Shown: positions 1 through 64,000 of the stretch, one piece after another
Layout of the letters: every line of letters begins with the position of its first letter
Numbering within the stretch: position 1 is the first letter of the stretch
Assembly (NCBI GenBank): GCA_022843585.1
Contig: JALHNJ010000001.1
Span: 1,302,001-1,366,000, forward strand
Direction: 5' to 3'
DNA from: Chitinophagaceae bacterium
Lineage (GTDB): Bacteria > Bacteroidota > Bacteroidia > Chitinophagales > Chitinophagaceae
Length of the DNA stretch: 64,000 nucleotides
Translations under genes and position numbers: made by a program
Notes under the pieces: model-generated
The model's database searches: none
What the model was told of the DNA's origin: nothing
Seen by the model: the letters and a program-made list of their open reading frames with translations, nothing else

Positions 1-1
1 A

Positions 2-94
2 CATACCTGCGGTGCTGATTGCAAAGATGGCAATCACCTGTATGCACATGGTGAAAGCGGCCATACTTGCACAGATGCTTGTGTAAAAATGTAA
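2..94 (+). CDS. C-terminal end of a Cys/His-rich small protein (partial)
   Basis: The window opens inside a reading frame that runs in frame 2 to TAA at 92-94. The visible 30 residues are rich in Cys and His, with motifs HTCGADC, YAHGESGHTC and a final DACVKM. The spacing of Cys and His suggests a metal-binding or disulfide-rich small protein, but its start lies outside the window and I cannot name a family. An intrinsic terminator follows at 113-147, which supports this being a real gene end. Confidence 0.6.
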   Translation, partial: HTCGADCKDGNHLYAHGESGHTCTDACVKM

Positions 95-112
95 AGAACG
101 ATTTTAATTTTT

Positions 113-147
113 AAGCCGGAATTGCATTTTGCAATTCCGGCTTTTTT
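113..147 (+). terminator. Intrinsic terminator
   Basis: A 13-bp perfect stem (113-125 with 131-143) with a 5-nt loop is followed by a T-rich run on the plus strand. It ends the Cys-rich gene. The opposite strand lacks a clear T tract, so it serves the plus strand best. Confidence 0.85.
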
Positions 148-158
148 ATTTAGCAGGT

Positions 159-1436
159 TTATTTTTTATACACCACACCATCTTTCATCACAAAAATAAC
201 TTTCCCAAAAACTTTTGGATCTTTTAAGGGGTCACCATCCACTGCAACTATATCTGCCAACTTTCCAATTTCGATACTTCCTAGTTTATCTTTTTCTCCT
301 AACAAATCAGCTGCGTTAATAGTGGCAGATTTTATAGCTTCCATTGCCGGCATTCCTGCTTCTATCATATGAGAAAATTCAAGCCAGTTCATTCCGTGTT
401 TATACACCCCGGCATCCGTTCCAAAAGCGATCTTTACACCGGCTTTATAAGCTTTGGCAAATGTGGCTTTTATTTTTGGTCCGATCTCCAATGCTTTAGG
501 AGTAACTAATTCTGGATAATACCCCGGCTTTTTTGCCGAGTCCGCTACCGCTGCGCCAGCGGTAAGGGTAGGCACATACCAGGTTCCATATTGTTTAAAT
601 AATGCAATGGCTTCATCATCCATATTTGTTCCATGCTCTATGGAATTAACTCCAGCTCGTATAGCTCTTTTCATTCCTTCTGCACCATGTGCATGCACAG
701 CTACTTTAAATCCATAATCTTTTGCAGTTTCAACAATGGCTTTTATTTCGTCTTCTGTAAATTGTGGATTGCTTGAACTTTTGGCAACGCTTAATACACC
801 ACCCGTCGCAGTAATTTTTATTAGATCACTTCCTTCTTTGTAGCGTTGACGAACTGCCTGCCTGCATTCATCTGCTCCGTTTGCTACAGCATTTGCTGGT
901 CCCGGGTCTCCCATCAAATCTGCCCGAAAGCCATTGGTAGGATCTGCATGTCCGCCTGTAGTAGCAATTGATTTTCCTGCTGTGTAAACTCTTGGGCCTT
1001 TAATAATTCCTTTGTTAATAGCATTTCGTAATGAAATATTTACACCCGTACCGCCAAGATCTCTTACGGTTGTAAAGCCAGTCATTAATGTTACTTCCGA
1101 AAATTTTACAGAGAGGTATGCATAATCAGCTGGATTGTATGTAAAGTTTTCCATGTACCGGTTAGGATTTGTTTCATGTTCCATATGTACATGCATATCA
1201 ATCCAGCCGGGGGTAACTGTTTTTGTTTTAAGGTCAATTGCTTGGTCATTTGCACCTGGGTTTAAATATCCATTCTCTACAGCCACTATTTTGTTTTTTT
1301 CAACTACAATAGTCATAGCTTTTTTTGGCTCATTTGATATGCCATCAATCAATGTGCCGCACCAGATATATGTTTTTTGAGCTTGCGTAACAGCAAAAAC
1401 GCAGAGGCTAAAAGCAGCTACAAATATTTTCTTCAT
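159..1436 (-). CDS. Exported amidohydrolase family protein (imidazolonepropionase/prolidase-like)
   Basis: This 425-residue metal-dependent hydrolase of the amidohydrolase superfamily has an N-terminal signal peptide (MKKIFVAAFSLCVFAVTQAQ), so it probably acts in the periplasm. The metal-site landmarks are in order: DMHVHME (HxH on strand 1), the lysine segment LIKITATGG (candidate carboxylated Lys), AVHAHG, SIEHGTNMD, and the Asp in FGTDAGVYKHG. The C-terminal IGKLADIVAVDGDPL is typical of the composite beta-domain. Relatives include Xaa-Pro dipeptidases and imidazolonepropionase-like enzymes of secondary metabolism; the substrate cannot be read from sequence. It is a single gene, convergent with the upstream small gene. 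Confidence 0.88.
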   Translation of the reverse strand: MKKIFVAAFSLCVFAVTQAQKTYIWCGTLIDGISNEPKKAMTIVVEKNKIVAVENGYLNPGANDQAIDLKTKTVTPGWIDMHVHMEHETNPNRYMENFTYNPADYAYLSVKFSEVTLMTGFTTVRDLGGTGVNISLRNAINKGIIKGPRVYTAGKSIATTGGHADPTNGFRADLMGDPGPANAVANGADECRQAVRQRYKEGSDLIKITATGGVLSVAKSSSNPQFTEDEIKAIVETAKDYGFKVAVHAHGAEGMKRAIRAGVNSIEHGTNMDDEAIALFKQYGTWYVPTLTAGAAVADSAKKPGYYPELVTPKALEIGPKIKATFAKAYKAGVKIAFGTDAGVYKHGMNWLEFSHMIEAGMPAMEAIKSATINAADLLGEKDKLGSIEIGKLADIVAVDGDPLKDPKVFGKVIFVMKDGVVYKK

Positions 1437-1494
1437 TCTACAATTGTTGAAATACTAAAATAATGCAATTGAACTTTAGTTTGTAATTTATGGT

Positions 1495-1866
1495 ATGAAA
1501 TCAACCATTCTATTAGTTGGAAGTATAGGCTTCTTTTTTACTGCAATAAATTGCAGTAGCAGGCAAGAGGAGTTTACCGATCGCAAATTTATAATTGACA
1601 GTAAAAAGACAGTTAAAATAAAGGAACTTGATCTATCTATTACTAATGATGGATGTGGCCGGGAATGGGTGGGAGATATGGAAAAACCGTATTGCGACTT
1701 AAAAATTAAATTCAAGGATTCTACTTTTTCGGCCGGGCGGGATTTTAAGCCTATTCGCTTCCGAAATATCGAAATTGAAGTGGACAAAATGAATCCCTGG
1801 AGTAAAGAGGAGGATAGTATTGCGCCGGGTGGATGTAGTGTGTGGATTAGGCGGCTAGTTAAATGA
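1495..1866 (+). CDS. Hypothetical small lipoprotein
   Basis: This 123-residue protein begins with a short positively charged and hydrophobic leader ending in FTAINCSS, which resembles a lipoprotein signal with Cys at about residue 20. The Asn at -1 is unusual for a lipobox. The rest is charged and beta-rich with a conserved-looking NDGCGREW segment and a C-terminal GGCSVWIRRLV. I do not recognise the family. It is divergent from the amidohydrolase with a 58-nt gap, so the two may share a control region. Confidence 0.6.
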   Translation: MKSTILLVGSIGFFFTAINCSSRQEEFTDRKFIIDSKKTVKIKELDLSITNDGCGREWVGDMEKPYCDLKIKFKDSTFSAGRDFKPIRFRNIEIEVDKMNPWSKEEDSIAPGGCSVWIRRLVK

Positions 1867-3818
<1,952 letters not shown>

Positions 3819-3836
3819 GTGATTAGTATATAATAT

Positions 3837-3873
3837 AAAGAGGTCGGGCCAAAGCGGTTCGACCTCTTTTGCT
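3837..3873 (+). terminator. Intrinsic terminator after pyrG
   Basis: A 10-bp stem (3837-3846 with 3860-3869) closes a 13-nt loop and runs into TTTTGCTTTT. It lies 19 nt after the pyrG stop codon. Confidence 0.85.
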
Positions 3874-3983
3874 TTTATGCTCATATTACATCGATTTAAT
3901 ACCTCTTTTTCGCTCCCTACATGTTCAAAATTGCCTCTCACCGACTATCTGCTTTTCAGCCCAAAGTCTTCCCTCAGAACTCC

Positions 3984-3991
3984 TATCTTTG
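3984..3991 (+). promoter_or_regulatory. Candidate -7 element for yidC
   Basis: TATCTTTG matches the Bacteroidota -7 consensus TAnnTTTG exactly and lies 21 nt before the yidC ATG. No good -33 TTG is seen at the proper distance, so the assignment rests on the -7 box and position. Confidence 0.45.
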
Positions 3992-4012
3992 CCCACTCCA
4001 AAAAAATGACGA

Positions 4013-5863
4013 ATGAAGTTTGACCGTAATACTGTCCTGGGTTTTGTAATACTGGCGGCACTTTTTATTGGCTATTTTGTTTACACCAATAAGGAACAGG
4101 CTGCGTACAATAAGCAAAAAGTAGCTGAACAAAAAAAACAGCAAGCTATACAAGACTCCATTAATCTGGTTAATAAACCAAAGCAAGATTCACTTAACAG
4201 AATTGCAGACTCAGTAGCAAAAGTTAGTAATGCCGGTACCTTTCAAGCCGCAGTAGATACTACTGAAACAACAAGTGTTGCAGAAAACGGTTTGATGAAA
4301 GTAACCTTCACCAACAAAGGAGGGCAGGTTAAAAAAGTGGAACTTAAAAATTACAAAGGCCTTGATAGCTCTTTGGTGAAACTAGCCGCTACCAACTTTG
4401 ATAAACTTAGCTACACCATTAATACTGCTGCAAACAAAACTGCCGAAACAGGAGATTTGTTTTTTACTGTAAGCGAGGTAACAAGAAATGCAGATAGCTC
4501 GCAGGTAATTTCATTTTCACTTGCTTCAGATAGTGCAGGTGCACCTTCTATTACACATGAATATATTCTGAAGAAAGACGATTACATGCTTGATTTCAAT
4601 ATCAAACTGAATGGCGTTAACCAGTTGCTTACACAGGGAAATATGAACCTTACCTGGCAGTACACTGCAGCACAACAAGAGTCAGATATTTCATTTGAAA
4701 AACAAAATACACAGGTAGGGTATGTAGAAGATGGAAGTTTTGATTATCACACCATTGCCAGAAAAAGTAGTAAAGAGTTTGATGAATCAGTGAAGTGGGT
4801 GGGTGTTCGTCAACGTTTTTTCTTTACTATTCTTACTGCGAAAGATAATTTTTCATCAGGTAAGATGGATTGGACTATTCCGGACGATACGTCAAAAACA
4901 ATTGTACAGTCCACGGCCAATATGAAGCTCTCTGTTAAAGCAGGTTCCCCGGCAGTTGTTCCTTTAAGTATTTATTATGGGCCTTCCGATTATCATGTAC
5001 TTCAGAAATACGACCAGAGTTACGAAAAGCTGGTAAACCTGGGTCAGGGCATTTATGCATTTGTCCGGCCATTGAATAAGTATATAATTCTTCCCATTTT
5101 TGATTTTCTAAAAGGAATTGCCGGAGGCATGGGTTTGGCAATTGCACTATTGACAATATTTATCAAACTCGTTACTTCACCATTGCTTTATAAAAGTTAT
5201 CTGAGTGGGGCGAAAATGAAATTGCTTCGTCCGGAAATAGCAAAACTAAAAGATAAGTACGGTGAAGATCGCCAAGCAATGAGCATGGAGCAAATGAAAA
5301 TTTTTAGAGAAGCAGGTGTTAATCCCCTTGGAGGATGTTTGCCCGCCTTATTGCAAATTCCTATCTTCTTTGCTTTATTCAGTTTATTTAATGCGGATGT
5401 GGGCTTAAGAGGGGCTGAGTTCCTGTGGAGCACCGATTTGTCTGCATTTGACGATCCGATCAAAATGGGCTTTAGAATTCCATTCTTTGGTAGTCATATC
5501 AGTATTTTCAATCTTACCGCTGTATTTACCAGCTTCCTTATTTCCTGGTACAGTATGAGCATGACACCTGACCAGAGCAACCCGGTATTGAAATACATGC
5601 CGTATATCTTCCCCATTTTCTTGTTATTCTTCTTTAACCAGCTTCCTTCGGCTTTAACATGGTACTATACCGTGTCGAATGTAATTACACTGGCTATCCA
5701 GTATATTATCCAGAATCATATCATCAATCATGATAAGATAATGGCAAAGATTGAGGATAACAGAAAGAAGCCAAAAACCAAATCCAAATGGCAGGAGCGG
5801 ATGGAGCAGATGCAGGAACAGCAAAAGAAAATGAAGGATCTACAGCAGAAAAAGAAGAAATAA
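4013..5863 (+). CDS. yidC: Membrane protein insertase YidC
   Basis: YidC inserts and folds inner-membrane proteins, alone or with SecYEG. The 616-residue protein has the Gram-negative layout: an N-terminal membrane segment (about residues 7-25), a large beta-rich periplasmic domain (about 80-340), and the conserved insertase core starting near GGMGLAIALLTIFIKLVTSP, with further membrane helices through FFFNQLPSALTWYYTVSN. The tail is Lys/Gln-rich (KWQERMEQMQEQQKKM), as is usual for Bacteroidota. An earlier ATG at 4006 is out of frame, so 4013 is the start. A terminator follows. Confidence 0.97.
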   Translation: MKFDRNTVLGFVILAALFIGYFVYTNKEQAAYNKQKVAEQKKQQAIQDSINLVNKPKQDSLNRIADSVAKVSNAGTFQAAVDTTETTSVAENGLMKVTFTNKGGQVKKVELKNYKGLDSSLVKLAATNFDKLSYTINTAANKTAETGDLFFTVSEVTRNADSSQVISFSLASDSAGAPSITHEYILKKDDYMLDFNIKLNGVNQLLTQGNMNLTWQYTAAQQESDISFEKQNTQVGYVEDGSFDYHTIARKSSKEFDESVKWVGVRQRFFFTILTAKDNFSSGKMDWTIPDDTSKTIVQSTANMKLSVKAGSPAVVPLSIYYGPSDYHVLQKYDQSYEKLVNLGQGIYAFVRPLNKYIILPIFDFLKGIAGGMGLAIALLTIFIKLVTSPLLYKSYLSGAKMKLLRPEIAKLKDKYGEDRQAMSMEQMKIFREAGVNPLGGCLPALLQIPIFFALFSLFNADVGLRGAEFLWSTDLSAFDDPIKMGFRIPFFGSHISIFNLTAVFTSFLISWYSMSMTPDQSNPVLKYMPYIFPIFLLFFFNQLPSALTWYYTVSNVITLAIQYIIQNHIINHDKIMAKIEDNRKKPKTKSKWQERMEQMQEQQKKMKDLQQKKKK

Positions 5864-5889
5864 TTCTTTGTTAAGAGAATCTTAAGAAG

Positions 5890-5922
5890 AACCGGGTTTT
5901 GCTAGTTGCGACCCGGTTTTTC
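5890..5922 (+). terminator. Intrinsic terminator after yidC
   Basis: AACCGGGT (5890-5897) pairs with ACCCGGTT (5911-5918) around a 13-nt loop and is followed by TTTTTC. Confidence 0.8.
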
Positions 5923-6017
5923 AGTCTGTATCCACAAAGTTTTGCTATCCATGGTTCAACTGCAACTTATTGGTTAAATTGGCACGTCTTTTAGATATTA
6001 ACTACAGAACAAACAAA

Positions 6018-6680
6018 ATGAAACAAATCAACTATATAATTACAAGTGTTTTAGCCTTGGTATCATTTACACAGATCTCAGCCCAGAAAAAGCTGACAGA
6101 AGGAACTATTTCTTATGATATAGTAATTAATACGAGCAATAAAACGCCACAAGCTGCAGACTTATTAGATGGAGCTACCAGTGTTATTTATTTAAAGGGT
6201 AACTCAAGTCGTTCTGAAATGATCAGCTCATTGGGTACACAAGCCACTATTATCGATGGTAAAACTTCAGCCGTAACTGTTTTAAAGGAATATGGAGATC
6301 AGAAGTACATGATAAAAATGACACAGCAAAACTGGAAAGAGTCGAATAAGAAATATGAAGGTATCAAATTCACTTATTTAAACGAGTACAAGGTAATTGC
6401 TGGTTATAATTGCCAGAAAGCGATCGGTACACTGGCTGATAATAGCACTTTTACAGTTTACTTTACTAAGGAAATTGATGCTGTAAGCAAAGATTTTCAA
6501 TACCTGACTAAAGATTTACCTGGTCTGGCTATGCAATATGAAGCGTCGATGGGAAAGATGATGGTTACATATACGGTTTCAAGTATCAACTTTAACCCTG
6601 TTATGCAGGCAAAGTTCGACTTACCAAAATCTGGTTATCGTGTAATGACCTATGAAGAAAGTTTGGGAAAAGGAAATTAA
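6018..6680 (+). CDS. GLPGLI-like / DUF4412-like exported protein
   Basis: This 220-residue protein has a signal peptide (MKQINYIITSVLALVSFTQISAQ). The frame is open further upstream, but ATG at 6018 is chosen because it begins the signal peptide. The body carries motifs of the Bacteroidota GLPGLI family: TEGTISYDIVI near the mature start, YKVIAGYNCQKA in the middle, then YFTKEI and DLPGLAMQYE. These proteins are presumed periplasmic or surface beta-rich proteins of unknown role. Its stop codon overlaps that of the convergent gene by the palindrome TTAA (6677-6680). Confidence 0.75.
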   Translation: MKQINYIITSVLALVSFTQISAQKKLTEGTISYDIVINTSNKTPQAADLLDGATSVIYLKGNSSRSEMISSLGTQATIIDGKTSAVTVLKEYGDQKYMIKMTQQNWKESNKKYEGIKFTYLNEYKVIAGYNCQKAIGTLADNSTFTVYFTKEIDAVSKDFQYLTKDLPGLAMQYEASMGKMMVTYTVSSINFNPVMQAKFDLPKSGYRVMTYEESLGKGN

Positions 6681-7051
6681 TTTCTTTTCAACTGACGGTT
6701 ACCGAACTCAATTTTTACATTGCTTAAAATAACCTTCTTTTTTAAAGGCACAATGTAAACAGTGTTACCTCTTTGAGTAGTAACTACTGTGTTTAAACTG
6801 ATATACTCATTTTCAGCATTGGTTTTTATAACCTGATTGCCACGATAAGTATAACCTGATTTAAGAGAAAATGAACCCGGCACAACTGTTGCTTTATTAG
6901 AAAGCAACGATTTTTTTGGGGTAGCGGAAGCTTTAGATTTTCCATCGCCCAAAGTGGCATAAGCAGCAATAGCAGAAATAGCCATTAAAGCAATGACTGA
7001 AAGCTTTTTGCCCACTATTTTATAAACTATATTTAGTTTTGGATGGTTCAT
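6677..7051 (-). CDS. Hypothetical exported protein
   Basis: This 124-residue protein has an N-terminal hydrophobic stretch at about residues 17-33 (VIALMAISAIAAYATLG), a possible signal anchor or signal peptide. The mature part is small and basic, with a GYTYRGNQVIKTNAENEYISL segment that suggests a short beta-rich fold. No family is recognised. It converges with the GLPGLI-like gene, and the two stop codons overlap. Confidence 0.6.
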   Translation of the reverse strand: MNHPKLNIVYKIVGKKLSVIALMAISAIAAYATLGDGKSKASATPKKSLLSNKATVVPGSFSLKSGYTYRGNQVIKTNAENEYISLNTVVTTQRGNTVYIVPLKKKVILSNVKIEFGNRQLKRN

Positions 7052-7147
7052 TGATTTAGCAAAAGTAAATAGAAAAGTTAATATAAAGCAAACCGTTTAT
7101 CCAGAAATTTAATACTTCATTAACGGACAATATGACGAATTGTTACA

Positions 7148-7177
7148 TTGAAACCGCCAAAAAAAAACATTATTTTG
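7148..7177 (+). promoter_or_regulatory. Candidate promoter for the TPR gene
   Basis: TTG at 7148-7150 and TTATTTTG at 7170-7177 are separated by 19 nt, the spacing of Bacteroidota promoters. The -7 box has one mismatch to TAnnTTTG. The first likely start codon is about 125 nt downstream. Confidence 0.4.
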
Positions 7178-7303
7178 CACATATGGGGAAAAGTAGGAGC
7201 CGGAATAGTCCCCTTTTTTTATTTAACTTGTTGGTAATAACACATTTCAGGGGGCAAAGGGATTTTGCTGTCTGACAGGCTCTTTAAAAGTTTTGCTCAC
7301 CAA

Positions 7304-8737
7304 ATGTCCGGATACATGAAAGATAATCCTTACCGGGAAGATCGGGAACAGCTTCGGGAACTGCTTAAACAGTACGAAAATCTTAAAAACGGCCGCCAAA
7401 ACTCATTTATAGAAGAAGATGCTTTTGAAAAAATAATCGAATACTACCAGGAAAAGGATGAAATCCCCAAGGCATTAGAGGCCGCCGAAATAGGCAGTGC
7501 TCAATTTCCTTATTCGTCTTTATTGATGATAAAAAAGGCGGATATTTTAATCGCCGCCAGGCAATATCGGGAGGCTCTGTCCATTCTCGAAGATGCATCA
7601 TTGCTAGACAGCAACAATATCAATTTATATATTCTGAAAACAGATGTTTACCTCGCATTAGACCAGCAGGAGAAGGCTGTTGTTTTGCTGGAGGAAGCGC
7701 TGAATTTATTTGAGGGGGAAGAAAAAATTGAACTGTTGTTTGAATTGGCAGATGTGTACGATGATTACGAGGATTTTGATAAAGTGTTCGACTGTCTCAA
7801 AATGATATTGGAAAAAGAACCTACAAATGAAGAAGCTTTATATAAAATATGCTTCTGGACAGATTTTACCGGACGAAACGAAGAAAGTATTCGCTTACAC
7901 CAGCAAATTATTGATGAGTATCCGTATAGTGAGTTAGCATGGTTCAATCTGGCTGCGGCATACCAGGGATTGAAGTTGTATGAAAAAGCAATTGATGCTT
8001 ACCAGTATGCAATAACTATTGATGAAAAATTTGATTATGCCTATCGCAATATAGGCGATGCATATATCAGACTCAGAAAGTATAAAGAGGCAATTGAAAT
8101 GCTGGAGAAAGTAATTGAACTGGCAAAGCCGGAAGATGTAATTTATGAAGCTATCGGCCATTGCTATGATAAACTGAAAAATTTTGCACAGGCAAGATTT
8201 CATTATCGAAAAGCCTCTCACATGCGGCAAGACGACAGCAAGCTTTTTTATAAAATAGCCTGTACTTATTTCAATGAAGGTCAATGGGAAAGTTGCCTGA
8301 AGCAATTAGATATAGCTATGAAGATCCATCGCTTACAAGCTGATTATAATTTATTGGCGGGTGAATGCAAAATGCACCTCAGGCAATTTAAGGAAGCCGT
8401 TCAGTATTTTATGAATGTGGTAAGAAGCAGGCCCCGCAATGTTGGTGGTTGGGAGGCATTGATCAGATGCCTGTACAAAGCTGAATATTTTGAGGAGGCA
8501 TTGGAGCAAACAAATGCAGCATTGCATATTACAAACGATAAACCTTTATTTGTTTTCTATAAAGCAGCAGTGCTGCTGGCTTTAGGTAAATCGAAAGAAG
8601 CTGTTCTGCAATTGGAACATGCAATCCAACAAGCACCAAAGCTTTTAAAGAAATTCCTTGAGTTAAATCCATCTGTAATGCAACATCAGCAAATAGTAGA
8701 TGTGCTGGCCAGGTCTAAAAGAAATAAGTCTATTTAG
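7304..8737 (+). CDS. Tetratricopeptide repeat protein (cytoplasmic)
   Basis: This soluble TPR protein of about 477 residues has no signal peptide. Helical repeats fill it from about residue 45 to the end, with typical TPR positions visible in AWFNLAAAYQGLKLYEKAIDAY, AYRNIGDAYIRLRKYKEAIEM and VIYEAIGHCYDKLKNFAQA. The frame is open from a TTG at 7265, but ATG at 7304 or 7316 (MKDNPYRED) is a more likely start. TPR arrays bind partner proteins; the partner is unknown. It is common in Chitinophagaceae and stands alone here. Confidence 0.85.
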   Translation: MSGYMKDNPYREDREQLRELLKQYENLKNGRQNSFIEEDAFEKIIEYYQEKDEIPKALEAAEIGSAQFPYSSLLMIKKADILIAARQYREALSILEDASLLDSNNINLYILKTDVYLALDQQEKAVVLLEEALNLFEGEEKIELLFELADVYDDYEDFDKVFDCLKMILEKEPTNEEALYKICFWTDFTGRNEESIRLHQQIIDEYPYSELAWFNLAAAYQGLKLYEKAIDAYQYAITIDEKFDYAYRNIGDAYIRLRKYKEAIEMLEKVIELAKPEDVIYEAIGHCYDKLKNFAQARFHYRKASHMRQDDSKLFYKIACTYFNEGQWESCLKQLDIAMKIHRLQADYNLLAGECKMHLRQFKEAVQYFMNVVRSRPRNVGGWEALIRCLYKAEYFEEALEQTNAALHITNDKPLFVFYKAAVLLALGKSKEAVLQLEHAIQQAPKLLKKFLELNPSVMQHQQIVDVLARSKRNKSI

Positions 8738-8789
8738 AGATTGATGTTGTTTATCTGCGGTTGTAAATACGGCTATAGGTATTCTTCCT

Positions 8790-8797
8790 TATTTTTG
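8790..8797 (+). promoter_or_regulatory. Candidate -7 element upstream of the ComA-like gene
   Basis: TATTTTTG is an exact TAnnTTTG match, 74 nt before the start codon. The nearest upstream TTG (8761-8763) is 26 nt away, longer than the usual spacing. A short inverted repeat (GTGTG-TCA-CACAC, near 8817-8830) lies in the presumed 5' UTR. Confidence 0.35.
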
Positions 8798-8871
8798 CGT
8801 GCCTGTATTAAACTGAGTGTGTCACACACACAGAATTAGTACAGGTCTTATTTGAATTTCTTAATCAAACA

Positions 8872-9654
8872 ATGGTAGCAATGAATTTTAATCTCTCTCA
8901 AATTCCAGAAAGAACACCGAAGCAACGTACTTCAGGATTAACTATGGTGATGGATAAAGGATTGAGTGTGCAGGAAGCAAAAAATTTCTTGAGTGTATCT
9001 CATCCACATGTGGATATTGTAAAATTAGGATTTGGTACCGCTTTCGTTACACCAAACCTCGAAGAAAAATTAGAAGTGTACCGGTCATACGATTTACCTA
9101 TTTATTTTGGGGGTACTTTGTTTGAAGCTTTTCTGATCCGCAATCAATTTGACGATTATATAGCACTTTGCAAAAAATACAGCATCAGCTATATGGAAGT
9201 AAGTGATGGTTCTGTTACAATTCCTCATGCGGAGAAGTGTGGTTATATTGAAAAGTTAACGCAACACGGAACTGTATTGAGCGAAGTAGGTAGCAAAGAT
9301 GCAGCACATATCATTCCGCCATATAAATGGATTGAGTTGATGAAAGCAGAACTGGAAGCTGGTTCAACCTATGTAATTGCAGAAGCAAGAGAGGCTGGTA
9401 ATGTTGGTATTTATCGTGGAAGCGGTGAAGTAAGAGAAGGATTGGTGCAAGAGATATTAACGCAGATCCCTGCCGAAAAAATAATCTGGGAGGCTCCTCA
9501 AAAAGCTCAGCAATTATATTTTATTGAATTGATAGGCTGCAATGTAAATCTTGGCAACATTGCACCGAGTGAAGTAATTCCATTAGAAGCAATGCGTATC
9601 GGTTTACGTGGAGATACTTTTGATCTGTTCCTCGACAAAAAAGAAAAAGCCTGA
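8872..9654 (+). CDS. Phosphosulfolactate synthase-like protein (ComA family)
   Basis: This 260-residue protein matches the ComA family, which adds sulfite to phosphoenolpyruvate to form phosphosulfolactate. In methanogens the product leads to coenzyme M; in Bacillus it leads to sulfolactate; plant Hsa32 is a homologue. The family pattern is seen in SGLTMVMDKGL, VDIVKLGFGTAF, PIYFGGTLFEA, YMEVSDGSVTIP, SEVGSKD, VIAEAREAGNVGIY and NLGNIAPSEVIPLEAMRIGLRGDT. It is translationally coupled to aroE by a 1-nt overlap (TGATG). A role in sulfonate or sulfonolipid precursor supply is only inference. MNFNLS at codon 4 is an alternative start. Confidence 0.87.
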   Translation: MVAMNFNLSQIPERTPKQRTSGLTMVMDKGLSVQEAKNFLSVSHPHVDIVKLGFGTAFVTPNLEEKLEVYRSYDLPIYFGGTLFEAFLIRNQFDDYIALCKKYSISYMEVSDGSVTIPHAEKCGYIEKLTQHGTVLSEVGSKDAAHIIPPYKWIELMKAELEAGSTYVIAEAREAGNVGIYRGSGEVREGLVQEILTQIPAEKIIWEAPQKAQQLYFIELIGCNVNLGNIAPSEVIPLEAMRIGLRGDTFDLFLDKKEKA

Positions 9655-10388
9655 TGCGTTTGTTCGGATTAATTGGTTACCCCTTGTCTCATTCTTTTTC
9701 TAAGAAATATTTTACGGAGAAGTTTGAACGGGAAGGGTTAGCCAATTGTAAGTTCGAAAATTTTTCATTAGAATCTATTGCTGATTTTCCCTCACTAATT
9801 GAAAATAATCCTGGCTTAAAAGGAATTGCTATTACAATTCCGTACAAACAATCTGTGCTGCAATTTGTAGATGACGTTACAGGTATGCCAGAAGGATTAA
9901 CGGCATGTAATTGCATCAAGATCAGTAACGACAAATTATACGGCTTTAATACAGATCATATCGGGTTTGAAAAAAGTGTCATTCCTTTTATGCAACCTCA
10001 GCATCAGCATGCATTAGTGTTAGGAAATGGTGGTGCAACTGCTGCAATTATTTTTGCTTTGAAACGATTAGGGATAAGTTATGATGTGGTGAGCCGGAAG
10101 TTACACAATGGTTCTAACCTAACTTATAAAGAGGTTGATGAAAGTATAATCAGGAAAAGCAAAATCATTATTAATACAACACCGTTGGGTATGTATCCAT
10201 CAATTGATACTTGCCCCGATATTCCTTACGAATTTATTTCATCCCAACATTTATTATACGACCTTACGTATAATCCGGTCAAAACTTTATTTCTGCAAAA
10301 AGGAGAGGAGAGGGGTGCTACAATTAAAAATGGCGAAGAGATGCTCGTATTACAGGCAGAAGAAAACTGGAGAATATGGAATAGTTAA
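9654..10388 (+). CDS. aroE: Shikimate dehydrogenase
   Basis: AroE reduces 3-dehydroshikimate to shikimate with NADPH in the shikimate pathway. The 244-residue protein shows the N-terminal substrate motif GYPLSHSFSKKYF, the catalytic Lys region GIAITIPYKQSV, ACNCIK, the NTDHIGF Asp, the nucleotide-binding LGNGGATAAI, and NTTPLGM. It is slightly shorter than the E. coli enzyme, as in other Bacteroidota. Its ATG overlaps the stop of the ComA-like gene, so the two are probably made from one mRNA. It is convergent with the thioesterase with only 1 nt between the stops. Confidence 0.95.
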   Translation: MRLFGLIGYPLSHSFSKKYFTEKFEREGLANCKFENFSLESIADFPSLIENNPGLKGIAITIPYKQSVLQFVDDVTGMPEGLTACNCIKISNDKLYGFNTDHIGFEKSVIPFMQPQHQHALVLGNGGATAAIIFALKRLGISYDVVSRKLHNGSNLTYKEVDESIIRKSKIIINTTPLGMYPSIDTCPDIPYEFISSQHLLYDLTYNPVKTLFLQKGEERGATIKNGEEMLVLQAEENWRIWNS

Positions 10389-10389
10389 T

Positions 10390-10821
10390 CTATGCAGATA
10401 ACTTTTGTATAGCTTCTTCGGGCATCGCCACAATCTTTTTCTTTTCATAATCATAGCAAATCATTCCTGTTTTAGCAACAGCAACTAATTTTTTCTGTTC
10501 ACCTGTTTGCTTTTCTAATTTGTAGAAAATATCAAACCCTATTTTAGAAAACTCTCCAGTAGTGACCGAAGCGTTTATTATATCGCCATAAAACAATTCG
10601 CTTTTAAATTCAATTGCCACATCAGCCATTAACATTCCTGCCCCGGCAAATTGCATTTCACTATATCCAAAATGGTTAAAGAATTGCATCCTTATTTCAT
10701 GTAGTATGCTTAACAGCGCATCATTTCCAACATGACCGCCATAATTAATATCGGTAATACGAACAGGAAGATCACATTGAAAAATGAAATTTTCTGGAAT
10801 CTCAATTTTTACTCTGGCCAT
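10390..10821 (-). CDS. Acyl-CoA thioesterase, hotdog fold (YbgC/FadM-like)
   Basis: This hotdog-fold protein of about 143 residues resembles 4-hydroxybenzoyl-CoA thioesterases. The signature is RITDINYGGHVGNDALLSILHEIRMQF, where an Asp/His-containing segment sits before the long helix, followed by MLMADVAIEFKSELFYGD. The frame is open up to 10854, but the Met beginning MARVKIEIPENF at 10821 fits the family better. It likely hydrolyses short or aromatic acyl-CoAs in the cytosol; the substrate is unknown. It lies 39 nt downstream of the anti-sigma-like gene, possibly as its distal operon member. Confidence 0.8.
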   Translation of the reverse strand: MARVKIEIPENFIFQCDLPVRITDINYGGHVGNDALLSILHEIRMQFFNHFGYSEMQFAGAGMLMADVAIEFKSELFYGDIINASVTTGEFSKIGFDIFYKLEKQTGEQKKLVAVAKTGMICYDYEKKKIVAMPEEAIQKLSA

Positions 10822-10860
10822 GTAGTATTGTTTGCAATAAAAATAAGGAAACAAAGGAGA

Positions 10861-11904
10861 CTAATGAGTATTGTCTTGCAGCGAGTTTACAAGGCTAAAA
10901 ATATCCATAAAATTGCCAGGAGAGTGACCAGCATAGGAGTTAGCCAGTTTTTCTTTCCATTGATTAAGTTGGTGCATACAATCATCATCTTGTTCTTCGC
11001 CAGATACGCAACAAATAAGATCGCCTAGTTTTTTTGACATACGGATGATATTGCCGTCAGGTGTCATTAACATTATATAGCGGCTGTTAATATTGTTGTT
11101 ATTGGTTATTGGCTCTTCATCAGGAACATCAAACATGTCCCCCAGACCTCGTGTAGTGCCAGTGCTAAGCGCATTATTAAAATAAAATGCAGCAGCCATA
11201 TCCATTTTTGCAGATACAGGCTTATCTAATTTAGCATACGTTTTTTTACTTGCTTCAAGCGCAGCATCATTCCGAACTTCTTCGGCATCAGCTATAACTT
11301 CAGGAGTATCAAAACTGGTTGTTTCTTCTTTTACAGGAGGAACTATAGAATTTATTTTTTCAGGAACAGGAGTTGATCCTTTTACGATTTCACCATTATC
11401 ATCATTGCCTTTGTTTTTAAATAATTGCAATGCACTAAAAGCAATTAACCCAATGATGGAAGCAGCGGCAGCGTATCTGATGAATGGAGAAAGTCTTCTG
11501 CGATCAGGTACTGCGGCTTCATGTACTTCATCTAACTCGGCCACAATTTTATTCCAAGCAGTAGCAGGAGGAGCAACTTGGATGTTTTGAAGTCGTTCAG
11601 CAATCTTATTAATTAATGGAGATTCGTCAAGGTTAGCCGCAATACTTTCCCAGATGCCAGCTGGTGGCACCACTTGTATATTGGTTAATTTGGAACTTAC
11701 ATTTTGAAAATGTGCTGCTTCATCCAGTTCAGCAGCAATAGTTGCCCAAATACCGGCTGGTGCGGCAATTTGTATATTATAAAGTTTGGAAGATAAATTT
11801 TTAGAAAGCTCAACTTCGTCTAATTCAGCGGCAATGTTTTCCCAAACTTCTGTTGGAGGAGGTACTTCATAGTTGTACATTTTATGTGACAATCCGCTAC
11901 TCAT
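10861..11904 (-). CDS. Anti-sigma-like membrane protein with four 32-residue repeats
   Basis: This 347-residue protein starts on the stop codon of the ECF sigma gene (TAATG), so it is the natural candidate for that sigma factor's antagonist. The N-terminal cytoplasmic part holds four repeats of exactly 32 residues, with conserved Trp at 21, 53, 85 and 117 in a P(P/A)AxxWxxIAAELDE motif. A single membrane helix follows at about 143-164 (YAAAASIIGLIAFSALQLF). The C-terminal part would be periplasmic and contains a Gly/Asp/Cys segment (LICCVSGEEQDDDC). No zinc anti-sigma HxxxCxxC motif is seen. The anti-sigma role is inferred from context and topology. Confidence 0.72.
   Translation of the reverse strand: MSSGLSHKMYNYEVPPPTEVWENIAAELDEVELSKNLSSKLYNIQIAAPAGIWATIAAELDEAAHFQNVSSKLTNIQVVPPAGIWESIAANLDESPLINKIAERLQNIQVAPPATAWNKIVAELDEVHEAAVPDRRRLSPFIRYAAAASIIGLIAFSALQLFKNKGNDDNGEIVKGSTPVPEKINSIVPPVKEETTSFDTPEVIADAEEVRNDAALEASKKTYAKLDKPVSAKMDMAAAFYFNNALSTGTTRGLGDMFDVPDEEPITNNNNINSRYIMLMTPDGNIIRMSKKLGDLICCVSGEEQDDDCMHQLNQWKEKLANSYAGHSPGNFMDIFSLVNSLQDNTH
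11527..11892 (-). repeat. Four in-frame 96-nt (32-aa) repeats in the anti-sigma-like gene
   Basis: Residues 5-30, 37-62, 69-94 and 101-126 align without gaps, with a period of 32 residues. Shared positions include the KL/KM-x-N start, the P-A-x-x-W core and the I-A-A-E-L-D-E end. The copies have diverged, so this is an old duplication. Confidence 0.85.
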
Positions 11905-12482
11905 TATTTTGACTTCGTTCTTTGTTTGTCTATAAATGTTCTCACCATATCCTGCAGTATCACTTTGGCTCTCGATAGCTGCGATTTACTTGTTCCCTCG
12001 CTGATGCCCAACATATCTGCTATCTCTTTGTGTGTATATCCTTCTACCACATACATATTAAATACGGTGCGGTAGCCGGGAGACAGTTCACTTACCAATG
12101 CCAGTATATCTTTTTCTGCCAGTTCATCCAATACCGAAGTATATTTTCCTTCAATGGTATTTTCTTCTTTTTCAGTAACTGGCATCAGGTAGCGACGGCG
12201 GCGAAAATGCTCAATAGCTGTGTTCACAAAAATGCGCCGTACCCAACCTTCAAAAGAACCTTCACTACGAAAGCTGTCTAATTTTCTAAAGACCTTAATA
12301 AATCCTTCTTGTAATATATCCGCAGCTTCTTCGGAGTTGCCGGCATATCGCAGGCAAACCGCATACATCCGGGGAGAGAAGCGGCGGTACAGTTCTTCCT
12401 GCATTCGTCGGTTGCCTTCTATACATCCCTGAAGTAAGTCGCTTTCGGTAATATTTTGGTTGCGTTCTGGTGTCAAAATCAA
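11904..12482 (-). CDS. ECF RNA polymerase sigma factor
   Basis: This 192-residue sigma-70 family protein of the ECF group directs RNA polymerase to a specific regulon. Region 2 spans about residues 25-95, with AADILQEGFIKVFRKLDSF and SFEGWVRRIFVNTAIEHFRRR. Region 4 is about 130-185, with the helix-turn-helix EGYTHKEIADMLGISEGTSKSQLSRAK. It follows rdgB by 8 nt and overlaps the downstream membrane protein by 1 nt, the usual sigma/anti-sigma arrangement. Confidence 0.95.
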   Translation of the reverse strand: MILTPERNQNITESDLLQGCIEGNRRMQEELYRRFSPRMYAVCLRYAGNSEEAADILQEGFIKVFRKLDSFRSEGSFEGWVRRIFVNTAIEHFRRRRYLMPVTEKEENTIEGKYTSVLDELAEKDILALVSELSPGYRTVFNMYVVEGYTHKEIADMLGISEGTSKSQLSRAKVILQDMVRTFIDKQRTKSK

Positions 12483-12490
12483 AAGTTTAA

Positions 12491-13066
12491 TTATAAATTA
12501 TTCAAAAATGCTACCAGTTTCTCTGTAGCCTTTGCACGGTGGCTATATTGTGCCTTTTCATTCATACTCATTTCAGCAAAAGTTTTGTTGCTTCCCGCTG
12601 GTACAAACACCGGATCGTACCCAAAACCCTGGCTGCCTCTTCTTTCAGGAATTATGTGTCCTTCGCTAATTCCTTCGAACAAGGTTTCCTGCCCGTCAAT
12701 AATAAGCGAAATAACGGTTCTAAAACGGGCCGACCAATCCTTTTTCTCGGCCAAATTAATCAAAAGCTTGTCAATGTTGGCGTCAAATGAGCGGCTTTCT
12801 CCGGCATACCGGGCACTTTTTACTCCCGGCTCGCCATTTAAGGCATCTACTTCAAGACCGGTATCTTCACTAAAGCAGTTTACACCCTTCATATTGTATA
12901 TCGTTTTCGACTTTCCGGAGGCATTTTCTTCTATTGTTTCATAAGGTTCTGGGATGTCAATATCAATACCTGCTTCTTTCAATGTTACTATGTCAAGTTC
13001 GCCTGTAAGCAGTGAACGGATCTCATCTACTTTATGTTGATTATTAGTGGCAAATATCAATTGCAT
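12491..13066 (-). CDS. rdgB: XTP/dITP diphosphatase (RdgB/HAM1 family)
   Basis: This house-cleaning enzyme hydrolyses ITP, dITP and XTP to monophosphates, keeping deaminated purines out of DNA and RNA. The 191-residue protein shows FATNNQHKVDEI at the N-terminus, SEDTGLEVDALNGEPGVKSARYAG, EGHIIPERRGSQGFGYDPVFVP and MNEKAQYSHRAKA, the full family signature. It is the first gene of a likely operon with the ECF sigma factor 8 nt downstream. Confidence 0.96.
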   Translation of the reverse strand: MQLIFATNNQHKVDEIRSLLTGELDIVTLKEAGIDIDIPEPYETIEENASGKSKTIYNMKGVNCFSEDTGLEVDALNGEPGVKSARYAGESRSFDANIDKLLINLAEKKDWSARFRTVISLIIDGQETLFEGISEGHIIPERRGSQGFGYDPVFVPAGSNKTFAEMSMNEKAQYSHRAKATEKLVAFLNNL

Positions 13067-13125
13067 GTTCTTTTCAATTTAAAACGACTAAGAGATTCAA
13101 TTTTACTATTCGCAAATGCTGAGTT

Positions 13126-13173
13126 GCGAATCGAAGGATGAATGGTGCAACGCAACCGACAATTATAGTAGTA
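13126..13173. repeat. Dispersed intergenic repeat, copy A
   Basis: This 48-nt stretch aligns without gaps to 26762-26809 at 37 of 48 positions, both ending in ATAGTAGTA, and partly resembles 61171-61211. It lies between rdgB and the next minus-strand gene. Confidence 0.6.
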
Positions 13174-13197
13174 AATTACCGGCTTCAAAAAAACTAT

Positions 13198-13725
13198 TTA
13201 TAAGCTGAACAATCTTTTCAAACAAACCCAGAGTTTGCTTTTTTCTACTTTATCATTTTCAAGTCCATTTAATGATGCTGAGTATAAAAATGAATTATTG
13301 GCGAATGGTTGAATCTGGTAATGTGGAAAGCTAATGGGTAACCCAAATTGTGCCGGTTCTACATCAAACAACAAAGTAATTTTGCTTTTGAAAAAGGTAG
13401 TTAGTTCTTTATACGATACATCGGAGTAGTTAGCAAGATTTACAATGGCTACATCAGCCAAACTCAATTTGCAGGCACCGAGTATGCCGGTTAAAAATGC
13501 CAGCTGATTATCGGGCAAATAAACAGCATCGCTGCTGTTTACAACAATCAATACATTTCGTTGATTATTGCCAAGTGATTTATAGCTGATATTTTCATCT
13601 GCAATTGCTGTGGCCGCAACAGTTACAACTGGTGCTTTTTCTTTTGCTTCGGTACCATTTATTAGTGAAGATTGATATAAATCCGCCACCATCATACCCG
13701 GTAATTCAATATTATTTATATCCAT
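13198..13725 (-). CDS. Conserved protein, possible DNA polymerase III psi (HolD)-like
   Basis: This 175-residue cytosolic protein lacks a signal peptide. The middle has alternating beta strands and helices (NVLIVVNSSDAV, LADVAIVNLANY, ITLLFDVEPAQFGLP). The end, SASLNGLENDKVEKSKLWVC (149-168), resembles the C-terminal segment of E. coli HolD, which I recall as containing SPALTDL...ALW. This suggests a uracil-glycosylase-like fold with a psi-type clamp-loader role, but it is a remote resemblance and the name is uncertain. It is alone, divergent from ilvE. Confidence 0.7.
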   Translation of the reverse strand: MDINNIELPGMMVADLYQSSLINGTEAKEKAPVVTVAATAIADENISYKSLGNNQRNVLIVVNSSDAVYLPDNQLAFLTGILGACKLSLADVAIVNLANYSDVSYKELTTFFKSKITLLFDVEPAQFGLPISFPHYQIQPFANNSFLYSASLNGLENDKVEKSKLWVCLKRLFSL

Positions 13726-13798
13726 AAAATCCTTAATAACTTGTACAAATGGGTGTTAGCTTTTTTTCGTTTCTTTGCCTGGGTAAAAATAAACTTTT

Positions 13799-14863
13799 AT
13801 GACAGCAGCCATGGATATTTCAATTACAAAAGCGGAAAGAAGCAAGCTACAGGATATAAGTCTTGAAAATATGCCATTTGGCAAGTATTTTACTGACCAC
13901 ATGCTGGAGGCTGATTATGAAAATGGCGAATGGAAAAATGTTGAAATAAAACCATATCAACCTTTGCTGCTAAGTCCTTCTGTTGCTGCTTTACATTACG
14001 GCCAGGCCATTTTTGAAGGTATTAAAGCTTATAAAGATGCGGAAGGTAATGCTTTCATTTTTCGTCCACAGGATAACTACAAACGATTTAATGCTTCCGC
14101 GGAAAGAATGCAAATGCCCGCCGTTCCTGAAGATATTTTTATGGAAGGGATGAAGCAATTGATTCAATTGGACAAAAACTGGATTCCGGATAAAGAAGAC
14201 CATTCATTATACATCAGGCCATTTATGTTTTCTTCTGATGAATTGATAGGTGTTCGTCCTTCGGATACCTATAAGTTCATGATTATACTAAGTCCTACAG
14301 GTCCTTATTATAGTGCACCAATGCGGATTTATGTAGAAGAACAATATGTAAGAGCTGTGCCGGGAGGTGTGGGCTATGCAAAAGCGGCGGGCAACTATGG
14401 TGCAGCAATGTATGCAACTGCAGAAGCAAAGAAGAAAGGGTATGACCAGGTATTATGGACTGATGCTTTTGAGCATAAATACGTACAGGAATGTGGTACC
14501 ATGAATGTGTTTTTCATAATTGGTAACACGGCAATTACACCATCACTTGACCAGGGAACAATATTGGACGGGGTGACCCGCCAAAGCACTATTACTTTAT
14601 TGAAGGAAATGGGTTTTACGGTAGAAGAAAAGGAGCTGAGTATTGATGACATTATAGAAGCATACAAAGCTAATTTGCTATACGAAGTATTTGGAACGGG
14701 TACAGCTGCTACCATTTCTTTAATAAAAGAATTGCGCTACAAAGACTTTGTAATGAAGTTTGATGTGGAGAATTGGAAGACCGCCCCGACCGTAAAAAAA
14801 TGGTTAACTGACATTAGAGAAGGAAGAAGAGAGGATAAGTATAATTGGATGCAGAAAATATAA
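13799..14863 (+). CDS. ilvE: Branched-chain amino acid aminotransferase
   Basis: This PLP enzyme of fold class IV interconverts Leu, Ile and Val with their 2-oxo acids in the cytosol. The 354-residue length and the motifs ALHYGQAIFEGIKAYK, IFRPQDNYKRFNASAERM, YIRPFMFSSDELIGVRPS, GGVGYAKAAGNYGAAM, LWTDAFEHKYVQECGTMNVFF and LDGVTRQSTITL fit the larger bacterial and eukaryotic-type BCAT group. MDISITK at codon 5 is an alternative start. No leader peptide or attenuator is visible upstream. Confidence 0.96.
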   Translation: MTAAMDISITKAERSKLQDISLENMPFGKYFTDHMLEADYENGEWKNVEIKPYQPLLLSPSVAALHYGQAIFEGIKAYKDAEGNAFIFRPQDNYKRFNASAERMQMPAVPEDIFMEGMKQLIQLDKNWIPDKEDHSLYIRPFMFSSDELIGVRPSDTYKFMIILSPTGPYYSAPMRIYVEEQYVRAVPGGVGYAKAAGNYGAAMYATAEAKKKGYDQVLWTDAFEHKYVQECGTMNVFFIIGNTAITPSLDQGTILDGVTRQSTITLLKEMGFTVEEKELSIDDIIEAYKANLLYEVFGTGTAATISLIKELRYKDFVMKFDVENWKTAPTVKKWLTDIREGRREDKYNWMQKI

Positions 14864-14967
14864 GTATTGATTTAGAAGCAGTTCGGTAAGATTCTGCGAA
14901 GAAAAGGGCTATCCAAACCTCTTTTATCCCCAAAATATTCAAAACTTCAAAATGAGACATCATTTTT

Positions 14968-14998
14968 TTGGATATTAGACCCTTCGCCGTTACCTTTG
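14968..14998 (+). promoter_or_regulatory. Promoter of rpsL-rpsG
   Basis: TTG at 14968-14970, 20 nt of spacer, then TACCTTTG at 14991-14998 is an exact match to the Bacteroidota housekeeping promoter. It predicts a 5' UTR of about 20 nt before the rpsL ATG at 15023. Confidence 0.8.
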
Positions 14999-15022
14999 CC
15001 GTCCCAAAAATAAAGGTTCATA

Positions 15023-15403
15023 ATGCCTACTATTCAACAGTTAGTAAGAAAAGGAAGAGAGATAATCAGAGCCAAAAGCAAATCAAGAGCTTTGGACCAG
15101 TGCCCGCAGCGTCGTGGTGTATGTACTCGTGTATATACAACTACGCCTAAAAAGCCAAACTCTGCTCTTCGTAAAGTTGCCAAAGTTCGTTTAACCAACA
15201 AAGTGGAAGTAATCGCTTACATTCCGGGAGAAGGTCATAACCTGCAGGAGCACTCAATAGTATTGATCCGTGGCGGTCGTGTAAAAGACTTACCGGGTGT
15301 ACGTTACCATATCGTTCGTGGTTCTTTAGATACGGCTGGTGTAAAAGACAGGAAGAAGAGCCGTTCTAAATACGGAACGAAGAAAGAAAAAGCGAAAAAA
15401 TAA
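15023..15403 (+). CDS. rpsL: 30S ribosomal protein S12
   Basis: S12 is the decoding-centre protein of the small subunit and the target of streptomycin-resistance mutations. The 126-residue sequence has [13 protein letters not shown], the [18 protein letters not shown] loop with its Lys, the EGHNLQEHS segment, and the GVRYHIVRG end. The start is unambiguous. It is followed after 82 nt by rpsG. Confidence 0.99.
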
Positions 15404-15485
15404 TTCAATCATACAATTTGTACTGAGTAAAGTTTTAATACTTGAAGAAATTCAGCTACAGCAGATACTTTAAAAATTAACATTC

Positions 15486-15953
15486 ATGCGGAAAGCACAA
15501 GCCAAGAAACTCCCTTTAGCTCCAGACCCAAAGTTTAACGACAAACTGGTTACCCGTTTTGTAAATAACCTGATGTGGGAAGGAAAGAAAAGTGGTGCAT
15601 TCAATATATTTTATGATGCGTTGGATAAAGTAGCTAAACAAACCAATGAAGATGGATACGAGGTTTGGAAAAGAGCTTTGGCCAATGTAACTCCGGGTGT
15701 TGAGGTTCGTAGCCGCCGTATTGGTGGTGCTACTTTCCAAATTCCTGCTGAGGTTCGTCAGGACAGAAAAGTTTCCCTGAGCATTAAATGGCTTATTCGC
15801 TATAGCCGTGACCGTAACGGACGTAGCATGGCTGATAAATTAGCTGGTGAGATCGTTGCAGCAAGCAAAGGTGAAGGTGCAGCATTCAAAAAGAAAGAAG
15901 ATACCCATCGTATGGCTGAAGCCAACAAGGCTTTTGCTCACTTCAGGGTATAA
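15486..15953 (+). CDS. rpsG: 30S ribosomal protein S7
   Basis: S7 binds the 3' domain of 16S rRNA and starts assembly of the head of the small subunit. The 155-residue protein starts [17 protein letters not shown] and carries [34 protein letters not shown] and the C-terminal [15 protein letters not shown] strong terminator follows 24 nt downstream, so fusA, which often comes next, is not in this operon. Confidence 0.99.
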
Positions 15954-15976
15954 AAGATACAAGAACACATATCCTC

Positions 15977-16012
15977 AAAGCCATTCGTTTTTTTAGCGGA
16001 TGGCTTTTTTGG
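15977..16012 (+). terminator. Intrinsic terminator after rpsG
   Basis: An 11-bp stem (15977-15987 with 15997-16007, one G-T pair) closes a 9-nt loop and ends in a run of T. Confidence 0.87.
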
Positions 16013-16029
16013 TTTTAGGAACCATGCAT

Positions 16030-17724
16030 TTATAAAGAGCTATTATTCTTTTTTAAAAATGACTTAGCATTTTCAAGTTCGGGCCTATTAGAACCTGATG
16101 CAATTGCAATCAATTGCCTGTAATAACTAACAGCCTTATCATTGTTATTAATTCTTTCACTGGTAATCGCAGCTCCATATAATGCATTAAATCTATTTGG
16201 TTGTTTTTTCAACACTGCTTCATACATGGTTAATGCTTCAGTAAATTTATTTACTTGTAATAACATATTAGCTAATAACTCTCTTGCAGGTAATACTTCC
16301 CCAGGAGTGACGGCATGCTTTTCTGTTTTATCTTCCATATCAGCAGCACTATTCATCAGCTTTAATGCTTCCACATTTTTGCCTTCTTTTAATAATATCC
16401 AGGCTTCTCCAATTGTCTTTTGAATTTGCAACTGGTTGGCTTTGTATAAATCTTTTTGTTCAGTAAGTTTATTTTGTAACTCCGATAGTTTTTTTAATTC
16501 ATTCCTGGCAGAATCAATATTGCCAATGTTAACAGAACCCATTAACCGGGCAAAATGAATAATACCTTCTTGCCAGGGATAATTTTCCCATGGAACTATT
16601 GTTGCATGTGGCAAAATGGCTGCCGCCTCTTTCCACATTTTATTTTCCAATACATAGCGGGAAGGAATGGAAGCGAAGGCATAGGCAACTTTAAAATTTA
16701 CCGGAAAAACATCTTGAAATGAATTCAGGTAATCCCATTGTTGTTTTGCTGAGTTATTATCTCCCTTTTGCAGATATGCATACACTAAATAATCAAGGGC
16801 ATGCAATTCTTCATCCCAATGACCTTTCATACCTGTATTTTCAGCATAGCATTTTGCAGAAGCAGCAGCAATGCGATTAGAATTTATACATTCATCCCAA
16901 AGTCCTAGTCGTGTAAAAATATGAGAGGGCATATGTTGTGCATGTGCAGATGCCGGAGCAACCGATGCATATTTTCTCGCTGCTTCTAAACCTAATGATG
17001 CAAGCTCCGGAGAATCGTAAGTATGAATAATATAATGAACAATGCCGGGGTGATTGGGTTCTCCCGGATAAAGTGCATTTAAAATTGCGGCAGCTTTTTT
17101 TTGATTTTTATATGACTTGTCAGTTGGGTCTGCCGTTCCATCGAGAGCTAAGGCATAAAAAATGGCAGCTTCTTTTTCGGCAGGGTCTTCTGTATAAATT
17201 TTTTCCATTGCTTTTTCATAGTTGATATTTCGGGTAGCATGGGTAGTTGATTTCCAATCTTTATAAAATGTAGCAATAGCTTCAATGTAAGTTGTTTCAA
17301 TTTTTGATTTTGGTGAAAGGGATTGTGCAATAGCGATTGCTTTAGCCCCTTTTTCAAGTTCGCCTTCTGTTGGTGGAGCCCAAAGTGGGTGATAGTTGGA
17401 CATGGCTACTCCCCAGTATGCCATCGCACAGGTTGGATCCTCGTCTATGACTTTTGCAAATACTTTTTCTGCTTCATCGTATTCAAAAGAATGAAGCAAT
17501 GCAAGGGCAAGATTGAAATCTTTTTTTACTTTCTCACTGCAGGAACTTACAAACGCAACGGAACCAAATTCTTTGTCAGGCGGGCCACACAATACAACAT
17601 CGCCTCGTTTGAGGTTAATGGAATTTATAGTTTCTTCTTTCGGCCCGGTATTTTTTTCTTTGCATGATGCGAACATCAGTAGGTAGAAAAAAATAAAGGG
17701 AGTACCCTGTGTAATTTTTTTCAT
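16030..17724 (-). CDS. TPR repeat lipoprotein
   Basis: This 564-residue protein begins with a lipoprotein signal ending FASC (Cys at about residue 21), so it is probably anchored to a membrane on the periplasmic side. It contains several TPR units: near 60-110 (DFNLALALLHSFEYDEAEKVF, CAMAYWGVAMSNYHPLW), and again in the last 110 residues (FTEALTMYEAVLKKQPNRFNALYGAA). The middle has conserved HPGIVHYIIHTYDSPELASLGLEAARKYA and HAQHMPSHIFTRLGLWDE segments, rich in His, typical of a family spread across many phyla. Its biochemical role is unknown. It is a single gene convergent with rpsG. Confidence 0.82.
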   Translation of the reverse strand: MKKITQGTPFIFFYLLMFASCKEKNTGPKEETINSINLKRGDVVLCGPPDKEFGSVAFVSSCSEKVKKDFNLALALLHSFEYDEAEKVFAKVIDEDPTCAMAYWGVAMSNYHPLWAPPTEGELEKGAKAIAIAQSLSPKSKIETTYIEAIATFYKDWKSTTHATRNINYEKAMEKIYTEDPAEKEAAIFYALALDGTADPTDKSYKNQKKAAAILNALYPGEPNHPGIVHYIIHTYDSPELASLGLEAARKYASVAPASAHAQHMPSHIFTRLGLWDECINSNRIAAASAKCYAENTGMKGHWDEELHALDYLVYAYLQKGDNNSAKQQWDYLNSFQDVFPVNFKVAYAFASIPSRYVLENKMWKEAAAILPHATIVPWENYPWQEGIIHFARLMGSVNIGNIDSARNELKKLSELQNKLTEQKDLYKANQLQIQKTIGEAWILLKEGKNVEALKLMNSAADMEDKTEKHAVTPGEVLPARELLANMLLQVNKFTEALTMYEAVLKKQPNRFNALYGAAITSERINNNDKAVSYYRQLIAIASGSNRPELENAKSFLKKNNSSL

Positions 17725-17841
17725 GTTTGCTTTTTTATTAATAATAATAAAATGCTATTGAAGCGAAAAGCTTTATCCAGGTGGGAATAACAGTACTATT
17801 GCTTGTATGCCATACTAAATTTAAGAAATATCTCTTACATA

Positions 17842-17870
17842 AGAAACCCCGGCCATCGCCAGGGTTTCTC
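17842..17870 (-). terminator. Possible terminator of the S9 peptidase gene
   Basis: AGAAACCC (17842-17849) pairs with GGGTTTCT (17862-17869) around a 12-nt loop, 19 nt past the stop on the minus strand. The following T tract is weak. Confidence 0.5.
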
Positions 17871-17888
17871 TATCAAAAATCATTTTTA

Positions 17889-20345
17889 TTAAAACGCTTT
17901 CTTACCATCATCATTTGGTTTTTTATCGGCATTCTTTACATATTTCTCTAGCCAATTAAATTGTTCCGCCAATGTATGCAATACGTTCTCACGGCCTGCA
18001 TAACCATGCGATTCGTAAGGAAGACTTACAAATTTCACAGTACCGCCATTTCCTTTAATAGCATTGAACATTCTTTCACTTTGTATCGGGAATGTACCGG
18101 TGTTATTATCCATTTCGCCATGCACTAAGAGGATAGGAGTTTTAATTTTATCGGCATGTGTAAATGGACTCATATCAGTATAGAGATCCAAAGCCTGCCA
18201 GTAGGTTCGATCTTCATTTTGAAAACCAAATGGAGTTAGCGAACGGTTATAGGCACCGCTTCTTGCAATACCTGCCTTAAACAGTTTAGTATGCGCCAGT
18301 AAATTAGCCGTCATAAATGCACCATAACTGTGTCCGCCTACTGCTACACGGTTTCTATCACCAACGCCTAATGAATCCAGCACATTGATAGCAGCTTCCG
18401 CATTCATAGTTAACTGTTCAATAAAATTATCATTCGGCTTTTTATCTTTGCTGGTAGCAACGATCGGCATTTCTGCATTGCTTAATACAGCATAACCTTG
18501 TGTAACATAAAAAACGGGAGAGCCGCCGCCTACTAAAGTAAACTTATGTTCGCTTCCACGAATTTGTGCAGCATCAGCAGCAGAATTATATTCAGCAGGG
18601 TAAGCCCATATTAATACAGGTAACTTTCCATCTCTCTTTGCATCATATCCTTTTGGTAAATACAGATCACCGGTAAGGTCAACACCATCGGCTCTTTTAT
18701 ATCTTATTTTTTCTTTGCTTACGCCTTCCAGTTGCGGATAAGGATTAGAGAAGCTGGTCAATTGCCTGTCTGCCACACGCAGCTTCAGGTTTTTGATCCA
18801 GTAATTCGGCATTTCTTTTTCGCTTTCCCGGCGGGTTAGTAATACCAGTTTATCGGCATCCATTACACGAACAACATTTTCAAAATAACCTTCGTTAGAA
18901 CGCCAGATAATATCAGTTTTCTTAGTAGCAATATCAAAAGTTGCCAGGAACGGAAGGTCACCTTTTGGAGAGCTACCGGTTGGATTGTTCATTAAGAGTT
19001 TAGTGCCATTTTCAATCAGTTTAATTACGTTGCGGTCAAATTGATTTTTTTCTGTCACCGGAAAACCGGGATTTGAATAAGCATCCGTTGTGTTTCTTTC
19101 CATCAGCATTTCAATTTCTCCTGTTGATGGATTGTATTTGTTTGTTTGTGTACGTTGCTTGCCCCTAAGACCTTCGCTTACCAAAGCAAAATTTGCATTG
19201 CCCCAGCTTACTCCATTGAAACGCATTTTTGTTTTAAATAATTCTTTTGGAGTTGTATTAAACGGAGCTGACAAAGCATAAACCACATCATGGTAGTCAA
19301 CATTTTTCCTGATGAAACCACTGTCTAATGGCATACACCAGGTAACGGTGGCTGCTTCATCATCTCTCCAGTCAAATGCACGGGGAGCCATTTGCACATT
19401 ATCATTACCGCTTGGTGCAGTTTCGGCAGAAGGTAATTCAGCTAATTGTTTGATCACTTTTCCACTCATATCTGTAATTACAACAACAGATGGAAAGCCA
19501 TTGGCAGGAACAGTGTAAGAAAATGGTTTCTTCAGTGTTCTTACGATCATATATTTTTTATCCGGCGAAACTGAAAAGCTGCTGTAAATAGCCGGCTGAC
19601 CAATTTTTGTTTCTACACCATTTACATTTTTTACTAATTGAGTAGTAGCATAAAATTCATACAACTGCTCATCGTATGGGTTTTTAATTAGGTCCTGGTA
19701 AGTGGGACGAGGAGTAGCTTTGCCATAATTCTCCTGCACTGTTGGTCCTTTTGGTACTGGTGGTTTGGCTGGAGCTGCAGTAGCAGCTTTCAATGTAGTT
19801 TTATATAACAGGGTGTTATCATCCAGCCACTGATAGTTGCCGCCGCCAAGTACATTCAATGCGGTCTTATTTACTTTAGTAGCTTTTTGTGTAGCCACAT
19901 CGATCACATACAAATCAACTCTGCTATTTGTAGTATGGATGAAAGCAATTTTTTTATCATTGGGACTCCAGCTAATGCTTCCCGCAAATAATGGAGAAGG
20001 AAGCCCTGTTATTTTAAATTCTTTACTACTGCTTACATTTCTCAGGTATAGTTCGTTTATATAGTTCTGGCGACTCGGCGCAAAATTTTCCGGGTTGATA
20101 CGAAGACCGGCAATTTTTAATTCAGGTCTTGCCAGTTCTTCCACAGAAGGATAGCTGCTGCTTTGTGTAAACAACATCCATTCGCCTTTATCATCAAGAC
20201 TTACATTAGGTGAGCTTTTTGCTAACAGCATGTCGGCAATATCTTTTGGCGGTGTTTTATATCCTCCATCATCCTGTGCCTTTACAAATAAGGTAAGAAG
20301 CAGCAAGAATAATGTGCTAATAGTAGCAATAGGTCTTTTTGGCAT
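17889..20345 (-). CDS. Exported S9 family peptidase (glutamyl endopeptidase-like, S9D)
   Basis: This 818-residue serine peptidase of the prolyl oligopeptidase family has a signal peptide (ending VKAQ). The first about 560 residues form the beta-propeller that restricts access. The C-terminal alpha/beta-hydrolase domain holds the triad: Ser673 in GGHSYGAFMTAN, Asp746 in HGEMDNNTG and His780 in YESHGYAG. The segment ARSGAYNRSLTPFGFQNEDR strongly resembles the plant chloroplast glutamyl endopeptidase subfamily. It probably degrades peptides after acidic residues in the periplasm. It stands alone with a possible terminator. Confidence 0.93.
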   Translation of the reverse strand: MPKRPIATISTLFLLLLTLFVKAQDDGGYKTPPKDIADMLLAKSSPNVSLDDKGEWMLFTQSSSYPSVEELARPELKIAGLRINPENFAPSRQNYINELYLRNVSSSKEFKITGLPSPLFAGSISWSPNDKKIAFIHTTNSRVDLYVIDVATQKATKVNKTALNVLGGGNYQWLDDNTLLYKTTLKAATAAPAKPPVPKGPTVQENYGKATPRPTYQDLIKNPYDEQLYEFYATTQLVKNVNGVETKIGQPAIYSSFSVSPDKKYMIVRTLKKPFSYTVPANGFPSVVVITDMSGKVIKQLAELPSAETAPSGNDNVQMAPRAFDWRDDEAATVTWCMPLDSGFIRKNVDYHDVVYALSAPFNTTPKELFKTKMRFNGVSWGNANFALVSEGLRGKQRTQTNKYNPSTGEIEMLMERNTTDAYSNPGFPVTEKNQFDRNVIKLIENGTKLLMNNPTGSSPKGDLPFLATFDIATKKTDIIWRSNEGYFENVVRVMDADKLVLLTRRESEKEMPNYWIKNLKLRVADRQLTSFSNPYPQLEGVSKEKIRYKRADGVDLTGDLYLPKGYDAKRDGKLPVLIWAYPAEYNSAADAAQIRGSEHKFTLVGGGSPVFYVTQGYAVLSNAEMPIVATSKDKKPNDNFIEQLTMNAEAAINVLDSLGVGDRNRVAVGGHSYGAFMTANLLAHTKLFKAGIARSGAYNRSLTPFGFQNEDRTYWQALDLYTDMSPFTHADKIKTPILLVHGEMDNNTGTFPIQSERMFNAIKGNGGTVKFVSLPYESHGYAGRENVLHTLAEQFNWLEKYVKNADKKPNDDGKKAF

Positions 20346-20501
20346 AATTGGTAAATTTAGTAGCCTAAGGTAAGCAAGTAATAGGCATGCTGTTATGCCG
20401 GAGGTATAATTTTTTTTAAACGGAGTTTATTGCTTTCAAATAGGACAACACATGAAAAAGAAATATCAATTGAGAGGAGAAATGCAGTATTTTCTATTGC
20501 A

Positions 20502-20783
20502 TCAATTTAGAACATCAGCAAACTCCGGCTTCTTTTTAAATACAGCATTTGCAAAAGGGCATAGTGGAATAATTTTGATAGTGTGTTTGCGGGCATATTC
20601 CACGGCAGTATTTACTAATTGATAGCCCACATTTTGGCCACGCAGTTCATCGCTAACTTCTGTGTGTTCGATTATCATTTTTTCGGTTGAAGGCATGGTG
20701 TAAACCATTTCGGCCAGAATAGCACCTTCTTCGCCAACATAAAAAAGACCTTTAGAGCCAACTTGTTTGTGATGAATGACCAT
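20502..20783 (-). CDS. Small GNAT-like N-acetyltransferase (YidJ/Gtn1 type)
   Basis: This 93-residue protein is the short acetyltransferase-like family typified by human GATD/Gtn1 and COG2388. Visible motifs are AEMVYTMPSTEKMIIEHTEV, then the acetyl-CoA-binding SDELRGQNVGYQLVNTAVEYAR, and the diagnostic IIPLCPFANAVFKKKPEF with its Cys. The acceptor substrate is unknown. It is divergent from the trp operon; its start codon lies 33 nt from the trp promoter -33 box. Confidence 0.85.
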   Translation of the reverse strand: MVIHHKQVGSKGLFYVGEEGAILAEMVYTMPSTEKMIIEHTEVSDELRGQNVGYQLVNTAVEYARKHTIKIIPLCPFANAVFKKKPEFADVLN

Positions 20784-20815
20784 ATTGTGGGATTTAGCTA
20801 TGAATTTAAAAAGAA

Positions 20816-20846
20816 TTTGTGAATGTCGATTTTGCTTTTATATTTG
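20816..20846 (+). promoter_or_regulatory. Promoter of the trp operon
   Basis: TTTG at 20816-20819, 19 nt, then TATATTTG at 20839-20846 matches the Bacteroidota promoter consensus at both boxes and spacing. Transcription would begin about 4-6 nt downstream, at or next to the GTG (20851) that opens the Trp-rich leader frame. Confidence 0.75.
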
Positions 20847-20850
20847 CCCT

Positions 20851-20907
20851 GTGATAAAGCATACAAACAATATTTGGTGGTGGCATACAACTCTAAGGGG
20901 TCTGTAA
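20851..20907 (+). CDS. trpL: trp operon leader peptide with three consecutive Trp codons
   Basis: A short frame GTG...TAA encodes 18 residues, MIKHTNNIWWWHTTLRGL, with TGG TGG TGG at 20875-20883. Three Trp codons in a row, in a short frame between a promoter and trpE and just upstream of competing hairpins, are the hallmark of ribosome-mediated attenuation. In this frame the only usual start codon is the GTG at 20851; no ATG is available. The stop codon directly follows the antiterminator left arm (20897-20904), so a ribosome finishing the leader would cover that arm, while one stalled at Trp would leave most of it free. Confidence 0.83.
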   Translation: MIKHTNNIWWWHTTLRGL

Positions 20908-20970
20908 TGTCATAAATCTGTATTGTACCATTATATTCAGGCCCCGACATAGTTCGGGGCTTTTATTTTA
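20897..20970 (+). promoter_or_regulatory. trp attenuator: antiterminator and terminator hairpins
   Basis: The terminator is GCCCCGA (20941-20947) paired with TCGGGGC (20954-20960), followed by TTTTATTTTA, 16 nt before the trpE ATG. The alternative antiterminator pairs GGGGTCTG (20897-20904) with CAGGCCCC (20938-20945), eight pairs including one G-U, and uses up the left arm of the terminator. The two structures cannot coexist. A separate 1:2 pause hairpin is not obvious. Confidence 0.82.
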
Positions 20971-20976
20971 TACCAA

Positions 20977-22392
20977 ATGAAGAAGATAGCAATAAATACA
21001 ACTTGTAAAAGATTGCTGGCAGATGTATTCACACCTGTAAGCATCTACCTGCGGCTACGGGATAAATTCCGGGATACAATTCTGCTGGAAAGTACTGACC
21101 ATCATTCATCAGAAAACAGCTATTCGTTCATCTGTATCAATGCCATTGGTGGAATGGAAATCCGTTCAGCAGATACCATCGAATTTAAACTACCGGGACA
21201 GAAGCCAGAAAAAGTTCCGTTAAAAAATACTAACGAAGTGCCGCATCTATTGTGGGATTTCATGCAAAAGTTTGATATAAAGAAAGGCGAAACAAAGGAA
21301 GAAAAATTTGCACAAGGACTATTCGGTTATACCACTTATGATGCAGTGCAGTTCTTTGATACTGTAAAACTGACAACCGACAACCGACAATCGACAGATA
21401 TTCCTCTGATGCGTTACCGACTTTACCAATACGTAATTGCCATCAATCACTTCAAAGACGAACTATTCATCTGCGAGAATAAGATCAACGGAGTTGAAAG
21501 CGATCTTGCAGCAGTAGAGTCGTTGATAAGAAGTAAAGATGTTCCTGTTTATCCTTTTAGTGCAAAAGGGGAAGAAAGCTCGAACATGACTGACGAAGCA
21601 TATAAAGAAATGGTGAAGCAGGGTATTGCAAGTTGTCACAGAGGCGATGTGTTTCAAATTGTATTGAGCCGAAGATTTCAGCAAAAATTCATTGGTGATG
21701 AATTTAATGTGTACAGGGCCTTGCGCAGTGTAAACCCTTCACCATATTTATTCTTTTTCGATTACGGAGATTATAAATTAATGGGCTCATCGCCGGAAGC
21801 ACAATTGGTTATTAGCAATGGCAAGGCAGTCGTACATCCAATTGCCGGCACCTTTAAAAGAACAGGCGATGATGAAGCAGATAAAATTGCTACCGAAACA
21901 TTATTAAAAGATCCCAAGGAAAATGCCGAACATGTAATGCTGGTAGATTTGGCAAGGAATGATTTGAGCCGTTTATGCGATGACGTAGAAGTAGCACATT
22001 ATCGCCAGATACAATATTTTTCTCATGTTATTCATTTGGTAAGTGAAGTAGTGGGTAAAGTAAGAGCAGGAAGTAATCCATTTGAAATGGTAGCGAAAAC
22101 TTTTCCTGCCGGTACTTTAAGTGGGGCACCAAAATTTAAAGCTATGAGTTTGATCGATTCATTTGAACCAACTTCAAGAAGTTATTACGGTGGTGCTATC
22201 GGATTTATGGGATTTGATGGCAGTTGCAATCATGCCATTATGATCAGAACATTTTTAAGCAGGAATAATACACTAACATACCAGGCAGGTGCTGGTGTGG
22301 TGGCTGCAAGTAATCCTGAGAGTGAATTGCAGGAAGTAAATAATAAATTAGGGGCGTTAAAAAAGGCTATTGTGTTAGCAGAAAATATTTGA
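20977..22392 (+). CDS. trpE: Anthranilate synthase component I
   Basis: TrpE converts chorismate to anthranilate with ammonia from TrpG, the first committed step to tryptophan. The 471-residue protein has the N-terminal regulatory region with LLESTDHHSSENSYSFI (the LLES feedback-binding type motif) and the chorismate-binding core: SPEAQLV, HPIAGTFKRTGDDEAD, EHVMLVDLARNDLSR, FPAGTLSGAPKFKAM, YYGGAIGFMGFDG and QAGAGVVAASNPESE. It is the first gene of the operon, behind the attenuator. Three heptamer copies at 21373-21393 give the local residues TTDNRQST. Confidence 0.97.
   Translation: MKKIAINTTCKRLLADVFTPVSIYLRLRDKFRDTILLESTDHHSSENSYSFICINAIGGMEIRSADTIEFKLPGQKPEKVPLKNTNEVPHLLWDFMQKFDIKKGETKEEKFAQGLFGYTTYDAVQFFDTVKLTTDNRQSTDIPLMRYRLYQYVIAINHFKDELFICENKINGVESDLAAVESLIRSKDVPVYPFSAKGEESSNMTDEAYKEMVKQGIASCHRGDVFQIVLSRRFQQKFIGDEFNVYRALRSVNPSPYLFFFDYGDYKLMGSSPEAQLVISNGKAVVHPIAGTFKRTGDDEADKIATETLLKDPKENAEHVMLVDLARNDLSRLCDDVEVAHYRQIQYFSHVIHLVSEVVGKVRAGSNPFEMVAKTFPAGTLSGAPKFKAMSLIDSFEPTSRSYYGGAIGFMGFDGSCNHAIMIRTFLSRNNTLTYQAGAGVVAASNPESELQEVNNKLGALKKAIVLAENI
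21373..21393 (+). repeat. Three tandem heptamers (ACAACCG) within trpE
   Basis: ACAACCG is repeated at 21373-21379 and 21380-21386, with a third copy (ACAATCG) at 21387-21393. Three copies give 21 nt and keep the frame; gain or loss of one would shift it. Confidence 0.6.
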
Positions 22393-22393
22393 T

Positions 22394-22966
22394 ATGAAGA
22401 TCCTTGTTTTTGATAATTACGATTCATTCACTTACAATCTTGTCCATTTGGTAGAAAAGATAACGCATACAAAAGTTGATGTGTATCGAAATGACCAGAT
22501 AGCTATGGAGAAAGTAAAGGAGTATGATAAGATCATTTTATCTCCCGGCCCGGGTATTCCTGAAGAAGCCGGAATGTTATTGCCATTGATAAAAGAATAC
22601 GCAGCCACTAAATCTATCCTTGGTGTTTGTCTTGGTCACCAGGCGATAGGTGAAGCTTTTGGTGGGTCGTTGACAAATTTGTCAACAGTCTATCATGGTG
22701 TGGCTACTCCTGTAAAGATTGACGTAACTAAAAAGTCTCAGTTGTTTAATGGTTTGCCCAATACTTTAGAAGTTGGTCGTTATCATAGTTGGATTATAAA
22801 TGAAAATAATTTCCCTGCTGAATTGGAAGTAACTGCAAGAGATGAGAATAGTTATATTATGGCATTGCAACATAAAAAATATGATTTGCAGGGGGTGCAG
22901 TTTCATCCGGAAAGTGTGTTGACACCAAAGGGAGAAGATATTTTACGGAACTGGTTGAAGAACTAA
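22394..22966 (+). CDS. trpG: Anthranilate synthase component II (glutamine amidotransferase)
   Basis: TrpG supplies ammonia from glutamine to TrpE. The 190-residue class I glutaminase shows DNYDSFTYNLVHLVE, LSPGPGIPEEAG, the nucleophile Cys in LGVCLGHQAIGE, VGRYHSW, and the catalytic GVQFHPESVLTPKG His/Glu. It begins 1 nt after the trpE stop, so translation is probably coupled to give equal subunits. Such proteins can also serve PabB; no pabB is seen here. Confidence 0.97.
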   Translation: MKILVFDNYDSFTYNLVHLVEKITHTKVDVYRNDQIAMEKVKEYDKIILSPGPGIPEEAGMLLPLIKEYAATKSILGVCLGHQAIGEAFGGSLTNLSTVYHGVATPVKIDVTKKSQLFNGLPNTLEVGRYHSWIINENNFPAELEVTARDENSYIMALQHKKYDLQGVQFHPESVLTPKGEDILRNWLKN

Positions 22967-22990
22967 TTTGAAAAATTTGTAAATGATACA

Positions 22991-23983
22991 ATGAAGAAAA
23001 TACTTCAATTTTTATTCGAGCATAAAACATTAAGCCGGGAAGCCGCAAAGGATGTTTTAGTCAACATAGGTAAAGGCGTGTACAACGAACATGAGGTAAC
23101 CGCTTTTATGACGGTGTACCTGATGCGAAGTATTACTATTGAGGAATTGCAAGGTTTCAGAGATGCATTGTTAGAATTATGTGTAAAAGCAGATTTGAGT
23201 GAGAATGATACATTAGACATCGTTGGTACCGGTGGTGATGGAAAGAATACTTTTAACATTTCTACACTTTCTTGTTTTATAGTGGCAGGCACCGGGCAAA
23301 AAGTGGCGAAACATGGAAACTATGGTGCATCGTCCATCAGCGGAGCAAGTAATGTGATGGAACAATTAGGTTATACTTTTAGTAATGATAACAATAAACT
23401 GAAAAGGGAAATGGAAGAGGCGGGTATCTGCTTCTTGCATGCACCCTTATTTCATCCTGCATTAAAAACGGTTGGGCCAATAAGAAAGAACCTGGCCATG
23501 CGGACCTTCTTCAACATGCTTGGGCCAATGGCGAATCCTGCACATCCTAAATTTCAATTGGTAGGGGTGTATAGTTTGGAAATGGCGAGAATTTACAATT
23601 ACTTATTGCAGCAAACGGAAAAAGCCTTCACCATCATTCATAGTTTAGACGGATATGACGAGATTTCGTTGACCAACGATACTAAAGTAATAACTAATGA
23701 AGGTGAACGAATAATGACACCGGAACAGCTCGGAAAACGTATGGTTTCACCAGAAGATATTAGTGGGGGAAACAGTGTGGAAGATGCAGCGAAGATTTTC
23801 ACCACTATATTAAAAGGAGAAGGGACATTTGCACAAAATGCTGTCGTGCTGGCTAATGCAGCCATGGCTTTACATTGCACAGGAAAGTATAAAACTTATG
23901 AAGATGCATATAATGCAGCAGTAGTAAGTTTAGAAAGCGGAAAAGCGAATGAATGCCTGACAAAGCTTGTAGGAATGTCTTGA
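22991..23983 (+). CDS. trpD: Anthranilate phosphoribosyltransferase
   Basis: TrpD transfers phosphoribose from PRPP to anthranilate. The 330-residue protein carries DIVGTGGDGKNTFNIST, the PRPP-binding signature, KHGNYGASSISGASNVMEQLG, and RTFFNMLGPMANPAHP. The length is normal. The gene follows trpG after 24 nt in the same operon. It is a stand-alone TrpD, not fused to TrpG. Confidence 0.97.
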   Translation: MKKILQFLFEHKTLSREAAKDVLVNIGKGVYNEHEVTAFMTVYLMRSITIEELQGFRDALLELCVKADLSENDTLDIVGTGGDGKNTFNISTLSCFIVAGTGQKVAKHGNYGASSISGASNVMEQLGYTFSNDNNKLKREMEEAGICFLHAPLFHPALKTVGPIRKNLAMRTFFNMLGPMANPAHPKFQLVGVYSLEMARIYNYLLQQTEKAFTIIHSLDGYDEISLTNDTKVITNEGERIMTPEQLGKRMVSPEDISGGNSVEDAAKIFTTILKGEGTFAQNAVVLANAAMALHCTGKYKTYEDAYNAAVVSLESGKANECLTKLVGMS

Positions 23984-24029
23984 TACTGGAAGTTTTGAAT
24001 TTTTATTTTTGAATATTGACTTAATACCA

Positions 24030-24824
24030 ATGGATATTTTAGAAACGATCACTGCTGCAAAAAGACTTGAAGTAGAAAAATTCAAACCAATGAGTAGTAT
24101 CGAAAGGTTTGAAAAGGATGGCTTTTTCTGGCAGATAAGAACCCGTTCGCTGGTGCAGAGTTTATTGCTGCCGGGAAGTACCGGCATCATTGCGGAGTTT
24201 AAAAGAAAAAGCCCAAGTAAGGGATGGTTCAAAACAAAAGAATTGGAAGTGGAACCTGTTGTTGTTGGTTACAACAAACATTCAGCCGGAATTTCTGTGT
24301 TAACCAACGATGAATTTTTTGGCGGCGATTTAGATGACCTGATACAAACAAAAGTGGTGAGTGATATACCGGTGCTGCGTAAAGATTTCATCATTGATAA
24401 ATGGCAGATCGCTGAAGCAAAAGCTTTTGGTGCAGATGTGATTTTACTTATAGCAGCTTGTCTAACACCGGCAGAAGTAAAAGATTTTGCAGCCTATACA
24501 AGAAGTATTGGCCTGGAATCAATACTTGAAGTTCATAATGAGGAAGAGCTGGGACATATTTGTGATGAAGTGGACATGGTAGGCGTAAACAATCGCAACC
24601 TGAAAACATTTGAGGTTGATATTCAAACATCTTTAAACCTAATTGATAAAATTCCTGGTGGAAAACCGGCTATAAGCGAAAGTGGTATCAGTAATGCCGA
24701 TGCTATTGTAACTTTAAAGGCGGCTGGATATAAAGGATTTCTGATTGGTGAGACTTTTATGAAAGAAGCCGACCCAACGATTGCTTTTGCTGATTTTATA
24801 AATCAACTAAATGCAAAAGCGTAA
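24030..24824 (+). CDS. trpC: Indole-3-glycerol phosphate synthase
   Basis: TrpC closes the indole ring from carboxyphenylamino-deoxyribulose phosphate. The frame is open from a TTG at 24009, but ATG at 24030 (MDILETI) is the normal start. Motifs are IIAEFKRKSPSKGW, the catalytic LRKDFIIDKWQI, DVILLIAACL, GVNNRNLKTFEVD and ISESGISNADAI, all standard for a TIM-barrel TrpC of about 264 residues. Its stop overlaps the next start by 1 nt. Confidence 0.97.
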   Translation: MDILETITAAKRLEVEKFKPMSSIERFEKDGFFWQIRTRSLVQSLLLPGSTGIIAEFKRKSPSKGWFKTKELEVEPVVVGYNKHSAGISVLTNDEFFGGDLDDLIQTKVVSDIPVLRKDFIIDKWQIAEAKAFGADVILLIAACLTPAEVKDFAAYTRSIGLESILEVHNEEELGHICDEVDMVGVNNRNLKTFEVDIQTSLNLIDKIPGGKPAISESGISNADAIVTLKAAGYKGFLIGETFMKEADPTIAFADFINQLNAKA

Positions 24825-25459
24825 TGAGAGTCAAAGTTTGCGGCATGACATTGCCCGAACAGGTGAATGCCCTTGAAGAAATGGGTGTTGACCTGGCAGG
24901 TTTTATTTTTTATCCCAAATCGCCGAGATATATGGGATTGAAAATTGCACCCGATAAAATGAAAAAGATTGGGGGCCGAATCGGTAAGGTCGGTGTGTTC
25001 GTTAACGAAACCTACGAAAACATCATGAAGACGGTGGAGGACTACCGGTTAGACATGGTGCAATTGCATGGCGATGAATCGGAACGTTTTTGTGATAAGC
25101 TCTCTGATTATGTAACGGTGATTAAAGCGTTTCGGTTAGGAATTAATGACCCGATTGAATGGGTGGCAAGACCCTATAATGAATATGCAGATATGTTTAT
25201 GTTCGATACATTGGGAGTTGGATATGGCGGAACCGGAAAGAAGCTGGACATTAATATATTGATGGATAAACAAATTGATAAATTGTTTTTACTGAGCGGA
25301 GGAGTAGAACCAGGTGATGTAGCGAAGCTGAAAGAATTTGCTAATGAACCAGTAGCTAAAAAATTATTTGCGGTTGACCTGGGAAACAAATTTGAAGTAG
25401 TGGCCGGAGTGAAAGATATTAATATGATAGAATCTTTTGTAAACGAATTAAGAAAATAA
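24824..25459 (+). CDS. trpF: Phosphoribosylanthranilate isomerase, first and more divergent copy
   Basis: TrpF isomerises phosphoribosylanthranilate to the ribulose form (Amadori rearrangement). This 211-residue TIM barrel keeps the general-base Cys in VKVCGMT, MVQLHGDES, the catalytic Asp in MFDTLG and the LLSGGVEPGDV phosphate loop. It differs from most TrpF proteins at the C-terminal phosphate loop (DLGNKFEVVAGVKD) and at GGTGKKLDIN, where GGTG..FDW is usual. It starts within the trpC stop codon. A paralogue follows 10 nt later, so it may have taken a shifted substrate range or may simply be redundant. Confidence 0.88.
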   Translation: MRVKVCGMTLPEQVNALEEMGVDLAGFIFYPKSPRYMGLKIAPDKMKKIGGRIGKVGVFVNETYENIMKTVEDYRLDMVQLHGDESERFCDKLSDYVTVIKAFRLGINDPIEWVARPYNEYADMFMFDTLGVGYGGTGKKLDINILMDKQIDKLFLLSGGVEPGDVAKLKEFANEPVAKKLFAVDLGNKFEVVAGVKDINMIESFVNELRK

Positions 25460-25469
25460 AATAGTAACG

Positions 25470-26099
25470 ATGAATATTAAAGTATGCGGCATCACCGAAA
25501 TGAAACAACTGCAACAGCTAGACGGGTTGGATATTGATTTTGCAGGATTGATCTTTTACAAAGAATCTCCCCGCTATATTGGCGATAAGATTTCTAAAAC
25601 AGAATTAAAGAAGGCTGATCTTGATATAAAGAAAGTGGGTGTATTTGTAAACCCGGAGATGATCGATGTGTTAGATGCAATTGACGACTACGGATTAGAG
25701 GTAGTACAATTACATGGGGATGAAAGCCCCGAAATGTGCGAAGACCTGAGCAGCGAAGTAGAAGTGATAAAAGCTTTTAGAGTAACGGATGGGGTGGATA
25801 TTGATGAACTGGTGGTACCTTATGATGCTGTTTGTGATTATTATTTATTTGACACCGGTGGATTAAAAGAAAGTTTTGGTGGCACGGGCCAGCAATTTGA
25901 CTGGACCATTTTAACTAAAGCAAAAATTGAAAAACCTTTCTTTTTAAGTGGTGGTATTGGTGTAGATGATGCAGTTAGAATAAAAGCATTCAAACATCCT
26001 GATTATTTTGGTGTTGATATTAATAGTCGTTTTGAAAAGGAGCCTGGTGTGAAGGATATGGGATTGGTGTTGCAGTTTAAGCAGGGGTTGAAGAGGTAG
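25470..26099 (+). CDS. trpF: Phosphoribosylanthranilate isomerase, second and canonical copy
   Basis: This 209-residue TrpF has the standard motifs: VCGITEM with the catalytic Cys, AGLIFYKESPRYIG, VVQLHGDESPE, LFDTGG with the catalytic Asp, FGGTGQQFDW, FLSGGIG, and FGVDINSRFEKEPGVKD. It is the better match to known TrpF and the likely main enzyme. It arose next to the first copy by tandem duplication, judging by similarity along the whole length, but the two are well diverged. It is followed by an 85-nt gap. Confidence 0.93.
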   Translation: MNIKVCGITEMKQLQQLDGLDIDFAGLIFYKESPRYIGDKISKTELKKADLDIKKVGVFVNPEMIDVLDAIDDYGLEVVQLHGDESPEMCEDLSSEVEVIKAFRVTDGVDIDELVVPYDAVCDYYLFDTGGLKESFGGTGQQFDWTILTKAKIEKPFFLSGGIGVDDAVRIKAFKHPDYFGVDINSRFEKEPGVKDMGLVLQFKQGLKR

Positions 26100-26184
26100 G
26101 CTAAGAGATTAAAACAGATATAGAGAGGAATAGGTTAGTGTGTTAAATTCATTATTATCCCTTAACAGTTTAGATAACTTGCAT

Positions 26185-26751
26185 ATGTATAAATGCCTCT
26201 TTTTTTTGCTATTGCAATCATGTTTTGTTCATGCTCAAAAGGATGATAAAAATATTTATCAAACAGTTATTGAGTCTTCTGCGAAGGAAGGTGAGTTTTT
26301 TTATGTTATTGGCAAAAAGACAGATTCTAAAGATTTGAAAAATATCTTTTGGGAAGAAAGAAATAATATTATTGGATTTGATATAAACTTTCGTAATAAT
26401 GTAGATACATCATGGAAGGAACTTTTAATTAAAATAAAGAAAATTGAGTTCAATGAGATTTCTATAAAGCGGTTACCTTCAAGTAATATAGAATTCGTTT
26501 CTCTTAAACGGATTAAAAATTTTTTCCGAAAAGGTGTAGAAAAAGGATGGCTTGATTTTTATTCTGAATATCCCAAATCAAAAGGGTTTAGAAGTTTTTC
26601 AAGAATAATTTATTCCGTCGATAACAACAAAGCCGTCGTTTATCTTGGAGTTCATAGAGGAAGTTTGCAGGGATTTGGAACAATTTATTTTTTAACCTAT
26701 GAAAATGACAAATGGGTTATAAATAACAGGGTTGAAATATGGGTAGCTTAA
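26185..26751 (+). CDS. Hypothetical exported protein inside the trp operon
   Basis: This protein of about 188 residues has a signal peptide (MYKCLFFLLLQSCFVHAQ); that is why ATG 26185 is preferred to the upstream GTG at 26140. The rest is a small alpha/beta domain with Lys-rich and aromatic segments (NIFWEERNNIIGFDIN, DFYSEYPKSKGFRSFSRIIYSV, YLGVHRGSLQGFGTIYFLTYEN, DKWVINNRVEIW). I do not recognise it. It is visibly more AT-rich than its trp neighbours, has no role in tryptophan synthesis that I can see, and is followed by a dispersed repeat. It looks like an insertion in the operon. Confidence 0.65.
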   Translation: MYKCLFFLLLQSCFVHAQKDDKNIYQTVIESSAKEGEFFYVIGKKTDSKDLKNIFWEERNNIIGFDINFRNNVDTSWKELLIKIKKIEFNEISIKRLPSSNIEFVSLKRIKNFFRKGVEKGWLDFYSEYPKSKGFRSFSRIIYSVDNNKAVVYLGVHRGSLQGFGTIYFLTYENDKWVINNRVEIWVA

Positions 26752-26761
26752 ATGCTCATTA

Positions 26762-26809
26762 GCGAACAGAACCCTGAAGAGTGCGACGCAACTGACGATG
26801 ATAGTAGTA
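26762..26809. repeat. Dispersed intergenic repeat, copy B
   Basis: This 48-nt stretch aligns without gaps to 13126-13173 at 37 of 48 positions and partly to 61171-61211. It lies directly after the orphan gene, before trpB. Confidence 0.6.
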
Positions 26810-26836
26810 CTACAGCTGGGATAATAAAAAATAAAA

Positions 26837-28027
26837 ATGTCAACCACACAAACATATCAGCAACCAAATTCACAAGGCTACTACGGCTTGTTCGGCGGTG
26901 CTTACATTCCTGAAATGCTGCATCGCAATGTAGAAGAGCTGCGGACAAAGTATTTGGAAATTATTTATGAGGATGAATTTCAAAAAGAGTTTCAATACTT
27001 ACTGAGAGATTATGTGGGTAGGCCAACACCATTGTATTTAGCAGAAAGATTGAGTGAGCAATTCGGCACTACTATTTATTTGAAACGGGAAGACCTTTGT
27101 CATACCGGGGCACATAAAATAAATAATACTATCGGACAGATTTTATTGGCGCAGCGATTGGGTAAGAAAAGAATTATTGCGGAGACAGGTGCGGGTCAGC
27201 ATGGCGTAGCAACAGCTACCGTGTGTGCATTGAAAGGAGTGGAGTGCATTGTGTACATGGGTGAAAAAGACATTGAACGGCAGGCACCGAATGTTGCAAG
27301 AATGAAAATGCTCGGCGCAACAGTGATTCCAGCAACCAGCGGCAGCAAAACATTGAAGGATGCAACGAATGAAGCGATTCGGGATTGGATCAATAATCCA
27401 CATGATACGCATTATATTATAGGCAGTGTGGTAGGGCCGCATCCATATCCTGATATGGTAGCAAGATTTCAAAGTGTGATCAGTGAGGAGATGCGGAAAC
27501 AATTGTTGGAGAAGACTGGTAAGGAATTACCAACTCATGTTATGGCTTGTGTTGGTGGTGGCAGTAATGCAGCCGGAGCATTTTATCATTTCTTAGATGA
27601 GTTGAGTGTGCAATTGATCGCTGTGGAAGCAGCGGGGCATGGAATTGATAGTGGCTTGAGTGCAGCGACTACTGCATTAGGCAAGCCGGGTATTTTACAT
27701 GGCAGTAAAAGTTTGCTGATGCAAACGGAAGATGGACAAGTGGTAGAGCCGCATAGTATTTCTGCAGGGTTAGATTATCCGGGCATCGGTCCGTTGCATG
27801 CACATTTATTCAAAAGCGGACGGGGTGCTTTTTTAAATGTAACGGATGAAGATGCATTGGCAGCAGCATTTGAACTAGCAAAGTTGGAAGGAATTATTCC
27901 GGCATTAGAAACGGCCCATGCATTATCAGCATTAAAGCAACTGAAATTTAAAAAAGAAGATGTAGTTGTGATTTGTTTGAGTGGTAGGGGAGATAAAGAT
28001 TTAGCTACATACATGCAAAAAATGTAA
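26837..28027 (+). CDS. trpB: Tryptophan synthase beta subunit
   Basis: TrpB condenses indole with serine to tryptophan using PLP. The 396-residue protein shows [34 protein letters not shown] with the PLP lysine, [46 protein letters not shown] and CLSGRGDKD, the standard TrpB1 type that works with TrpA. The gene is the penultimate one of the operon. A terminator-like hairpin separates it from trpA. Confidence 0.98.
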
Positions 28028-28048
28028 ACACGGAGATATAGAGTTAGG

Positions 28049-28086
28049 AGAGTTACACAGAGACTCTCAGTGTAACTCTTTTTCTT
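28049..28086 (+). terminator. Terminator-like hairpin between trpB and trpA
   Basis: A 10-bp perfect stem (28049-28058 with 28070-28079) with an 11-nt loop is followed by TTTTTCTT. It may lower trpA expression, or may be a repeat-derived palindrome, since parts of it (AACTCTGTG) recur just downstream. Confidence 0.6.
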
Positions 28087-28106
28087 ATAAACTCTGTGAA
28101 AAAAAA

Positions 28107-28889
28107 ATGAGCAGACTACAACACACATTTCAGCATACAGCAAAAAAGATTCTCAACGTTTACTGCACCGCAGGCTACCCGCAATTAAATTCTACACTGG
28201 AAGTAATGAAAGCCTTACAAGAAAATGGTGCTTCTATCATAGAACTCGGCATGCCCTACAGCGACCCATTAGCGGACGGCCCGGTTATTCAACAAAGCGG
28301 AAGCATTGCATTAGCAAACGGAATGACTATTGCAACACTCTTTGAACAATTAAAAGATTTCAGAAAAAAAATTTCTATTCCGGTGATCCTGATGGGCTAC
28401 ATGAACCCTGTATTACAATACGGATTCGAAAAATTTTGTGCCGATGCAGCAGCAGTTGGTATTGATGGGCTAATTCTGCCCGATTTGCCCGAATATGAAT
28501 TTGAAACCGAATACGGAGCCGTCATTAAAAAATACGGTCTCGATTTTATTTTCCTGGTAACCCCCGAAACTTCGGAAGAACGAATTATGAAATTAGACAG
28601 TCTCAGCACCGGTTTTTTATATGCCGTTTCCTCTTCTTCCACAACCGGAAGCGAAAAAAAATCAGCCAGCCCGGAAGAATACCTGAAAAGGCTGCAATCT
28701 TACAAACTGAAAAATCCCATTTTAGTTGGCTTTGGAATCAGCAATAAACAGAGCTTTGAGGCCGTTTGTAAGTTGGCTGATGGGGCCATTATCGGCAGTG
28801 CCTACATTAAAGCGTTGGAAAACAGCACCAATGTTAATGCAGCCACAAAATCCTTTCTTTCGTCCATATTGCCTGCCCGCCAAATCTGA
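28107..28889 (+). CDS. trpA: Tryptophan synthase alpha subunit
   Basis: TrpA cleaves indole-3-glycerol phosphate and channels indole to TrpB. The 260-residue TIM barrel has the catalytic Glu in IIELGMPYSDPLADGPVIQ, with the catalytic Asp in the same motif, LMGYMNPVLQYG, GLILPDLPEYE, LVTPETSEERI and LVGFGISNKQS. It is the last gene of the operon. No clear terminator is seen in the following 120 nt. Confidence 0.97.
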   Translation: MSRLQHTFQHTAKKILNVYCTAGYPQLNSTLEVMKALQENGASIIELGMPYSDPLADGPVIQQSGSIALANGMTIATLFEQLKDFRKKISIPVILMGYMNPVLQYGFEKFCADAAAVGIDGLILPDLPEYEFETEYGAVIKKYGLDFIFLVTPETSEERIMKLDSLSTGFLYAVSSSSTTGSEKKSASPEEYLKRLQSYKLKNPILVGFGISNKQSFEAVCKLADGAIIGSAYIKALENSTNVNAATKSFLSSILPARQI

Positions 28890-28957
28890 TAAAGGTTAAA
28901 TATTGGATAAACGGTCAGCCTAGGGTGGAGAAGCTATTAACTATCCACTTCATTGTT

Positions 28958-28965
28958 TAAATTTG
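28958..28965 (+). promoter_or_regulatory. Candidate -7 element for the TlpA-like gene
   Basis: TAAATTTG is an exact TAnnTTTG match 45 nt before the chosen start codon. No clear -33 box is seen. Confidence 0.35.
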
Positions 28966-29010
28966 CACCTATCATTTACAATCGTACCATTAATGAAATT
29001 TTTGATTAGT

Positions 29011-30117
29011 ATGAAAAAATTATTGATTCTTCTTTTCTTGTGTCCGCTTTTTGCATTGGCACAGGTTGCTCCCAAACCTTTTACAATTGATGGAAAATTG
29101 GACGGCTTTACCGAAGGCACCGATATAAAATTGTATAAGAACGGAGATAATTCCGAACTGGCCTCCTCCAAATTAGTAAAAGGAAAATTTGCACTGAAAG
29201 GAAATGTAACGGAGCCTGTACTTTGTTTTTTAGTAGTTGGCAACGATAAGCCCATAGAATTGTATGTAGAAAGTGGCATTATATCTTTCAAAGCAGATAA
29301 AAATGAACCCGGAAAGCATAAAGTAGAAAACTCTAAATCACATGCAGAATTCACCGTTTTTATTGCTGCCTTTATGCCATTAGCACAACAACTTAGTGCC
29401 CTTGCTAATACAATTAATAATACCATGCCGGGTGCAGAAAGAGATGGGCTGATGACAACGTACACCACAGCGCAACAAAATATTCAAAACGAAATTGATA
29501 AGTTTATTAACGGTAATACAAAATCAGGCATTACACCTTTTGTATTGAATGCTACTTATCAGTTTAATGAAGATCCCATTTTGCTGGAAACCAGGTTTAA
29601 TAAATTGGACGCAACTGTTCGTAATTCAGAATCAGGTAAACAATTGCAAGAGTTCATTGCTGAATCTAAAATTGGTGCGGTAGGTACGCAGTCACTTGAT
29701 TTTACACAGCCTGATACTACAGGTGTGCCTGTATCGCTTTCATCCTTTCGTGGTAAATATGTATTGGTAGATTTTTGGGCCAGCTGGTGCCGTCCTTGCA
29801 GGGATGAAAACCCGAATGTAGTGGAGAACTATAATAAATTCAACAAGAAAAATTTTACCGTATTAGGTGTATCGCTTGACAGGCCCGGGCAAAAGGAAAA
29901 ATGGTTAGAAGCCATTCATACCGATAAATTAACATGGACACAGGTAAGCGACCTGCAATTCTGGAATAATGCAGCAGCACAATTGTATAAAGTAAAAGGA
30001 ATACCACAGAATTTCTTAGTTGACCCGGAAGGAAAAATTGTAGCAAAAAATCTTCGTGGCCCCGAGTTAGAAGCGAAGCTGTGTGAAATTTTAGGATGCG
30101 ACACAAAAGGGTTTTAA
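29011..30117 (+). CDS. Thioredoxin-like protein with DUF4369 domain (TlpA-like)
   Basis: This periplasmic thiol-disulfide protein of about 368 residues has a signal peptide (MKKLLILLFLCPLFALAQ); the upstream in-frame Met codons would break the signal, so 29011 is chosen. The N-terminal half is the beta-rich DUF4369 domain (FTIDGKLDGFTEGTDIKLYK). The C-terminal thioredoxin domain (about 235-368) has WASWCRPCRDENPN with Cys260 and Cys263, and the cis-Pro loop GIPQNFLV. Proteins of this type reduce periplasmic disulfides, for example in cytochrome c maturation or stress, but the client is unknown. A terminator follows. Confidence 0.9.
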   Translation: MKKLLILLFLCPLFALAQVAPKPFTIDGKLDGFTEGTDIKLYKNGDNSELASSKLVKGKFALKGNVTEPVLCFLVVGNDKPIELYVESGIISFKADKNEPGKHKVENSKSHAEFTVFIAAFMPLAQQLSALANTINNTMPGAERDGLMTTYTTAQQNIQNEIDKFINGNTKSGITPFVLNATYQFNEDPILLETRFNKLDATVRNSESGKQLQEFIAESKIGAVGTQSLDFTQPDTTGVPVSLSSFRGKYVLVDFWASWCRPCRDENPNVVENYNKFNKKNFTVLGVSLDRPGQKEKWLEAIHTDKLTWTQVSDLQFWNNAAAQLYKVKGIPQNFLVDPEGKIVAKNLRGPELEAKLCEILGCDTKGF

Positions 30118-30144
30118 CACTTTCATTTAAATAATTCAATAAAT

Positions 30145-30182
30145 AAAGCCATCCACTACCCAGCGGATGGCTTTATTATTTT
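30145..30182. terminator. Bidirectional intrinsic terminator
   Basis: AAAGCCATCC (30145-30154) pairs with GGATGGCTTT (30165-30174) around a 10-nt loop, with T-rich flanks on both strands. It lies between two convergent genes. Confidence 0.8.
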
Positions 30183-30232
30183 AAAGTTCCTTTCAAATAT
30201 TGAAATCTAAAAACCTTCCTTCGCAGGCGGCT

Positions 30233-31342
30233 TTAGTTCACATCCTTTCCCTCTTTCAACTTTTCTATCATCGCTGCCACACTTGTTTTATTCAGTTCAT
30301 TGGGTGCTAATGGTAAGGCAAGATTAGCATACTTCAATGCATTTTTATAATCAACCATAGCAGAATATCCTCTTACTAATCCTACCAACGGAGTAAACTG
30401 GTTAGGGTGTTTAGAAAAATTGAGTTTGAAAATTTCTAACGCCTCTTTAGTTTTTTTCTGTTGCAATAAACGGCGACCATATTGATGTATCTCATTCATA
30501 TTGGCAAAGGTCATAGCTGTTTTCATTGTTGCAGCAGCTTCCTCATTCTTACCTAATTTTTCCTGAAGCTGCGCTTTATTGCTCCATGCAATAAATGCTT
30601 TGTCGCCACCGAATATGGCACTGGATGCAGTATCTGCCCATAACAATGCCTCATTAAGATTTACATTCCGTTGCAGGCACCACGCAGCAGCCTGGTCCCA
30701 ACTCTGCCAGATAAAGCCATTCTCCGTTCTTAATTCTTTGCGAAATGATTCCAATTGATCTTTTACATAATCCACTTCAATCGTAAAAGGAATAGACAAT
30801 TTTTCCCACTGCAGTGCAACGGTGGCTGTGTTTTCTGTTTCATTCATGAATTCGTATTTCAACCACTCCACACTTTTATCCAATGCCTGTGGTTTTACTA
30901 TTACCCGTAATGCATCTTCTGCTTCGTTATAAAAATAATGTCCCCAAGATGTTGAATTTTTAGAAAATATAAGAGTGCATTCCTCCTTACCATACGAAAT
31001 AAAGAAACCATACTTGCCGGCTGGTAATGTTTGTCCTTGAATTTTTACATCACTGGTAAATTTGATTGTAGTGTTTTCATTAGCACCTGCCCGCCACGGA
31101 GCTGATTTACTACTACCAAATCCGGGATCAGTAAATCCAACAGGAACCAGTTCACCCCATACTTTCCCTTCCCGGCCTTTTACGGCTGGGCGGTCGTACG
31201 TAATTACAACATCTGTTAATCCAATGCGTTCGCTAACCGATGCTTTTTTATTACCGCCGCTTGGGGCAACTGTCAGCGGTATTTGTGCAAATGAGATGGC
31301 AGATAATAAAATGCCAAATAGAGCAGTTAAGTTTTTTTTCAT
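30233..31342 (-). CDS. DUF2911 protein with C-terminal TPRs
   Basis: This 369-residue exported protein has a signal peptide (MKKNLTALFGILLSAISFAQ). Residues about 25-200 match DUF2911: ASVSERIGLTDVVITYDRP, KGREGKVWGELVPVG, WRAGANENTTIKFTSDVKI, AGKYGFFISYG and SWGHYFYNEAEDAL. The rest is alpha-helical with TPR-like repeats (FTPLVGLVRGYSAMVDYKNALKYANLAL). DUF2911 proteins are frequent in Bacteroidota and of unknown function. Confidence 0.88.
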   Translation of the reverse strand: MKKNLTALFGILLSAISFAQIPLTVAPSGGNKKASVSERIGLTDVVITYDRPAVKGREGKVWGELVPVGFTDPGFGSSKSAPWRAGANENTTIKFTSDVKIQGQTLPAGKYGFFISYGKEECTLIFSKNSTSWGHYFYNEAEDALRVIVKPQALDKSVEWLKYEFMNETENTATVALQWEKLSIPFTIEVDYVKDQLESFRKELRTENGFIWQSWDQAAAWCLQRNVNLNEALLWADTASSAIFGGDKAFIAWSNKAQLQEKLGKNEEAAATMKTAMTFANMNEIHQYGRRLLQQKKTKEALEIFKLNFSKHPNQFTPLVGLVRGYSAMVDYKNALKYANLALPLAPNELNKTSVAAMIEKLKEGKDVN

Positions 31343-31514
31343 TCCGATAGTTTTTGAATACCCAAGCTACTAATTAAAATAACCTGCTTCCAGCATTGTT
31401 ACAAGTGAAGAATGTACAGGATGAGTTGCTTTTGATAATGATATAAGGCAGTCATATTTAAAAATTATTGCTGTAACTTGAACCTACAAAACCTTAACAT
31501 CCAAAAACTCAGGT

Positions 31515-34364
31515 ATGAAAATTCTTTTCATTTCTCTGCTATTTCTTGTAGCCCAACAATCCTCTGCACAAATTTTTAAAAAATTAAAAGATAAGGCCGT
31601 TAATCAGGGTAAAAGCGAAGCCAATGAAGCAAAACACAATGCCAAAACAAAAGCCCGGGAAACTGCTTACAAGGAACTGGATGATTTTAAAGCCGGGTTC
31701 GATTCCACCGATATTGATTATGCTATCTTATTAAGCGATAACTCCGGTTTATTTGGCGGTCAGGGAAGAGGTGAATTTGGTGCAAAATTTTTGCGGTTGA
31801 GCAGCATCGCTAATTCATTGGTTAAAGATGCTGATTTGAATGATGAAGAAAATGCAAGATTGAATTTACAATTGGGACAATCTGGCTATGCTACCGGACG
31901 ATTCGTATATGCAGAAAAGAGATTGAATTCCGCCAAGGATTATTTTGAACGGGCCGGACTCAGCAGCGACCTGGGTTATTTAAAAACTATTTCCAGCCAG
32001 GGATTACTTTATACATCCATGGGACGTTTTTCACAAGCAGAAAAATACACTGTACAAGCTTTACAGTTAAGAGAAGAACGATTAGGTGCTGAGAACATGA
32101 GTGTAGCAGCTTCTACTAACAACTACGCAGTGTTGCATTATAACCTTGGCCAATACAATGAATCAGAAAAAGAATTCACCGATGCACTTGCTATCGTAAA
32201 AACAAATAAGCAGGAAACTGAAATACCGTATGCATTGATCCTTAATAACCAGGCCATACTATTTCAATCCATGGGACGTTTGCCGGAAGCTGTTAAAAAC
32301 CTGGAAGCTGCTATTGCCATTGCAACGAAGAAGGAAGGCAGCAAGGCAAAACATTTATTGAAATTCTATTCGAACCTTGCTTTGCTGTACCAGCAAATGG
32401 AAAAATATGCTGAAGCAGAAAAAATTTACGTTGGCTTGGAAAAGCGAATTGAAAAAGGAAAACCAGAGCATGCCAACCTGCTGAACAATGTAGCTATTCT
32501 TGCCATGCTGATGAAAAAGGAAGACAAAGTAGAAGAAATGCTGAAACGGTCGGCTGAAATTTATAAAACCAGCTATGGAGAAAACAGCCCGGCTTATGCA
32601 AAAGTTATCAGCGACCTCGGTAATTATTATCGCTACAAAGCAAGATATCCAGAAGCAGAGCCGCTATTACAAGCAGCTTTAAAAACCCGGGAGGAAACAT
32701 TAGGGACTGTTCATCCTCTCTTTGTACAATCCCAGGAAGACATGGCTATTTTATACTGGAAGAGAAACGAGTTGGATAAGGCGTACACTGCTTATCAGGA
32801 AGTAATGGAAAAGTCACTTGAGTTTATCAACAACTATTTTCCACCAATGAGTGAAGCAGAGAAAACCAAATATTGGGATATACTTTCTCCACGGTTTCAA
32901 CGCTTTTACAATTTTGCTGTAGATGCTGTTACTGTTAATAAGCAATTAGTTTTTGATCTGTATGAATATCATATTGCTACCAAAGGACTTTTAATAAGTT
33001 CTACCCGAAAAGTAAGTGCAGGAATTTTGAACAGCGGTAATGAACAATTGATCAATGATTATACAGCCTGGATTGATCAAAAGGAACAGCTAACTACTTT
33101 ATATGCTTATTCCAAGGACGATTTAAATGAACAGGGTATCAACCTCGATTCATTGGAGAAAGCAACCAATGCAATGGAGAAAAAACTATCGCAAAGCTCC
33201 AAAGATTTTGCCCAGTTTTATTTTACATCAAAAACAACGTACAGCGAAATACAAAAAGAATTAAAAGCGGATGAAGTAGCAGTAGAAATTATCCGGCTCC
33301 GAAATTTCGACCAGGTGTTTACAAATGATTGCAGATACATCGCATTGATTGCAGCAAAAAATAATGCAGCACCAAAAATGGTGATCATGAACAACGGTAC
33401 TGATATGGAAGGCAAGTACTCCAAAACATATCGTATGTCAATGAAAAATAAAATAAATGATGAGCAATCTTACAACCATTTCTGGGCACCGTTGGAAGCA
33501 GAAGTAAAAGGGAAGAAGAGAGTGTATGTATCATTAGATGGTGTTTACAACCAGGTAAATCTTTATACGTTGAAAAAAGCAGGGGGAGATTTTTTATTGA
33601 ATCAGTATGATATAGTGTTGCTGGGAAACTCCAGAGATCTGATTGGTAAGGGAAAACAATCCAATAATGCTGCAGGTAAAAAAGCAACATTGATTGGTTT
33701 TCCTGATTATGGTTCTGCCAAAATTCCACAACTACCGGCAACTAAAACAGAAGTAGATGGAATCAATAAAGTATTAAAGTCATCGGGTTATACGGTTTCT
33801 GAACTTACGCAAGGGGATGCAACAGAAGCCAACTTAAAGTCTTCGCAAAAAAATTCCATTCTGCACATTGCTACGCATGGCTATTTTTTAAAGGATGTAG
33901 AAAAAACAAGCTGGCCGATTGGGGTACATGCTGATAATGCAAAGGATAATGTATTGTTGCGTTCCGGGTTAATGCTTACCGGTGCATCAGAAGCCGATAA
34001 AATAATTCCAAGTCTTGATAATAACAGCAACGGTATTATTACATCTTACGAAGCAATGAATTTGGATTTAAAAGGAACCAATTTGGTTGTATTAAGTGCC
34101 TGCGAAACTGCCCTGGGCGAAGTAAGAGCCGGCGAAGGAGTGTATGGATTGCAACGGGCATTTTTAGTAGCCGGTGCACAGGCTTTGATCATGAGTTTAT
34201 GGAAAGTAGATGATGCGGCCACGCAACAACTGATGAATAATTTTTATACCAACTGGGTAAAATCTGGCGATAAGCAAAAAGCCTTTAAACAGGCGCAACA
34301 ACAATTAATGGCAAAATATAAAGAACCATTTTACTGGGGTGCTTTTGTGATGATGGAGGATTGA
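31515..34364 (+). CDS. Exported TPR-CHAT domain protein
   Basis: This 949-residue protein has an N-terminal signal peptide (MKILFISLLFLVAQQSSAQ), a long TPR array (about residues 95-440, e.g. AASTNNYAVLHYNLGQYNESE and AKVISDLGNYYRYKARYPEAE), and a C-terminal CHAT domain, a caspase-like cysteine peptidase fold. The catalytic pair is His788 in HIATHGYF and Cys863 in VLSACETALGEVRAGEG, and the end YWGAFVMM is typical. Known CHAT proteins act in the cytosol in programmed death or CRISPR-linked proteolysis; the signal peptide here implies a periplasmic setting. The substrate is unknown. No partner gene is adjacent. Confidence 0.9.
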   Translation: MKILFISLLFLVAQQSSAQIFKKLKDKAVNQGKSEANEAKHNAKTKARETAYKELDDFKAGFDSTDIDYAILLSDNSGLFGGQGRGEFGAKFLRLSSIANSLVKDADLNDEENARLNLQLGQSGYATGRFVYAEKRLNSAKDYFERAGLSSDLGYLKTISSQGLLYTSMGRFSQAEKYTVQALQLREERLGAENMSVAASTNNYAVLHYNLGQYNESEKEFTDALAIVKTNKQETEIPYALILNNQAILFQSMGRLPEAVKNLEAAIAIATKKEGSKAKHLLKFYSNLALLYQQMEKYAEAEKIYVGLEKRIEKGKPEHANLLNNVAILAMLMKKEDKVEEMLKRSAEIYKTSYGENSPAYAKVISDLGNYYRYKARYPEAEPLLQAALKTREETLGTVHPLFVQSQEDMAILYWKRNELDKAYTAYQEVMEKSLEFINNYFPPMSEAEKTKYWDILSPRFQRFYNFAVDAVTVNKQLVFDLYEYHIATKGLLISSTRKVSAGILNSGNEQLINDYTAWIDQKEQLTTLYAYSKDDLNEQGINLDSLEKATNAMEKKLSQSSKDFAQFYFTSKTTYSEIQKELKADEVAVEIIRLRNFDQVFTNDCRYIALIAAKNNAAPKMVIMNNGTDMEGKYSKTYRMSMKNKINDEQSYNHFWAPLEAEVKGKKRVYVSLDGVYNQVNLYTLKKAGGDFLLNQYDIVLLGNSRDLIGKGKQSNNAAGKKATLIGFPDYGSAKIPQLPATKTEVDGINKVLKSSGYTVSELTQGDATEANLKSSQKNSILHIATHGYFLKDVEKTSWPIGVHADNAKDNVLLRSGLMLTGASEADKIIPSLDNNSNGIITSYEAMNLDLKGTNLVVLSACETALGEVRAGEGVYGLQRAFLVAGAQALIMSLWKVDDAATQQLMNNFYTNWVKSGDKQKAFKQAQQQLMAKYKEPFYWGAFVMMED

Positions 34365-34527
34365 GGAAAGGGCGGATTTTTCAATTTGTAGATACTCATT
34401 TAGAGCATTTTTTATATTGTAAATTTTGGTTGATTTGCTGTCAACCTATTTCAGGACGAGACACACTGCCGATGAGGATGTATTCGTCGCCCCCTGCCGA
34501 CGCAAAACTGAATGTTGCCTGCTGTAT

Positions 34528-35220
34528 TTACCAGTCAGTTGGTGCTTTTGTGAAGTAATAATGTGTTTCTTGCTCATTGTCTATCCTTTTATGTCCAACT
34601 ATAAAATCTGATGAAAAGTAAAAAGATTTAGGGTTACCGTACTTATCGAGCCAATCTGAATTCTTTTTGCTGGGCATAAAAATAAGTATGTCATCTTTGA
34701 TAAGGTAGCGTCCTTTTTCAGAATGTTCTACATTTCCATGAACACTTTCTGAGATTTCATATGTTTTGTTTTCAAATAAAGTAATTGTACAAGTCCATGT
34801 TCCATCACCTCTGTAATATGTTGCAATAATGCTATTCGAAAAGACTGAAGTGTCATAGACTCGTCGTAGGACGTTTTTGAAATTAATTACTCCCTTAGTT
34901 CCTTTAAAGGCTCTTGACTGAGCAATCACTTCTTCATTAGTGTTGTCTCCTTTAAGTAATGTTTTGAATTGAAGAATGGATGTGTCGCAATAGAATTGAA
35001 TTGTGGTGTCACCCTTAGTAAAGATTCCAGCTGCTGTGATGCTAGTGTCAGGCCAGAATATTGAGTTGGTAGTAAGGATGAAACTATTGTTATTATTTAA
35101 TATTAGTTTCCACCTTTCAAATAATGTCAGATAATCGTAGGTGATTTTTTTGGATTGTTTCTGACCTTGGGCGGAGATAATTCCAAGACTCAGCCATATT
35201 GAAATGAAAATTACTTTCAT
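34528..35220 (-). CDS. Hypothetical exported protein
   Basis: This protein of about 230 residues has a signal peptide (MKVIFISIWLSLGIISAQGQ), which fixes the start at 35220 rather than the longer open frame to 35286. The C-terminal half is beta-rich, with a GDGTWTCTITLFENKTYEIS segment followed by KGRYLIKDDILIFMP that looks like a small lipocalin-like or META-like sheet. No family is recognised. Base composition is AT-rich. It is alone, convergent with the CHAT gene. Confidence 0.6.
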   Translation of the reverse strand: MKVIFISIWLSLGIISAQGQKQSKKITYDYLTLFERWKLILNNNNSFILTTNSIFWPDTSITAAGIFTKGDTTIQFYCDTSILQFKTLLKGDNTNEEVIAQSRAFKGTKGVINFKNVLRRVYDTSVFSNSIIATYYRGDGTWTCTITLFENKTYEISESVHGNVEHSEKGRYLIKDDILIFMPSKKNSDWLDKYGNPKSFYFSSDFIVGHKRIDNEQETHYYFTKAPTDW

Positions 35221-35314
35221 GGAAAGGTGCTGTTTAATATAGCAGGCAACTCTTAAATATACGCAACTCCTCCAATAACTTATCACTGTTTATCAATTGA
35301 AATCTATACAAACA

Positions 35315-36049
35315 TTATTGCAACTGCCGCTTATACAACTGCACCGCATTTTCAAATCCCAAATACAAAGCATCACATACCAATGCATGTCCAATACTCA
35401 CTTCATCCAACCACGGAATATGTTGCTTAAAGAATTTCAGGTTTTGCAAATCCAGATCATGTCCGGCATTTAATCCCAATCCCAATTCCCTTGCTTTAAT
35501 AGCTGCATCAACATAAGGTTTCACTGCCGACTCCCGTCCTGAGCCTGTCGAAGGGGCCACTCCGAACTCTCTTGCATATCTTTCCGTGTATAATTCAATT
35601 CTATCCGTTCCCGTTGCAGCAGCACCTTCTACCATTTTAATATCAGGGTCAACAAAAATGGAGACTCGGATGCCAGCTTTTTTAAAAACACTAATAATAT
35701 CTCGTAGGTAATCTTTATTCTTAATGGTATCCCAGCCATGATCAGATGTTAATTGTCCCAATGTATCCGGCACTAATGTTACCTGGTCGGGTTTTGTTTC
35801 CAGCACCAGATCAACAAATTTTTGTTCGGTACAGTTGCCTTCAATATTAAACTCCGTAGTAATTATTTTTTTTATCTGCTGCACATCTTCATAGCGGATA
35901 TGGCGTTCATCAGGTCTGGGATGTACGGTTACGCCATCGCCACCAAAACGTTGTACATCTATAGCTGCTTTTACTACATCAGGATTATTGCCACCTCTTG
36001 AATTGCGCAGCGTAGCAAACTTGTTGATGTTCACAGAGAGTTTAGTCAT
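35315..36049 (-). CDS. pdxJ: Pyridoxine 5'-phosphate synthase
   Basis: PdxJ condenses 1-deoxyxylulose 5-phosphate with aminoacetone 3-phosphate to pyridoxine 5'-phosphate. The 244-residue protein starts MTKLSVNINKFATLRNSRGG and has VTVHPRPDERHIRYEDV, TEFNIEGN, VTLVPDTLGQLTSDHGW, LGLGLNAGHDLDL and IPWLDEVSIGHAL. In the loop at about residues 164-176 it carries an atypical APSTGSGRESA segment encoded by a repeat-like DNA insertion, giving about six residues more than relatives I recall. The insertion keeps the frame and avoids the active-site motifs. The frame is open to 36064, but MTKL is the conserved start. Confidence 0.95.
   Translation of the reverse strand: MTKLSVNINKFATLRNSRGGNNPDVVKAAIDVQRFGGDGVTVHPRPDERHIRYEDVQQIKKIITTEFNIEGNCTEQKFVDLVLETKPDQVTLVPDTLGQLTSDHGWDTIKNKDYLRDIISVFKKAGIRVSIFVDPDIKMVEGAAATGTDRIELYTERYAREFGVAPSTGSGRESAVKPYVDAAIKARELGLGLNAGHDLDLQNLKFFKQHIPWLDEVSIGHALVCDALYLGFENAVQLYKRQLQ
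35524..35558. repeat. REP-like palindromic repeat inserted in pdxJ
   Basis: The stretch contains CCTGAGCCTGTCGAAGG, which I recognise from memory as a widely dispersed bacterial repetitive motif (complement CCTTCGACAGGCTCAGG), flanked by GACTCCCG. Similar AGTCGGGAGT strings occur between genes near 56195-56205 and 60302-60312. Confidence 0.55.
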
Positions 36050-36067
36050 GCAACAAAAATACAATTC

Positions 36068-36955
36068 CTATAGCTCTTTCCATGTATGGTCGGCCAGCAA
36101 TTGTACAGCAGCTACAAATTTTTTAAAAGGTCCCGATGACCCCCATTCTTTTGGAGATACTAAGGAGAGTAAATGGGTGTCGTCCTGTTTTTGATAGAGA
36201 TAATAAGTCTGCCCTATATTGGGTGTGAAAGAAAGTTTAGCACTGTAAATACTAAGTGATAAATCTTTTCTCTTTTGTATTTCATGGGCCTGGAGTGCCA
36301 ATAATTCTATCTGCTTACGGATTTGTTCAAGCTGCATATTTGTTTGCTCTTCCATGGCCGTAAGAGCCTTGTGTTTTATCACTCCTTCTTCCGTTGCTTT
36401 TATAACCGCACCCGATACAGATGCAGAATAAGGCAGCACACTTAATTGTTTATGATAAATCTCCGAATTACTATAAGCTGTTCCTTCGTTATTAATTCCC
36501 TGCTGTGTAATTTTTAAATATCCATTCGGTAATATTTCATGCAATACATGCAGCACTACTTCTCCTTTTTTATAAAAATGAATTTCAAAGCTGATGCTAT
36601 CCCGGAAACTGGCCTGTACTTTATCGGCCACTTCTAATTTTTCAAAATCGTTAACTCCGCCATCTGCATTTATTTTATAGGCCGAAGCATAAGCCTTGTT
36701 TTCAATCGAAACCCAGTTGTGATATATATTTAATTCTTTTGTGTCAGCAATTGCTTCTATCCTATAAATACCACTTTTAGGTCTTTCCCCTATTTCATAC
36801 GTTCCCTTTTCAGGAAATAGTTGCCACGCTGCCAGAAAATTATATGCCTTTACCAAGTTGACTGATTTAGTTTTTGAATGAATTATTGATAAACAAATTA
36901 AGCTGGTAAAGGTTTTGTTTTTTGAAAAATTCAAAGTAAAATAAAGGCCATTCAC
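36068..36955 (-). CDS. DUF2452 domain-containing protein
   Basis: This protein of up to 295 residues matches DUF2452 in its last about 120 residues: QIRKQIELLALQAHEIQKR coiled helix, then SIYSAKLSFTPNIGQTYYLYQ and LLSLVSPKEWG. The first part (GTYEIGERPKSGIYRIEAIA, FEIHFYKKGEVVLHVLHEILPNGYLKITQQG) resembles a beta-sheet domain. No ATG occurs between 36955 and deep in the gene, so the start is either 36955 or an internal TTG near VKAYNFLAAW. Function is unknown. It lies 18 nt upstream of pdxJ on the same strand. Confidence 0.75.
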   Translation of the reverse strand: MNGLYFTLNFSKNKTFTSLICLSIIHSKTKSVNLVKAYNFLAAWQLFPEKGTYEIGERPKSGIYRIEAIADTKELNIYHNWVSIENKAYASAYKINADGGVNDFEKLEVADKVQASFRDSISFEIHFYKKGEVVLHVLHEILPNGYLKITQQGINNEGTAYSNSEIYHKQLSVLPYSASVSGAVIKATEEGVIKHKALTAMEEQTNMQLEQIRKQIELLALQAHEIQKRKDLSLSIYSAKLSFTPNIGQTYYLYQKQDDTHLLSLVSPKEWGSSGPFKKFVAAVQLLADHTWKEL

Positions 36956-37017
36956 CGATTTCTGTAGTAACGGCTGACTTTATTAATTATCTTTAACCGG
37001 ATAAATTATAGTTATAG

Positions 37018-38082
37018 ATGAAAAGCTATTTTGGCAATTATTTTATTTCTGGCAGTATACCTTTTGAGTCAACCGTTTTGATTTTTGATAAGAACCTGAG
37101 TATTGGATACAAAAGGGCAGATGGCAGCAATGCTATGGAAAGCTGGCAGTTGAATGATGTGGAAGCCAGTTTTGATTTTGGCCGCCAGTCATCCAAACTT
37201 CGTAATAATAAATATCCGGGTGCAGAATTATTGATAGAAGGAAATGATGCCAGCAATTTTATTCAGTCGCTACAGGCAGAACATAAAAAGCCCTGGCATC
37301 AAAAGAGTAGTGGTAAAGAATGGATAAGAAACGGAGCTCTTTTAATTGGAATATTTGGTTTATTGTTTTTGCTCTACCTGCTTATTGTTCCCTGGCTGGC
37401 AGAAAAAATGGCGGGTAAAATTTCTACTACTACAGAAAAGCAATTGGGCGATGCGGCTTATGATGCAATGGGTCTTTCCGGCAGTGAAGACACGACTGCC
37501 AGTTATATCGTCAATGAATTTTTTGGAGCAATGGATGTGTCCACCGCTTACAGCATTCGAATTACCGTGGTGAATGATAATGTAGTAAATGCTTTTGCTT
37601 TGCCTGGTGGTCGTATTGTTATTTACAGTGCTTTGTTAAAACAAATTAAATCATACCCTGAACTTGCAGCTCTGTTGAGCCATGAGTTCATCCATGTAAA
37701 TAATAAACATTCCACTAAATCTATTTTCCGGCGCTTAGGTTCAAAAGTGTTTATAGGTTTATTGTTTGGCCGCTTTGGAACGGTTACTTCTGTATTGGTC
37801 GATCATGCAGATAATCTTAAATCACTAAAATATTCAAGACGGTTAGAGAAAGAAGCAGATATGGATGGGCTGAATATTCTTTCGCAAAGAAATATCGACC
37901 CCCAGGGATTTGTTGACTTATTTGAAAATTTGAAGCAGGCCTCTCCCGGCTCTTCACTCCCGGAGTTTTTGGGTAGCCATCCTGATATTGATAATCGCAT
38001 CGGATATATTAAAGAAGCGTCAAAAAATATAACGGTGAAGGAAAATGAACAACTAAAAGCTATTTTTGAAAAATTAAAATAA
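37018..38082 (+). CDS. M48 family metallopeptidase, membrane-anchored
   Basis: This 354-residue zinc peptidase has a soluble N-terminal part of about 95 residues, a membrane helix at about 103-122 (GALLIGIFGLLFLLYLLIVPW), and an M48 peptidase domain with the zinc motif HEFIH (His222, His226) and the third ligand Glu in EKEADMDGLNIL. NAFALPGGRIVIYSALL is the usual pre-motif sheet. It probably faces the periplasm and trims damaged or envelope proteins. It is followed 7 nt after its stop by a YbjQ family gene. Confidence 0.92.
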   Translation: MKSYFGNYFISGSIPFESTVLIFDKNLSIGYKRADGSNAMESWQLNDVEASFDFGRQSSKLRNNKYPGAELLIEGNDASNFIQSLQAEHKKPWHQKSSGKEWIRNGALLIGIFGLLFLLYLLIVPWLAEKMAGKISTTTEKQLGDAAYDAMGLSGSEDTTASYIVNEFFGAMDVSTAYSIRITVVNDNVVNAFALPGGRIVIYSALLKQIKSYPELAALLSHEFIHVNNKHSTKSIFRRLGSKVFIGLLFGRFGTVTSVLVDHADNLKSLKYSRRLEKEADMDGLNILSQRNIDPQGFVDLFENLKQASPGSSLPEFLGSHPDIDNRIGYIKEASKNITVKENEQLKAIFEKLK

Positions 38083-38089
38083 ACCACAC

Positions 38090-38407
38090 ATGCTTATTAC
38101 AACAACAAGTTCGGTTGACGGAAGACCCGTACAAGAATACCTCGGTGTTATCAATGCACAAAGTATCATTGGTGCTAATATCTTCAAAGATATTTTCGCA
38201 GGCTTGCGGGATGTTTTTGGTGGCAGAAGTAAAACCTATGAAAAAGTGTTAGAGCAAGCTAAAGAAGATGCGCTGCGGGAGTTAGCAGAAAAAGCACAGG
38301 CAATGGGTGCTAACGGCATTTTGGGTGTTGACCTTGATTTTGAAACGATCGGGAGTGGGGGCAGTATGTTAATGGTAATTGCTACCGGTACAGCAGTGAA
38401 ATTATAA
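38090..38407 (+). CDS. YbjQ / UPF0145 family protein
   Basis: This 105-residue cytosolic protein matches the YbjQ (heavy-metal-binding-like) family: MLITTTSSVDGRPVQEYLGVINAQSI, GANIFKDIFAGLRDVFGGRS, the charged helix with AKEDALRELAEKAQAMGAN, and LGVDLDFETIG. Members form pentamers and their role is unknown. It lies 7 nt after the M48 stop, in an operon. Confidence 0.93.
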   Translation: MLITTTSSVDGRPVQEYLGVINAQSIIGANIFKDIFAGLRDVFGGRSKTYEKVLEQAKEDALRELAEKAQAMGANGILGVDLDFETIGSGGSMLMVIATGTAVKL

Positions 38408-38421
38408 TGCTAAAATATAGT

Positions 38422-38460
38422 GAAGCTTGCGATGCAAATTATTTGGTCGCAAGCTTCCTG
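38422..38460. terminator. Terminator-like hairpin between convergent genes
   Basis: GAAGCTTGCGA (38422-38432) pairs perfectly with TCGCAAGCTTC (38447-38457) around a 14-nt loop. The T tract is short (CTGTTTATT), so it may be a weak bidirectional terminator. Confidence 0.55.
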
Positions 38461-38496
38461 TTTATTGGGCTCGCCTAAGGCTAAATTCCTTATAAC

Positions 38497-38787
38497 TTAC
38501 ATTCTGCTCTGGAATTGATCATTCTTCGATAGTTCTTCTTCTATCACACCGTGCAGGTTACTTTCGCTTATTAATATCCATTGGGGTAATTGGGCTGGCA
38601 TTATTTTCCATTCTGTTTCTTTTTTCTCCATGGTAAAAAGAATCCGATTGCCTCTTTCATCACTAACGTTAACGCTAAAGGCTCCACTATCCGGGCTGTT
38701 TAATTTTCTGAAATTAAACTCCCGTTGCCTGTCGCCTGCTTTAAATTGGCGGGAAAACTGTATCATCTTCACAAATCTTACTTGCAT
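38497..38787 (-). CDS. Small hypothetical protein
   Basis: This cytosolic protein of up to 96 residues has no signal peptide. A second start, MIQFSRQF at 38766, is equally possible. The sequence alternates charged beta strands (REFNFRKLN, GAFSVNVSDERGNRILFTM, EWKIMPAQLPQWI) and ends in a helix, suggesting a small sheet domain. The family is not recognised. Confidence 0.6.
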   Translation of the reverse strand: MQVRFVKMIQFSRQFKAGDRQREFNFRKLNSPDSGAFSVNVSDERGNRILFTMEKKETEWKIMPAQLPQWILISESNLHGVIEEELSKNDQFQSRM

Positions 38788-38917
38788 AGCCTATTGATTT
38801 TTGGACAGAATACTCATCAATTAGTATGCTAATACTATTTTTTGGGGATAAGTTTCCTTACAAAAATTGATTATTGATAAAATGGAGAAACGATACAACA
38901 AGAATTATAAGTTGTGA

Positions 38918-41536
38918 TTATTTTATAAGCGTAACAACTCCTTTTTGGAAATAAGCAGCCCCCGTATAGTCAATTGCTTTTACAACCCATACAAAAGTGT
39001 TGGTGGCTTGCAGATGACCGTTCACTCTTCCATCCCAGCCTTGTCCATCTACACGAGTGGTAAAGAGTAGTTGCCCCCAGCGGTTATAGATGCTAAAGTA
39101 TTCAATAGATCTTATGCCAACGGCAATTGGGCGAACAACATCATTGAGTCCATCATTATTGGGTGTAAAACCCGTAGGAACAAAAATAGTAGGCGGTGTT
39201 TTATAAACTTTTATATTGATAAATGCAGAATCACGGCAACCTTCTTCGCTAAAGCCAACCACTTTGTAACGGGTGTCTTCACTGCTAATGGAGAATATTG
39301 CCACTGGGTTTGGAATATTAGTAGCAGAAAGCACCCCCTGGGGCGACCATTGATAAGCTACAGCACCGGTTGCGTTTAATTGTAAAGGTTGGCCGGCTAT
39401 TACGGCGGTATCATTACCGGCAGACACATTCATTTTGGGATTTACTGTAACAGTAACAGTATCTTTTGATGGTTTAGGGCAACCGCTCAATAAATTATAA
39501 ACCGTCAACACATAATCGGTTGTTCTTGGAGGATACCCAATAGGGTTTAAAACAGAGGCGTTCATTACCCTGTTCGGTGGCGACCAGCTCCACGAAGTTC
39601 CATCGGTACTGCCATTTAGTTGTGCGGCCGTATTATAACAAATAGAAAAATCTTCGCCGGCGTTTACTGACGGATAAGGCACCGTACTTACAACCACATT
39701 TTCCGTAGCAGTACATCCTCCAATTCTTGCCGTTACGATGTAATTAGTTTGTTGATTATTGGTAAAAGCAAAAGGGCTTTTTACTGTGGGATCTATAATT
39801 TGCGATGCAGGTGTCCAAGAAAACTGTAAGCCATCTGAAATTGTTCGAAGTTGTATAGTATCACCACGGCAGATTATCGTATCGTTCATTGGTTGCAGCG
39901 TAACAAAATTTACTACTTGCACTTTAACTGAATCTGTATTGATACAACCATCTTCATTTAAAGTAACATAGTAAGTAGTAGTGGTAGTTGGAGAAACAGT
40001 AGGGGAGGATGTATTGGGATTAATAATATTTACCAACGGTAACCAGCTAAACACTCCGGTACCACTTGCCTGCAACATCACATTATCGTTAATGCAAATC
40101 AATGTGTCTTTAAATGATAATGCAATAGGGGGTTTGTCAATTATAAAAACATCTTTCGTAATGGTATCTCTGCAACCTCTTGTATCGGTAGCAATTAATC
40201 GTACATTTTTTATACCAATTGCCGGATAAGTGTAGGTTGGATTTTGTATAGATGATACATCTGTTGAGGTAGATGGTTCTCCAAAGTCCCAGCGCCATGA
40301 ATTGGGAGTGCCGTGTACAGAGGTAGTGCCATCCAAAAAATTAGTTGGTTTGGTAAGACAAATACCGGTGGATGTAAAGTTGGGGACAAAACCCGGAAAT
40401 ACTCTGATAGTAGAAGTAGTTGAATCGGTACAAGGTTGACCACGGTTAATAACCAACTTCACAGTATAAACGCCAATCATTGGGAAAGTGTAAGTCGCAA
40501 CGGGTCCGGAGAATGAATAAATGTTTGCATTTGCGTCGTTGTAAAATTCCCAGTCAGTAGAAATTATTAATGGGCTGTTAGATTGATTGGTTAATGTAAT
40601 TGTTTGGGTATTTTTACAGAGAAGGTATTCCGGTAATAGTGATGCTGCAGCAATATTGCAATCGGCTACCTGTATTTGTACATCTTTTCTTTGCCTTGCA
40701 ATTACTACTCCGTCTCTTATTTCTTCTACACAAACAGTAATAACATAGGTTCCCTGACCTGGAGCAATCCCGGTTACAAGCCCAGTGGTAGGATTAATTT
40801 GAACCGCTGCACCTAACGGTGTAGTGCTGGAAAAGGAAGGCTGATTATAGGGAACGGAAGGAAAAGGCGGAGGTCCGGTAGGTGTAGAATTACCACCTGC
40901 ACTTGTACTTGCATAGGCTTCACAAAATGAATATCGCAGTTCATCGCCATCGGCATCTTCTGCTGCAAAACTGTAGGTAAAATCATTTTCAGCACAAATC
41001 ACTACAAGGTCGCTTCCGGTAAAAATGGCGCTGTTATTTTCAGGACCATCTGCTACTGGTGTTATGCCTGGTATTTCGGCAGTATATGTGGCACCAACCT
41101 GGCTTGAACCCGGCGCAAGATTATCGATACCATCGATCCTGTAATTGACCTGGCTTGAAATTATATACCCTCCTGCGGATGCAGGAAGCGAGACAGTAAA
41201 ATTATAATAGGCTACATCATAACAAACTTGCGGAGGATTAGTAATGCAAGGATCAGGGTTAGTGATGCTAATATTATCCTGGCTACTAATGTTGACAGTG
41301 AAATCATTTATTCTTGTTCCGTTTGTTTTATCAAAAATTGAAATCCAGGTAGGGTTAGGAAACTGGCGATTACTTCCACAGCGCTGTAATAATCTAAGTG
41401 TAACGGCATATTGATATTGCCCGTTATTTACTCCCACTAGTCTATAATACATTTCCCCTCCGGTAATATGGCTGGCTCTGGTTGCAAGGGGAAGAGCAAC
41501 CAGCAATAGTATTGTATAAAGTAATTTTCGAAGCAT
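38918..41536 (-). CDS. Large secreted PKD-domain protein with type B T9SS sorting domain
   Basis: This 872-residue surface or secreted protein has a signal peptide (MLRKLLYTILLLVALPLATRA) and an N-terminal SHITGGEMYYRLVG domain typical of gliding-motility-associated proteins. PKD or Ig-like domains follow, with Trp-containing units (STDWEFYN, NSWRWDFGEPS, GVFSWLPL, QFSWTPAS, TSWSWSPPN, AYQWSPQG). The last about 85 residues are a CHU_C type B sorting domain: FVPTGFTPNNDGLNDVVRP, YFSIYNRWGQLLF and GWDGRVNG. It is exported through the Sec and type IX systems. Ligand unknown. Confidence 0.93.
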   Translation of the reverse strand: MLRKLLYTILLLVALPLATRASHITGGEMYYRLVGVNNGQYQYAVTLRLLQRCGSNRQFPNPTWISIFDKTNGTRINDFTVNISSQDNISITNPDPCITNPPQVCYDVAYYNFTVSLPASAGGYIISSQVNYRIDGIDNLAPGSSQVGATYTAEIPGITPVADGPENNSAIFTGSDLVVICAENDFTYSFAAEDADGDELRYSFCEAYASTSAGGNSTPTGPPPFPSVPYNQPSFSSTTPLGAAVQINPTTGLVTGIAPGQGTYVITVCVEEIRDGVVIARQRKDVQIQVADCNIAAASLLPEYLLCKNTQTITLTNQSNSPLIISTDWEFYNDANANIYSFSGPVATYTFPMIGVYTVKLVINRGQPCTDSTTSTIRVFPGFVPNFTSTGICLTKPTNFLDGTTSVHGTPNSWRWDFGEPSTSTDVSSIQNPTYTYPAIGIKNVRLIATDTRGCRDTITKDVFIIDKPPIALSFKDTLICINDNVMLQASGTGVFSWLPLVNIINPNTSSPTVSPTTTTTYYVTLNEDGCINTDSVKVQVVNFVTLQPMNDTIICRGDTIQLRTISDGLQFSWTPASQIIDPTVKSPFAFTNNQQTNYIVTARIGGCTATENVVVSTVPYPSVNAGEDFSICYNTAAQLNGSTDGTSWSWSPPNRVMNASVLNPIGYPPRTTDYVLTVYNLLSGCPKPSKDTVTVTVNPKMNVSAGNDTAVIAGQPLQLNATGAVAYQWSPQGVLSATNIPNPVAIFSISSEDTRYKVVGFSEEGCRDSAFINIKVYKTPPTIFVPTGFTPNNDGLNDVVRPIAVGIRSIEYFSIYNRWGQLLFTTRVDGQGWDGRVNGHLQATNTFVWVVKAIDYTGAAYFQKGVVTLIK

Positions 41537-41723
41537 CGCTTCTTTCTGTTTAGAGCCAGGAGAAAACCGTCTTTATAAAGGTAAGTATATAAACGAACGG
41601 ATGAAAGAGTTGGATGTAAGCCCAGAAAAGCCTTTTTTAAGCTTCCAACTAATTGATTTTAACAGGCGTCTCACTAAAGTCAAAGCAATAAATGACTATT
41701 TTTAAGACATAACTATTTCTAAT

Positions 41724-42215
41724 ATGAAGCTTGTTTTGCTATTCGCCTTGTTTTTATCTACAGCCGCGGCTGCGCAGGAATGCAAATTAATTAAGGAGAC
41801 AGACCCTTACACAAAGGAAACCTTGCTTTCAACCGGTTTCATTTTTGTAACGGGTGGATCAGTAACTGTTGATGCAAATAGCAAAGAAATTGATGTGCTG
41901 TTTTCAATTGCCGGTGCAGATAAATGTTATGATAATAATTCTACTGCTGTTATTTACTTTGAAGGCTCAAAAGTAAAAACAACTTTGCGTAATGGTGGTA
42001 CTATGAACTGTGAAGGGCTTTTTCATTTTATATTTAAAAATGCAGCAAGTACAACAGCCGTGCTGAAGAAAATTACTACGCAAAAGATAACACATATTGT
42101 TTTTACTGGAAATAACAAAAAAGAAACTACACTTAGTATTTCTCCGCAGCAACAAGACGCATTAGTACTATTGGCTAATTGCCTTGTAACTGATGCAAAA
42201 ACCCTGATAAAATAA
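41724..42215 (+). CDS. Hypothetical exported protein
   Basis: This 163-residue protein has a clear signal peptide (MKLVLLFALFLSTAAAAQ). The mature part has Cys residues (ECKLIKE, DKCYDNN, MNCEGLF, NCLV) and a beta-rich pattern. The YFEGSKVKTTLRNGGTMNCEGLFHF segment is the most distinctive. No family is recognised. It is divergent from the PKD gene. Confidence 0.65.
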   Translation: MKLVLLFALFLSTAAAAQECKLIKETDPYTKETLLSTGFIFVTGGSVTVDANSKEIDVLFSIAGADKCYDNNSTAVIYFEGSKVKTTLRNGGTMNCEGLFHFIFKNAASTTAVLKKITTQKITHIVFTGNNKKETTLSISPQQQDALVLLANCLVTDAKTLIK

Positions 42216-42440
42216 GTCTTATAACAGGGAATTAAAATAAACACTTAGTATTTGTAAGGAAATTTGTAAGTAGTTGTAGTTGTAGCAATGACACCAGAAT
42301 GGTGTAATAAACTATTTTCTATTGCAGCTAAAATTCCGTTCTTGCACCAAGAGAAATAACAATAAGTATTTTTCCTATAAGAAACCCAATCCTTTGAAAT
42401 CCGTGTCCAATTCCTAATGTTAAGCGCTAATCTCAACCCT

Positions 42441-42881
42441 ATGAAAAACCAACTAAGTGCTGTCGTACCCGGAGTTTTCACCAACGGTCTATCATTGCAG
42501 CAATTGGTAAACCGGTTCGTAAGCAGTTCGCAAGAAATGGCAAATCGCAACAACGTAATTGTTGTAAATGAATTGCCGGGGGATTTGATCATAACCGCCG
42601 ACGAAAACAAAGTAGTCCCCGTTATTGTTGAACTGCTTACAGCCGTTGTTTTAAATGGAAAAAATACTAACATACATGTTAGTGCCGACAGGTATAGAGA
42701 TATTGTTATCCTCAACATCCAGGATAGAAATAACAATAATGGTTATGCATTAGCTTTCAGTATTATGTCCGTTGAACAGCAGGCAGCTGCGACAGGCGGT
42801 TCTCTCACTATTGATGGTAAACAGAAAAAAGTGGCCACTATTTCATTCAGCTTCCCAATTTATTTACAGCAAACAGCGTAA
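42441..42881 (+). CDS. Orphan HATPase-like protein (histidine kinase ATPase fold only)
   Basis: This protein of about 146 residues resembles the lone ATP-binding domain of a histidine kinase. LQQLVNRFVSSSQEMANRNNV corresponds to the lead-in, NELPGDLIITADENKVVPVIVELLTAVVLNG to the N-box helix, and YALAFSIMSVEQQAAATGGSLTID to the G2/F-box region. The Asn of the N box and the DxG box are poorly conserved, so ATP binding is doubtful. No dimerisation domain or sensor is present. Start MKNQLS (42441) is chosen over an earlier Met at 42417. Confidence 0.6.
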   Translation: MKNQLSAVVPGVFTNGLSLQQLVNRFVSSSQEMANRNNVIVVNELPGDLIITADENKVVPVIVELLTAVVLNGKNTNIHVSADRYRDIVILNIQDRNNNNGYALAFSIMSVEQQAAATGGSLTIDGKQKKVATISFSFPIYLQQTA

Positions 42882-42891
42882 GAAAATACAA

Positions 42892-43488
42892 CTAACGGAA
42901 AGTGCCTGACAGTGTAAAGCAGGCCCTATTGTTGATCTTATAGAAAACCTGGCCGTTTATTTTTCTGATGGTTCTGCTTTTTTCTTTGTCTAATAATCTT
43001 CCTTTATTATCAAAGAATTGTGGCTGATCAAAAAAAGCTACTGTAAAATATTTTTCTTTTCGTTTTGAGCCAAGCTTATTGTGGCGTAGCGAAAGAAAGA
43101 CCATAAATTTTGCTTGTCCTCTTTCATGATAATCAAGGTTTGTTATCCAGGTGCAACGCATCTGTTTCATGTCTGCAAAAAGAGTAAGCATTTCGGCTAC
43201 ATTATATTGAAATGCTTGTAGTGTGTCTGCCAGGTTATTTTCACCCGGATTAAAATGATAAATGTAGCGGATGCTATCGGTGATAATTTCTATACCCACT
43301 TCATCATAATTTTTGTCCCGTACTTCAAATGAAAAAGGTTTCTCACGGTGTATTTTCTTGTACCGATCTTTAATGGAAACGAGTATGGCCTCGTTTTGTC
43401 GATAATAATCGGCTGTAAGTTCTCTGCTGGATGAACAGGATGCCAGGATGATACTTGCTGAAATAATATGTAGCAGATAATTTTTCAT
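42892..43488 (-). CDS. Hypothetical lipoprotein
   Basis: This 198-residue protein has a classical lipoprotein signal ending LASC (Cys at about 18). The rest is a charged helix (YYRQNEAILVSIKDRYKK) and a beta-rich region (GIEIITDSIRYIYHFNPGENN). No family is recognised. Its ATG overlaps the stop of the upstream gene by ATGA, so the two are translated from one mRNA. Confidence 0.65.
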   Translation of the reverse strand: MKNYLLHIISASIILASCSSSRELTADYYRQNEAILVSIKDRYKKIHREKPFSFEVRDKNYDEVGIEIITDSIRYIYHFNPGENNLADTLQAFQYNVAEMLTLFADMKQMRCTWITNLDYHERGQAKFMVFLSLRHNKLGSKRKEKYFTVAFFDQPQFFDNKGRLLDKEKSRTIRKINGQVFYKINNRACFTLSGTFR

Positions 43489-44399
43489 TTTACATTTGGC
43501 GCATAGGTAATTCCGAAAACAGCTTTACGTAATAATTTTGGTGATATCTGTTGCAATGATTTGATTCCATAATCCCAATAGATAATATTGATCTTCGTAT
43601 CATCCACTTTTTGAATATCCAGTAATAGTATATAATGAGTAGGAATGCTGAAACGGGAAGAAGTGTGTTTTTTGCGATATAGAAGTTTGTTGTTGAGATA
43701 TAGAAACACGGTGCCTCTTTGTAGTCGTTCTGCAATATGGCTGTACGGATCTTTTATCCACGGACGGATAAGATCGGTACCTCTTGCCCGTACTTTTAAT
43801 CTACACACTTTTCGCAGCATTCTATTGAACTTGGAGAAATTGGTAGATGCCCACAATGTATTTTCATCACCTTTATCAAAATTCAGGTTTACAAAATTCA
43901 GATAACCTTTAAACCGGTCTGCTAAACATAGAAACCACATTTGCGCAGCAGGATTTAAATCTAATGCGCCTTTATATTTTAGCAAACCAGCTTCTGCCAA
44001 AATCCCTTTGCCCGGTTTAAATTTCACATCGTTATAACTGGCTCTTCCTTCCTGGTAGAGTTTCAACATGAATTGGCAAAAGCCAAGCGGATCGTTTTTA
44101 AGTGGCAGATAAGTAAGCGCAGAGTAGGCACAAAAATTATTGGTACGGCCTTCATAAAATTTTAACGGGGATGTAGCAAAGCCTCTAAGGTTATCAAAAA
44201 AAACATCGGGATGCACATTTATCCAATATCTACTTGAATCGGTTCGCTGTACACTATCCAACCAGGCTTTTGCCTGTGATTGGGTAGATGTTTGAATGCT
44301 ATCTGTAAAATACCCGTAATTATTTTTTGCAGATGCCGTAGAGAGTCCTGTTAAAAACAGCAAAAGAAAAATAAGTATATGTGAGGTTGCTTGTTTCAT
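43485..44399 (-). CDS. Hypothetical exported protein, papain-like fold candidate
   Basis: This protein of about 304 residues has a signal peptide (MKQATSHILIFLLLFLTGLSTASA); the longer open frame to 44483 adds a second hydrophobic stretch and is less likely. NNFCAYSALTYL with Cys90, PTHYILLLDI with His255 and IIYWDYG with Asp276 are spaced as in C39 or other papain-like cysteine peptidases, but the resemblance is to motifs only. It is coupled by a 4-nt ATGA overlap to the downstream lipoprotein, which may be its partner. Confidence 0.6.
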   Translation of the reverse strand: MKQATSHILIFLLLFLTGLSTASAKNNYGYFTDSIQTSTQSQAKAWLDSVQRTDSSRYWINVHPDVFFDNLRGFATSPLKFYEGRTNNFCAYSALTYLPLKNDPLGFCQFMLKLYQEGRASYNDVKFKPGKGILAEAGLLKYKGALDLNPAAQMWFLCLADRFKGYLNFVNLNFDKGDENTLWASTNFSKFNRMLRKVCRLKVRARGTDLIRPWIKDPYSHIAERLQRGTVFLYLNNKLLYRKKHTSSRFSIPTHYILLLDIQKVDDTKINIIYWDYGIKSLQQISPKLLRKAVFGITYAPNVK

Positions 44400-44470
44400 T
44401 TTTGAGTATGCAGCAAAAATAGTTCCAGCAAGATATACTACTAAAATGAAAAATTTGGCTTTAGAATAAA

Positions 44471-44505
44471 TTAAAAAAACCATCCGCTAACTTGTGGATG
44501 GTTTT
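44471..44505 (-). terminator. Intrinsic terminator of ahcY
   Basis: A 10-bp stem (44476-44485 with 44496-44505) is followed on the minus strand by a run of seven T. It lies 22 nt after the ahcY stop. Confidence 0.85.
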
Positions 44506-44527
44506 ATACAAAATAAAATAATAGTTA

Positions 44528-45856
44528 TTAATATCTGTACAAATCAGACTTAAACGGACCTTCTTTGCTGATACCTAAGTATTCAGATTGTGCAGTTGTT
44601 AACTCATCCAATACCACGCCTATTTTAGCAAGGTGAAGACGGGCAACTTTCTCATCTAAATGTTTAGGAAGAACATATACTTTGTTCTCGTAGTTCTTAT
44701 GGTTCAACCATAATTCAATCTGAGCCAAAGTTTGGTTAGAGAAAGAATTACTCATTACAAATGAAGGGTGACCCGTAGCACAACCCAGGTTTACTAAACG
44801 ACCTTCGGCAAGAATAATAATATCTTTTCCATCTACATTATAAATATCAACCTGTGGTTTAATAGTATCTTTCGTAGTACCGTAGTTATCATTTAACCAG
44901 GCAATATCAATTTCAATATCAAAGTGGCCAATATTACAAACGATAGCTTTGTCTTTCATTGCTTTGAAATGTTCGCCAGTGATCAAATCACGGCAACCTG
45001 AAGCAGTCACAACAATATCAGCTTCTTTTACAGCATCAATCATTTTCTTTACTTCAAAACCATCCATAGCAGCTTGTAGTGCGCAGATAGGATCAATTTC
45101 AGTAACGATAACACGGCAACCAGCACCAGCTAAAGAAGCAGCAGAACCTTTACCCACATCGCCATAACCACCAACTACAGCTACTTTACCAGCCAGCATT
45201 ACATCGGTAGCACGACGGATAGAATCGACTAATGATTCTTTACAACCGTATTTGTTATCGAATTTAGATTTAGTAACAGAATCGTTAACATTGATAGCAG
45301 GCATGGGTAATGTACCCTTAGCTACTCTTTCATATAAACGATGTACACCGGTTGTAGTTTCTTCTGAAATACCTTTTACATGCTGAATTAATTCAGGATA
45401 TGTATCAAGCACCATATTGGTCAAATCACCACCATCATCCAAAATCATATTCAAAGGCTTGTCAGCACTTCCGAAAAATAACGTTTGCTCAATGCACCAG
45501 TCAGCTTCCGCTTGTGATTGTCCTTTCCAGGCAAATACACCAATACCCGCAGCAGCAATAGCAGCAGCAGCATGATCTTGTGTAGAGAAGATATTACAAG
45601 AACTCCATTTTACCTCGGCTCCTAATGCAGTTAATGTTTCAATTAATACAGCAGTTTGAATAGTCATATGTAAACAACCGGCTACTCTTGCACCTTTCAA
45701 TGGTTGAGAAGGACCGTATTCTTTACGAATAGCCATAAGACCGGGCATTTCTGCTTCCGCCAGGCGAATTTCTTTACGTCCCCATTCAGCCAGGGAGATG
45801 TCTGCAACCTTATAAGCAAGGTTGAAATCGATTGATGTTTTTGAAAGTGTTGACAT
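44528..45856 (-). CDS. ahcY: Adenosylhomocysteinase
   Basis: AhcY splits S-adenosylhomocysteine to adenosine and homocysteine, relieving methyltransferase inhibition, using bound NAD. The 442-residue protein shows [60 protein letters not shown], the NAD-binding [24 protein letters not shown] and PFKSDLYRY at the C-terminus. The start codon is clear. It is divergent from an Lrp-type regulator with a 115-nt shared control region. Confidence 0.98.
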
Positions 45857-45874
45857 TATTTATTTTTTAGAATA

Positions 45875-45882
45875 CAAAAATA
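45875..45882 (-). promoter_or_regulatory. Candidate -7 element for ahcY
   Basis: On the minus strand this reads TATTTTTG, an exact TAnnTTTG match about 19 nt before the ahcY start. The -33 box is weak. Confidence 0.4.
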
Positions 45883-45913
45883 CTGATATAGTATATTATT
45901 CTAAGGAATTGTG

Positions 45914-45921
45914 TAAATTTG
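45914..45921 (+). promoter_or_regulatory. Candidate -7 element for the Lrp regulator
   Basis: TAAATTTG is an exact match about 50 nt before the regulator's ATG. It lies about 30 nt from the opposing ahcY element, so one operator could control both. Confidence 0.4.
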
Positions 45922-45971
45922 GACGAATATCCTTTTTTTGTATTATTAAAAGGCGAATATCCCTTTTACCC

Positions 45972-46475
45972 ATGGCAAAATCACTTAAAACAGAAAAAAC
46001 AGCTACTGCTGATATTCTACTGGATAGTAAAGACCTTTCGATCCTGAATTTGCTGCAGCAAAACGCAAGGATGACAGTGAAAGAAATAGCAGATACTATA
46101 CACTTGAGTACTACGCCGGTGCATGAGCGGATAAAGCGGATGGAGGCCAATGGGGTGATAAAGCAATATGCTGCTTTGGTGGATCATACTAAAGTGAAAA
46201 AAAGCCTGATTGCTATTTGCTACGTTTCATTAAAAGAGCACAATAAAACTGCGGGTACAAAATTTGTCAAAGCAATTCAACAAATGCCGGATGTAGTAGA
46301 ATGTTATACCATTTCAGGGGAATTTGATTTTATGCTGAAAGTGATGTGTGAGGATATGAATGCCTATCATGATTTTCATGTGAATAAATTGAGCCAGATC
46401 GAAAACATGGGGCATGTGCAAAGCATATTTGTGATGGGGGTGATAAAACAGACCCACCAATTGGTGTATCCGTAA
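45972..46475 (+). CDS. Lrp/AsnC family transcriptional regulator
   Basis: This DNA-binding regulator of about 167 residues has a helix-turn-helix at about residues 30-70 (LLQQNARMTVKEIADTIHLS, TPVHERIKRMEANGVI) and a C-terminal RAM ligand-binding domain (CYVSLKEHN, AIQQMPDVVECYTISGEFDFML). ATG at 45972 begins MAKSLKTEK; the frame is open further back but overlaps ahcY. The position next to ahcY hints at control by an amino acid or methionine-cycle metabolite, an inference only. Confidence 0.92.
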   Translation: MAKSLKTEKTATADILLDSKDLSILNLLQQNARMTVKEIADTIHLSTTPVHERIKRMEANGVIKQYAALVDHTKVKKSLIAICYVSLKEHNKTAGTKFVKAIQQMPDVVECYTISGEFDFMLKVMCEDMNAYHDFHVNKLSQIENMGHVQSIFVMGVIKQTHQLVYP

Positions 46476-46628
46476 AATCCCCTGACTCACTAACATGTTG
46501 CGCAAAAACTCTAACTTTGACTCACCAAGTTAGCTCCAATGATTTCGTATGATATGGTAATTGAGCTGATACGATGAGTTCAGAAATGGTTAAAACTTAA
46601 GTATCCATAAACCCTGATAACGATTAGT

Positions 46629-47105
46629 ATGCAACAATTGGTTAGAGCAGCACTGTTAGTGGCTATTATATTGCCATCCGCTCTGATGGCGCAAACGGAT
46701 AGCATTCGCATTTCTTGCCCATTAAATGAGGCAGTAGTTGTCCCCCCTCCTAAAAATGTAATTCGTTATGATATAGAAGATCTCTGTATTGTACTTACCA
46801 GTATTCCGGATTCGGTGGTAAAATCATGTGCCAATGCAAGGGTAACAAATGTGGTGCAAAATCCCGACGACAATAATAGATGGGAAGTAGTAATTTTTTC
46901 TAGATACAAAGGCAAAGATTATTACTTCTGGTACACCGGGTTAGAAACTGTGGCTGTAAAGCGAAATGAAAGTATAAAACAGGGACAGGCTCTTGGCAAT
47001 ATAAAGCCCGGGGGAAGAATTGAATTCCTGATGTATGATTTTGAAACGCAGGTTGACCCTACAAAGTATCTTGATTGTAAAGGCGTATTAAAACTTGATA
47101 ACTGA
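46629..47105 (+). CDS. Exported protein with a degenerate LytM (M23)-like fold
   Basis: This 158-residue protein has a signal peptide (MQQLVRAALLVAIILPSALMAQ). The order of segments, ARVTNVVQN, WEVVIFSRYKGKDYYFWYTG, VKRNESIKQGQALGNI, IEFLMYDF and VDPTKYL, follows a LytM peptidase sheet, but the zinc ligands (HxxxD and HxH) are absent. If correct, it binds cell wall or a partner without cutting. The fold call is by pattern only. Confidence 0.6.
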   Translation: MQQLVRAALLVAIILPSALMAQTDSIRISCPLNEAVVVPPPKNVIRYDIEDLCIVLTSIPDSVVKSCANARVTNVVQNPDDNNRWEVVIFSRYKGKDYYFWYTGLETVAVKRNESIKQGQALGNIKPGGRIEFLMYDFETQVDPTKYLDCKGVLKLDN

Positions 47106-47122
47106 TAAGTAAGTTCAGAGGC

Positions 47123-48325
47123 TTACATTTTTCTTTCCATTACATAATCATTCATAAAATAGCCATTACCAATATCAATGTCTTCTTCGTTGATAATAAC
47201 AAATCCTAGTTTTTCATAAAAATCTTTTGCTTTATTATTCCGGTTCACATTTAACCGGAGTGCTGTGCCACCTTTACGTAGCATTGCTTTTAGTATTTCT
47301 GTAATAACAAATTTGCCAGTTCCTTTACCCTGATTTTGTGGCATTACATATAGTTTATGCAATTTGTAAATTCCATTCTCCACTAAACTGAAAGAAGCAA
47401 AACCTACCGGAGTTTGCCCATCATTTACTATAATAAATTCATGTCTCTCCTTCATCTGGCCGAGTAATGATTCTTCGCTGTACATCATTTTAAGCATATA
47501 GTCAATTTGCTCTGCTGATAGAATTGCCCCATAGGCTGAGGGCCAAATTTTATGACTTAGTTCCCGGATGAGCGGAATATCTTTTTGTATTGCCCGTCGA
47601 AGGCGAAGACTGGCTGTTGGCATATATGTTTGCTGAGAAAGCACCCGGTGTTTATAAATAAGTTTCCAGCTTAAACGTAGTGCTACAATAAATGAAATTA
47701 CGGCACCGAGAAATAATAGTATGTCGGATATATAATCTTCCATGGAAGGAGATTGTTGCCAAAATAAGAACACATCATAAGTGCCATGGAAAAATACAGC
47801 CCAAAATAAACCCAAAACCATTAATGCATTTTTGCGGGCAGGATTGAATTTTGCACGGCCAACATGGTAGCCCATCAATACTCCAAACGTGGCATGTGCA
47901 GGAACTGATAAGAACATACGTAGCAGAGCTACCTGATAGCCACGACCTTCAGCTGCAGAACTTGTAACGTATAAAATATTTTCCAACGTAGCAAAGCCCA
48001 TACTTACCATTACTGCGTAAACAATCCCATCCAGCGGTTCATCAAAACTTTTTTGCCTATATGAATAAAATCGGAGTACTGCAAATTTGCAGGCTTCTTC
48101 TGTTAGTGCCACTACGATAAATGCTTTAAAAGCCATTCCGGCTATACTATTGTTGAAGCCGTCATAAAAATATCTTTCAATAAAAAAAGCAGGTATGATA
48201 CTAAGTACTCCAAGGAAGAAACTTACGATCATGTTCAACCGGGGCTCCCTGTTGTAAGCGTCCCTATAAAATATAAAAAGGCAAATAGCAAGTCCAGGTG
48301 CTATGGCGAGAGCTATATAATCCAT
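47123..48325 (-). CDS. PrsW-type membrane protease fused to a GNAT acetyltransferase
   Basis: This single 400-residue frame joins two families. Residues about 1-225 are a polytopic PrsW-like membrane glutamyl peptidase with the TEEACKFAVLR motif (EExxK), the FATLENILY motif, VPAHATFGVLMGY and FFHGTYDVF. Residues about 243-400 are a GNAT domain: LRLRRAIQKDIPLIRELSH, KLYVMPQNQGKGTGKFVITEIL (acetyl-CoA loop) and NVNRNNKAKDFYEKLGFVIINEEDIDIG. PrsW releases anti-sigma factors in Bacillus; GNATs acetylate small molecules or proteins. The combination is unusual, but the frame is uninterrupted. Confidence 0.9.
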   Translation of the reverse strand: MDYIALAIAPGLAICLFIFYRDAYNREPRLNMIVSFFLGVLSIIPAFFIERYFYDGFNNSIAGMAFKAFIVVALTEEACKFAVLRFYSYRQKSFDEPLDGIVYAVMVSMGFATLENILYVTSSAAEGRGYQVALLRMFLSVPAHATFGVLMGYHVGRAKFNPARKNALMVLGLFWAVFFHGTYDVFLFWQQSPSMEDYISDILLFLGAVISFIVALRLSWKLIYKHRVLSQQTYMPTASLRLRRAIQKDIPLIRELSHKIWPSAYGAILSAEQIDYMLKMMYSEESLLGQMKERHEFIIVNDGQTPVGFASFSLVENGIYKLHKLYVMPQNQGKGTGKFVITEILKAMLRKGGTALRLNVNRNNKAKDFYEKLGFVIINEEDIDIGNGYFMNDYVMERKM

Positions 48326-48377
48326 TTGTTTTTGTTGTGTAGCGAAAGATAAATAAAGATTGCTGATTCCTTAAACT

Positions 48378-48406
48378 AAAAGGGTTTGCAATTAGCAAAC
48401 CCTTTT
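48378..48406. terminator. Intrinsic terminator of the PBP gene (bidirectional shape)
   Basis: A 12-bp perfect stem (48378-48389 with 48395-48406) closes a 5-nt loop, AATTA. It lies 20 nt past the stop of the minus-strand PBP gene; both sides carry A/T runs. Confidence 0.82.
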
Positions 48407-48425
48407 AAAATCATATGTTCAATAA

Positions 48426-50846
48426 TTAGTTTTCTTTTTCTTTCTTCCCAAATATTTTTTTAAGTATGCCTTTCTTTTTTTCTGGTTCCTGGGTAGCGGT
48501 TCCAATTGGCTTTGTATCACCATTATCTTCTTTCTTTATCGGTATTTTTGTTGCCGTATCTTTTTTAGGTGGTGTTTTATTATCATCCTCTTTTACCGGT
48601 GTTGATTCTGGTCCTATGTATTCGTTGCTACCGTTATTATAATCATCTTCTGTCCCAACTCCCTGGTCTTCTCCCTCAGCTCCCGGATCGGGATCGGAGT
48701 CGCTGACAATAATATCGGCACTATTAATTTCATTTTCCAATTCTGCAGGTTTCACAAATTTTGCATCTTTTTCAATACCTAATTTTTTATTGGCCAATAC
48801 CTTTTGAAAGAAATATTCGCAAATGGGTCTAGCCATTCTTGAACCATCTCCTTCGTTGCGAATGAACTGGTCATCAAATCCCACCCATGATCCAGCTAGT
48901 AATTGTGGGGTGTAACCAATAAACCATGCATCTGCGTTATCATCAGTAGTTCCGGTTTTTCCTCCCATTTCTGCTGCGCCAACACGGGTACGCATACCTC
49001 TTGCGGTTCCTTTGTCAACCGCTCCCTGCATCATTCGGGCCATCGTATAAGCCGTTATTTCACTCACTGCTTCTTTGCGATTTATGCTGTAGTCAAAACG
49101 TTTTATCACATTACCATTTCTATCTTCAATGCGGCTGATAGAGTAGGGCTTGGTTGAAAAACCACGACCAGCAAAAATGGTATACCCCCAAAGCATTTCA
49201 TACATGGATAGATCGCAGGTGCCTAATGCAATAGAAGGGTATGGTTTTACAACTGTTGGAATATTAATTCGGCTAAGAAACTCAGTAAACTGTTTTGGTC
49301 CTACTTGCTTCATAATATAAGCTGTTGCACAGTTTTTAGAGTAAGCCAATGCGTTAGCCATCGATATACTCCCGCCAGGACATTTTTTACCTGCAGGTAC
49401 CCAAGCACCCCCGCCAAAGTTTTGTGCTGTATTCTCACATTCTGTCTCCGGAGTAAAACCTCTTTCTTCCATAGCTTGTGTATAAAGAAAAGGTTTTATA
49501 GTAGAGCCTACCTGTCTTTTTGTTTTCAGATTTACATGGTCAAATTTGTAGGTCTTAAAATTAATACCGCCCACCCAGGCAAGCACTTCACCTGTTACCG
49601 GATCCATGGCCATGAAAGAAGCCTGTTCCATTTGTCTATGGTACTTGATAGAATCCATGGGCGTCATCACCGTATCCTTTTCTCTTTTGGCATTCCATGC
49701 AAAAACTTTCATCTGGGTTTTAACATCAAATGAAGCTCTTATTTCTTTATCGCTTAATCCATCTTCTTCTAAGTTTCTCCATCTGTCGGATTCTTTCATC
49801 GCTCTTTCCAGAATTTTTTCGTGTCCATTCCAAAGCGTTCCTTTTTTGATGGAAGCCCGGGCATTAACGCTGCGTTGTAAGGCCATCATTTGTTTGGCCA
49901 TTGCCTCTTCCGCATACTCTTGCATCTGTGGATTAATGGTAGTGTATATTTTTAAACCATCATCATAAATATCATATCCATCCCCATTTGGTTTTTCAAC
50001 ACCTTTCAAAGCCTGGCGTACTTCGTCTTTTAAAATTTCCCGGAAATAGGGAGCATAGCCTGTGTTTTCATCTAGTTTTTTATAGTTAAGCTTTATTGGC
50101 AGGCTTTTTATTCGTAATGCTTCAGCAGGTGTTATTTTGCCATTAACTTCCATCTGACCGATAACTATATTGCGGCGATCTAGTGCAGCCTTGGGATTAC
50201 GTACGGGGTTGTAAATACTATTACCTTTTAACATGCCTACCAATAAAGCAGCTTCTTCAATAGTAAGCCGATCAGGTTCTTTCTGGAAAAATGTTCTCGA
50301 TGCATTTCTTATTCCATAAATATTGTTTCCAAAAGGAACTGCATTAAGATAAAGTGTAATTATTTCTTCTTTGGTAAAATTTTTCTCCAATTTTACTGCG
50401 ATGATCCATTCTTTTAATTTTTGAATAACTCTGACAGCTCTGTTAGAAGCTCTTTCATTAAATAAATTCAATGCAAGCTGTTGAGTTATGGTGCTACCTC
50501 CACCTTCTCCACCTAATGTAAGGATGGCTCTCATGGTCGATTTGCCATCAATACCACTATGGCTATAAAAACGTTCATCTTCCGTAGCAATTAATGCATT
50601 AATTACATGACTGGAGATGTCTCTGTATTTTACATTACTACGGTTGCCTCGTTCTGTATAGTATTTGCCCATTAAAGTTCCATCAACTGCATATACTTCT
50701 GAAGCCTGAAGAATAGAAGGGTTTTCTAATTCTGATAAAGAAGGCATTTTGCCAAAAACTCCCCAGTTAGCAAGTAGTAAAAGGATAATAAAAGCAGCAA
50801 GACCGCCGCCGAAAAGATACCAGAAAATACGAACAGCTTTTTTCAT
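48426..50846 (-). CDS. Class A penicillin-binding protein (PBP1A-like)
   Basis: This bifunctional cell-wall enzyme polymerises glycan (GT51) and crosslinks peptides. The protein of about 806 residues starts at MKKAVRIFW (50846), with a membrane anchor at about 10-29. The GT51 domain shows ATEDERFYSHSGID and GEGGGSTITQQLALNLF. The transpeptidase shows Ser448 in VGSTIKPF, YSKNCATAY (SxN) and GGKTGTTDD (KTG). The last about 110 residues are a low-complexity tail rich in Asp, Pro and Lys, ending in KKGILKKIFGKKEKEN. It is monocistronic with its own terminator. Confidence 0.95.
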   Translation of the reverse strand: MKKAVRIFWYLFGGGLAAFIILLLLANWGVFGKMPSLSELENPSILQASEVYAVDGTLMGKYYTERGNRSNVKYRDISSHVINALIATEDERFYSHSGIDGKSTMRAILTLGGEGGGSTITQQLALNLFNERASNRAVRVIQKLKEWIIAVKLEKNFTKEEIITLYLNAVPFGNNIYGIRNASRTFFQKEPDRLTIEEAALLVGMLKGNSIYNPVRNPKAALDRRNIVIGQMEVNGKITPAEALRIKSLPIKLNYKKLDENTGYAPYFREILKDEVRQALKGVEKPNGDGYDIYDDGLKIYTTINPQMQEYAEEAMAKQMMALQRSVNARASIKKGTLWNGHEKILERAMKESDRWRNLEEDGLSDKEIRASFDVKTQMKVFAWNAKREKDTVMTPMDSIKYHRQMEQASFMAMDPVTGEVLAWVGGINFKTYKFDHVNLKTKRQVGSTIKPFLYTQAMEERGFTPETECENTAQNFGGGAWVPAGKKCPGGSISMANALAYSKNCATAYIMKQVGPKQFTEFLSRINIPTVVKPYPSIALGTCDLSMYEMLWGYTIFAGRGFSTKPYSISRIEDRNGNVIKRFDYSINRKEAVSEITAYTMARMMQGAVDKGTARGMRTRVGAAEMGGKTGTTDDNADAWFIGYTPQLLAGSWVGFDDQFIRNEGDGSRMARPICEYFFQKVLANKKLGIEKDAKFVKPAELENEINSADIIVSDSDPDPGAEGEDQGVGTEDDYNNGSNEYIGPESTPVKEDDNKTPPKKDTATKIPIKKEDNGDTKPIGTATQEPEKKKGILKKIFGKKEKEN

Positions 50847-50963
50847 GTGATATGGTTGAGGTTTAGAAACCTGTAAGCAAAAATTCAATTACCGAAAGTA
50901 AGAAAATCTGCAACGGTAGTAGCACCCTGGTAATTAATTTTTTGCCAAAAGAAAGAAGCTTTT

Positions 50964-53912
50964 TTAGAATTTGCCCGGCCAGTGCTGGTTTATAAATTCT
51001 TTGTATTTGTCAACACTCTTATCACCCTTCAATATTTCAAGATTGCTGCCGCTGATGATGATAAAGCCATATTTTCCTCCTTTTAGCCAAGGGATGATTT
51101 CGTTGGCTGTTTTAGGCTGGGTTTTATCTACATAGTCTACTGCATCTTTTGCGTCTTTAAAGGGTGCAATAAGCAATAAGCGATTATCGGTATCCAATTG
51201 CAGTAAGTCCACTGAATAAGTTTTGTTATAGAAAGTTTCCCTGTTGTACCGGAAGAATGCATTTTTGGCTTCATTAGAAAATACAGGATCAACTTTATTT
51301 AATACTAATACTACATAATGAGATTCTGTAGCTACATATTTATAAACTGTATAGGGTGGTGTAACCGGCTTATTTGTAACGGTATCTTTCACTACTGGTG
51401 GGGGAGCCTTTACAATCGGTGGAGCAGGCTTTGTTGTGGTGGTATCGGCTACTACTGGTTTTTGAATAACTACAGGCGCAGGAGCCACGGGTTTTGTTGG
51501 TGTAACACCATCGTCGTTTCTTGTTACCACTAAATTTTTTAAATCGTTTTCAATTTGAGCTCTTCTGCTAAGCACATCTAACAACCCTCTTGCTTTAGCA
51601 GCTAAAGCTGTATTAGGGAATTGGGAAAGTATGGATTGTAAAACATTGGTGGCGGTGCTGTCATTCCGTTGTTTTATATAGTAAACTGCTTCAATATAAA
51701 GCAATTGAGGCGTCCAGAAATTCTTCCCATATTTTTTATCGGCTTCATTTTTTTGTGCGATAGCTCTTTCAAACTGTCCTTCTATAAATAAATCGTAGAT
51801 GCCTTCATACGTTTTTGTTGCTTCTGAGTTGGCAGTTGTTGATTGCGGATTCTTACCAGTTAAAACAATAGTAGTATAATTACTTGTTTGATGTTTTTCA
51901 AAAAGCGTTTTCTTCATAATTGCTGCATTTAACGCATCTCCATTTTTATTATAGCAATAATAAAGATTGAAAAGTACTTCGTCCATTTTTTCAAATGCGG
52001 GGAAACGGCTTCGTAATTGCTCCAGGGTAGTTGTACCGGCTGAGCAATCTTCTACTTCCTGCACATAAGCAATTCCAAGTGTAAATAATGCCTGTTGAAT
52101 TGAATCATTCGATTTTTTAACCTGTTGTTCTGTTAGCGGGAGATTGGCGTATAACCCATCATATGTTAGTTCATTACCTGTATCTGTATTGTTATCCGGT
52201 CGGTCAGAATTTTGCTGCTGATTATTGCCCGTATTTTGTGAGCCTGCTATAAGGGTAGAACTTCTTCTCCAGTTGTCAACATTGGGCCGGGTACCCCATT
52301 TATTTTTAAAATCATTTTGACCTCTTGTTCGGGAGGTAGCATTGTAAAAATACCATTCACCCCGTTCCGTGCCGGCTGTTGGAAAGAGTATGGGAGGCGT
52401 GTTGTCCACAAAAGGGGAGCCAGTAGAAAGTGGTGTTTCATCTTTTAATCCCTGTTGTTTGCGGAGTTGCTTCACCATTTTTTTAACATAGTCACGACGT
52501 TCATCTTCCGGCATTTTTGCGATGTGCTGGAGGCTATCTTGTCTTTCTATCACTTCAATATTTGCGGCCAGCTTACCAAGCATATTTTTTCGGGCAACAA
52601 TGGCATCAATATTTTTGAGAGAGGGATCGTCCATTTTTATACTATCATAAAAATTATAGGCATTCCGATATAATTTTTTATCGAATGATAATTCTGCTAA
52701 CTGTAAAAATGCTTTGTTGCGCTGCTCTGTATTATTGCTGGTGTATTGGGTGCTTTTTAATAATAAGGCTAGTGCTCCATCTATATCTTTTCCTTCCAGC
52801 AACATCTGTGCAGCCATATAGTAAATAATATCCCGGTAGTCTTCATACCTATCTCTTTTTGCCATTTTCAGTAATTCGGCAACATTTTTTTCAATCGTCT
52901 TATCTCCTCCGTCTTTATTAGCACGGATAGAAGCCAGTCTTGCATAAATATCCAGTACAGGGTCGGTAGTATGAGCACTTACTTTACCATAATATTTTTC
53001 AGCTTCTTTATATTGGCCGCTTTTTTCATATAGTTGTGCCGCCAGGTATTCCCATCTTGCCTTTTCCTGTTGATTAGTAGCATTGCTTAATGCAAGTATT
53101 AAATGAGAGGCAGCACTATCCCATATGTTTTGCTTATAAAACCAAAAAGCCTGTACCTCATGCAAATCGTTTTGCAAACGTTTTGGGAATGCCGGGTCAT
53201 TTTTTAATGTTACTATCATACTGGCAGCTTCCGGAAACTGATCCTGCGCCAGAAAATTTCTTATTTGCCAGATAAAAGCATCATTTCGGCTTGGCGGTTC
53301 CGAAAATATTCGTCGGGGAATGCTGTTTTTTTCTTTTGTGGAAATGCTGGAGGCAGAATTGCCGTCTCTGTTACTTCCGATGGCCAGGTAATAACCATCT
53401 TTTTCTTTTGGTGCAAATGCATAGTTGATAAACTGAAACATGAGGTAGGCAGAATCAAAATCTTTACGCAGGTAATAAGCAGCACCCCAAAGGAGGTACA
53501 TGTTATCAACCCAATCGTTCCTTAGATCATGCAGAATAATGCCAGTAGATGATTTATAAATAACAGAATCTAACTGAATAGAATCAGCAGCAGTTGCCTC
53601 TAATGTATAATTGTAAAACGGTAAAAGCTCTGAATAATCGTCTTTAAATGACAGTTTAGCCCTTTCCAATATTTCGTTTAGCTTATTATTGGCGTTGAAG
53701 TGGTAGTTGTAGTGTGTAAACGTATTTTGAATGAATCTTTTAGGAAGTGTAAGTTTTTTATCTTCTGACTTTTCAGATCGTAAAATCCTGTCATCATATT
53801 CCTCTGGTTTTTTAATATCAAAGGAGAGGCCCATCTGGCTAAAGGACTCAAAAGAAACCTGGCAGAGGATAAGGAGAAACAGTGTAACAATTGTAAATCG
53901 GTTGAGTCGCAT
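50964..53912 (-). CDS. Large TPR protein, PorW/SprE-like candidate
   Basis: This exported protein of about 982 residues has a signal peptide (MRLNRFTIVTLFLLILCQVS). It opens with FIQNTFTHYNYHFNANNKLNEI, then carries TPR-like repeats across residues 100-470 and 620-850, a low-complexity Pro/Val/Thr spacer at about 830-880, and a conserved C-terminal domain of about 120 residues (HYVVLVLNKVDPVFSNEA, YIVD-type AVDYVDKTQPKTANEI and GFIIISGSNLEIL). The layout resembles PorW/SprE, an envelope component of type IX secretion and gliding in this phylum, but the assignment needs a profile search. MPPK (53924) is the longer start. Confidence 0.85.
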   Translation of the reverse strand: MRLNRFTIVTLFLLILCQVSFESFSQMGLSFDIKKPEEYDDRILRSEKSEDKKLTLPKRFIQNTFTHYNYHFNANNKLNEILERAKLSFKDDYSELLPFYNYTLEATAADSIQLDSVIYKSSTGIILHDLRNDWVDNMYLLWGAAYYLRKDFDSAYLMFQFINYAFAPKEKDGYYLAIGSNRDGNSASSISTKEKNSIPRRIFSEPPSRNDAFIWQIRNFLAQDQFPEAASMIVTLKNDPAFPKRLQNDLHEVQAFWFYKQNIWDSAASHLILALSNATNQQEKARWEYLAAQLYEKSGQYKEAEKYYGKVSAHTTDPVLDIYARLASIRANKDGGDKTIEKNVAELLKMAKRDRYEDYRDIIYYMAAQMLLEGKDIDGALALLLKSTQYTSNNTEQRNKAFLQLAELSFDKKLYRNAYNFYDSIKMDDPSLKNIDAIVARKNMLGKLAANIEVIERQDSLQHIAKMPEDERRDYVKKMVKQLRKQQGLKDETPLSTGSPFVDNTPPILFPTAGTERGEWYFYNATSRTRGQNDFKNKWGTRPNVDNWRRSSTLIAGSQNTGNNQQQNSDRPDNNTDTGNELTYDGLYANLPLTEQQVKKSNDSIQQALFTLGIAYVQEVEDCSAGTTTLEQLRSRFPAFEKMDEVLFNLYYCYNKNGDALNAAIMKKTLFEKHQTSNYTTIVLTGKNPQSTTANSEATKTYEGIYDLFIEGQFERAIAQKNEADKKYGKNFWTPQLLYIEAVYYIKQRNDSTATNVLQSILSQFPNTALAAKARGLLDVLSRRAQIENDLKNLVVTRNDDGVTPTKPVAPAPVVIQKPVVADTTTTKPAPPIVKAPPPVVKDTVTNKPVTPPYTVYKYVATESHYVVLVLNKVDPVFSNEAKNAFFRYNRETFYNKTYSVDLLQLDTDNRLLLIAPFKDAKDAVDYVDKTQPKTANEIIPWLKGGKYGFIIISGSNLEILKGDKSVDKYKEFINQHWPGKF

Positions 53913-54152
53913 TTTCGGAGGCAATCTAAAGTCTTATTAACTGAAATTCAAATAATTTAGTATAAAAGGAGGCATAAAAATTTTCATTTTACTGACTTCA
54001 AAACTGAAATTTTTTTTAAGAGCAATTCCATCTTACAAAATGATTTAAATAGCTTATTTCCAGACGAAAGTACGTCAATTTTTTTACCTTAATTTGATGG
54101 GCGGAAAGCTGGTAAAACCGGGGGTCAATGCTTACCTTTAGTTTACAAAAAC

Positions 54153-54557
54153 TTGGTTATGGTAAAACTGGATGCCGGATCGACCCTGAAGCGGCTGAGA
54201 AATCGCTATCGGCTGGTGGTGATGAATGATGATACTTACGAGGAGGTGGTTACCTTTAAATTATCGAGATTGAGTGTTTACATCATGTTGAGCACAATAT
54301 TTGTGGTGTTGGTGGGTCTTACAGTAGCCCTCATCGTTTTCACACCTTTGAAGTATTACATACCGGGAGCCAATACAGATTATAAATCGACAATGGAGTT
54401 GCGTCAGCTCAAGTACCGGGTGGATGAAGCTGAAAAGCAAAATATTTATAAAGCACAATATATTGAAGGAATTAAAAAAGCATTGGCAGGGAATAGCGCA
54501 GCTATGCTTGATACCACTAAATTGAATGTACCTAAGGCAGAATTATCTAACGATTAA
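54153..54557 (+). CDS. Membrane stub resembling the N-terminus of a Bacteroidota M23 peptidase
   Basis: This 134-residue protein has KRLRNRYRLVVMNDDTYEEV, FKLSRLSVYIMLSTIFVVLV (membrane helix about 40-65) and TPLKYYIPG. As I recall, these are the opening features of Bacteroidota M23 metallopeptidases found beside bactofilin. The frame stops 49 residues after YIPG, near where the LytM catalytic domain should begin, and no such domain is found in any frame before bactofilin (54569). It has a helix (LKYRVDEAEKQN) that could dimerise. It is the first gene of the bactofilin operon. Confidence 0.75.
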   Translation: MVMVKLDAGSTLKRLRNRYRLVVMNDDTYEEVVTFKLSRLSVYIMLSTIFVVLVGLTVALIVFTPLKYYIPGANTDYKSTMELRQLKYRVDEAEKQNIYKAQYIEGIKKALAGNSAAMLDTTKLNVPKAELSND

Positions 54558-54568
54558 TCGGGAATCCT

Positions 54569-54973
54569 ATGTTTAATAACAAAAACAAAACCGACATGCA
54601 ACAACCAACCAACAACGGGGCCACACTTATTAGTGCAGGCACCACTCTCAAAGGCGACATTAGCAGCAGCAGCGATTTGCGAATTGATGGTACCGTAATC
54701 GGTAACATCAATAGTTCTGCTAAAATCATTATCGGAAGTAATGGTGTAGTAGAAGGGGATATTATTGGTGCCCAGGCCGACATCGTGGGCAAGGTTTCAG
54801 GCAATATCCGGGCAAAGGATTTACTGCAATTGAAAGGCGAGTCTGTGGTAACCGGCAACCTATACGCAGGTAAATTACAAATTGAGCCCTCTGCAACTTT
54901 CAACGGGCAGTGCCATATGGGAGCCAATATTGTGGAGATGAATAACAATGAACAGCAAGCTGCCGCCAGATAG
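54569..54973 (+). CDS. Bactofilin (polymer-forming cytoskeletal protein)
   Basis: Bactofilins form membrane-associated beta-helical filaments that guide cell shape and local wall synthesis. The 134-residue protein shows GATLISAGTTLKGDISSSSD and repeated short beta turns (LRIDGTVIGNINSSAKIIIG, SNGVVEGDIIGAQADIVG). The N-terminus has MFNNKNKTDM. It lies 11 nt after the membrane stub stop and overlaps the AtpZ-like gene by 26 nt, which couples their translation. Confidence 0.95.
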   Translation: MFNNKNKTDMQQPTNNGATLISAGTTLKGDISSSSDLRIDGTVIGNINSSAKIIIGSNGVVEGDIIGAQADIVGKVSGNIRAKDLLQLKGESVVTGNLYAGKLQIEPSATFNGQCHMGANIVEMNNNEQQAAAR

Positions 54974-55175
54974 TAATAAACGTTTTTTTTTACGCTATGC
55001 CGGCCTTGGTACACAATTATTAGTGGCCATTGGGCTGGCTGTTTTTGTTGGGTTAAAAACAGATAAATGGCTTGGTACATCTCCATTGCTGGCTTGTGTA
55101 TTACCTTTGCTCGTCCTGTCGGCCATTTTTTATAAATTATTCAGGGAAACCGGCAGGAAAAAGAACAATGAATAA
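54948..55175 (+). CDS. AtpZ/AtpI family protein
   Basis: This 75-residue membrane protein has two helices (YAGLGTQLLVAIGLAVFVGL, LLACVLPLLVLSAIFYKLF) joined by the family motif KTDKWLGTSP. AtpZ/AtpI proteins help assemble or regulate the F-type ATP synthase and usually sit ahead of atpB. The gene overlaps bactofilin by 26 nt and the next gene by 8 nt. Confidence 0.9.
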   Translation: MNSKLPPDSNKRFFLRYAGLGTQLLVAIGLAVFVGLKTDKWLGTSPLLACVLPLLVLSAIFYKLFRETGRKKNNE

Positions 55176-55569
55176 AATTTTATTGCAATCCATCACACCA
55201 TTACTGGGTGTTTTTATAGCTATTTCTTCGATCACTGCATTAAGTAAAAACTGGTTAGAAGGCAAAGGTGTTAACCTGAGTGTTTTGTTGGCTGGCAACT
55301 TGCTTCTTTTTTTAGTAAGTCTGGTTGCATTTTTAATTACACACAAAGCATTACGTTCTTCCAACCCGCAGGCTTTTGTAAGATCTATGTACGGAAGTTT
55401 TATGATCAAATTTTTTGTACTGGCTGTTGCGGCCTTCATTTACATTATGGTAATGAAGAAAAATGTAAACAAGCCTGCATTAATTGCCTGTGCTGCGTTG
55501 TATATAATTTACACAGGCATAGAAACAAGAGGTTTATTGAAATTGCTGAAGCAAAAAAAGAATGCCTAA
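55168..55569 (+). CDS. Membrane protein, possible ATP synthase subunit I-like
   Basis: This 133-residue protein with four predicted membrane helices (ITPLLGVFIAISSIT, SVLLAGNLLLFLVSLVAFLI, SFMIKFFVLAVAAFIYIMV, LIACAALYIIYTGIETRG) resembles the small protein that often sits between AtpZ and AtpB in Bacteroidota. ATG 55168 is used. It overlaps the AtpZ stop by 8 nt and the SprT-like start by 8 nt. The ATP synthase subunits themselves are not in the window, so the role is an inference. Confidence 0.8.
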   Translation: MNKILLQSITPLLGVFIAISSITALSKNWLEGKGVNLSVLLAGNLLLFLVSLVAFLITHKALRSSNPQAFVRSMYGSFMIKFFVLAVAAFIYIMVMKKNVNKPALIACAALYIIYTGIETRGLLKLLKQKKNA

Positions 55570-56191
55570 AAAAGAAGTTCCTGTAAATCAGTTGCAAGAT
55601 TATCTGCCACCCGGCACTGTGGATGCAGTGTTAAATTATCTCCACCAGTATAAGGTACATTTAACCATCGCAAAAGAACGAAAAAGTATTTTGGGTGATT
55701 ATCGTCATCGTACAATAAATACCAACCATCGTATAAGCGTAAATGGAAATCTAAATCATTTTGCTTTTTTAATTACTTTATTACATGAGTTGGCACATTT
55801 GCTTACGTTTGAAGAATATGGTAACAGAGTACAAGCACATGGTAAAGAATGGAAGTTGCTTTTTGGAAAACTATTGCAACAGTTTGTTTTAACAAAAGTG
55901 TTTCCTGAGGATATAGAAGAAGAACTATTACAATCGCTGAAAAATCCGGCGGCCAGTAGTTGTGCAGAAGATAGCTTGTTAAGAGTTTTGAGGAAATATG
56001 AGGCAGGTAAAAATAATCATGTACTGATTGAAGAAATTTTAGTCAATCATTTATTCCGCACAAAAGATGGAAGGGTTTTTATGAAAGGAGAGAAGCTGCG
56101 AAAACGTTTTAAATGCAAAGAAGTGCAGACAGGAAAGATGTATTTGTTTAGTCCTGTGTACGAAGTAGAAAGAATTAGTCAGGAGTTATGA
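55562..56191 (+). CDS. SprT-like zinc-dependent protein
   Basis: This 209-residue protein carries a SprT/Spartan-like metallo motif: HELAH at residues 75-79 followed by RVQAHGKEWKLLFG with the third ligand His. SprT-type proteins are cytosolic metalloproteases or protein-DNA crosslink repair enzymes in eukaryotes; bacterial SprT roles are unclear. It starts 8 nt inside the previous gene. The lower part carries a zinc-ribbon-like region lacking obvious Cys pairs (KRFKCKEVQTGKMY). Confidence 0.85.
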   Translation: MPKKEVPVNQLQDYLPPGTVDAVLNYLHQYKVHLTIAKERKSILGDYRHRTINTNHRISVNGNLNHFAFLITLLHELAHLLTFEEYGNRVQAHGKEWKLLFGKLLQQFVLTKVFPEDIEEELLQSLKNPAASSCAEDSLLRVLRKYEAGKNNHVLIEEILVNHLFRTKDGRVFMKGEKLRKRFKCKEVQTGKMYLFSPVYEVERISQEL

Positions 56192-56254
56192 GTCTTTAGT
56201 CGGGAGTGGGTTTCCTAAACTTTAGTTTTCTGACTTCAGATTCATGACTATCTA

Positions 56255-56740
56255 CTACAAACTCCTTAACATCCATAAGCTGCAACCTGTATGTCCGCTA
56301 TTGCCCATTGGTCCTTTTAAATATTCAAAACCAAATTTTTCATATACTTTCAATGCTTGTTGTAATTCCGGCATGCTTTCTAAATATACTTGCCTGTAGC
56401 TTGTTTGTTTGGCAAAGTCAAGGCTTTTCTCAATTAAGGTTCTGCCAAGACCGGTGCCTCTTGCATGTGGTAGTAAGTACATTTTTACTAATTCGCAAGT
56501 ATCATCCGGCAATCCTTCGGTAGGATAGATGCCGACACCGCCAACAATTTTTCCATCCAATTCTGCCACAAAATAACCAGCACCTTTTGTTTGAAATAAT
56601 TCATACAAGGCATCTGTTGTTGGGTCGTAATATACCGTGCCGGGATGATTAGCTCCGAATTCAGTCAAAGTGTCTTTTATGATTTTTGAGAGATAAGGAT
56701 TATCTGGTGGTTGTATGTTGCGGATGGTTATTTTACTCAT
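56255..56740 (-). CDS. GNAT family N-acetyltransferase
   Basis: This 161-residue acetyltransferase has the GNAT fold: TIRNIQPPDNPYLSKIIKDTL, VAELDGKIVGGVGIYPTE, CELVKMYLLPHARGTGLGRTLIEKSLDFA (acetyl-CoA loop RGTGLGRT) and VYEKFGFEYLKGP. The acceptor is not known. It is monocistronic, convergent with the SprT-like gene. Confidence 0.9.
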   Translation of the reverse strand: MSKITIRNIQPPDNPYLSKIIKDTLTEFGANHPGTVYYDPTTDALYELFQTKGAGYFVAELDGKIVGGVGIYPTEGLPDDTCELVKMYLLPHARGTGLGRTLIEKSLDFAKQTSYRQVYLESMPELQQALKVYEKFGFEYLKGPMGNSGHTGCSLWMLRSL

Positions 56741-56796
56741 AGTTATCTTTAAATCCTGTTTATAAATAGGATTTAAAGATAAGTTGATTTTGTTTT

Positions 56797-58260
56797 TTAA
56801 AACCTCGAATTAAAAGTCTCAATATCCCATCCATCACCTACTTCGCTTTTGGTGGCACAGAGAATTTTATCTCCATCGGTTCGAACGTTTACCAGGCCAT
56901 AAATCATACCGGTAACAACAAGACTGCTCCATAGTGCCCGGCGTTTTTTATCATTACCGCTACCAAATTCCATTACAATGTCTTTCGATGAAGGGGTTAA
57001 TTTTTTTTCTGAATCACCTTTGCCGATAAATAATCTGTCCGGATGCGAAATTTTATAACTGCGTGAAATTTCAGTAGAGTAAATCTTGGGTGTCACTACT
57101 TTGTCGTCTTTAATATTCTTAAAACCTGTTATAGCACTTGCGGCCACTACAGTTGGCCGGGGATGATTATGACCTTCATTATCTCCAGAAGAAATAATGG
57201 TTACACCTGCATTTATATGTGATAGAAATTCAAAGGAAGTGTCATCACTTCCGTGGTGACAAGCTTTGGTAATATCACTGGATAGCTCTTGTAAATTATT
57301 ATGCGTTTTGTAGTGATCAAGAATGTGTTGCTGGCTTTGTGCATTTAAGTCTCCGGTAAGTAAAACCCTTGTCTTTCCATAATCAAAGCGGAGCAACAAA
57401 CTATGCCCGTTGGTGTTTTGTGCATCACCGTTTTTAAATTTTCGGAGTACTGCTTTTGAGTTAAGTTTTTCTTCAATCGGGCCCAGCACTTTAATACTTA
57501 CTTTCCCATTAGCAGGTTCAAAGCCGGGAACATAGCCGTTACCGTTGCGAACATTACTTAGTCGTTCGCAGGTATTAGTAGCAGTAGTTACACATTCCAT
57601 AAATTGCTTCCATTGCCCTTGTAACTGGAAGCCGGTGTTATTTGGCTTGAGTAATTTTATTAGTTGAGCTTTTGTGTCAGGTATCAGTGTCCAAAATTCA
57701 TTATTGGCATCCGTAGGGCCGAGGCCACGTTTCCCATCTTTCTCCATCCAATTGACACCGGCATAATAGAATTCTTTTACTTCAATATTCATTATTTCTA
57801 ACTCCTTTACTTCTGCTTTGTTGAGGAGATCCCATAAGCCGCCATAATGATCTTCATCATTGTGCGAAGTCATCATGACATCGAGACTGATTTTGGTTTT
57901 GCCATAATCCCGGGCAAATTTCCAGTCAACAAAATCTGCTGCGTTTCGTTTGGTAAGTTGCTTGCTGCGGATGTAGCCGCCATCAATCATAATATGTTTG
58001 CGGTCGGGTGTAACGATTAATACACCATCGCCCTGGCCTACATCAATAAAATAATATTCTAATAACGCAATTGTATTTATTTCTGCTGTTTTTACATAAC
58101 CGGGTACGCCTCTTGCTTTTGCTTTTACGGTGGTTTTGTTGCCCAGCTCTTCTTGCAGAAATACAGAGTCACCCCAAATGAGTTCTATCTTTTTGGTAGT
58201 GCAACTTTTTTCTTTGTACAGTTTGATTTTATCTTTGGCGACATACATAGTGGTTGGCAT
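56797..58260 (-). CDS. SH3-like domain plus ComEC/Rec2-type metallo-beta-lactamase hydrolase
   Basis: This 487-residue soluble protein has an SH3-like N-terminal domain (about 5-62, IKLYKEKSCTTKKIELIWGD) and an MBL-fold hydrolase of the ComEC type: YYFIDVGQGDGVLIVTPDRKHIMIDGGY, TSHNDEDHYGGLWD (metal motif, SxH rather than the usual TH), VLLTGDLN, CHHGSDDTSFEF and ISSGDNEGHNHPRPTV. No ComEC membrane domain is present. The last about 90 residues are unassigned. Free-standing proteins of this type occur with accessory or defence genes; here only a degenerate sigma-like gene is upstream. Confidence 0.88.
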   Translation of the reverse strand: MPTTMYVAKDKIKLYKEKSCTTKKIELIWGDSVFLQEELGNKTTVKAKARGVPGYVKTAEINTIALLEYYFIDVGQGDGVLIVTPDRKHIMIDGGYIRSKQLTKRNAADFVDWKFARDYGKTKISLDVMMTSHNDEDHYGGLWDLLNKAEVKELEIMNIEVKEFYYAGVNWMEKDGKRGLGPTDANNEFWTLIPDTKAQLIKLLKPNNTGFQLQGQWKQFMECVTTATNTCERLSNVRNGNGYVPGFEPANGKVSIKVLGPIEEKLNSKAVLRKFKNGDAQNTNGHSLLLRFDYGKTRVLLTGDLNAQSQQHILDHYKTHNNLQELSSDITKACHHGSDDTSFEFLSHINAGVTIISSGDNEGHNHPRPTVVAASAITGFKNIKDDKVVTPKIYSTEISRSYKISHPDRLFIGKGDSEKKLTPSSKDIVMEFGSGNDKKRRALWSSLVVTGMIYGLVNVRTDGDKILCATKSEVGDGWDIETFNSRF

Positions 58261-58363
58261 GGTAGAAGGTTTAAATTGTTTAAATGCATGCTAACCAGAG
58301 TTGGAAGGGTATTTGGATTGGACTATGAAAGTTCTGAAATATTTGGGGGATAGGCAAAAATAG

Positions 58364-58819
58364 TTATTGGGGCATTTTACTGCTTAAATCCTGACTTTCA
58401 GAAAGCAATTTCATTTTTAGTTCGGTTTCATTTATCCCAATTGTTTTTGCTATTTTATGATGTGGCAATGTGGTAAACAACAATAGATTGATAAGAGGAA
58501 AAGTATGGCTTGCTGCTTTGAAGTTTAATGGAGTAATGCCTCTTTCGTTTAAGTAAGATGCAGAAAAAGTGTATGTATGGTGAAGCAAGAAAATCAGTAA
58601 TGATTTTTTAGTATGGATTAAAATTTCACTTTTTTGCAACTTGATAAAAGATTCAATCAAGATTTCCTTGGCTAGTTTTTCCTCTGATGTAATTTTTAAT
58701 ATGGCCCCGTATAGTATAGAAGAATATTTGTCATATAAATATTCCCAACCCAAAAGGTCTCCACTTTTTAACATAGAAACAATTGCCTGATCAGAATATT
58801 GATTTTGCAGGGAAATCAT
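58364..58819 (-). CDS. Degenerate ECF sigma-like protein
   Basis: This 151-residue protein begins like an ECF sigma region 2 (IVSMLKSGDLLGWEYLYDKYSSILYGAILKI, KEILIESFIKLQKSE) but lacks the usual charged core after it. The C-terminal HHKIAKTIGINETELKMKLL resembles a shortened region 4 helix-turn-helix. The middle carries hydrophobic residues (HTFPLINLLLFTTLP) not seen in true sigma factors. It may be a decayed or modified sigma factor. Confidence 0.6.
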   Translation of the reverse strand: MISLQNQYSDQAIVSMLKSGDLLGWEYLYDKYSSILYGAILKITSEEKLAKEILIESFIKLQKSEILIHTKKSLLIFLLHHTYTFSASYLNERGITPLNFKAASHTFPLINLLLFTTLPHHKIAKTIGINETELKMKLLSESQDLSSKMPQ

Positions 58820-58994
58820 AAAATTGCTTGCATTTGTATGACCCGTACTAGTAGAATTTCATGCCAACTTGATTTAGAGACTGCTACTATCATTATGGAT
58901 TTAATTGGGGAATCTTTTCCCTTTTTTAAGTAGCAGGGATATTTCTGGATTATTAAACGTTCATATAATGCTTGGCGATATTAATAAATGGTTC

Positions 58995-59025
58995 AACAAA
59001 AAATCCCGGCTCTTTAGCCGGGATT
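58995..59025 (-). terminator. Intrinsic terminator of sucC
   Basis: AATCCCGGC (59002-59010) pairs with GCCGGGATT (59017-59025), loop 6 nt; on the minus strand it ends in TTTTTTG. It follows the sucC stop by 26 nt. Confidence 0.87.
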
Positions 59026-59051
59026 CGAATTCAAACTTTAATTAGTTCTTA

Positions 59052-60263
59052 TTATGCTACTGCTTTCTTCACCAAATCAGCTGCTTCACTTAACAAAATT
59101 GCAGACTGCACTTTCAATCCACTTTCATCAATTAGTTTTTTTGCTTCTACAGCATTAGTTCCTTGTAAACGAACAATGATAGGGATATTGATGTTACCTA
59201 ATTTCTGATAAGCATCAATTACACCTTGTGCCACACGGTCGCAACGCACAATACCACCAAAAATGTTGATAAGGATTGCTTTTACAGCAGGGTCTTTTAA
59301 AATTATTTTGAAACCTGCTTCTACAGTTTGAGCATTAGCACTGCCACCTACGTCAAGAAAATTAGCAGGTTCGCCACCGCTTAATTTGATCATATCCATT
59401 GTAGCCATTGCGAGGCCAGCGCCGTTAACCATACAACCTACATTGCCATCCAATTTTACGAAGTTCAGGTTGTATTTACCGGCTTCTACTTCAGTTGGGT
59501 CTTCTTCAGTTACATCCCTTAGCGAAGCAAGATCTGCATGGCGCATCAATGAGTTTTCATCTAATCCCATTTTGCAATCCACCGCAATTATTTTATCGTC
59601 TGATGCTTTGAACAATGGATTTATTTCCAACATCGAACAATCTAATCCTACATATGCATTGTAGAGATTAGTAACGAATTTGGTGCAATTCTTAAATGCT
59701 TCGCCGCTTAAACCCAAATTAAAAGCAATCTTTCTTGCCTGGAAACCTTGTAGTCCACCTGAAGGATGAACCCATTCTTTAAATATTTTTTCCGGTGTAT
59801 CATGGGCTACATCTTCGATGTTCATTCCGCCTTCGGTGCTATACATGATCACATTCTGACCTTTGGTACGGTCTAATAATATAGAGAGGTAGAATTCTTT
59901 TCTTTCGGTTGGCCCATCATAATACATATCAGCTGCCACATAAATTTTGTTTACCACTTTACCAACTTCACCTGTTTGTATGGTAACCAAAGTGCCGCCT
60001 AAAATTTTGCTGGCAAACTCCTGTATATCTTCTAGCGACTTGGCAACTTTTACACCGTTGATGCCATTTTCTTTGATAGCACCTTTACCACGGCCACCCG
60101 CATGTATCTGTGCTTTTACTACGGCAAACTTGCTGCCGGTTTGTGTCTTGATCTGGCGGTAAGCATCTTCGGCTTCTTGTACAGTGGTACAGGCAAATCC
60201 TTCCTGCACGGGAACATTATATTTTTTTAATAATTCCTTGGCCTGGTATTCATGAAGATTCAT
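59052..60263 (-). CDS. sucC: Succinate-CoA ligase (ADP-forming) subunit beta
   Basis: SucC, with SucD, makes succinate and ATP from succinyl-CoA in the citric-acid cycle. The 403-residue protein has the ATP-grasp N-terminal part (MNLHEYQAKELLKKYNVP, AVVKAQIHAGGRGKG), the metal-binding LEINPLFKASDDKIIAVDCKMGLDEN, MVNGAGLAMATMD, and the C-terminal CoA-ligase part NFLDVGGSANAQTVEAGF and ILINIFGGIVRCD. sucD is not adjacent in this window. A terminator follows immediately. Confidence 0.97.
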   Translation of the reverse strand: MNLHEYQAKELLKKYNVPVQEGFACTTVQEAEDAYRQIKTQTGSKFAVVKAQIHAGGRGKGAIKENGINGVKVAKSLEDIQEFASKILGGTLVTIQTGEVGKVVNKIYVAADMYYDGPTERKEFYLSILLDRTKGQNVIMYSTEGGMNIEDVAHDTPEKIFKEWVHPSGGLQGFQARKIAFNLGLSGEAFKNCTKFVTNLYNAYVGLDCSMLEINPLFKASDDKIIAVDCKMGLDENSLMRHADLASLRDVTEEDPTEVEAGKYNLNFVKLDGNVGCMVNGAGLAMATMDMIKLSGGEPANFLDVGGSANAQTVEAGFKIILKDPAVKAILINIFGGIVRCDRVAQGVIDAYQKLGNINIPIIVRLQGTNAVEAKKLIDESGLKVQSAILLSEAADLVKKAVA

Positions 60264-60350
60264 TAGTAAAAATTTGCAGCGAAGATAAGAGATTTAGTCT
60301 TGAGTCGGGAGTCGTTAGCCGGAGTCAGTACTAATTTTTATCTTCCGGTA

Positions 60351-61151
60351 ATGAACCGATTAATATGCCTCTTTTTTATCATGTTGGCTTCCTGCCAGAC
60401 AGTTAAAAAAATGAGCTGGCCGGAAAGAAATTCATCTCTTACTGGTACTGAATTTTACAAACAGGCTGCTGCTATGAAATGGGCGGCAAGAGATTCATTT
60501 GCAGTAAAAGAAATACTGGCTGGTAATGTACCTGACTTTCTCAAAATATTTGAACCGGTTACTGTATCCGCAATAGATTCCTCATCTGGCAAAAGAGTTA
60601 CCGCTACTTATTATGTATCTCAGGATTATCTAAGCATTGGTAGCGATGAGGATTGGGCAAGAATAAACATTACACCGATGGCGGCTCAAAAGATAGCCGA
60701 CAACTTTGATTGTTTTTTGCCTACCCGTAAAATGGTGGATGACATTTATAAAGCAGCCACTATAAAATTAGAGCCCATGCCGATGTATGCTTTTCGGGAT
60801 AGTACACCTACTATGTGGCATCATCATTTAATAATTGAGGGGCAACGAAAAGGTAAGAAAGGATTGATAGCAGGAATAAAAAAAGATGTGGTTATCAGCG
60901 GCAAAATTCCTCGAGATAAAAGAGAAAACAAGGTTGCTATTTACGGTTGGCATAAACTGGATGGTCAACCTATTCAACCACTATACACCGGGCATATTAA
61001 CTGGTGGGTAGATTATAGCCAGGGTATACGGTTAGTGTATCGAAAAATAAAAGTAAATAATAAGTGGATGGATTATACCGATGTTTTGAAGGATGCGGCA
61101 TTGCAAAAGCTTTTATGTGATGAAGAGGTTTGTGATTTTTATCGGTATTGA
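60351..61151 (+). CDS. Hypothetical lipoprotein
   Basis: This protein of about 266 residues has a lipoprotein signal ending LASC (Cys at about residue 15), which fixes the start at 60351 within a longer open frame from 60300. The mature part has PTRKMVDDIYKAATIKLEPM, MWHHHLIIEGQRKGKKG, VAIYGWHKLDGQPIQPLYTGH and NWWVDYSQGIRLV, a pattern suggesting a compact enzyme-like domain with several His. I cannot name the family. It is preceded by an AGTCGGGAGTC intergenic string. Confidence 0.7.
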   Translation: MNRLICLFFIMLASCQTVKKMSWPERNSSLTGTEFYKQAAAMKWAARDSFAVKEILAGNVPDFLKIFEPVTVSAIDSSSGKRVTATYYVSQDYLSIGSDEDWARINITPMAAQKIADNFDCFLPTRKMVDDIYKAATIKLEPMPMYAFRDSTPTMWHHHLIIEGQRKGKKGLIAGIKKDVVISGKIPRDKRENKVAIYGWHKLDGQPIQPLYTGHINWWVDYSQGIRLVYRKIKVNNKWMDYTDVLKDAALQKLLCDEEVCDFYRY

Positions 61152-61170
61152 TGTTTTGCATGATGATGCA

Positions 61171-61211
61171 CAATGAACAGAACGATGAACGGAGCGTCGC
61201 AACCTCTGATG
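61171..61211. repeat. Dispersed intergenic repeat, partial copy C
   Basis: GAACAGAA...ATGAACGG...GCGTCGCAACC resembles the copies at 26762-26809 and 13126-13173 but diverges at its 3' part. Confidence 0.4.
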
Positions 61212-61275
61212 CCCAAAGAACAGAAACTTGGTAAAACAATTCACTCCATTGGCTTCCAGACGAAGGAATTTTGTG

Positions 61276-61283
61276 TACGTTTG
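61276..61283 (+). promoter_or_regulatory. Candidate -7 element for purine nucleoside phosphorylase
   Basis: TACGTTTG is an exact TAnnTTTG match 47 nt before the start codon. A TTG at 61249-61251 is 24 nt upstream, slightly long. Confidence 0.4.
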
Positions 61284-61330
61284 CAGCTTGTCCGTAATAC
61301 TAAAATAAAGACAGACTTCAACCCACTTTT

Positions 61331-62155
61331 ATGGCGAAAAAGGCATTGAAACAATTTAATGAAACAGTAAAGTTTCTGAAGAAACAATACAAAGAAACTC
61401 CCACGGTAGGAATTGTGCTGGGAAGCGGCCTCGGCAATTTTATTAATGAGATCGCTATTGAGAAAGAAGTGCCGTATGAAGATATTCCCAACTTTCCTGT
61501 GTCAACAGTAGAAGGACATAAAGGGAAATTAATTTTCGGTAAACTGAGTGGCAAAACAGTTGTGGCAATGGCTGGTAGGTTTCACTTTTATGAAGGCTAC
61601 TCGGCACAGGATGTTGTATTTCCGATACGGGTAATGAAACTGCTGGGGGTTGAGACATTGTTACTTTCTAACGCAGCAGGTGGTGTAAATACAGATTACA
61701 AAGTGGGTGATATAATGATCATTAAAGATCATATCAGCCAGTTTACTCCTAATCCTTTAATCGGAAAAAATATTGTAGAATTTGGTCCACGGTTTCCGGA
61801 TATGAGTGAGCCCTATAAAAGACATTTGATTCAAAAAGCAAAAGCAATTGCGTTGGTGCACAATTTTGATGTAAAAGAAGGGGTGTATCTGGCTGTAACA
61901 GGCCCAACTTTTGAAACAAGGGCTGAATATAAAATGATACATGTGCTGGGTGCTGATGTGGTGGGAATGAGTACTGTGCAGGAGTGTATTGTGGCAAGCC
62001 ATGCAGGTATGGAAGTATTTGCCATGAGTGTAGTTACGGATGTGGGCATCCGGGAAGAAGATAATATTATTACACATGAAGAAGTGCTGGAAGCGGCTAA
62101 ACTGGCGGAGCCAAAACTGGCTACTATTTTTAAAGAACTGGTTGCTGCCATTTAA
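61331..62155 (+). CDS. Purine-nucleoside phosphorylase (trimeric type)
   Basis: This cytosolic enzyme splits purine nucleosides with phosphate for salvage. The 274-residue protein has GIVLGSGLGNFINEI, the phosphate-binding VEGHKGKL, GRFHFYEGYSAQDV, LLLSNAAGGVNTDYKVGD, TGPTFETRAEYKM, GADVVGMSTVQECIVASHAGM and SVVTDVGI. Position 237 is Asp where the human enzyme has the base-recognising Asn (N243 in ITNKV). The length is standard. An intrinsic terminator follows. Confidence 0.95.
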   Translation: MAKKALKQFNETVKFLKKQYKETPTVGIVLGSGLGNFINEIAIEKEVPYEDIPNFPVSTVEGHKGKLIFGKLSGKTVVAMAGRFHFYEGYSAQDVVFPIRVMKLLGVETLLLSNAAGGVNTDYKVGDIMIIKDHISQFTPNPLIGKNIVEFGPRFPDMSEPYKRHLIQKAKAIALVHNFDVKEGVYLAVTGPTFETRAEYKMIHVLGADVVGMSTVQECIVASHAGMEVFAMSVVTDVGIREEDNIITHEEVLEAAKLAEPKLATIFKELVAAI

Positions 62156-62179
62156 TTAACAATATTGATACTGAATTAT

Positions 62180-62212
62180 ACCTTTGCTATGCTATTTTGC
62201 AAAGGTTTTTTT
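62180..62212 (+). terminator. Intrinsic terminator after the nucleoside phosphorylase
   Basis: ACCTTTGC (62180-62187) pairs with GCAAAGGT (62199-62206) around an 11-nt loop and is followed by a run of T. It overlaps the possible start of the next gene. Confidence 0.75.
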
Positions 62213-64000
62213 ATAAGCATTCGCTAAACGAGTTTTCACTGGCACATAAGTTTACATATCTGTTATTTATCGGGTTATTTTTCTTTGCTACAACGGCAGA
62301 AGCGCAACGACGTATTATACAAGACGCCGGGAACAGGGTACAGGGTGGTGGCGGAGGTTTAGGTAGAAGAACGGCGGGTACAGGAGCTGGCGATAGTTTG
62401 CAGTACCGTAGTAAACATGAAGATTCAATAACCATTAGTTTTCGTTATCTCGACAGCACCCGCAGTTATAAATTAGATTCTTCTATTTTAGATTTTACCC
62501 GCCGGTTTCCCATTCCTGCTACACATATTTATTTAGGCAATACAGGCAATGCTGCAAGATCATTATTGTTTACTCCCAATTTTGAAGCAGGTTTTGATGC
62601 CGGCTTTCATGCTTTTGATATTTATAAATGGAAATTAGAAAAGGTTCGCTTTTTTAATACTACCCGTCCTTATAGTGAACTGAATTATATGCTGGGAAGC
62701 AGGGTAGAGCAGATCATTGAATTGTTACATACACAAAACATACGACCCAACTGGAATTTTTCTTTTGGTTACCGGTTGATCAATGCGCCAGGTTTTTTTA
62801 AAAATCAGAAGACTAATCACAACAACTATTTGCTAACGTCAAGATTTCAATCAAAGAATCTGCGTTACACTAACTACTTTGTATTGCTGGGAAATAAATT
62901 ACAATCGGCAGAGAATGGTGGCATACAGGATACGGCCGATTATTTGAATGATCCGGATTATAAAGACCGTTTTAATATTGATACCAAATTAGGCGGCAGC
63001 GATCCCTTCTCTTCCAATTTCTTCAGCACAAATATCAATACAGGTAATAAATACAGCTTGTTTACAGGGTTGCTGCGTCAGCAATATGATTTTGGAAAAA
63101 AAGATTCGATAGTCACAGATTCAACAGTGATTCCGTTATTCTATCCAAGGTTACGATTTGAACATACATTACAATTAGATCAGAATAAATACAATTTTGT
63201 TGACAATAATGCAGACTCCTTGTATTATAAAAGGTATTACGATACAACATTAAGAAAACCAAAGGATACATTTTTGTTAGCAGAAAGATGGCAAACATTG
63301 ACCAATGATTTTTCTATTTATCAGTTTCCGGATGTTAAAAACCTGAACCAGTTTATTAAGCTGGGAGTGATGCTGCAAACGATCAGTGGTGAATTATCAT
63401 CCGGGAAAACGACTTTTATAAATACAGCGGGGCATGCGGAGTACAGAAATAAAACCCGGAACCTGCTTTGGGATATTGAAGCCAATGGAAAACTATTCTT
63501 TACCGGATTTAATGCCGGCGATTACCAGGCACATATTAGCTTGCAACGATTACTGGGAAAGAAAATAGGTTATATACAATTGGGTTTTGAAAATACAAGT
63601 CGTACACCATCCTTTATTTTTGATAGCAGGAGCAGTTTTTACTTGTTACATACTATTAAAAATTTCAAGAAGGAGAATAACACACACCTGTTTGCTTCTT
63701 ACTTTTTACCCTCCTTTAAATTCCGTCTAACAGGTCATTATTACCTGGCAACTAATTATACCTATTTTACTAATTATAAAGACCCAGAGCAGGAAAGTGC
63801 TTTGTTCAATGTTTTGCAAATTGTATTGGAGAAAACAATTAAGATCGGTAAGCGGTGGAACTGGCACACAGATATTTATTTTCAGCAGGTAATAGGCAAT
63901 GCGCCGGTTAATGTACCGGCTATTTTTACCCGTACTCGTATTGGTTATGAAGGAAATCTGGGGTTCAAAAATCTTGATATTGCAATTGGCGCAGAAATAA
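62197..64000 (+). CDS. Putative outer-membrane porin (Porin_10-like), cut by the window end
   Basis: An open frame runs without a stop to the end of the window, about 600 residues so far. It has a signal peptide (HKFTYLLFIGLFFFATTAEAQ), a Gly/Arg-rich spacer, and the Bacteroidota putative-porin hallmarks DFTRRFPIPATHIYLGNTGN, LLFTPNFEAGFDAGFHAFDIY, YSELNYMLGSRVEQ and NWNFSFGYRLINAPGFFKNQ. Alternating beta strands rich in Tyr, Phe and Asn continue. There is no ATG before the signal; TTG 62197 or CTG 62239 are the only near starts, so the true start is uncertain. Confidence 0.82.
   Translation, partial: MQRFFYKHSLNEFSLAHKFTYLLFIGLFFFATTAEAQRRIIQDAGNRVQGGGGGLGRRTAGTGAGDSLQYRSKHEDSITISFRYLDSTRSYKLDSSILDFTRRFPIPATHIYLGNTGNAARSLLFTPNFEAGFDAGFHAFDIYKWKLEKVRFFNTTRPYSELNYMLGSRVEQIIELLHTQNIRPNWNFSFGYRLINAPGFFKNQKTNHNNYLLTSRFQSKNLRYTNYFVLLGNKLQSAENGGIQDTADYLNDPDYKDRFNIDTKLGGSDPFSSNFFSTNINTGNKYSLFTGLLRQQYDFGKKDSIVTDSTVIPLFYPRLRFEHTLQLDQNKYNFVDNNADSLYYKRYYDTTLRKPKDTFLLAERWQTLTNDFSIYQFPDVKNLNQFIKLGVMLQTISGELSSGKTTFINTAGHAEYRNKTRNLLWDIEANGKLFFTGFNAGDYQAHISLQRLLGKKIGYIQLGFENTSRTPSFIFDSRSSFYLLHTIKNFKKENNTHLFASYFLPSFKFRLTGHYYLATNYTYFTNYKDPEQESALFNVLQIVLEKTIKIGKRWNWHTDIYFQQVIGNAPVNVPAIFTRTRIGYEGNLGFKNLDIAIGAEI

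Follow-up and report, generated by a model that had tools for sequence, protein, structure and literature searches.

In Escherichia coli, the trp leader has an ordinary 5′ UTR and its stop codon is located before segment 2. Bacteroidota have their own sigma factor and no Shine-Dalgarno initiation. In a survey published in 2010, leader peptides were known only from Proteobacteria and Actinobacteria, with Firmicutes added (PMC2965389). The Bacteroid-trp motif (RF01692) was listed in 2010 as a cis-regulatory candidate of Bacteroidetes (PMC2864571). In 2019, this motif was described upstream of the trp operon of Flavobacterium psychrophilum and likened to the Trp leader of E. coli (PMC6414381). 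In 2021, strong clues to attenuation by leader peptides upstream of amino-acid operons were reported in the same organism, for which this mechanism was proposed; F. psychrophilum belongs to the same phylum as the genome considered here and to a different family (PMC9723704). Classical attenuation had been presented as best known in Proteobacteria in a sequence-only reading of the locus studied here. With Bacteroid-trp listed in 2010 and the clues from F. psychrophilum in 2021, the surprise that this implied was overstated (PMC2864571; PMC6414381; PMC9723704). The kind of element is already known in Bacteroidota and the interest of the present one lies in its near-leaderless start. A precedent for such a start is the leaderless trpL of Sinorhizobium meliloti (rnTrpL/peTrpL), a trp attenuator whose RNA begins at the start codon; it differs in belonging to an Alphaproteobacterium, in its ATG start and in the trans functions shown there (PMC7298713). 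Among the open-licence PubMed Central papers listed in literature searches, none dealt with a trp leader of Chitinophagaceae or with its leaderless start.

The locus belongs to a window of 64,000 nucleotides (the whole stretch of DNA analysed) from a Chitinophagaceae genome, and all its elements are on the plus strand. A promoter of the sigma-A type can be read from the bases, with a −33 element TTTG at 20816-20819 and, after a 19-nt spacer, a −7 element TATATTTG at 20839-20846 (consensus TAnnTTTG). Four bases only separate this box from the GTG, placed at the predicted +1, of an 18-codon leader ORF encoding MIKHTNNIWWWHTTLRGL (20851-20907, stop codon at 20905-20907). Three consecutive TGG codons (20875-20883) are the predicted tryptophan sensor. 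Segment 1 (20881-20893) pairs with positions 20898-20912 of segment 2 (20897-20912), a 1:2 helix that is present both in the minimum free energy (MFE) fold and in the alignment with the Rfam Trp_leader model RF00513, and which covaries among relatives (see below). In the antiterminator, the first part of segment 2, GGGGTCTG at 20897-20904, pairs instead with segment 3, CAGGCCCC at 20938-20945, by seven Watson-Crick pairs and one G-U pair. This right arm shares 7 nt with the 5′ arm of an intrinsic terminator (20939-20970), which consists of a stem of nine pairs in the computed fold (20939-20947 with 20954-20962) followed by a U-rich tail. Helices 1:2, 2:3 and 3:4 thus make up the classical set. 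The promoter, the 18-codon leader, the Trp triplet, the eight-pair antiterminator and the distance of 16 nt to trpE, as given in the sequence-only reading, were found correct to the base by direct reading. Its terminator core (20941-20947 with 20954-20960) is present within a stem longer than claimed, and its otherwise correct anatomy includes neither the 1:2 helix nor the prediction that the GTG is leaderless.

The first regulated gene, trpE (20977-22392, plus strand, ATG at 20977), has TIGR00564 as its best NCBIfam match (6.2e-123, below the curated cut-off). It is followed on the same strand, from 22394 to 28889, by trpG, trpD, trpC, two trpF-like genes, an ORF, trpB and trpA, assigned by NCBIfam search and context, giving the order trpE-G-D-C-F-F-(orf)-B-A. 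The curated cut-off is passed by trpG, trpD, trpB and trpA; the best E-values of trpC (6.3e-76) and of the trpF-like genes (6.9e-46 and 2.3e-46) correspond to matches under it. The two trpF-like genes, of 211 and 209 amino acids, stand in tandem at 24824-26099 in the same operon. No NCBIfam match was obtained for the ORF within the operon (26140-26751, 203 amino acids), nor for the closest ORF upstream of the leader (20502-20783). Since the latter is on the minus strand and since no plus-strand ORF of at least 80 amino acids occurs in the 3 kb before trpE, the terminator most likely serves transcripts of the leader promoter.

Comparison with Rfam shows how the locus stands with respect to described families, none of which reached its gathering score in the window. 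RF00513, of the E. coli type, is the nearest family and aligns over its full length with 36.3 bits (E 3.4e-06), the gathering threshold being 41. The likeness resides in the Trp codons, the 1:2 and 3:4 helices and the intrinsic terminator before trpE. In contrast to RF00513, the start codon is here at the predicted +1 and the left arm of the antiterminator ends within the leader ORF, before the stop codon, as it does in 51 of 78 leaders parsed. RF01692 gave no match in the leader up to E 10 (threshold 49 bits) and none in the rest of the genome; in a scan of 148 genomes with this model, 13 hits were obtained, all in one family (f20). Ten Bacteroid-trp loci were read. All ten resemble the present locus in having a terminator and a short leader with three Trp codons, and a trpE-like ORF was recognized by eye downstream of six of them. 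They differ from it in the distance from box to start codon, which is 16-20 nt in 7/10 loci and 4-5 nt in the other three. Three leaders from beyond the class yielded no box. Finally, 20 of the 79 relatives described below were scanned with Rfam and gave nothing at threshold.

Folding statistics and conservation were used to assess whether this arrangement exceeds chance. The 127-nt leader folds with z = −2.75, two of 200 shuffles being at least as good, and the terminator part alone with z = −2.83, two of 200 shuffles being equal or better. The Trp run on its own proves little, because TGGTGGTGG occurs twice in the 64-kb window (0.27 expected), the second copy being at 27553-27561 in the trpB ORF. 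The decisive test of the leader is conservation. Relatives were taken as the best 80 of 585 loci from a trpE scan of genome contigs, with 63-94% identity to the trpE of the window. Those with a genus name belong to Chitinophaga, Niastella, Niabella, Sediminibacterium, Flavihumibacter, Terrimonas, Paraflavitalea, Pollutibacter, Hydrotalea and Ferruginibacter, ten genera that we take to be Chitinophagaceae. The remaining ones come from metagenomes and carry labels such as Chitinophagaceae or Bacteroidetes; one is oddly labelled Williamsia. One locus without upstream DNA (L148) was left out, and 80 upstream regions, 79 from relatives and that of the window, were compared. In 74 of the 80, there is a leader in which two or more Trp codons directly follow one another. 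A strict terminator test failed in nine of these 74 leaders, and both features are combined in 65/80 upstream regions, to be compared with 2/800 dinucleotide shuffles and with 0/291 regions upstream of ORFs in 400 kb of this genome. The other six upstream regions (L128, L129, L135, L137, L139, L141) have a single-Trp leader with the motif NGWH or TGWH, and the terminator hairpin is retained.

A script searching for leader and hairpin parsed 78 of 81 entries. It missed L148, as well as L105 and L138, in which the Trp leader is present and for which the pattern was too narrow. Three Trp codons in a row occur in 67 of the parsed leaders, two in five and one in six. The start codon is ATG in 74 and GTG in four, ATG being nearly universal at the matching place. 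The C-terminal part of the peptide is typically WWWHTNS..RGL and the amino-terminal part is variable. Loci labelled Chitinophaga (L143-L147, L149) have the same plan, with the terminator stem written in other letters.

Covariation was examined in an alignment of 75 leaders, from which were left out the three script misses, two leaders with a doubtful hairpin (L100, L112) and L141, identical to L139. The consensus fold of this alignment contains the terminator alone, with compensatory changes in 7/9 pairs. When the 2:3 antiterminator is imposed, 75.0% of the cells are paired, the best slid register reaching 57.9%; double-change cells number 30, against a shuffled mean of 13.7 (0/500 shuffles as high), and the covariation score is 0.165, against 0.115 for shuffles. 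For the 1:2 helix, 75.1% of the cells are paired (best slid register 52.4%), with 44 double-change cells against 17.8 in shuffles (0/500 as high) and a score of 0.261 against 0.188. In cells paired, double-change cells and covariation score, both helices exceed all slid registers; these shuffle controls do not remove relatedness. Other measures discriminate less. The count of 2:3 pairs showing a double change does not exceed that of shuffles (275/500 as high). With 1:2, some slid registers match or exceed the true one, both in pairs with a double change (10 versus 9, register −1) and in pair types (26 versus 25 in the true register). Each helix also has a weak pair, formed in 22/75 rows for the antiterminator (columns 40-96) and in 11/75 rows for 1:2 (columns 22-40). 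The alignment of related upstream regions had been suggested in the sequence-only reading, with the possibility that relatives would lack the Trp leader or the alternative pairing. Trp runs in 74/80 and compensatory changes in all three helices were observed, and attenuation was not refuted.

Considering its anatomy, the conserved Trp leader and the covariation of 2:3 and 1:2, classical ribosome-mediated attenuation is the best reading of the locus, and the trp leader is very probably a transcription attenuator built on the classical four-segment plan. Transcription would start at the leader GTG or within one or two bases of it. No Shine-Dalgarno site would be involved in loading the first ribosome, which would bind directly at the nascent 5′ end. 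In the presence of charged tRNA-Trp, this ribosome would reach the stop codon at 20905-20907 and cover segment 2, positions 20897-20904 lying within the last codons. With segment 2 covered, segment 3 would remain available for the terminator 3:4, ending transcription before trpE. If Trp-tRNA is scarce, the ribosome would stall on 20875-20883, mask segment 1 and leave segment 2 open; 2:3 would then form ahead of the synthesis of segment 4, allowing RNA polymerase to continue into the operon. With no ribosome at all, 1:2 could form first, leaving 3:4 to terminate.

The geometry is compatible with these steps. A ribosome footprint extends about 15 nt from the P-site, and a ribosome paused at the Trp codons would reach at most ~20893 and leave 20897-20904 free, these positions being covered by a ribosome at the stop codon. 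In computed folds of the nascent RNA up to 20950, 2:3 forms at −16.5 kcal/mol if the RNA is free from 20894, and RNA free from 20918 reaches only −1.2 kcal/mol. All three folded states of the full RNA up to 20968 contain the terminator, so that the choice would be kinetic. The MFE structure of the nascent RNA without ribosome is 2:3 and not 1:2. Termination without translation would therefore rest on the order of folding, with 1:2 forming first, and this step is the least certain part of the mechanism. Folding of the stalled state across relatives yields at least four antiterminator pairs in 76/76 leaders; as shuffled controls reach 71%, this test adds little. Known biology is not overturned by such an attenuator.

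The position of the start codon deserves separate consideration. In F. psychrophilum, the sigma-A box TAnnTTTG occupies positions −12 to −5 (PMC9723704). Applied to the window, this rule, borrowed from another family of the phylum, puts +1 at 20851, the G of the leader GTG. The distance between box and start codon was measured in 76 leaders (L096 and L099, which are cut, were left out). A relaxed box nAnnTTTG is located 4-9 nt before the start in 72 of them, with 41 at 7 nt. It has the exact form TAnnTTTG in 15 of the 72, and 67 of the 72 box-bearing leaders also have a TTG-like −33 element 17-21 nt before the −7 box. The four leaders without a box 4-9 nt before the start are L083, L114, L120 and L144. 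As a control, 172 genes of the same genome with an intergenic upstream region were considered; 7 have the relaxed box at this place and 4 the exact one, the gene starts having been set mechanically at the first ATG, so that some are wrong. An earlier count of box gaps (69/71) was discarded because it favoured distant perfect boxes. A gap of 4-9 nt would imply a 5′ UTR of 0-5 nt. Leaderless mRNAs make up 5.5% in F. psychrophilum. In Bacteroides thetaiotaomicron, about 3.7% of 5′ UTRs are shorter than 10 nt (PMC7366714), and in Flavobacterium johnsoniae, 5′ UTRs are longer than 10 nt in 87% of transcripts (PMC6847099). As the box is frequent at the leaders and short 5′ UTRs are rare in these three species, its position looks selected, if the promoter assignment is right. 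The trp leader ORF is thus predicted to be near-leaderless, which is the most interesting trait of the system. It would offer a handle on 5′-end initiation by Bacteroidota ribosomes and on transcription-translation coupling.

Sister leaders were recognized in the same genome. A His leader, MTTYTHNHHHFLLSTSRP, precedes hisG, with a box gap of 9 (L185/L242). A Phe/Tyr leader, VTTTNTYFGFYFYYFFSKRPGMLLLKTN, precedes a prephenate dehydratase gene (L211, position 1259); it has a GTG start and a gap of 6, and is likewise predicted to be near-leaderless. An Ile/Val leader, MLKNNIYNVIASIPAIIIVVVIIISSNGGGA, is found on the minus strand of contig C1 at ~1229158-1229312 (L043), its start being ~16 nt behind the box-like TATATTTA. 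By eye, it precedes a branched-chain aminotransferase-like gene, with ilvD further on; it is also the place hit in this genome by the RF00513 scan, below threshold. Behind each of the his, phe and ilv leaders stands a terminator, and its 5′ arm is able to base-pair with the last part of the leader ORF; these pairings were drawn by eye, with no control. Two homoserine dehydrogenase genes of the genome (L209, L210) have no leader before the called start, and the start of a third (L208) is outside the stretch examined. The his leaders were followed further in the family. The hisG gene was detected in 33/40 family genomes; of the 30 loci fetched (L242-L271), 28 had an identifiable gene start. In 26 of these 28 Chitinophagaceae upstream regions, there is a leader containing three or more His codons, with a T run behind it in 24/26. 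The box is 4-9 nt before the start in 11/26 of these leaders and at 10 nt in seven more. Among the Chitinophagaceae relatives, ribosome-mediated attenuation appears to be a usual way of controlling the trp and his operons, with no Rfam model at threshold in the loci tested. It is tempting to imagine, though with somewhat more doubt than confidence, that the leader peptides of amino-acid operons in Chitinophagaceae constitute a leaderless class of their own, in which a sigma-A box 4-10 nt before the start, as in trp and many his leaders, would make the ribosome load on a bare 5′ end and would set ribosome and RNA polymerase in step. If this were true, transcription and translation would be coupled in Bacteroidota, at least at leaders with a fixed sigma-A box.

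Other explanations may be envisaged for the same data. A constitutive partial terminator would lower trp expression by a fixed amount, the Trp codons being incidental. The terminator is indeed the sole helix of the consensus fold, and 6/80 leaders have a terminator hairpin together with a single Trp codon. Such a terminator would, however, account neither for the Trp runs of 74/80 leaders, when Trp run plus terminator is seen in 0/291 control upstreams, nor for the covariation of 2:3 and 1:2. In addition, the His, Ile/Val and Phe/Tyr runs of the sister leaders match the gene downstream, which makes a constitutive terminator very improbable. A structured leader preceding a biosynthesis operon might also be a riboswitch or T-box that binds its ligand, tryptophan or tRNA, directly and without translation. 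This is scarcely credible here, as the conserved core is an ORF with start, Trp codons and stop; furthermore, no Rfam family gave a gathering hit in the window and the 19 Rfam matches found in the leader up to E 10 include no T-box and no riboswitch.

Two further possibilities leave attenuation in place and bear on its details. Promoter and start codon might be elsewhere, with transcription beginning upstream and an ordinary 5′ UTR in place of a near-leaderless start. This is unlikely, while having a real share of the probability: the predicted +1 rests on a rule from another family of the phylum, only 15/72 boxes have the exact sequence TAnnTTTG, the gap is 16-20 nt in 7/10 Bacteroid-trp loci, and no box was detected in three leaders lying outside the class. 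On the other side, the relaxed box is at 4-9 nt in 72/76 leaders, with a −33-like element in 67/72, whereas ordinary genes show the relaxed pattern in 7/172 cases and the exact one in 4/172. Alternatively, the leader peptide or the terminated leader RNA could also act in trans, like peTrpL and rnTrpL of S. meliloti, whose leaderless trpL is the precedent (PMC7298713). The conservation of a WWWHTNS..RGL-like peptide would agree with such a role, but the conserved part of the peptide coincides with RNA segments 1 and 2 while the amino-terminal part varies, and an action in trans in addition to attenuation is improbable.

Beyond the family, leaders with three consecutive Trp codons were seen by eye before trpE-like or trpD-like ORFs in four families of the same class (f18, f19, f20, f25) and in one outside it (f38). 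Scans with covariance models were of limited use in this respect. RF00513 gave hits in 28 of 296 Bacteroidota genomes, with none over threshold; as it missed the trp leader of the genome studied here, this tally was dropped as a distribution. In the 30 RF00513 loci inspected, a leader with three Trp codons was seen by eye in L032, L035, L049 and L052, L043 is the ilv leader and the rest have none. A second scan was performed with R1, a model built in part from the present leader, which gave hits in 31/296 genomes at E ≤ 0.001; many weaker hits are without a Trp run, and only those with a visible TGG run were counted. In the genome studied here, R1 has one strong hit, at 85.8 bits, which is the leader itself. 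The 29 other matches up to E 1 have at best 33.9 bits, and four of them, on inspection, showed no leader Trp run. As these scans miss weak and known members, no rate of distribution was derived from them.

Leaders rich in other amino acids came to light in the course of these inspections. In a genus of family f20 taken for Flavobacterium (g32), short ORFs rich in Met and Cys precede a gene that by eye resembles an O-acetylhomoserine sulfhydrylase gene (L212-L232). Such ORFs were first seen in L167 and often occur in tandem; in L212, for instance, a terminator-like hairpin stands behind both MNLIICNMCCMMWKLPQSTSIA and MNVIAKNMMSCIMMHMMMCCITICYYQELKT. The gene start could be located in 18 of the 21 loci scanned, and all 18 have at least one short ORF with three or more further Met or Cys residues, a few being weak. 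Three such loci were searched with Rfam without any match at threshold, L232 giving a weak one to Leu_leader (28.5 bits, threshold 50). These leaders are candidate tandem attenuators sensing Met and Cys. Another locus of the same genus (L168) has, 5′ of a TonB-dependent receptor-like gene identified by eye, a leader-like ORF, MKFTVNNMMSCKMPEYSAEILL, with a terminator hairpin, which is possibly a Met/Cys attenuator acting on an outer-membrane transporter.
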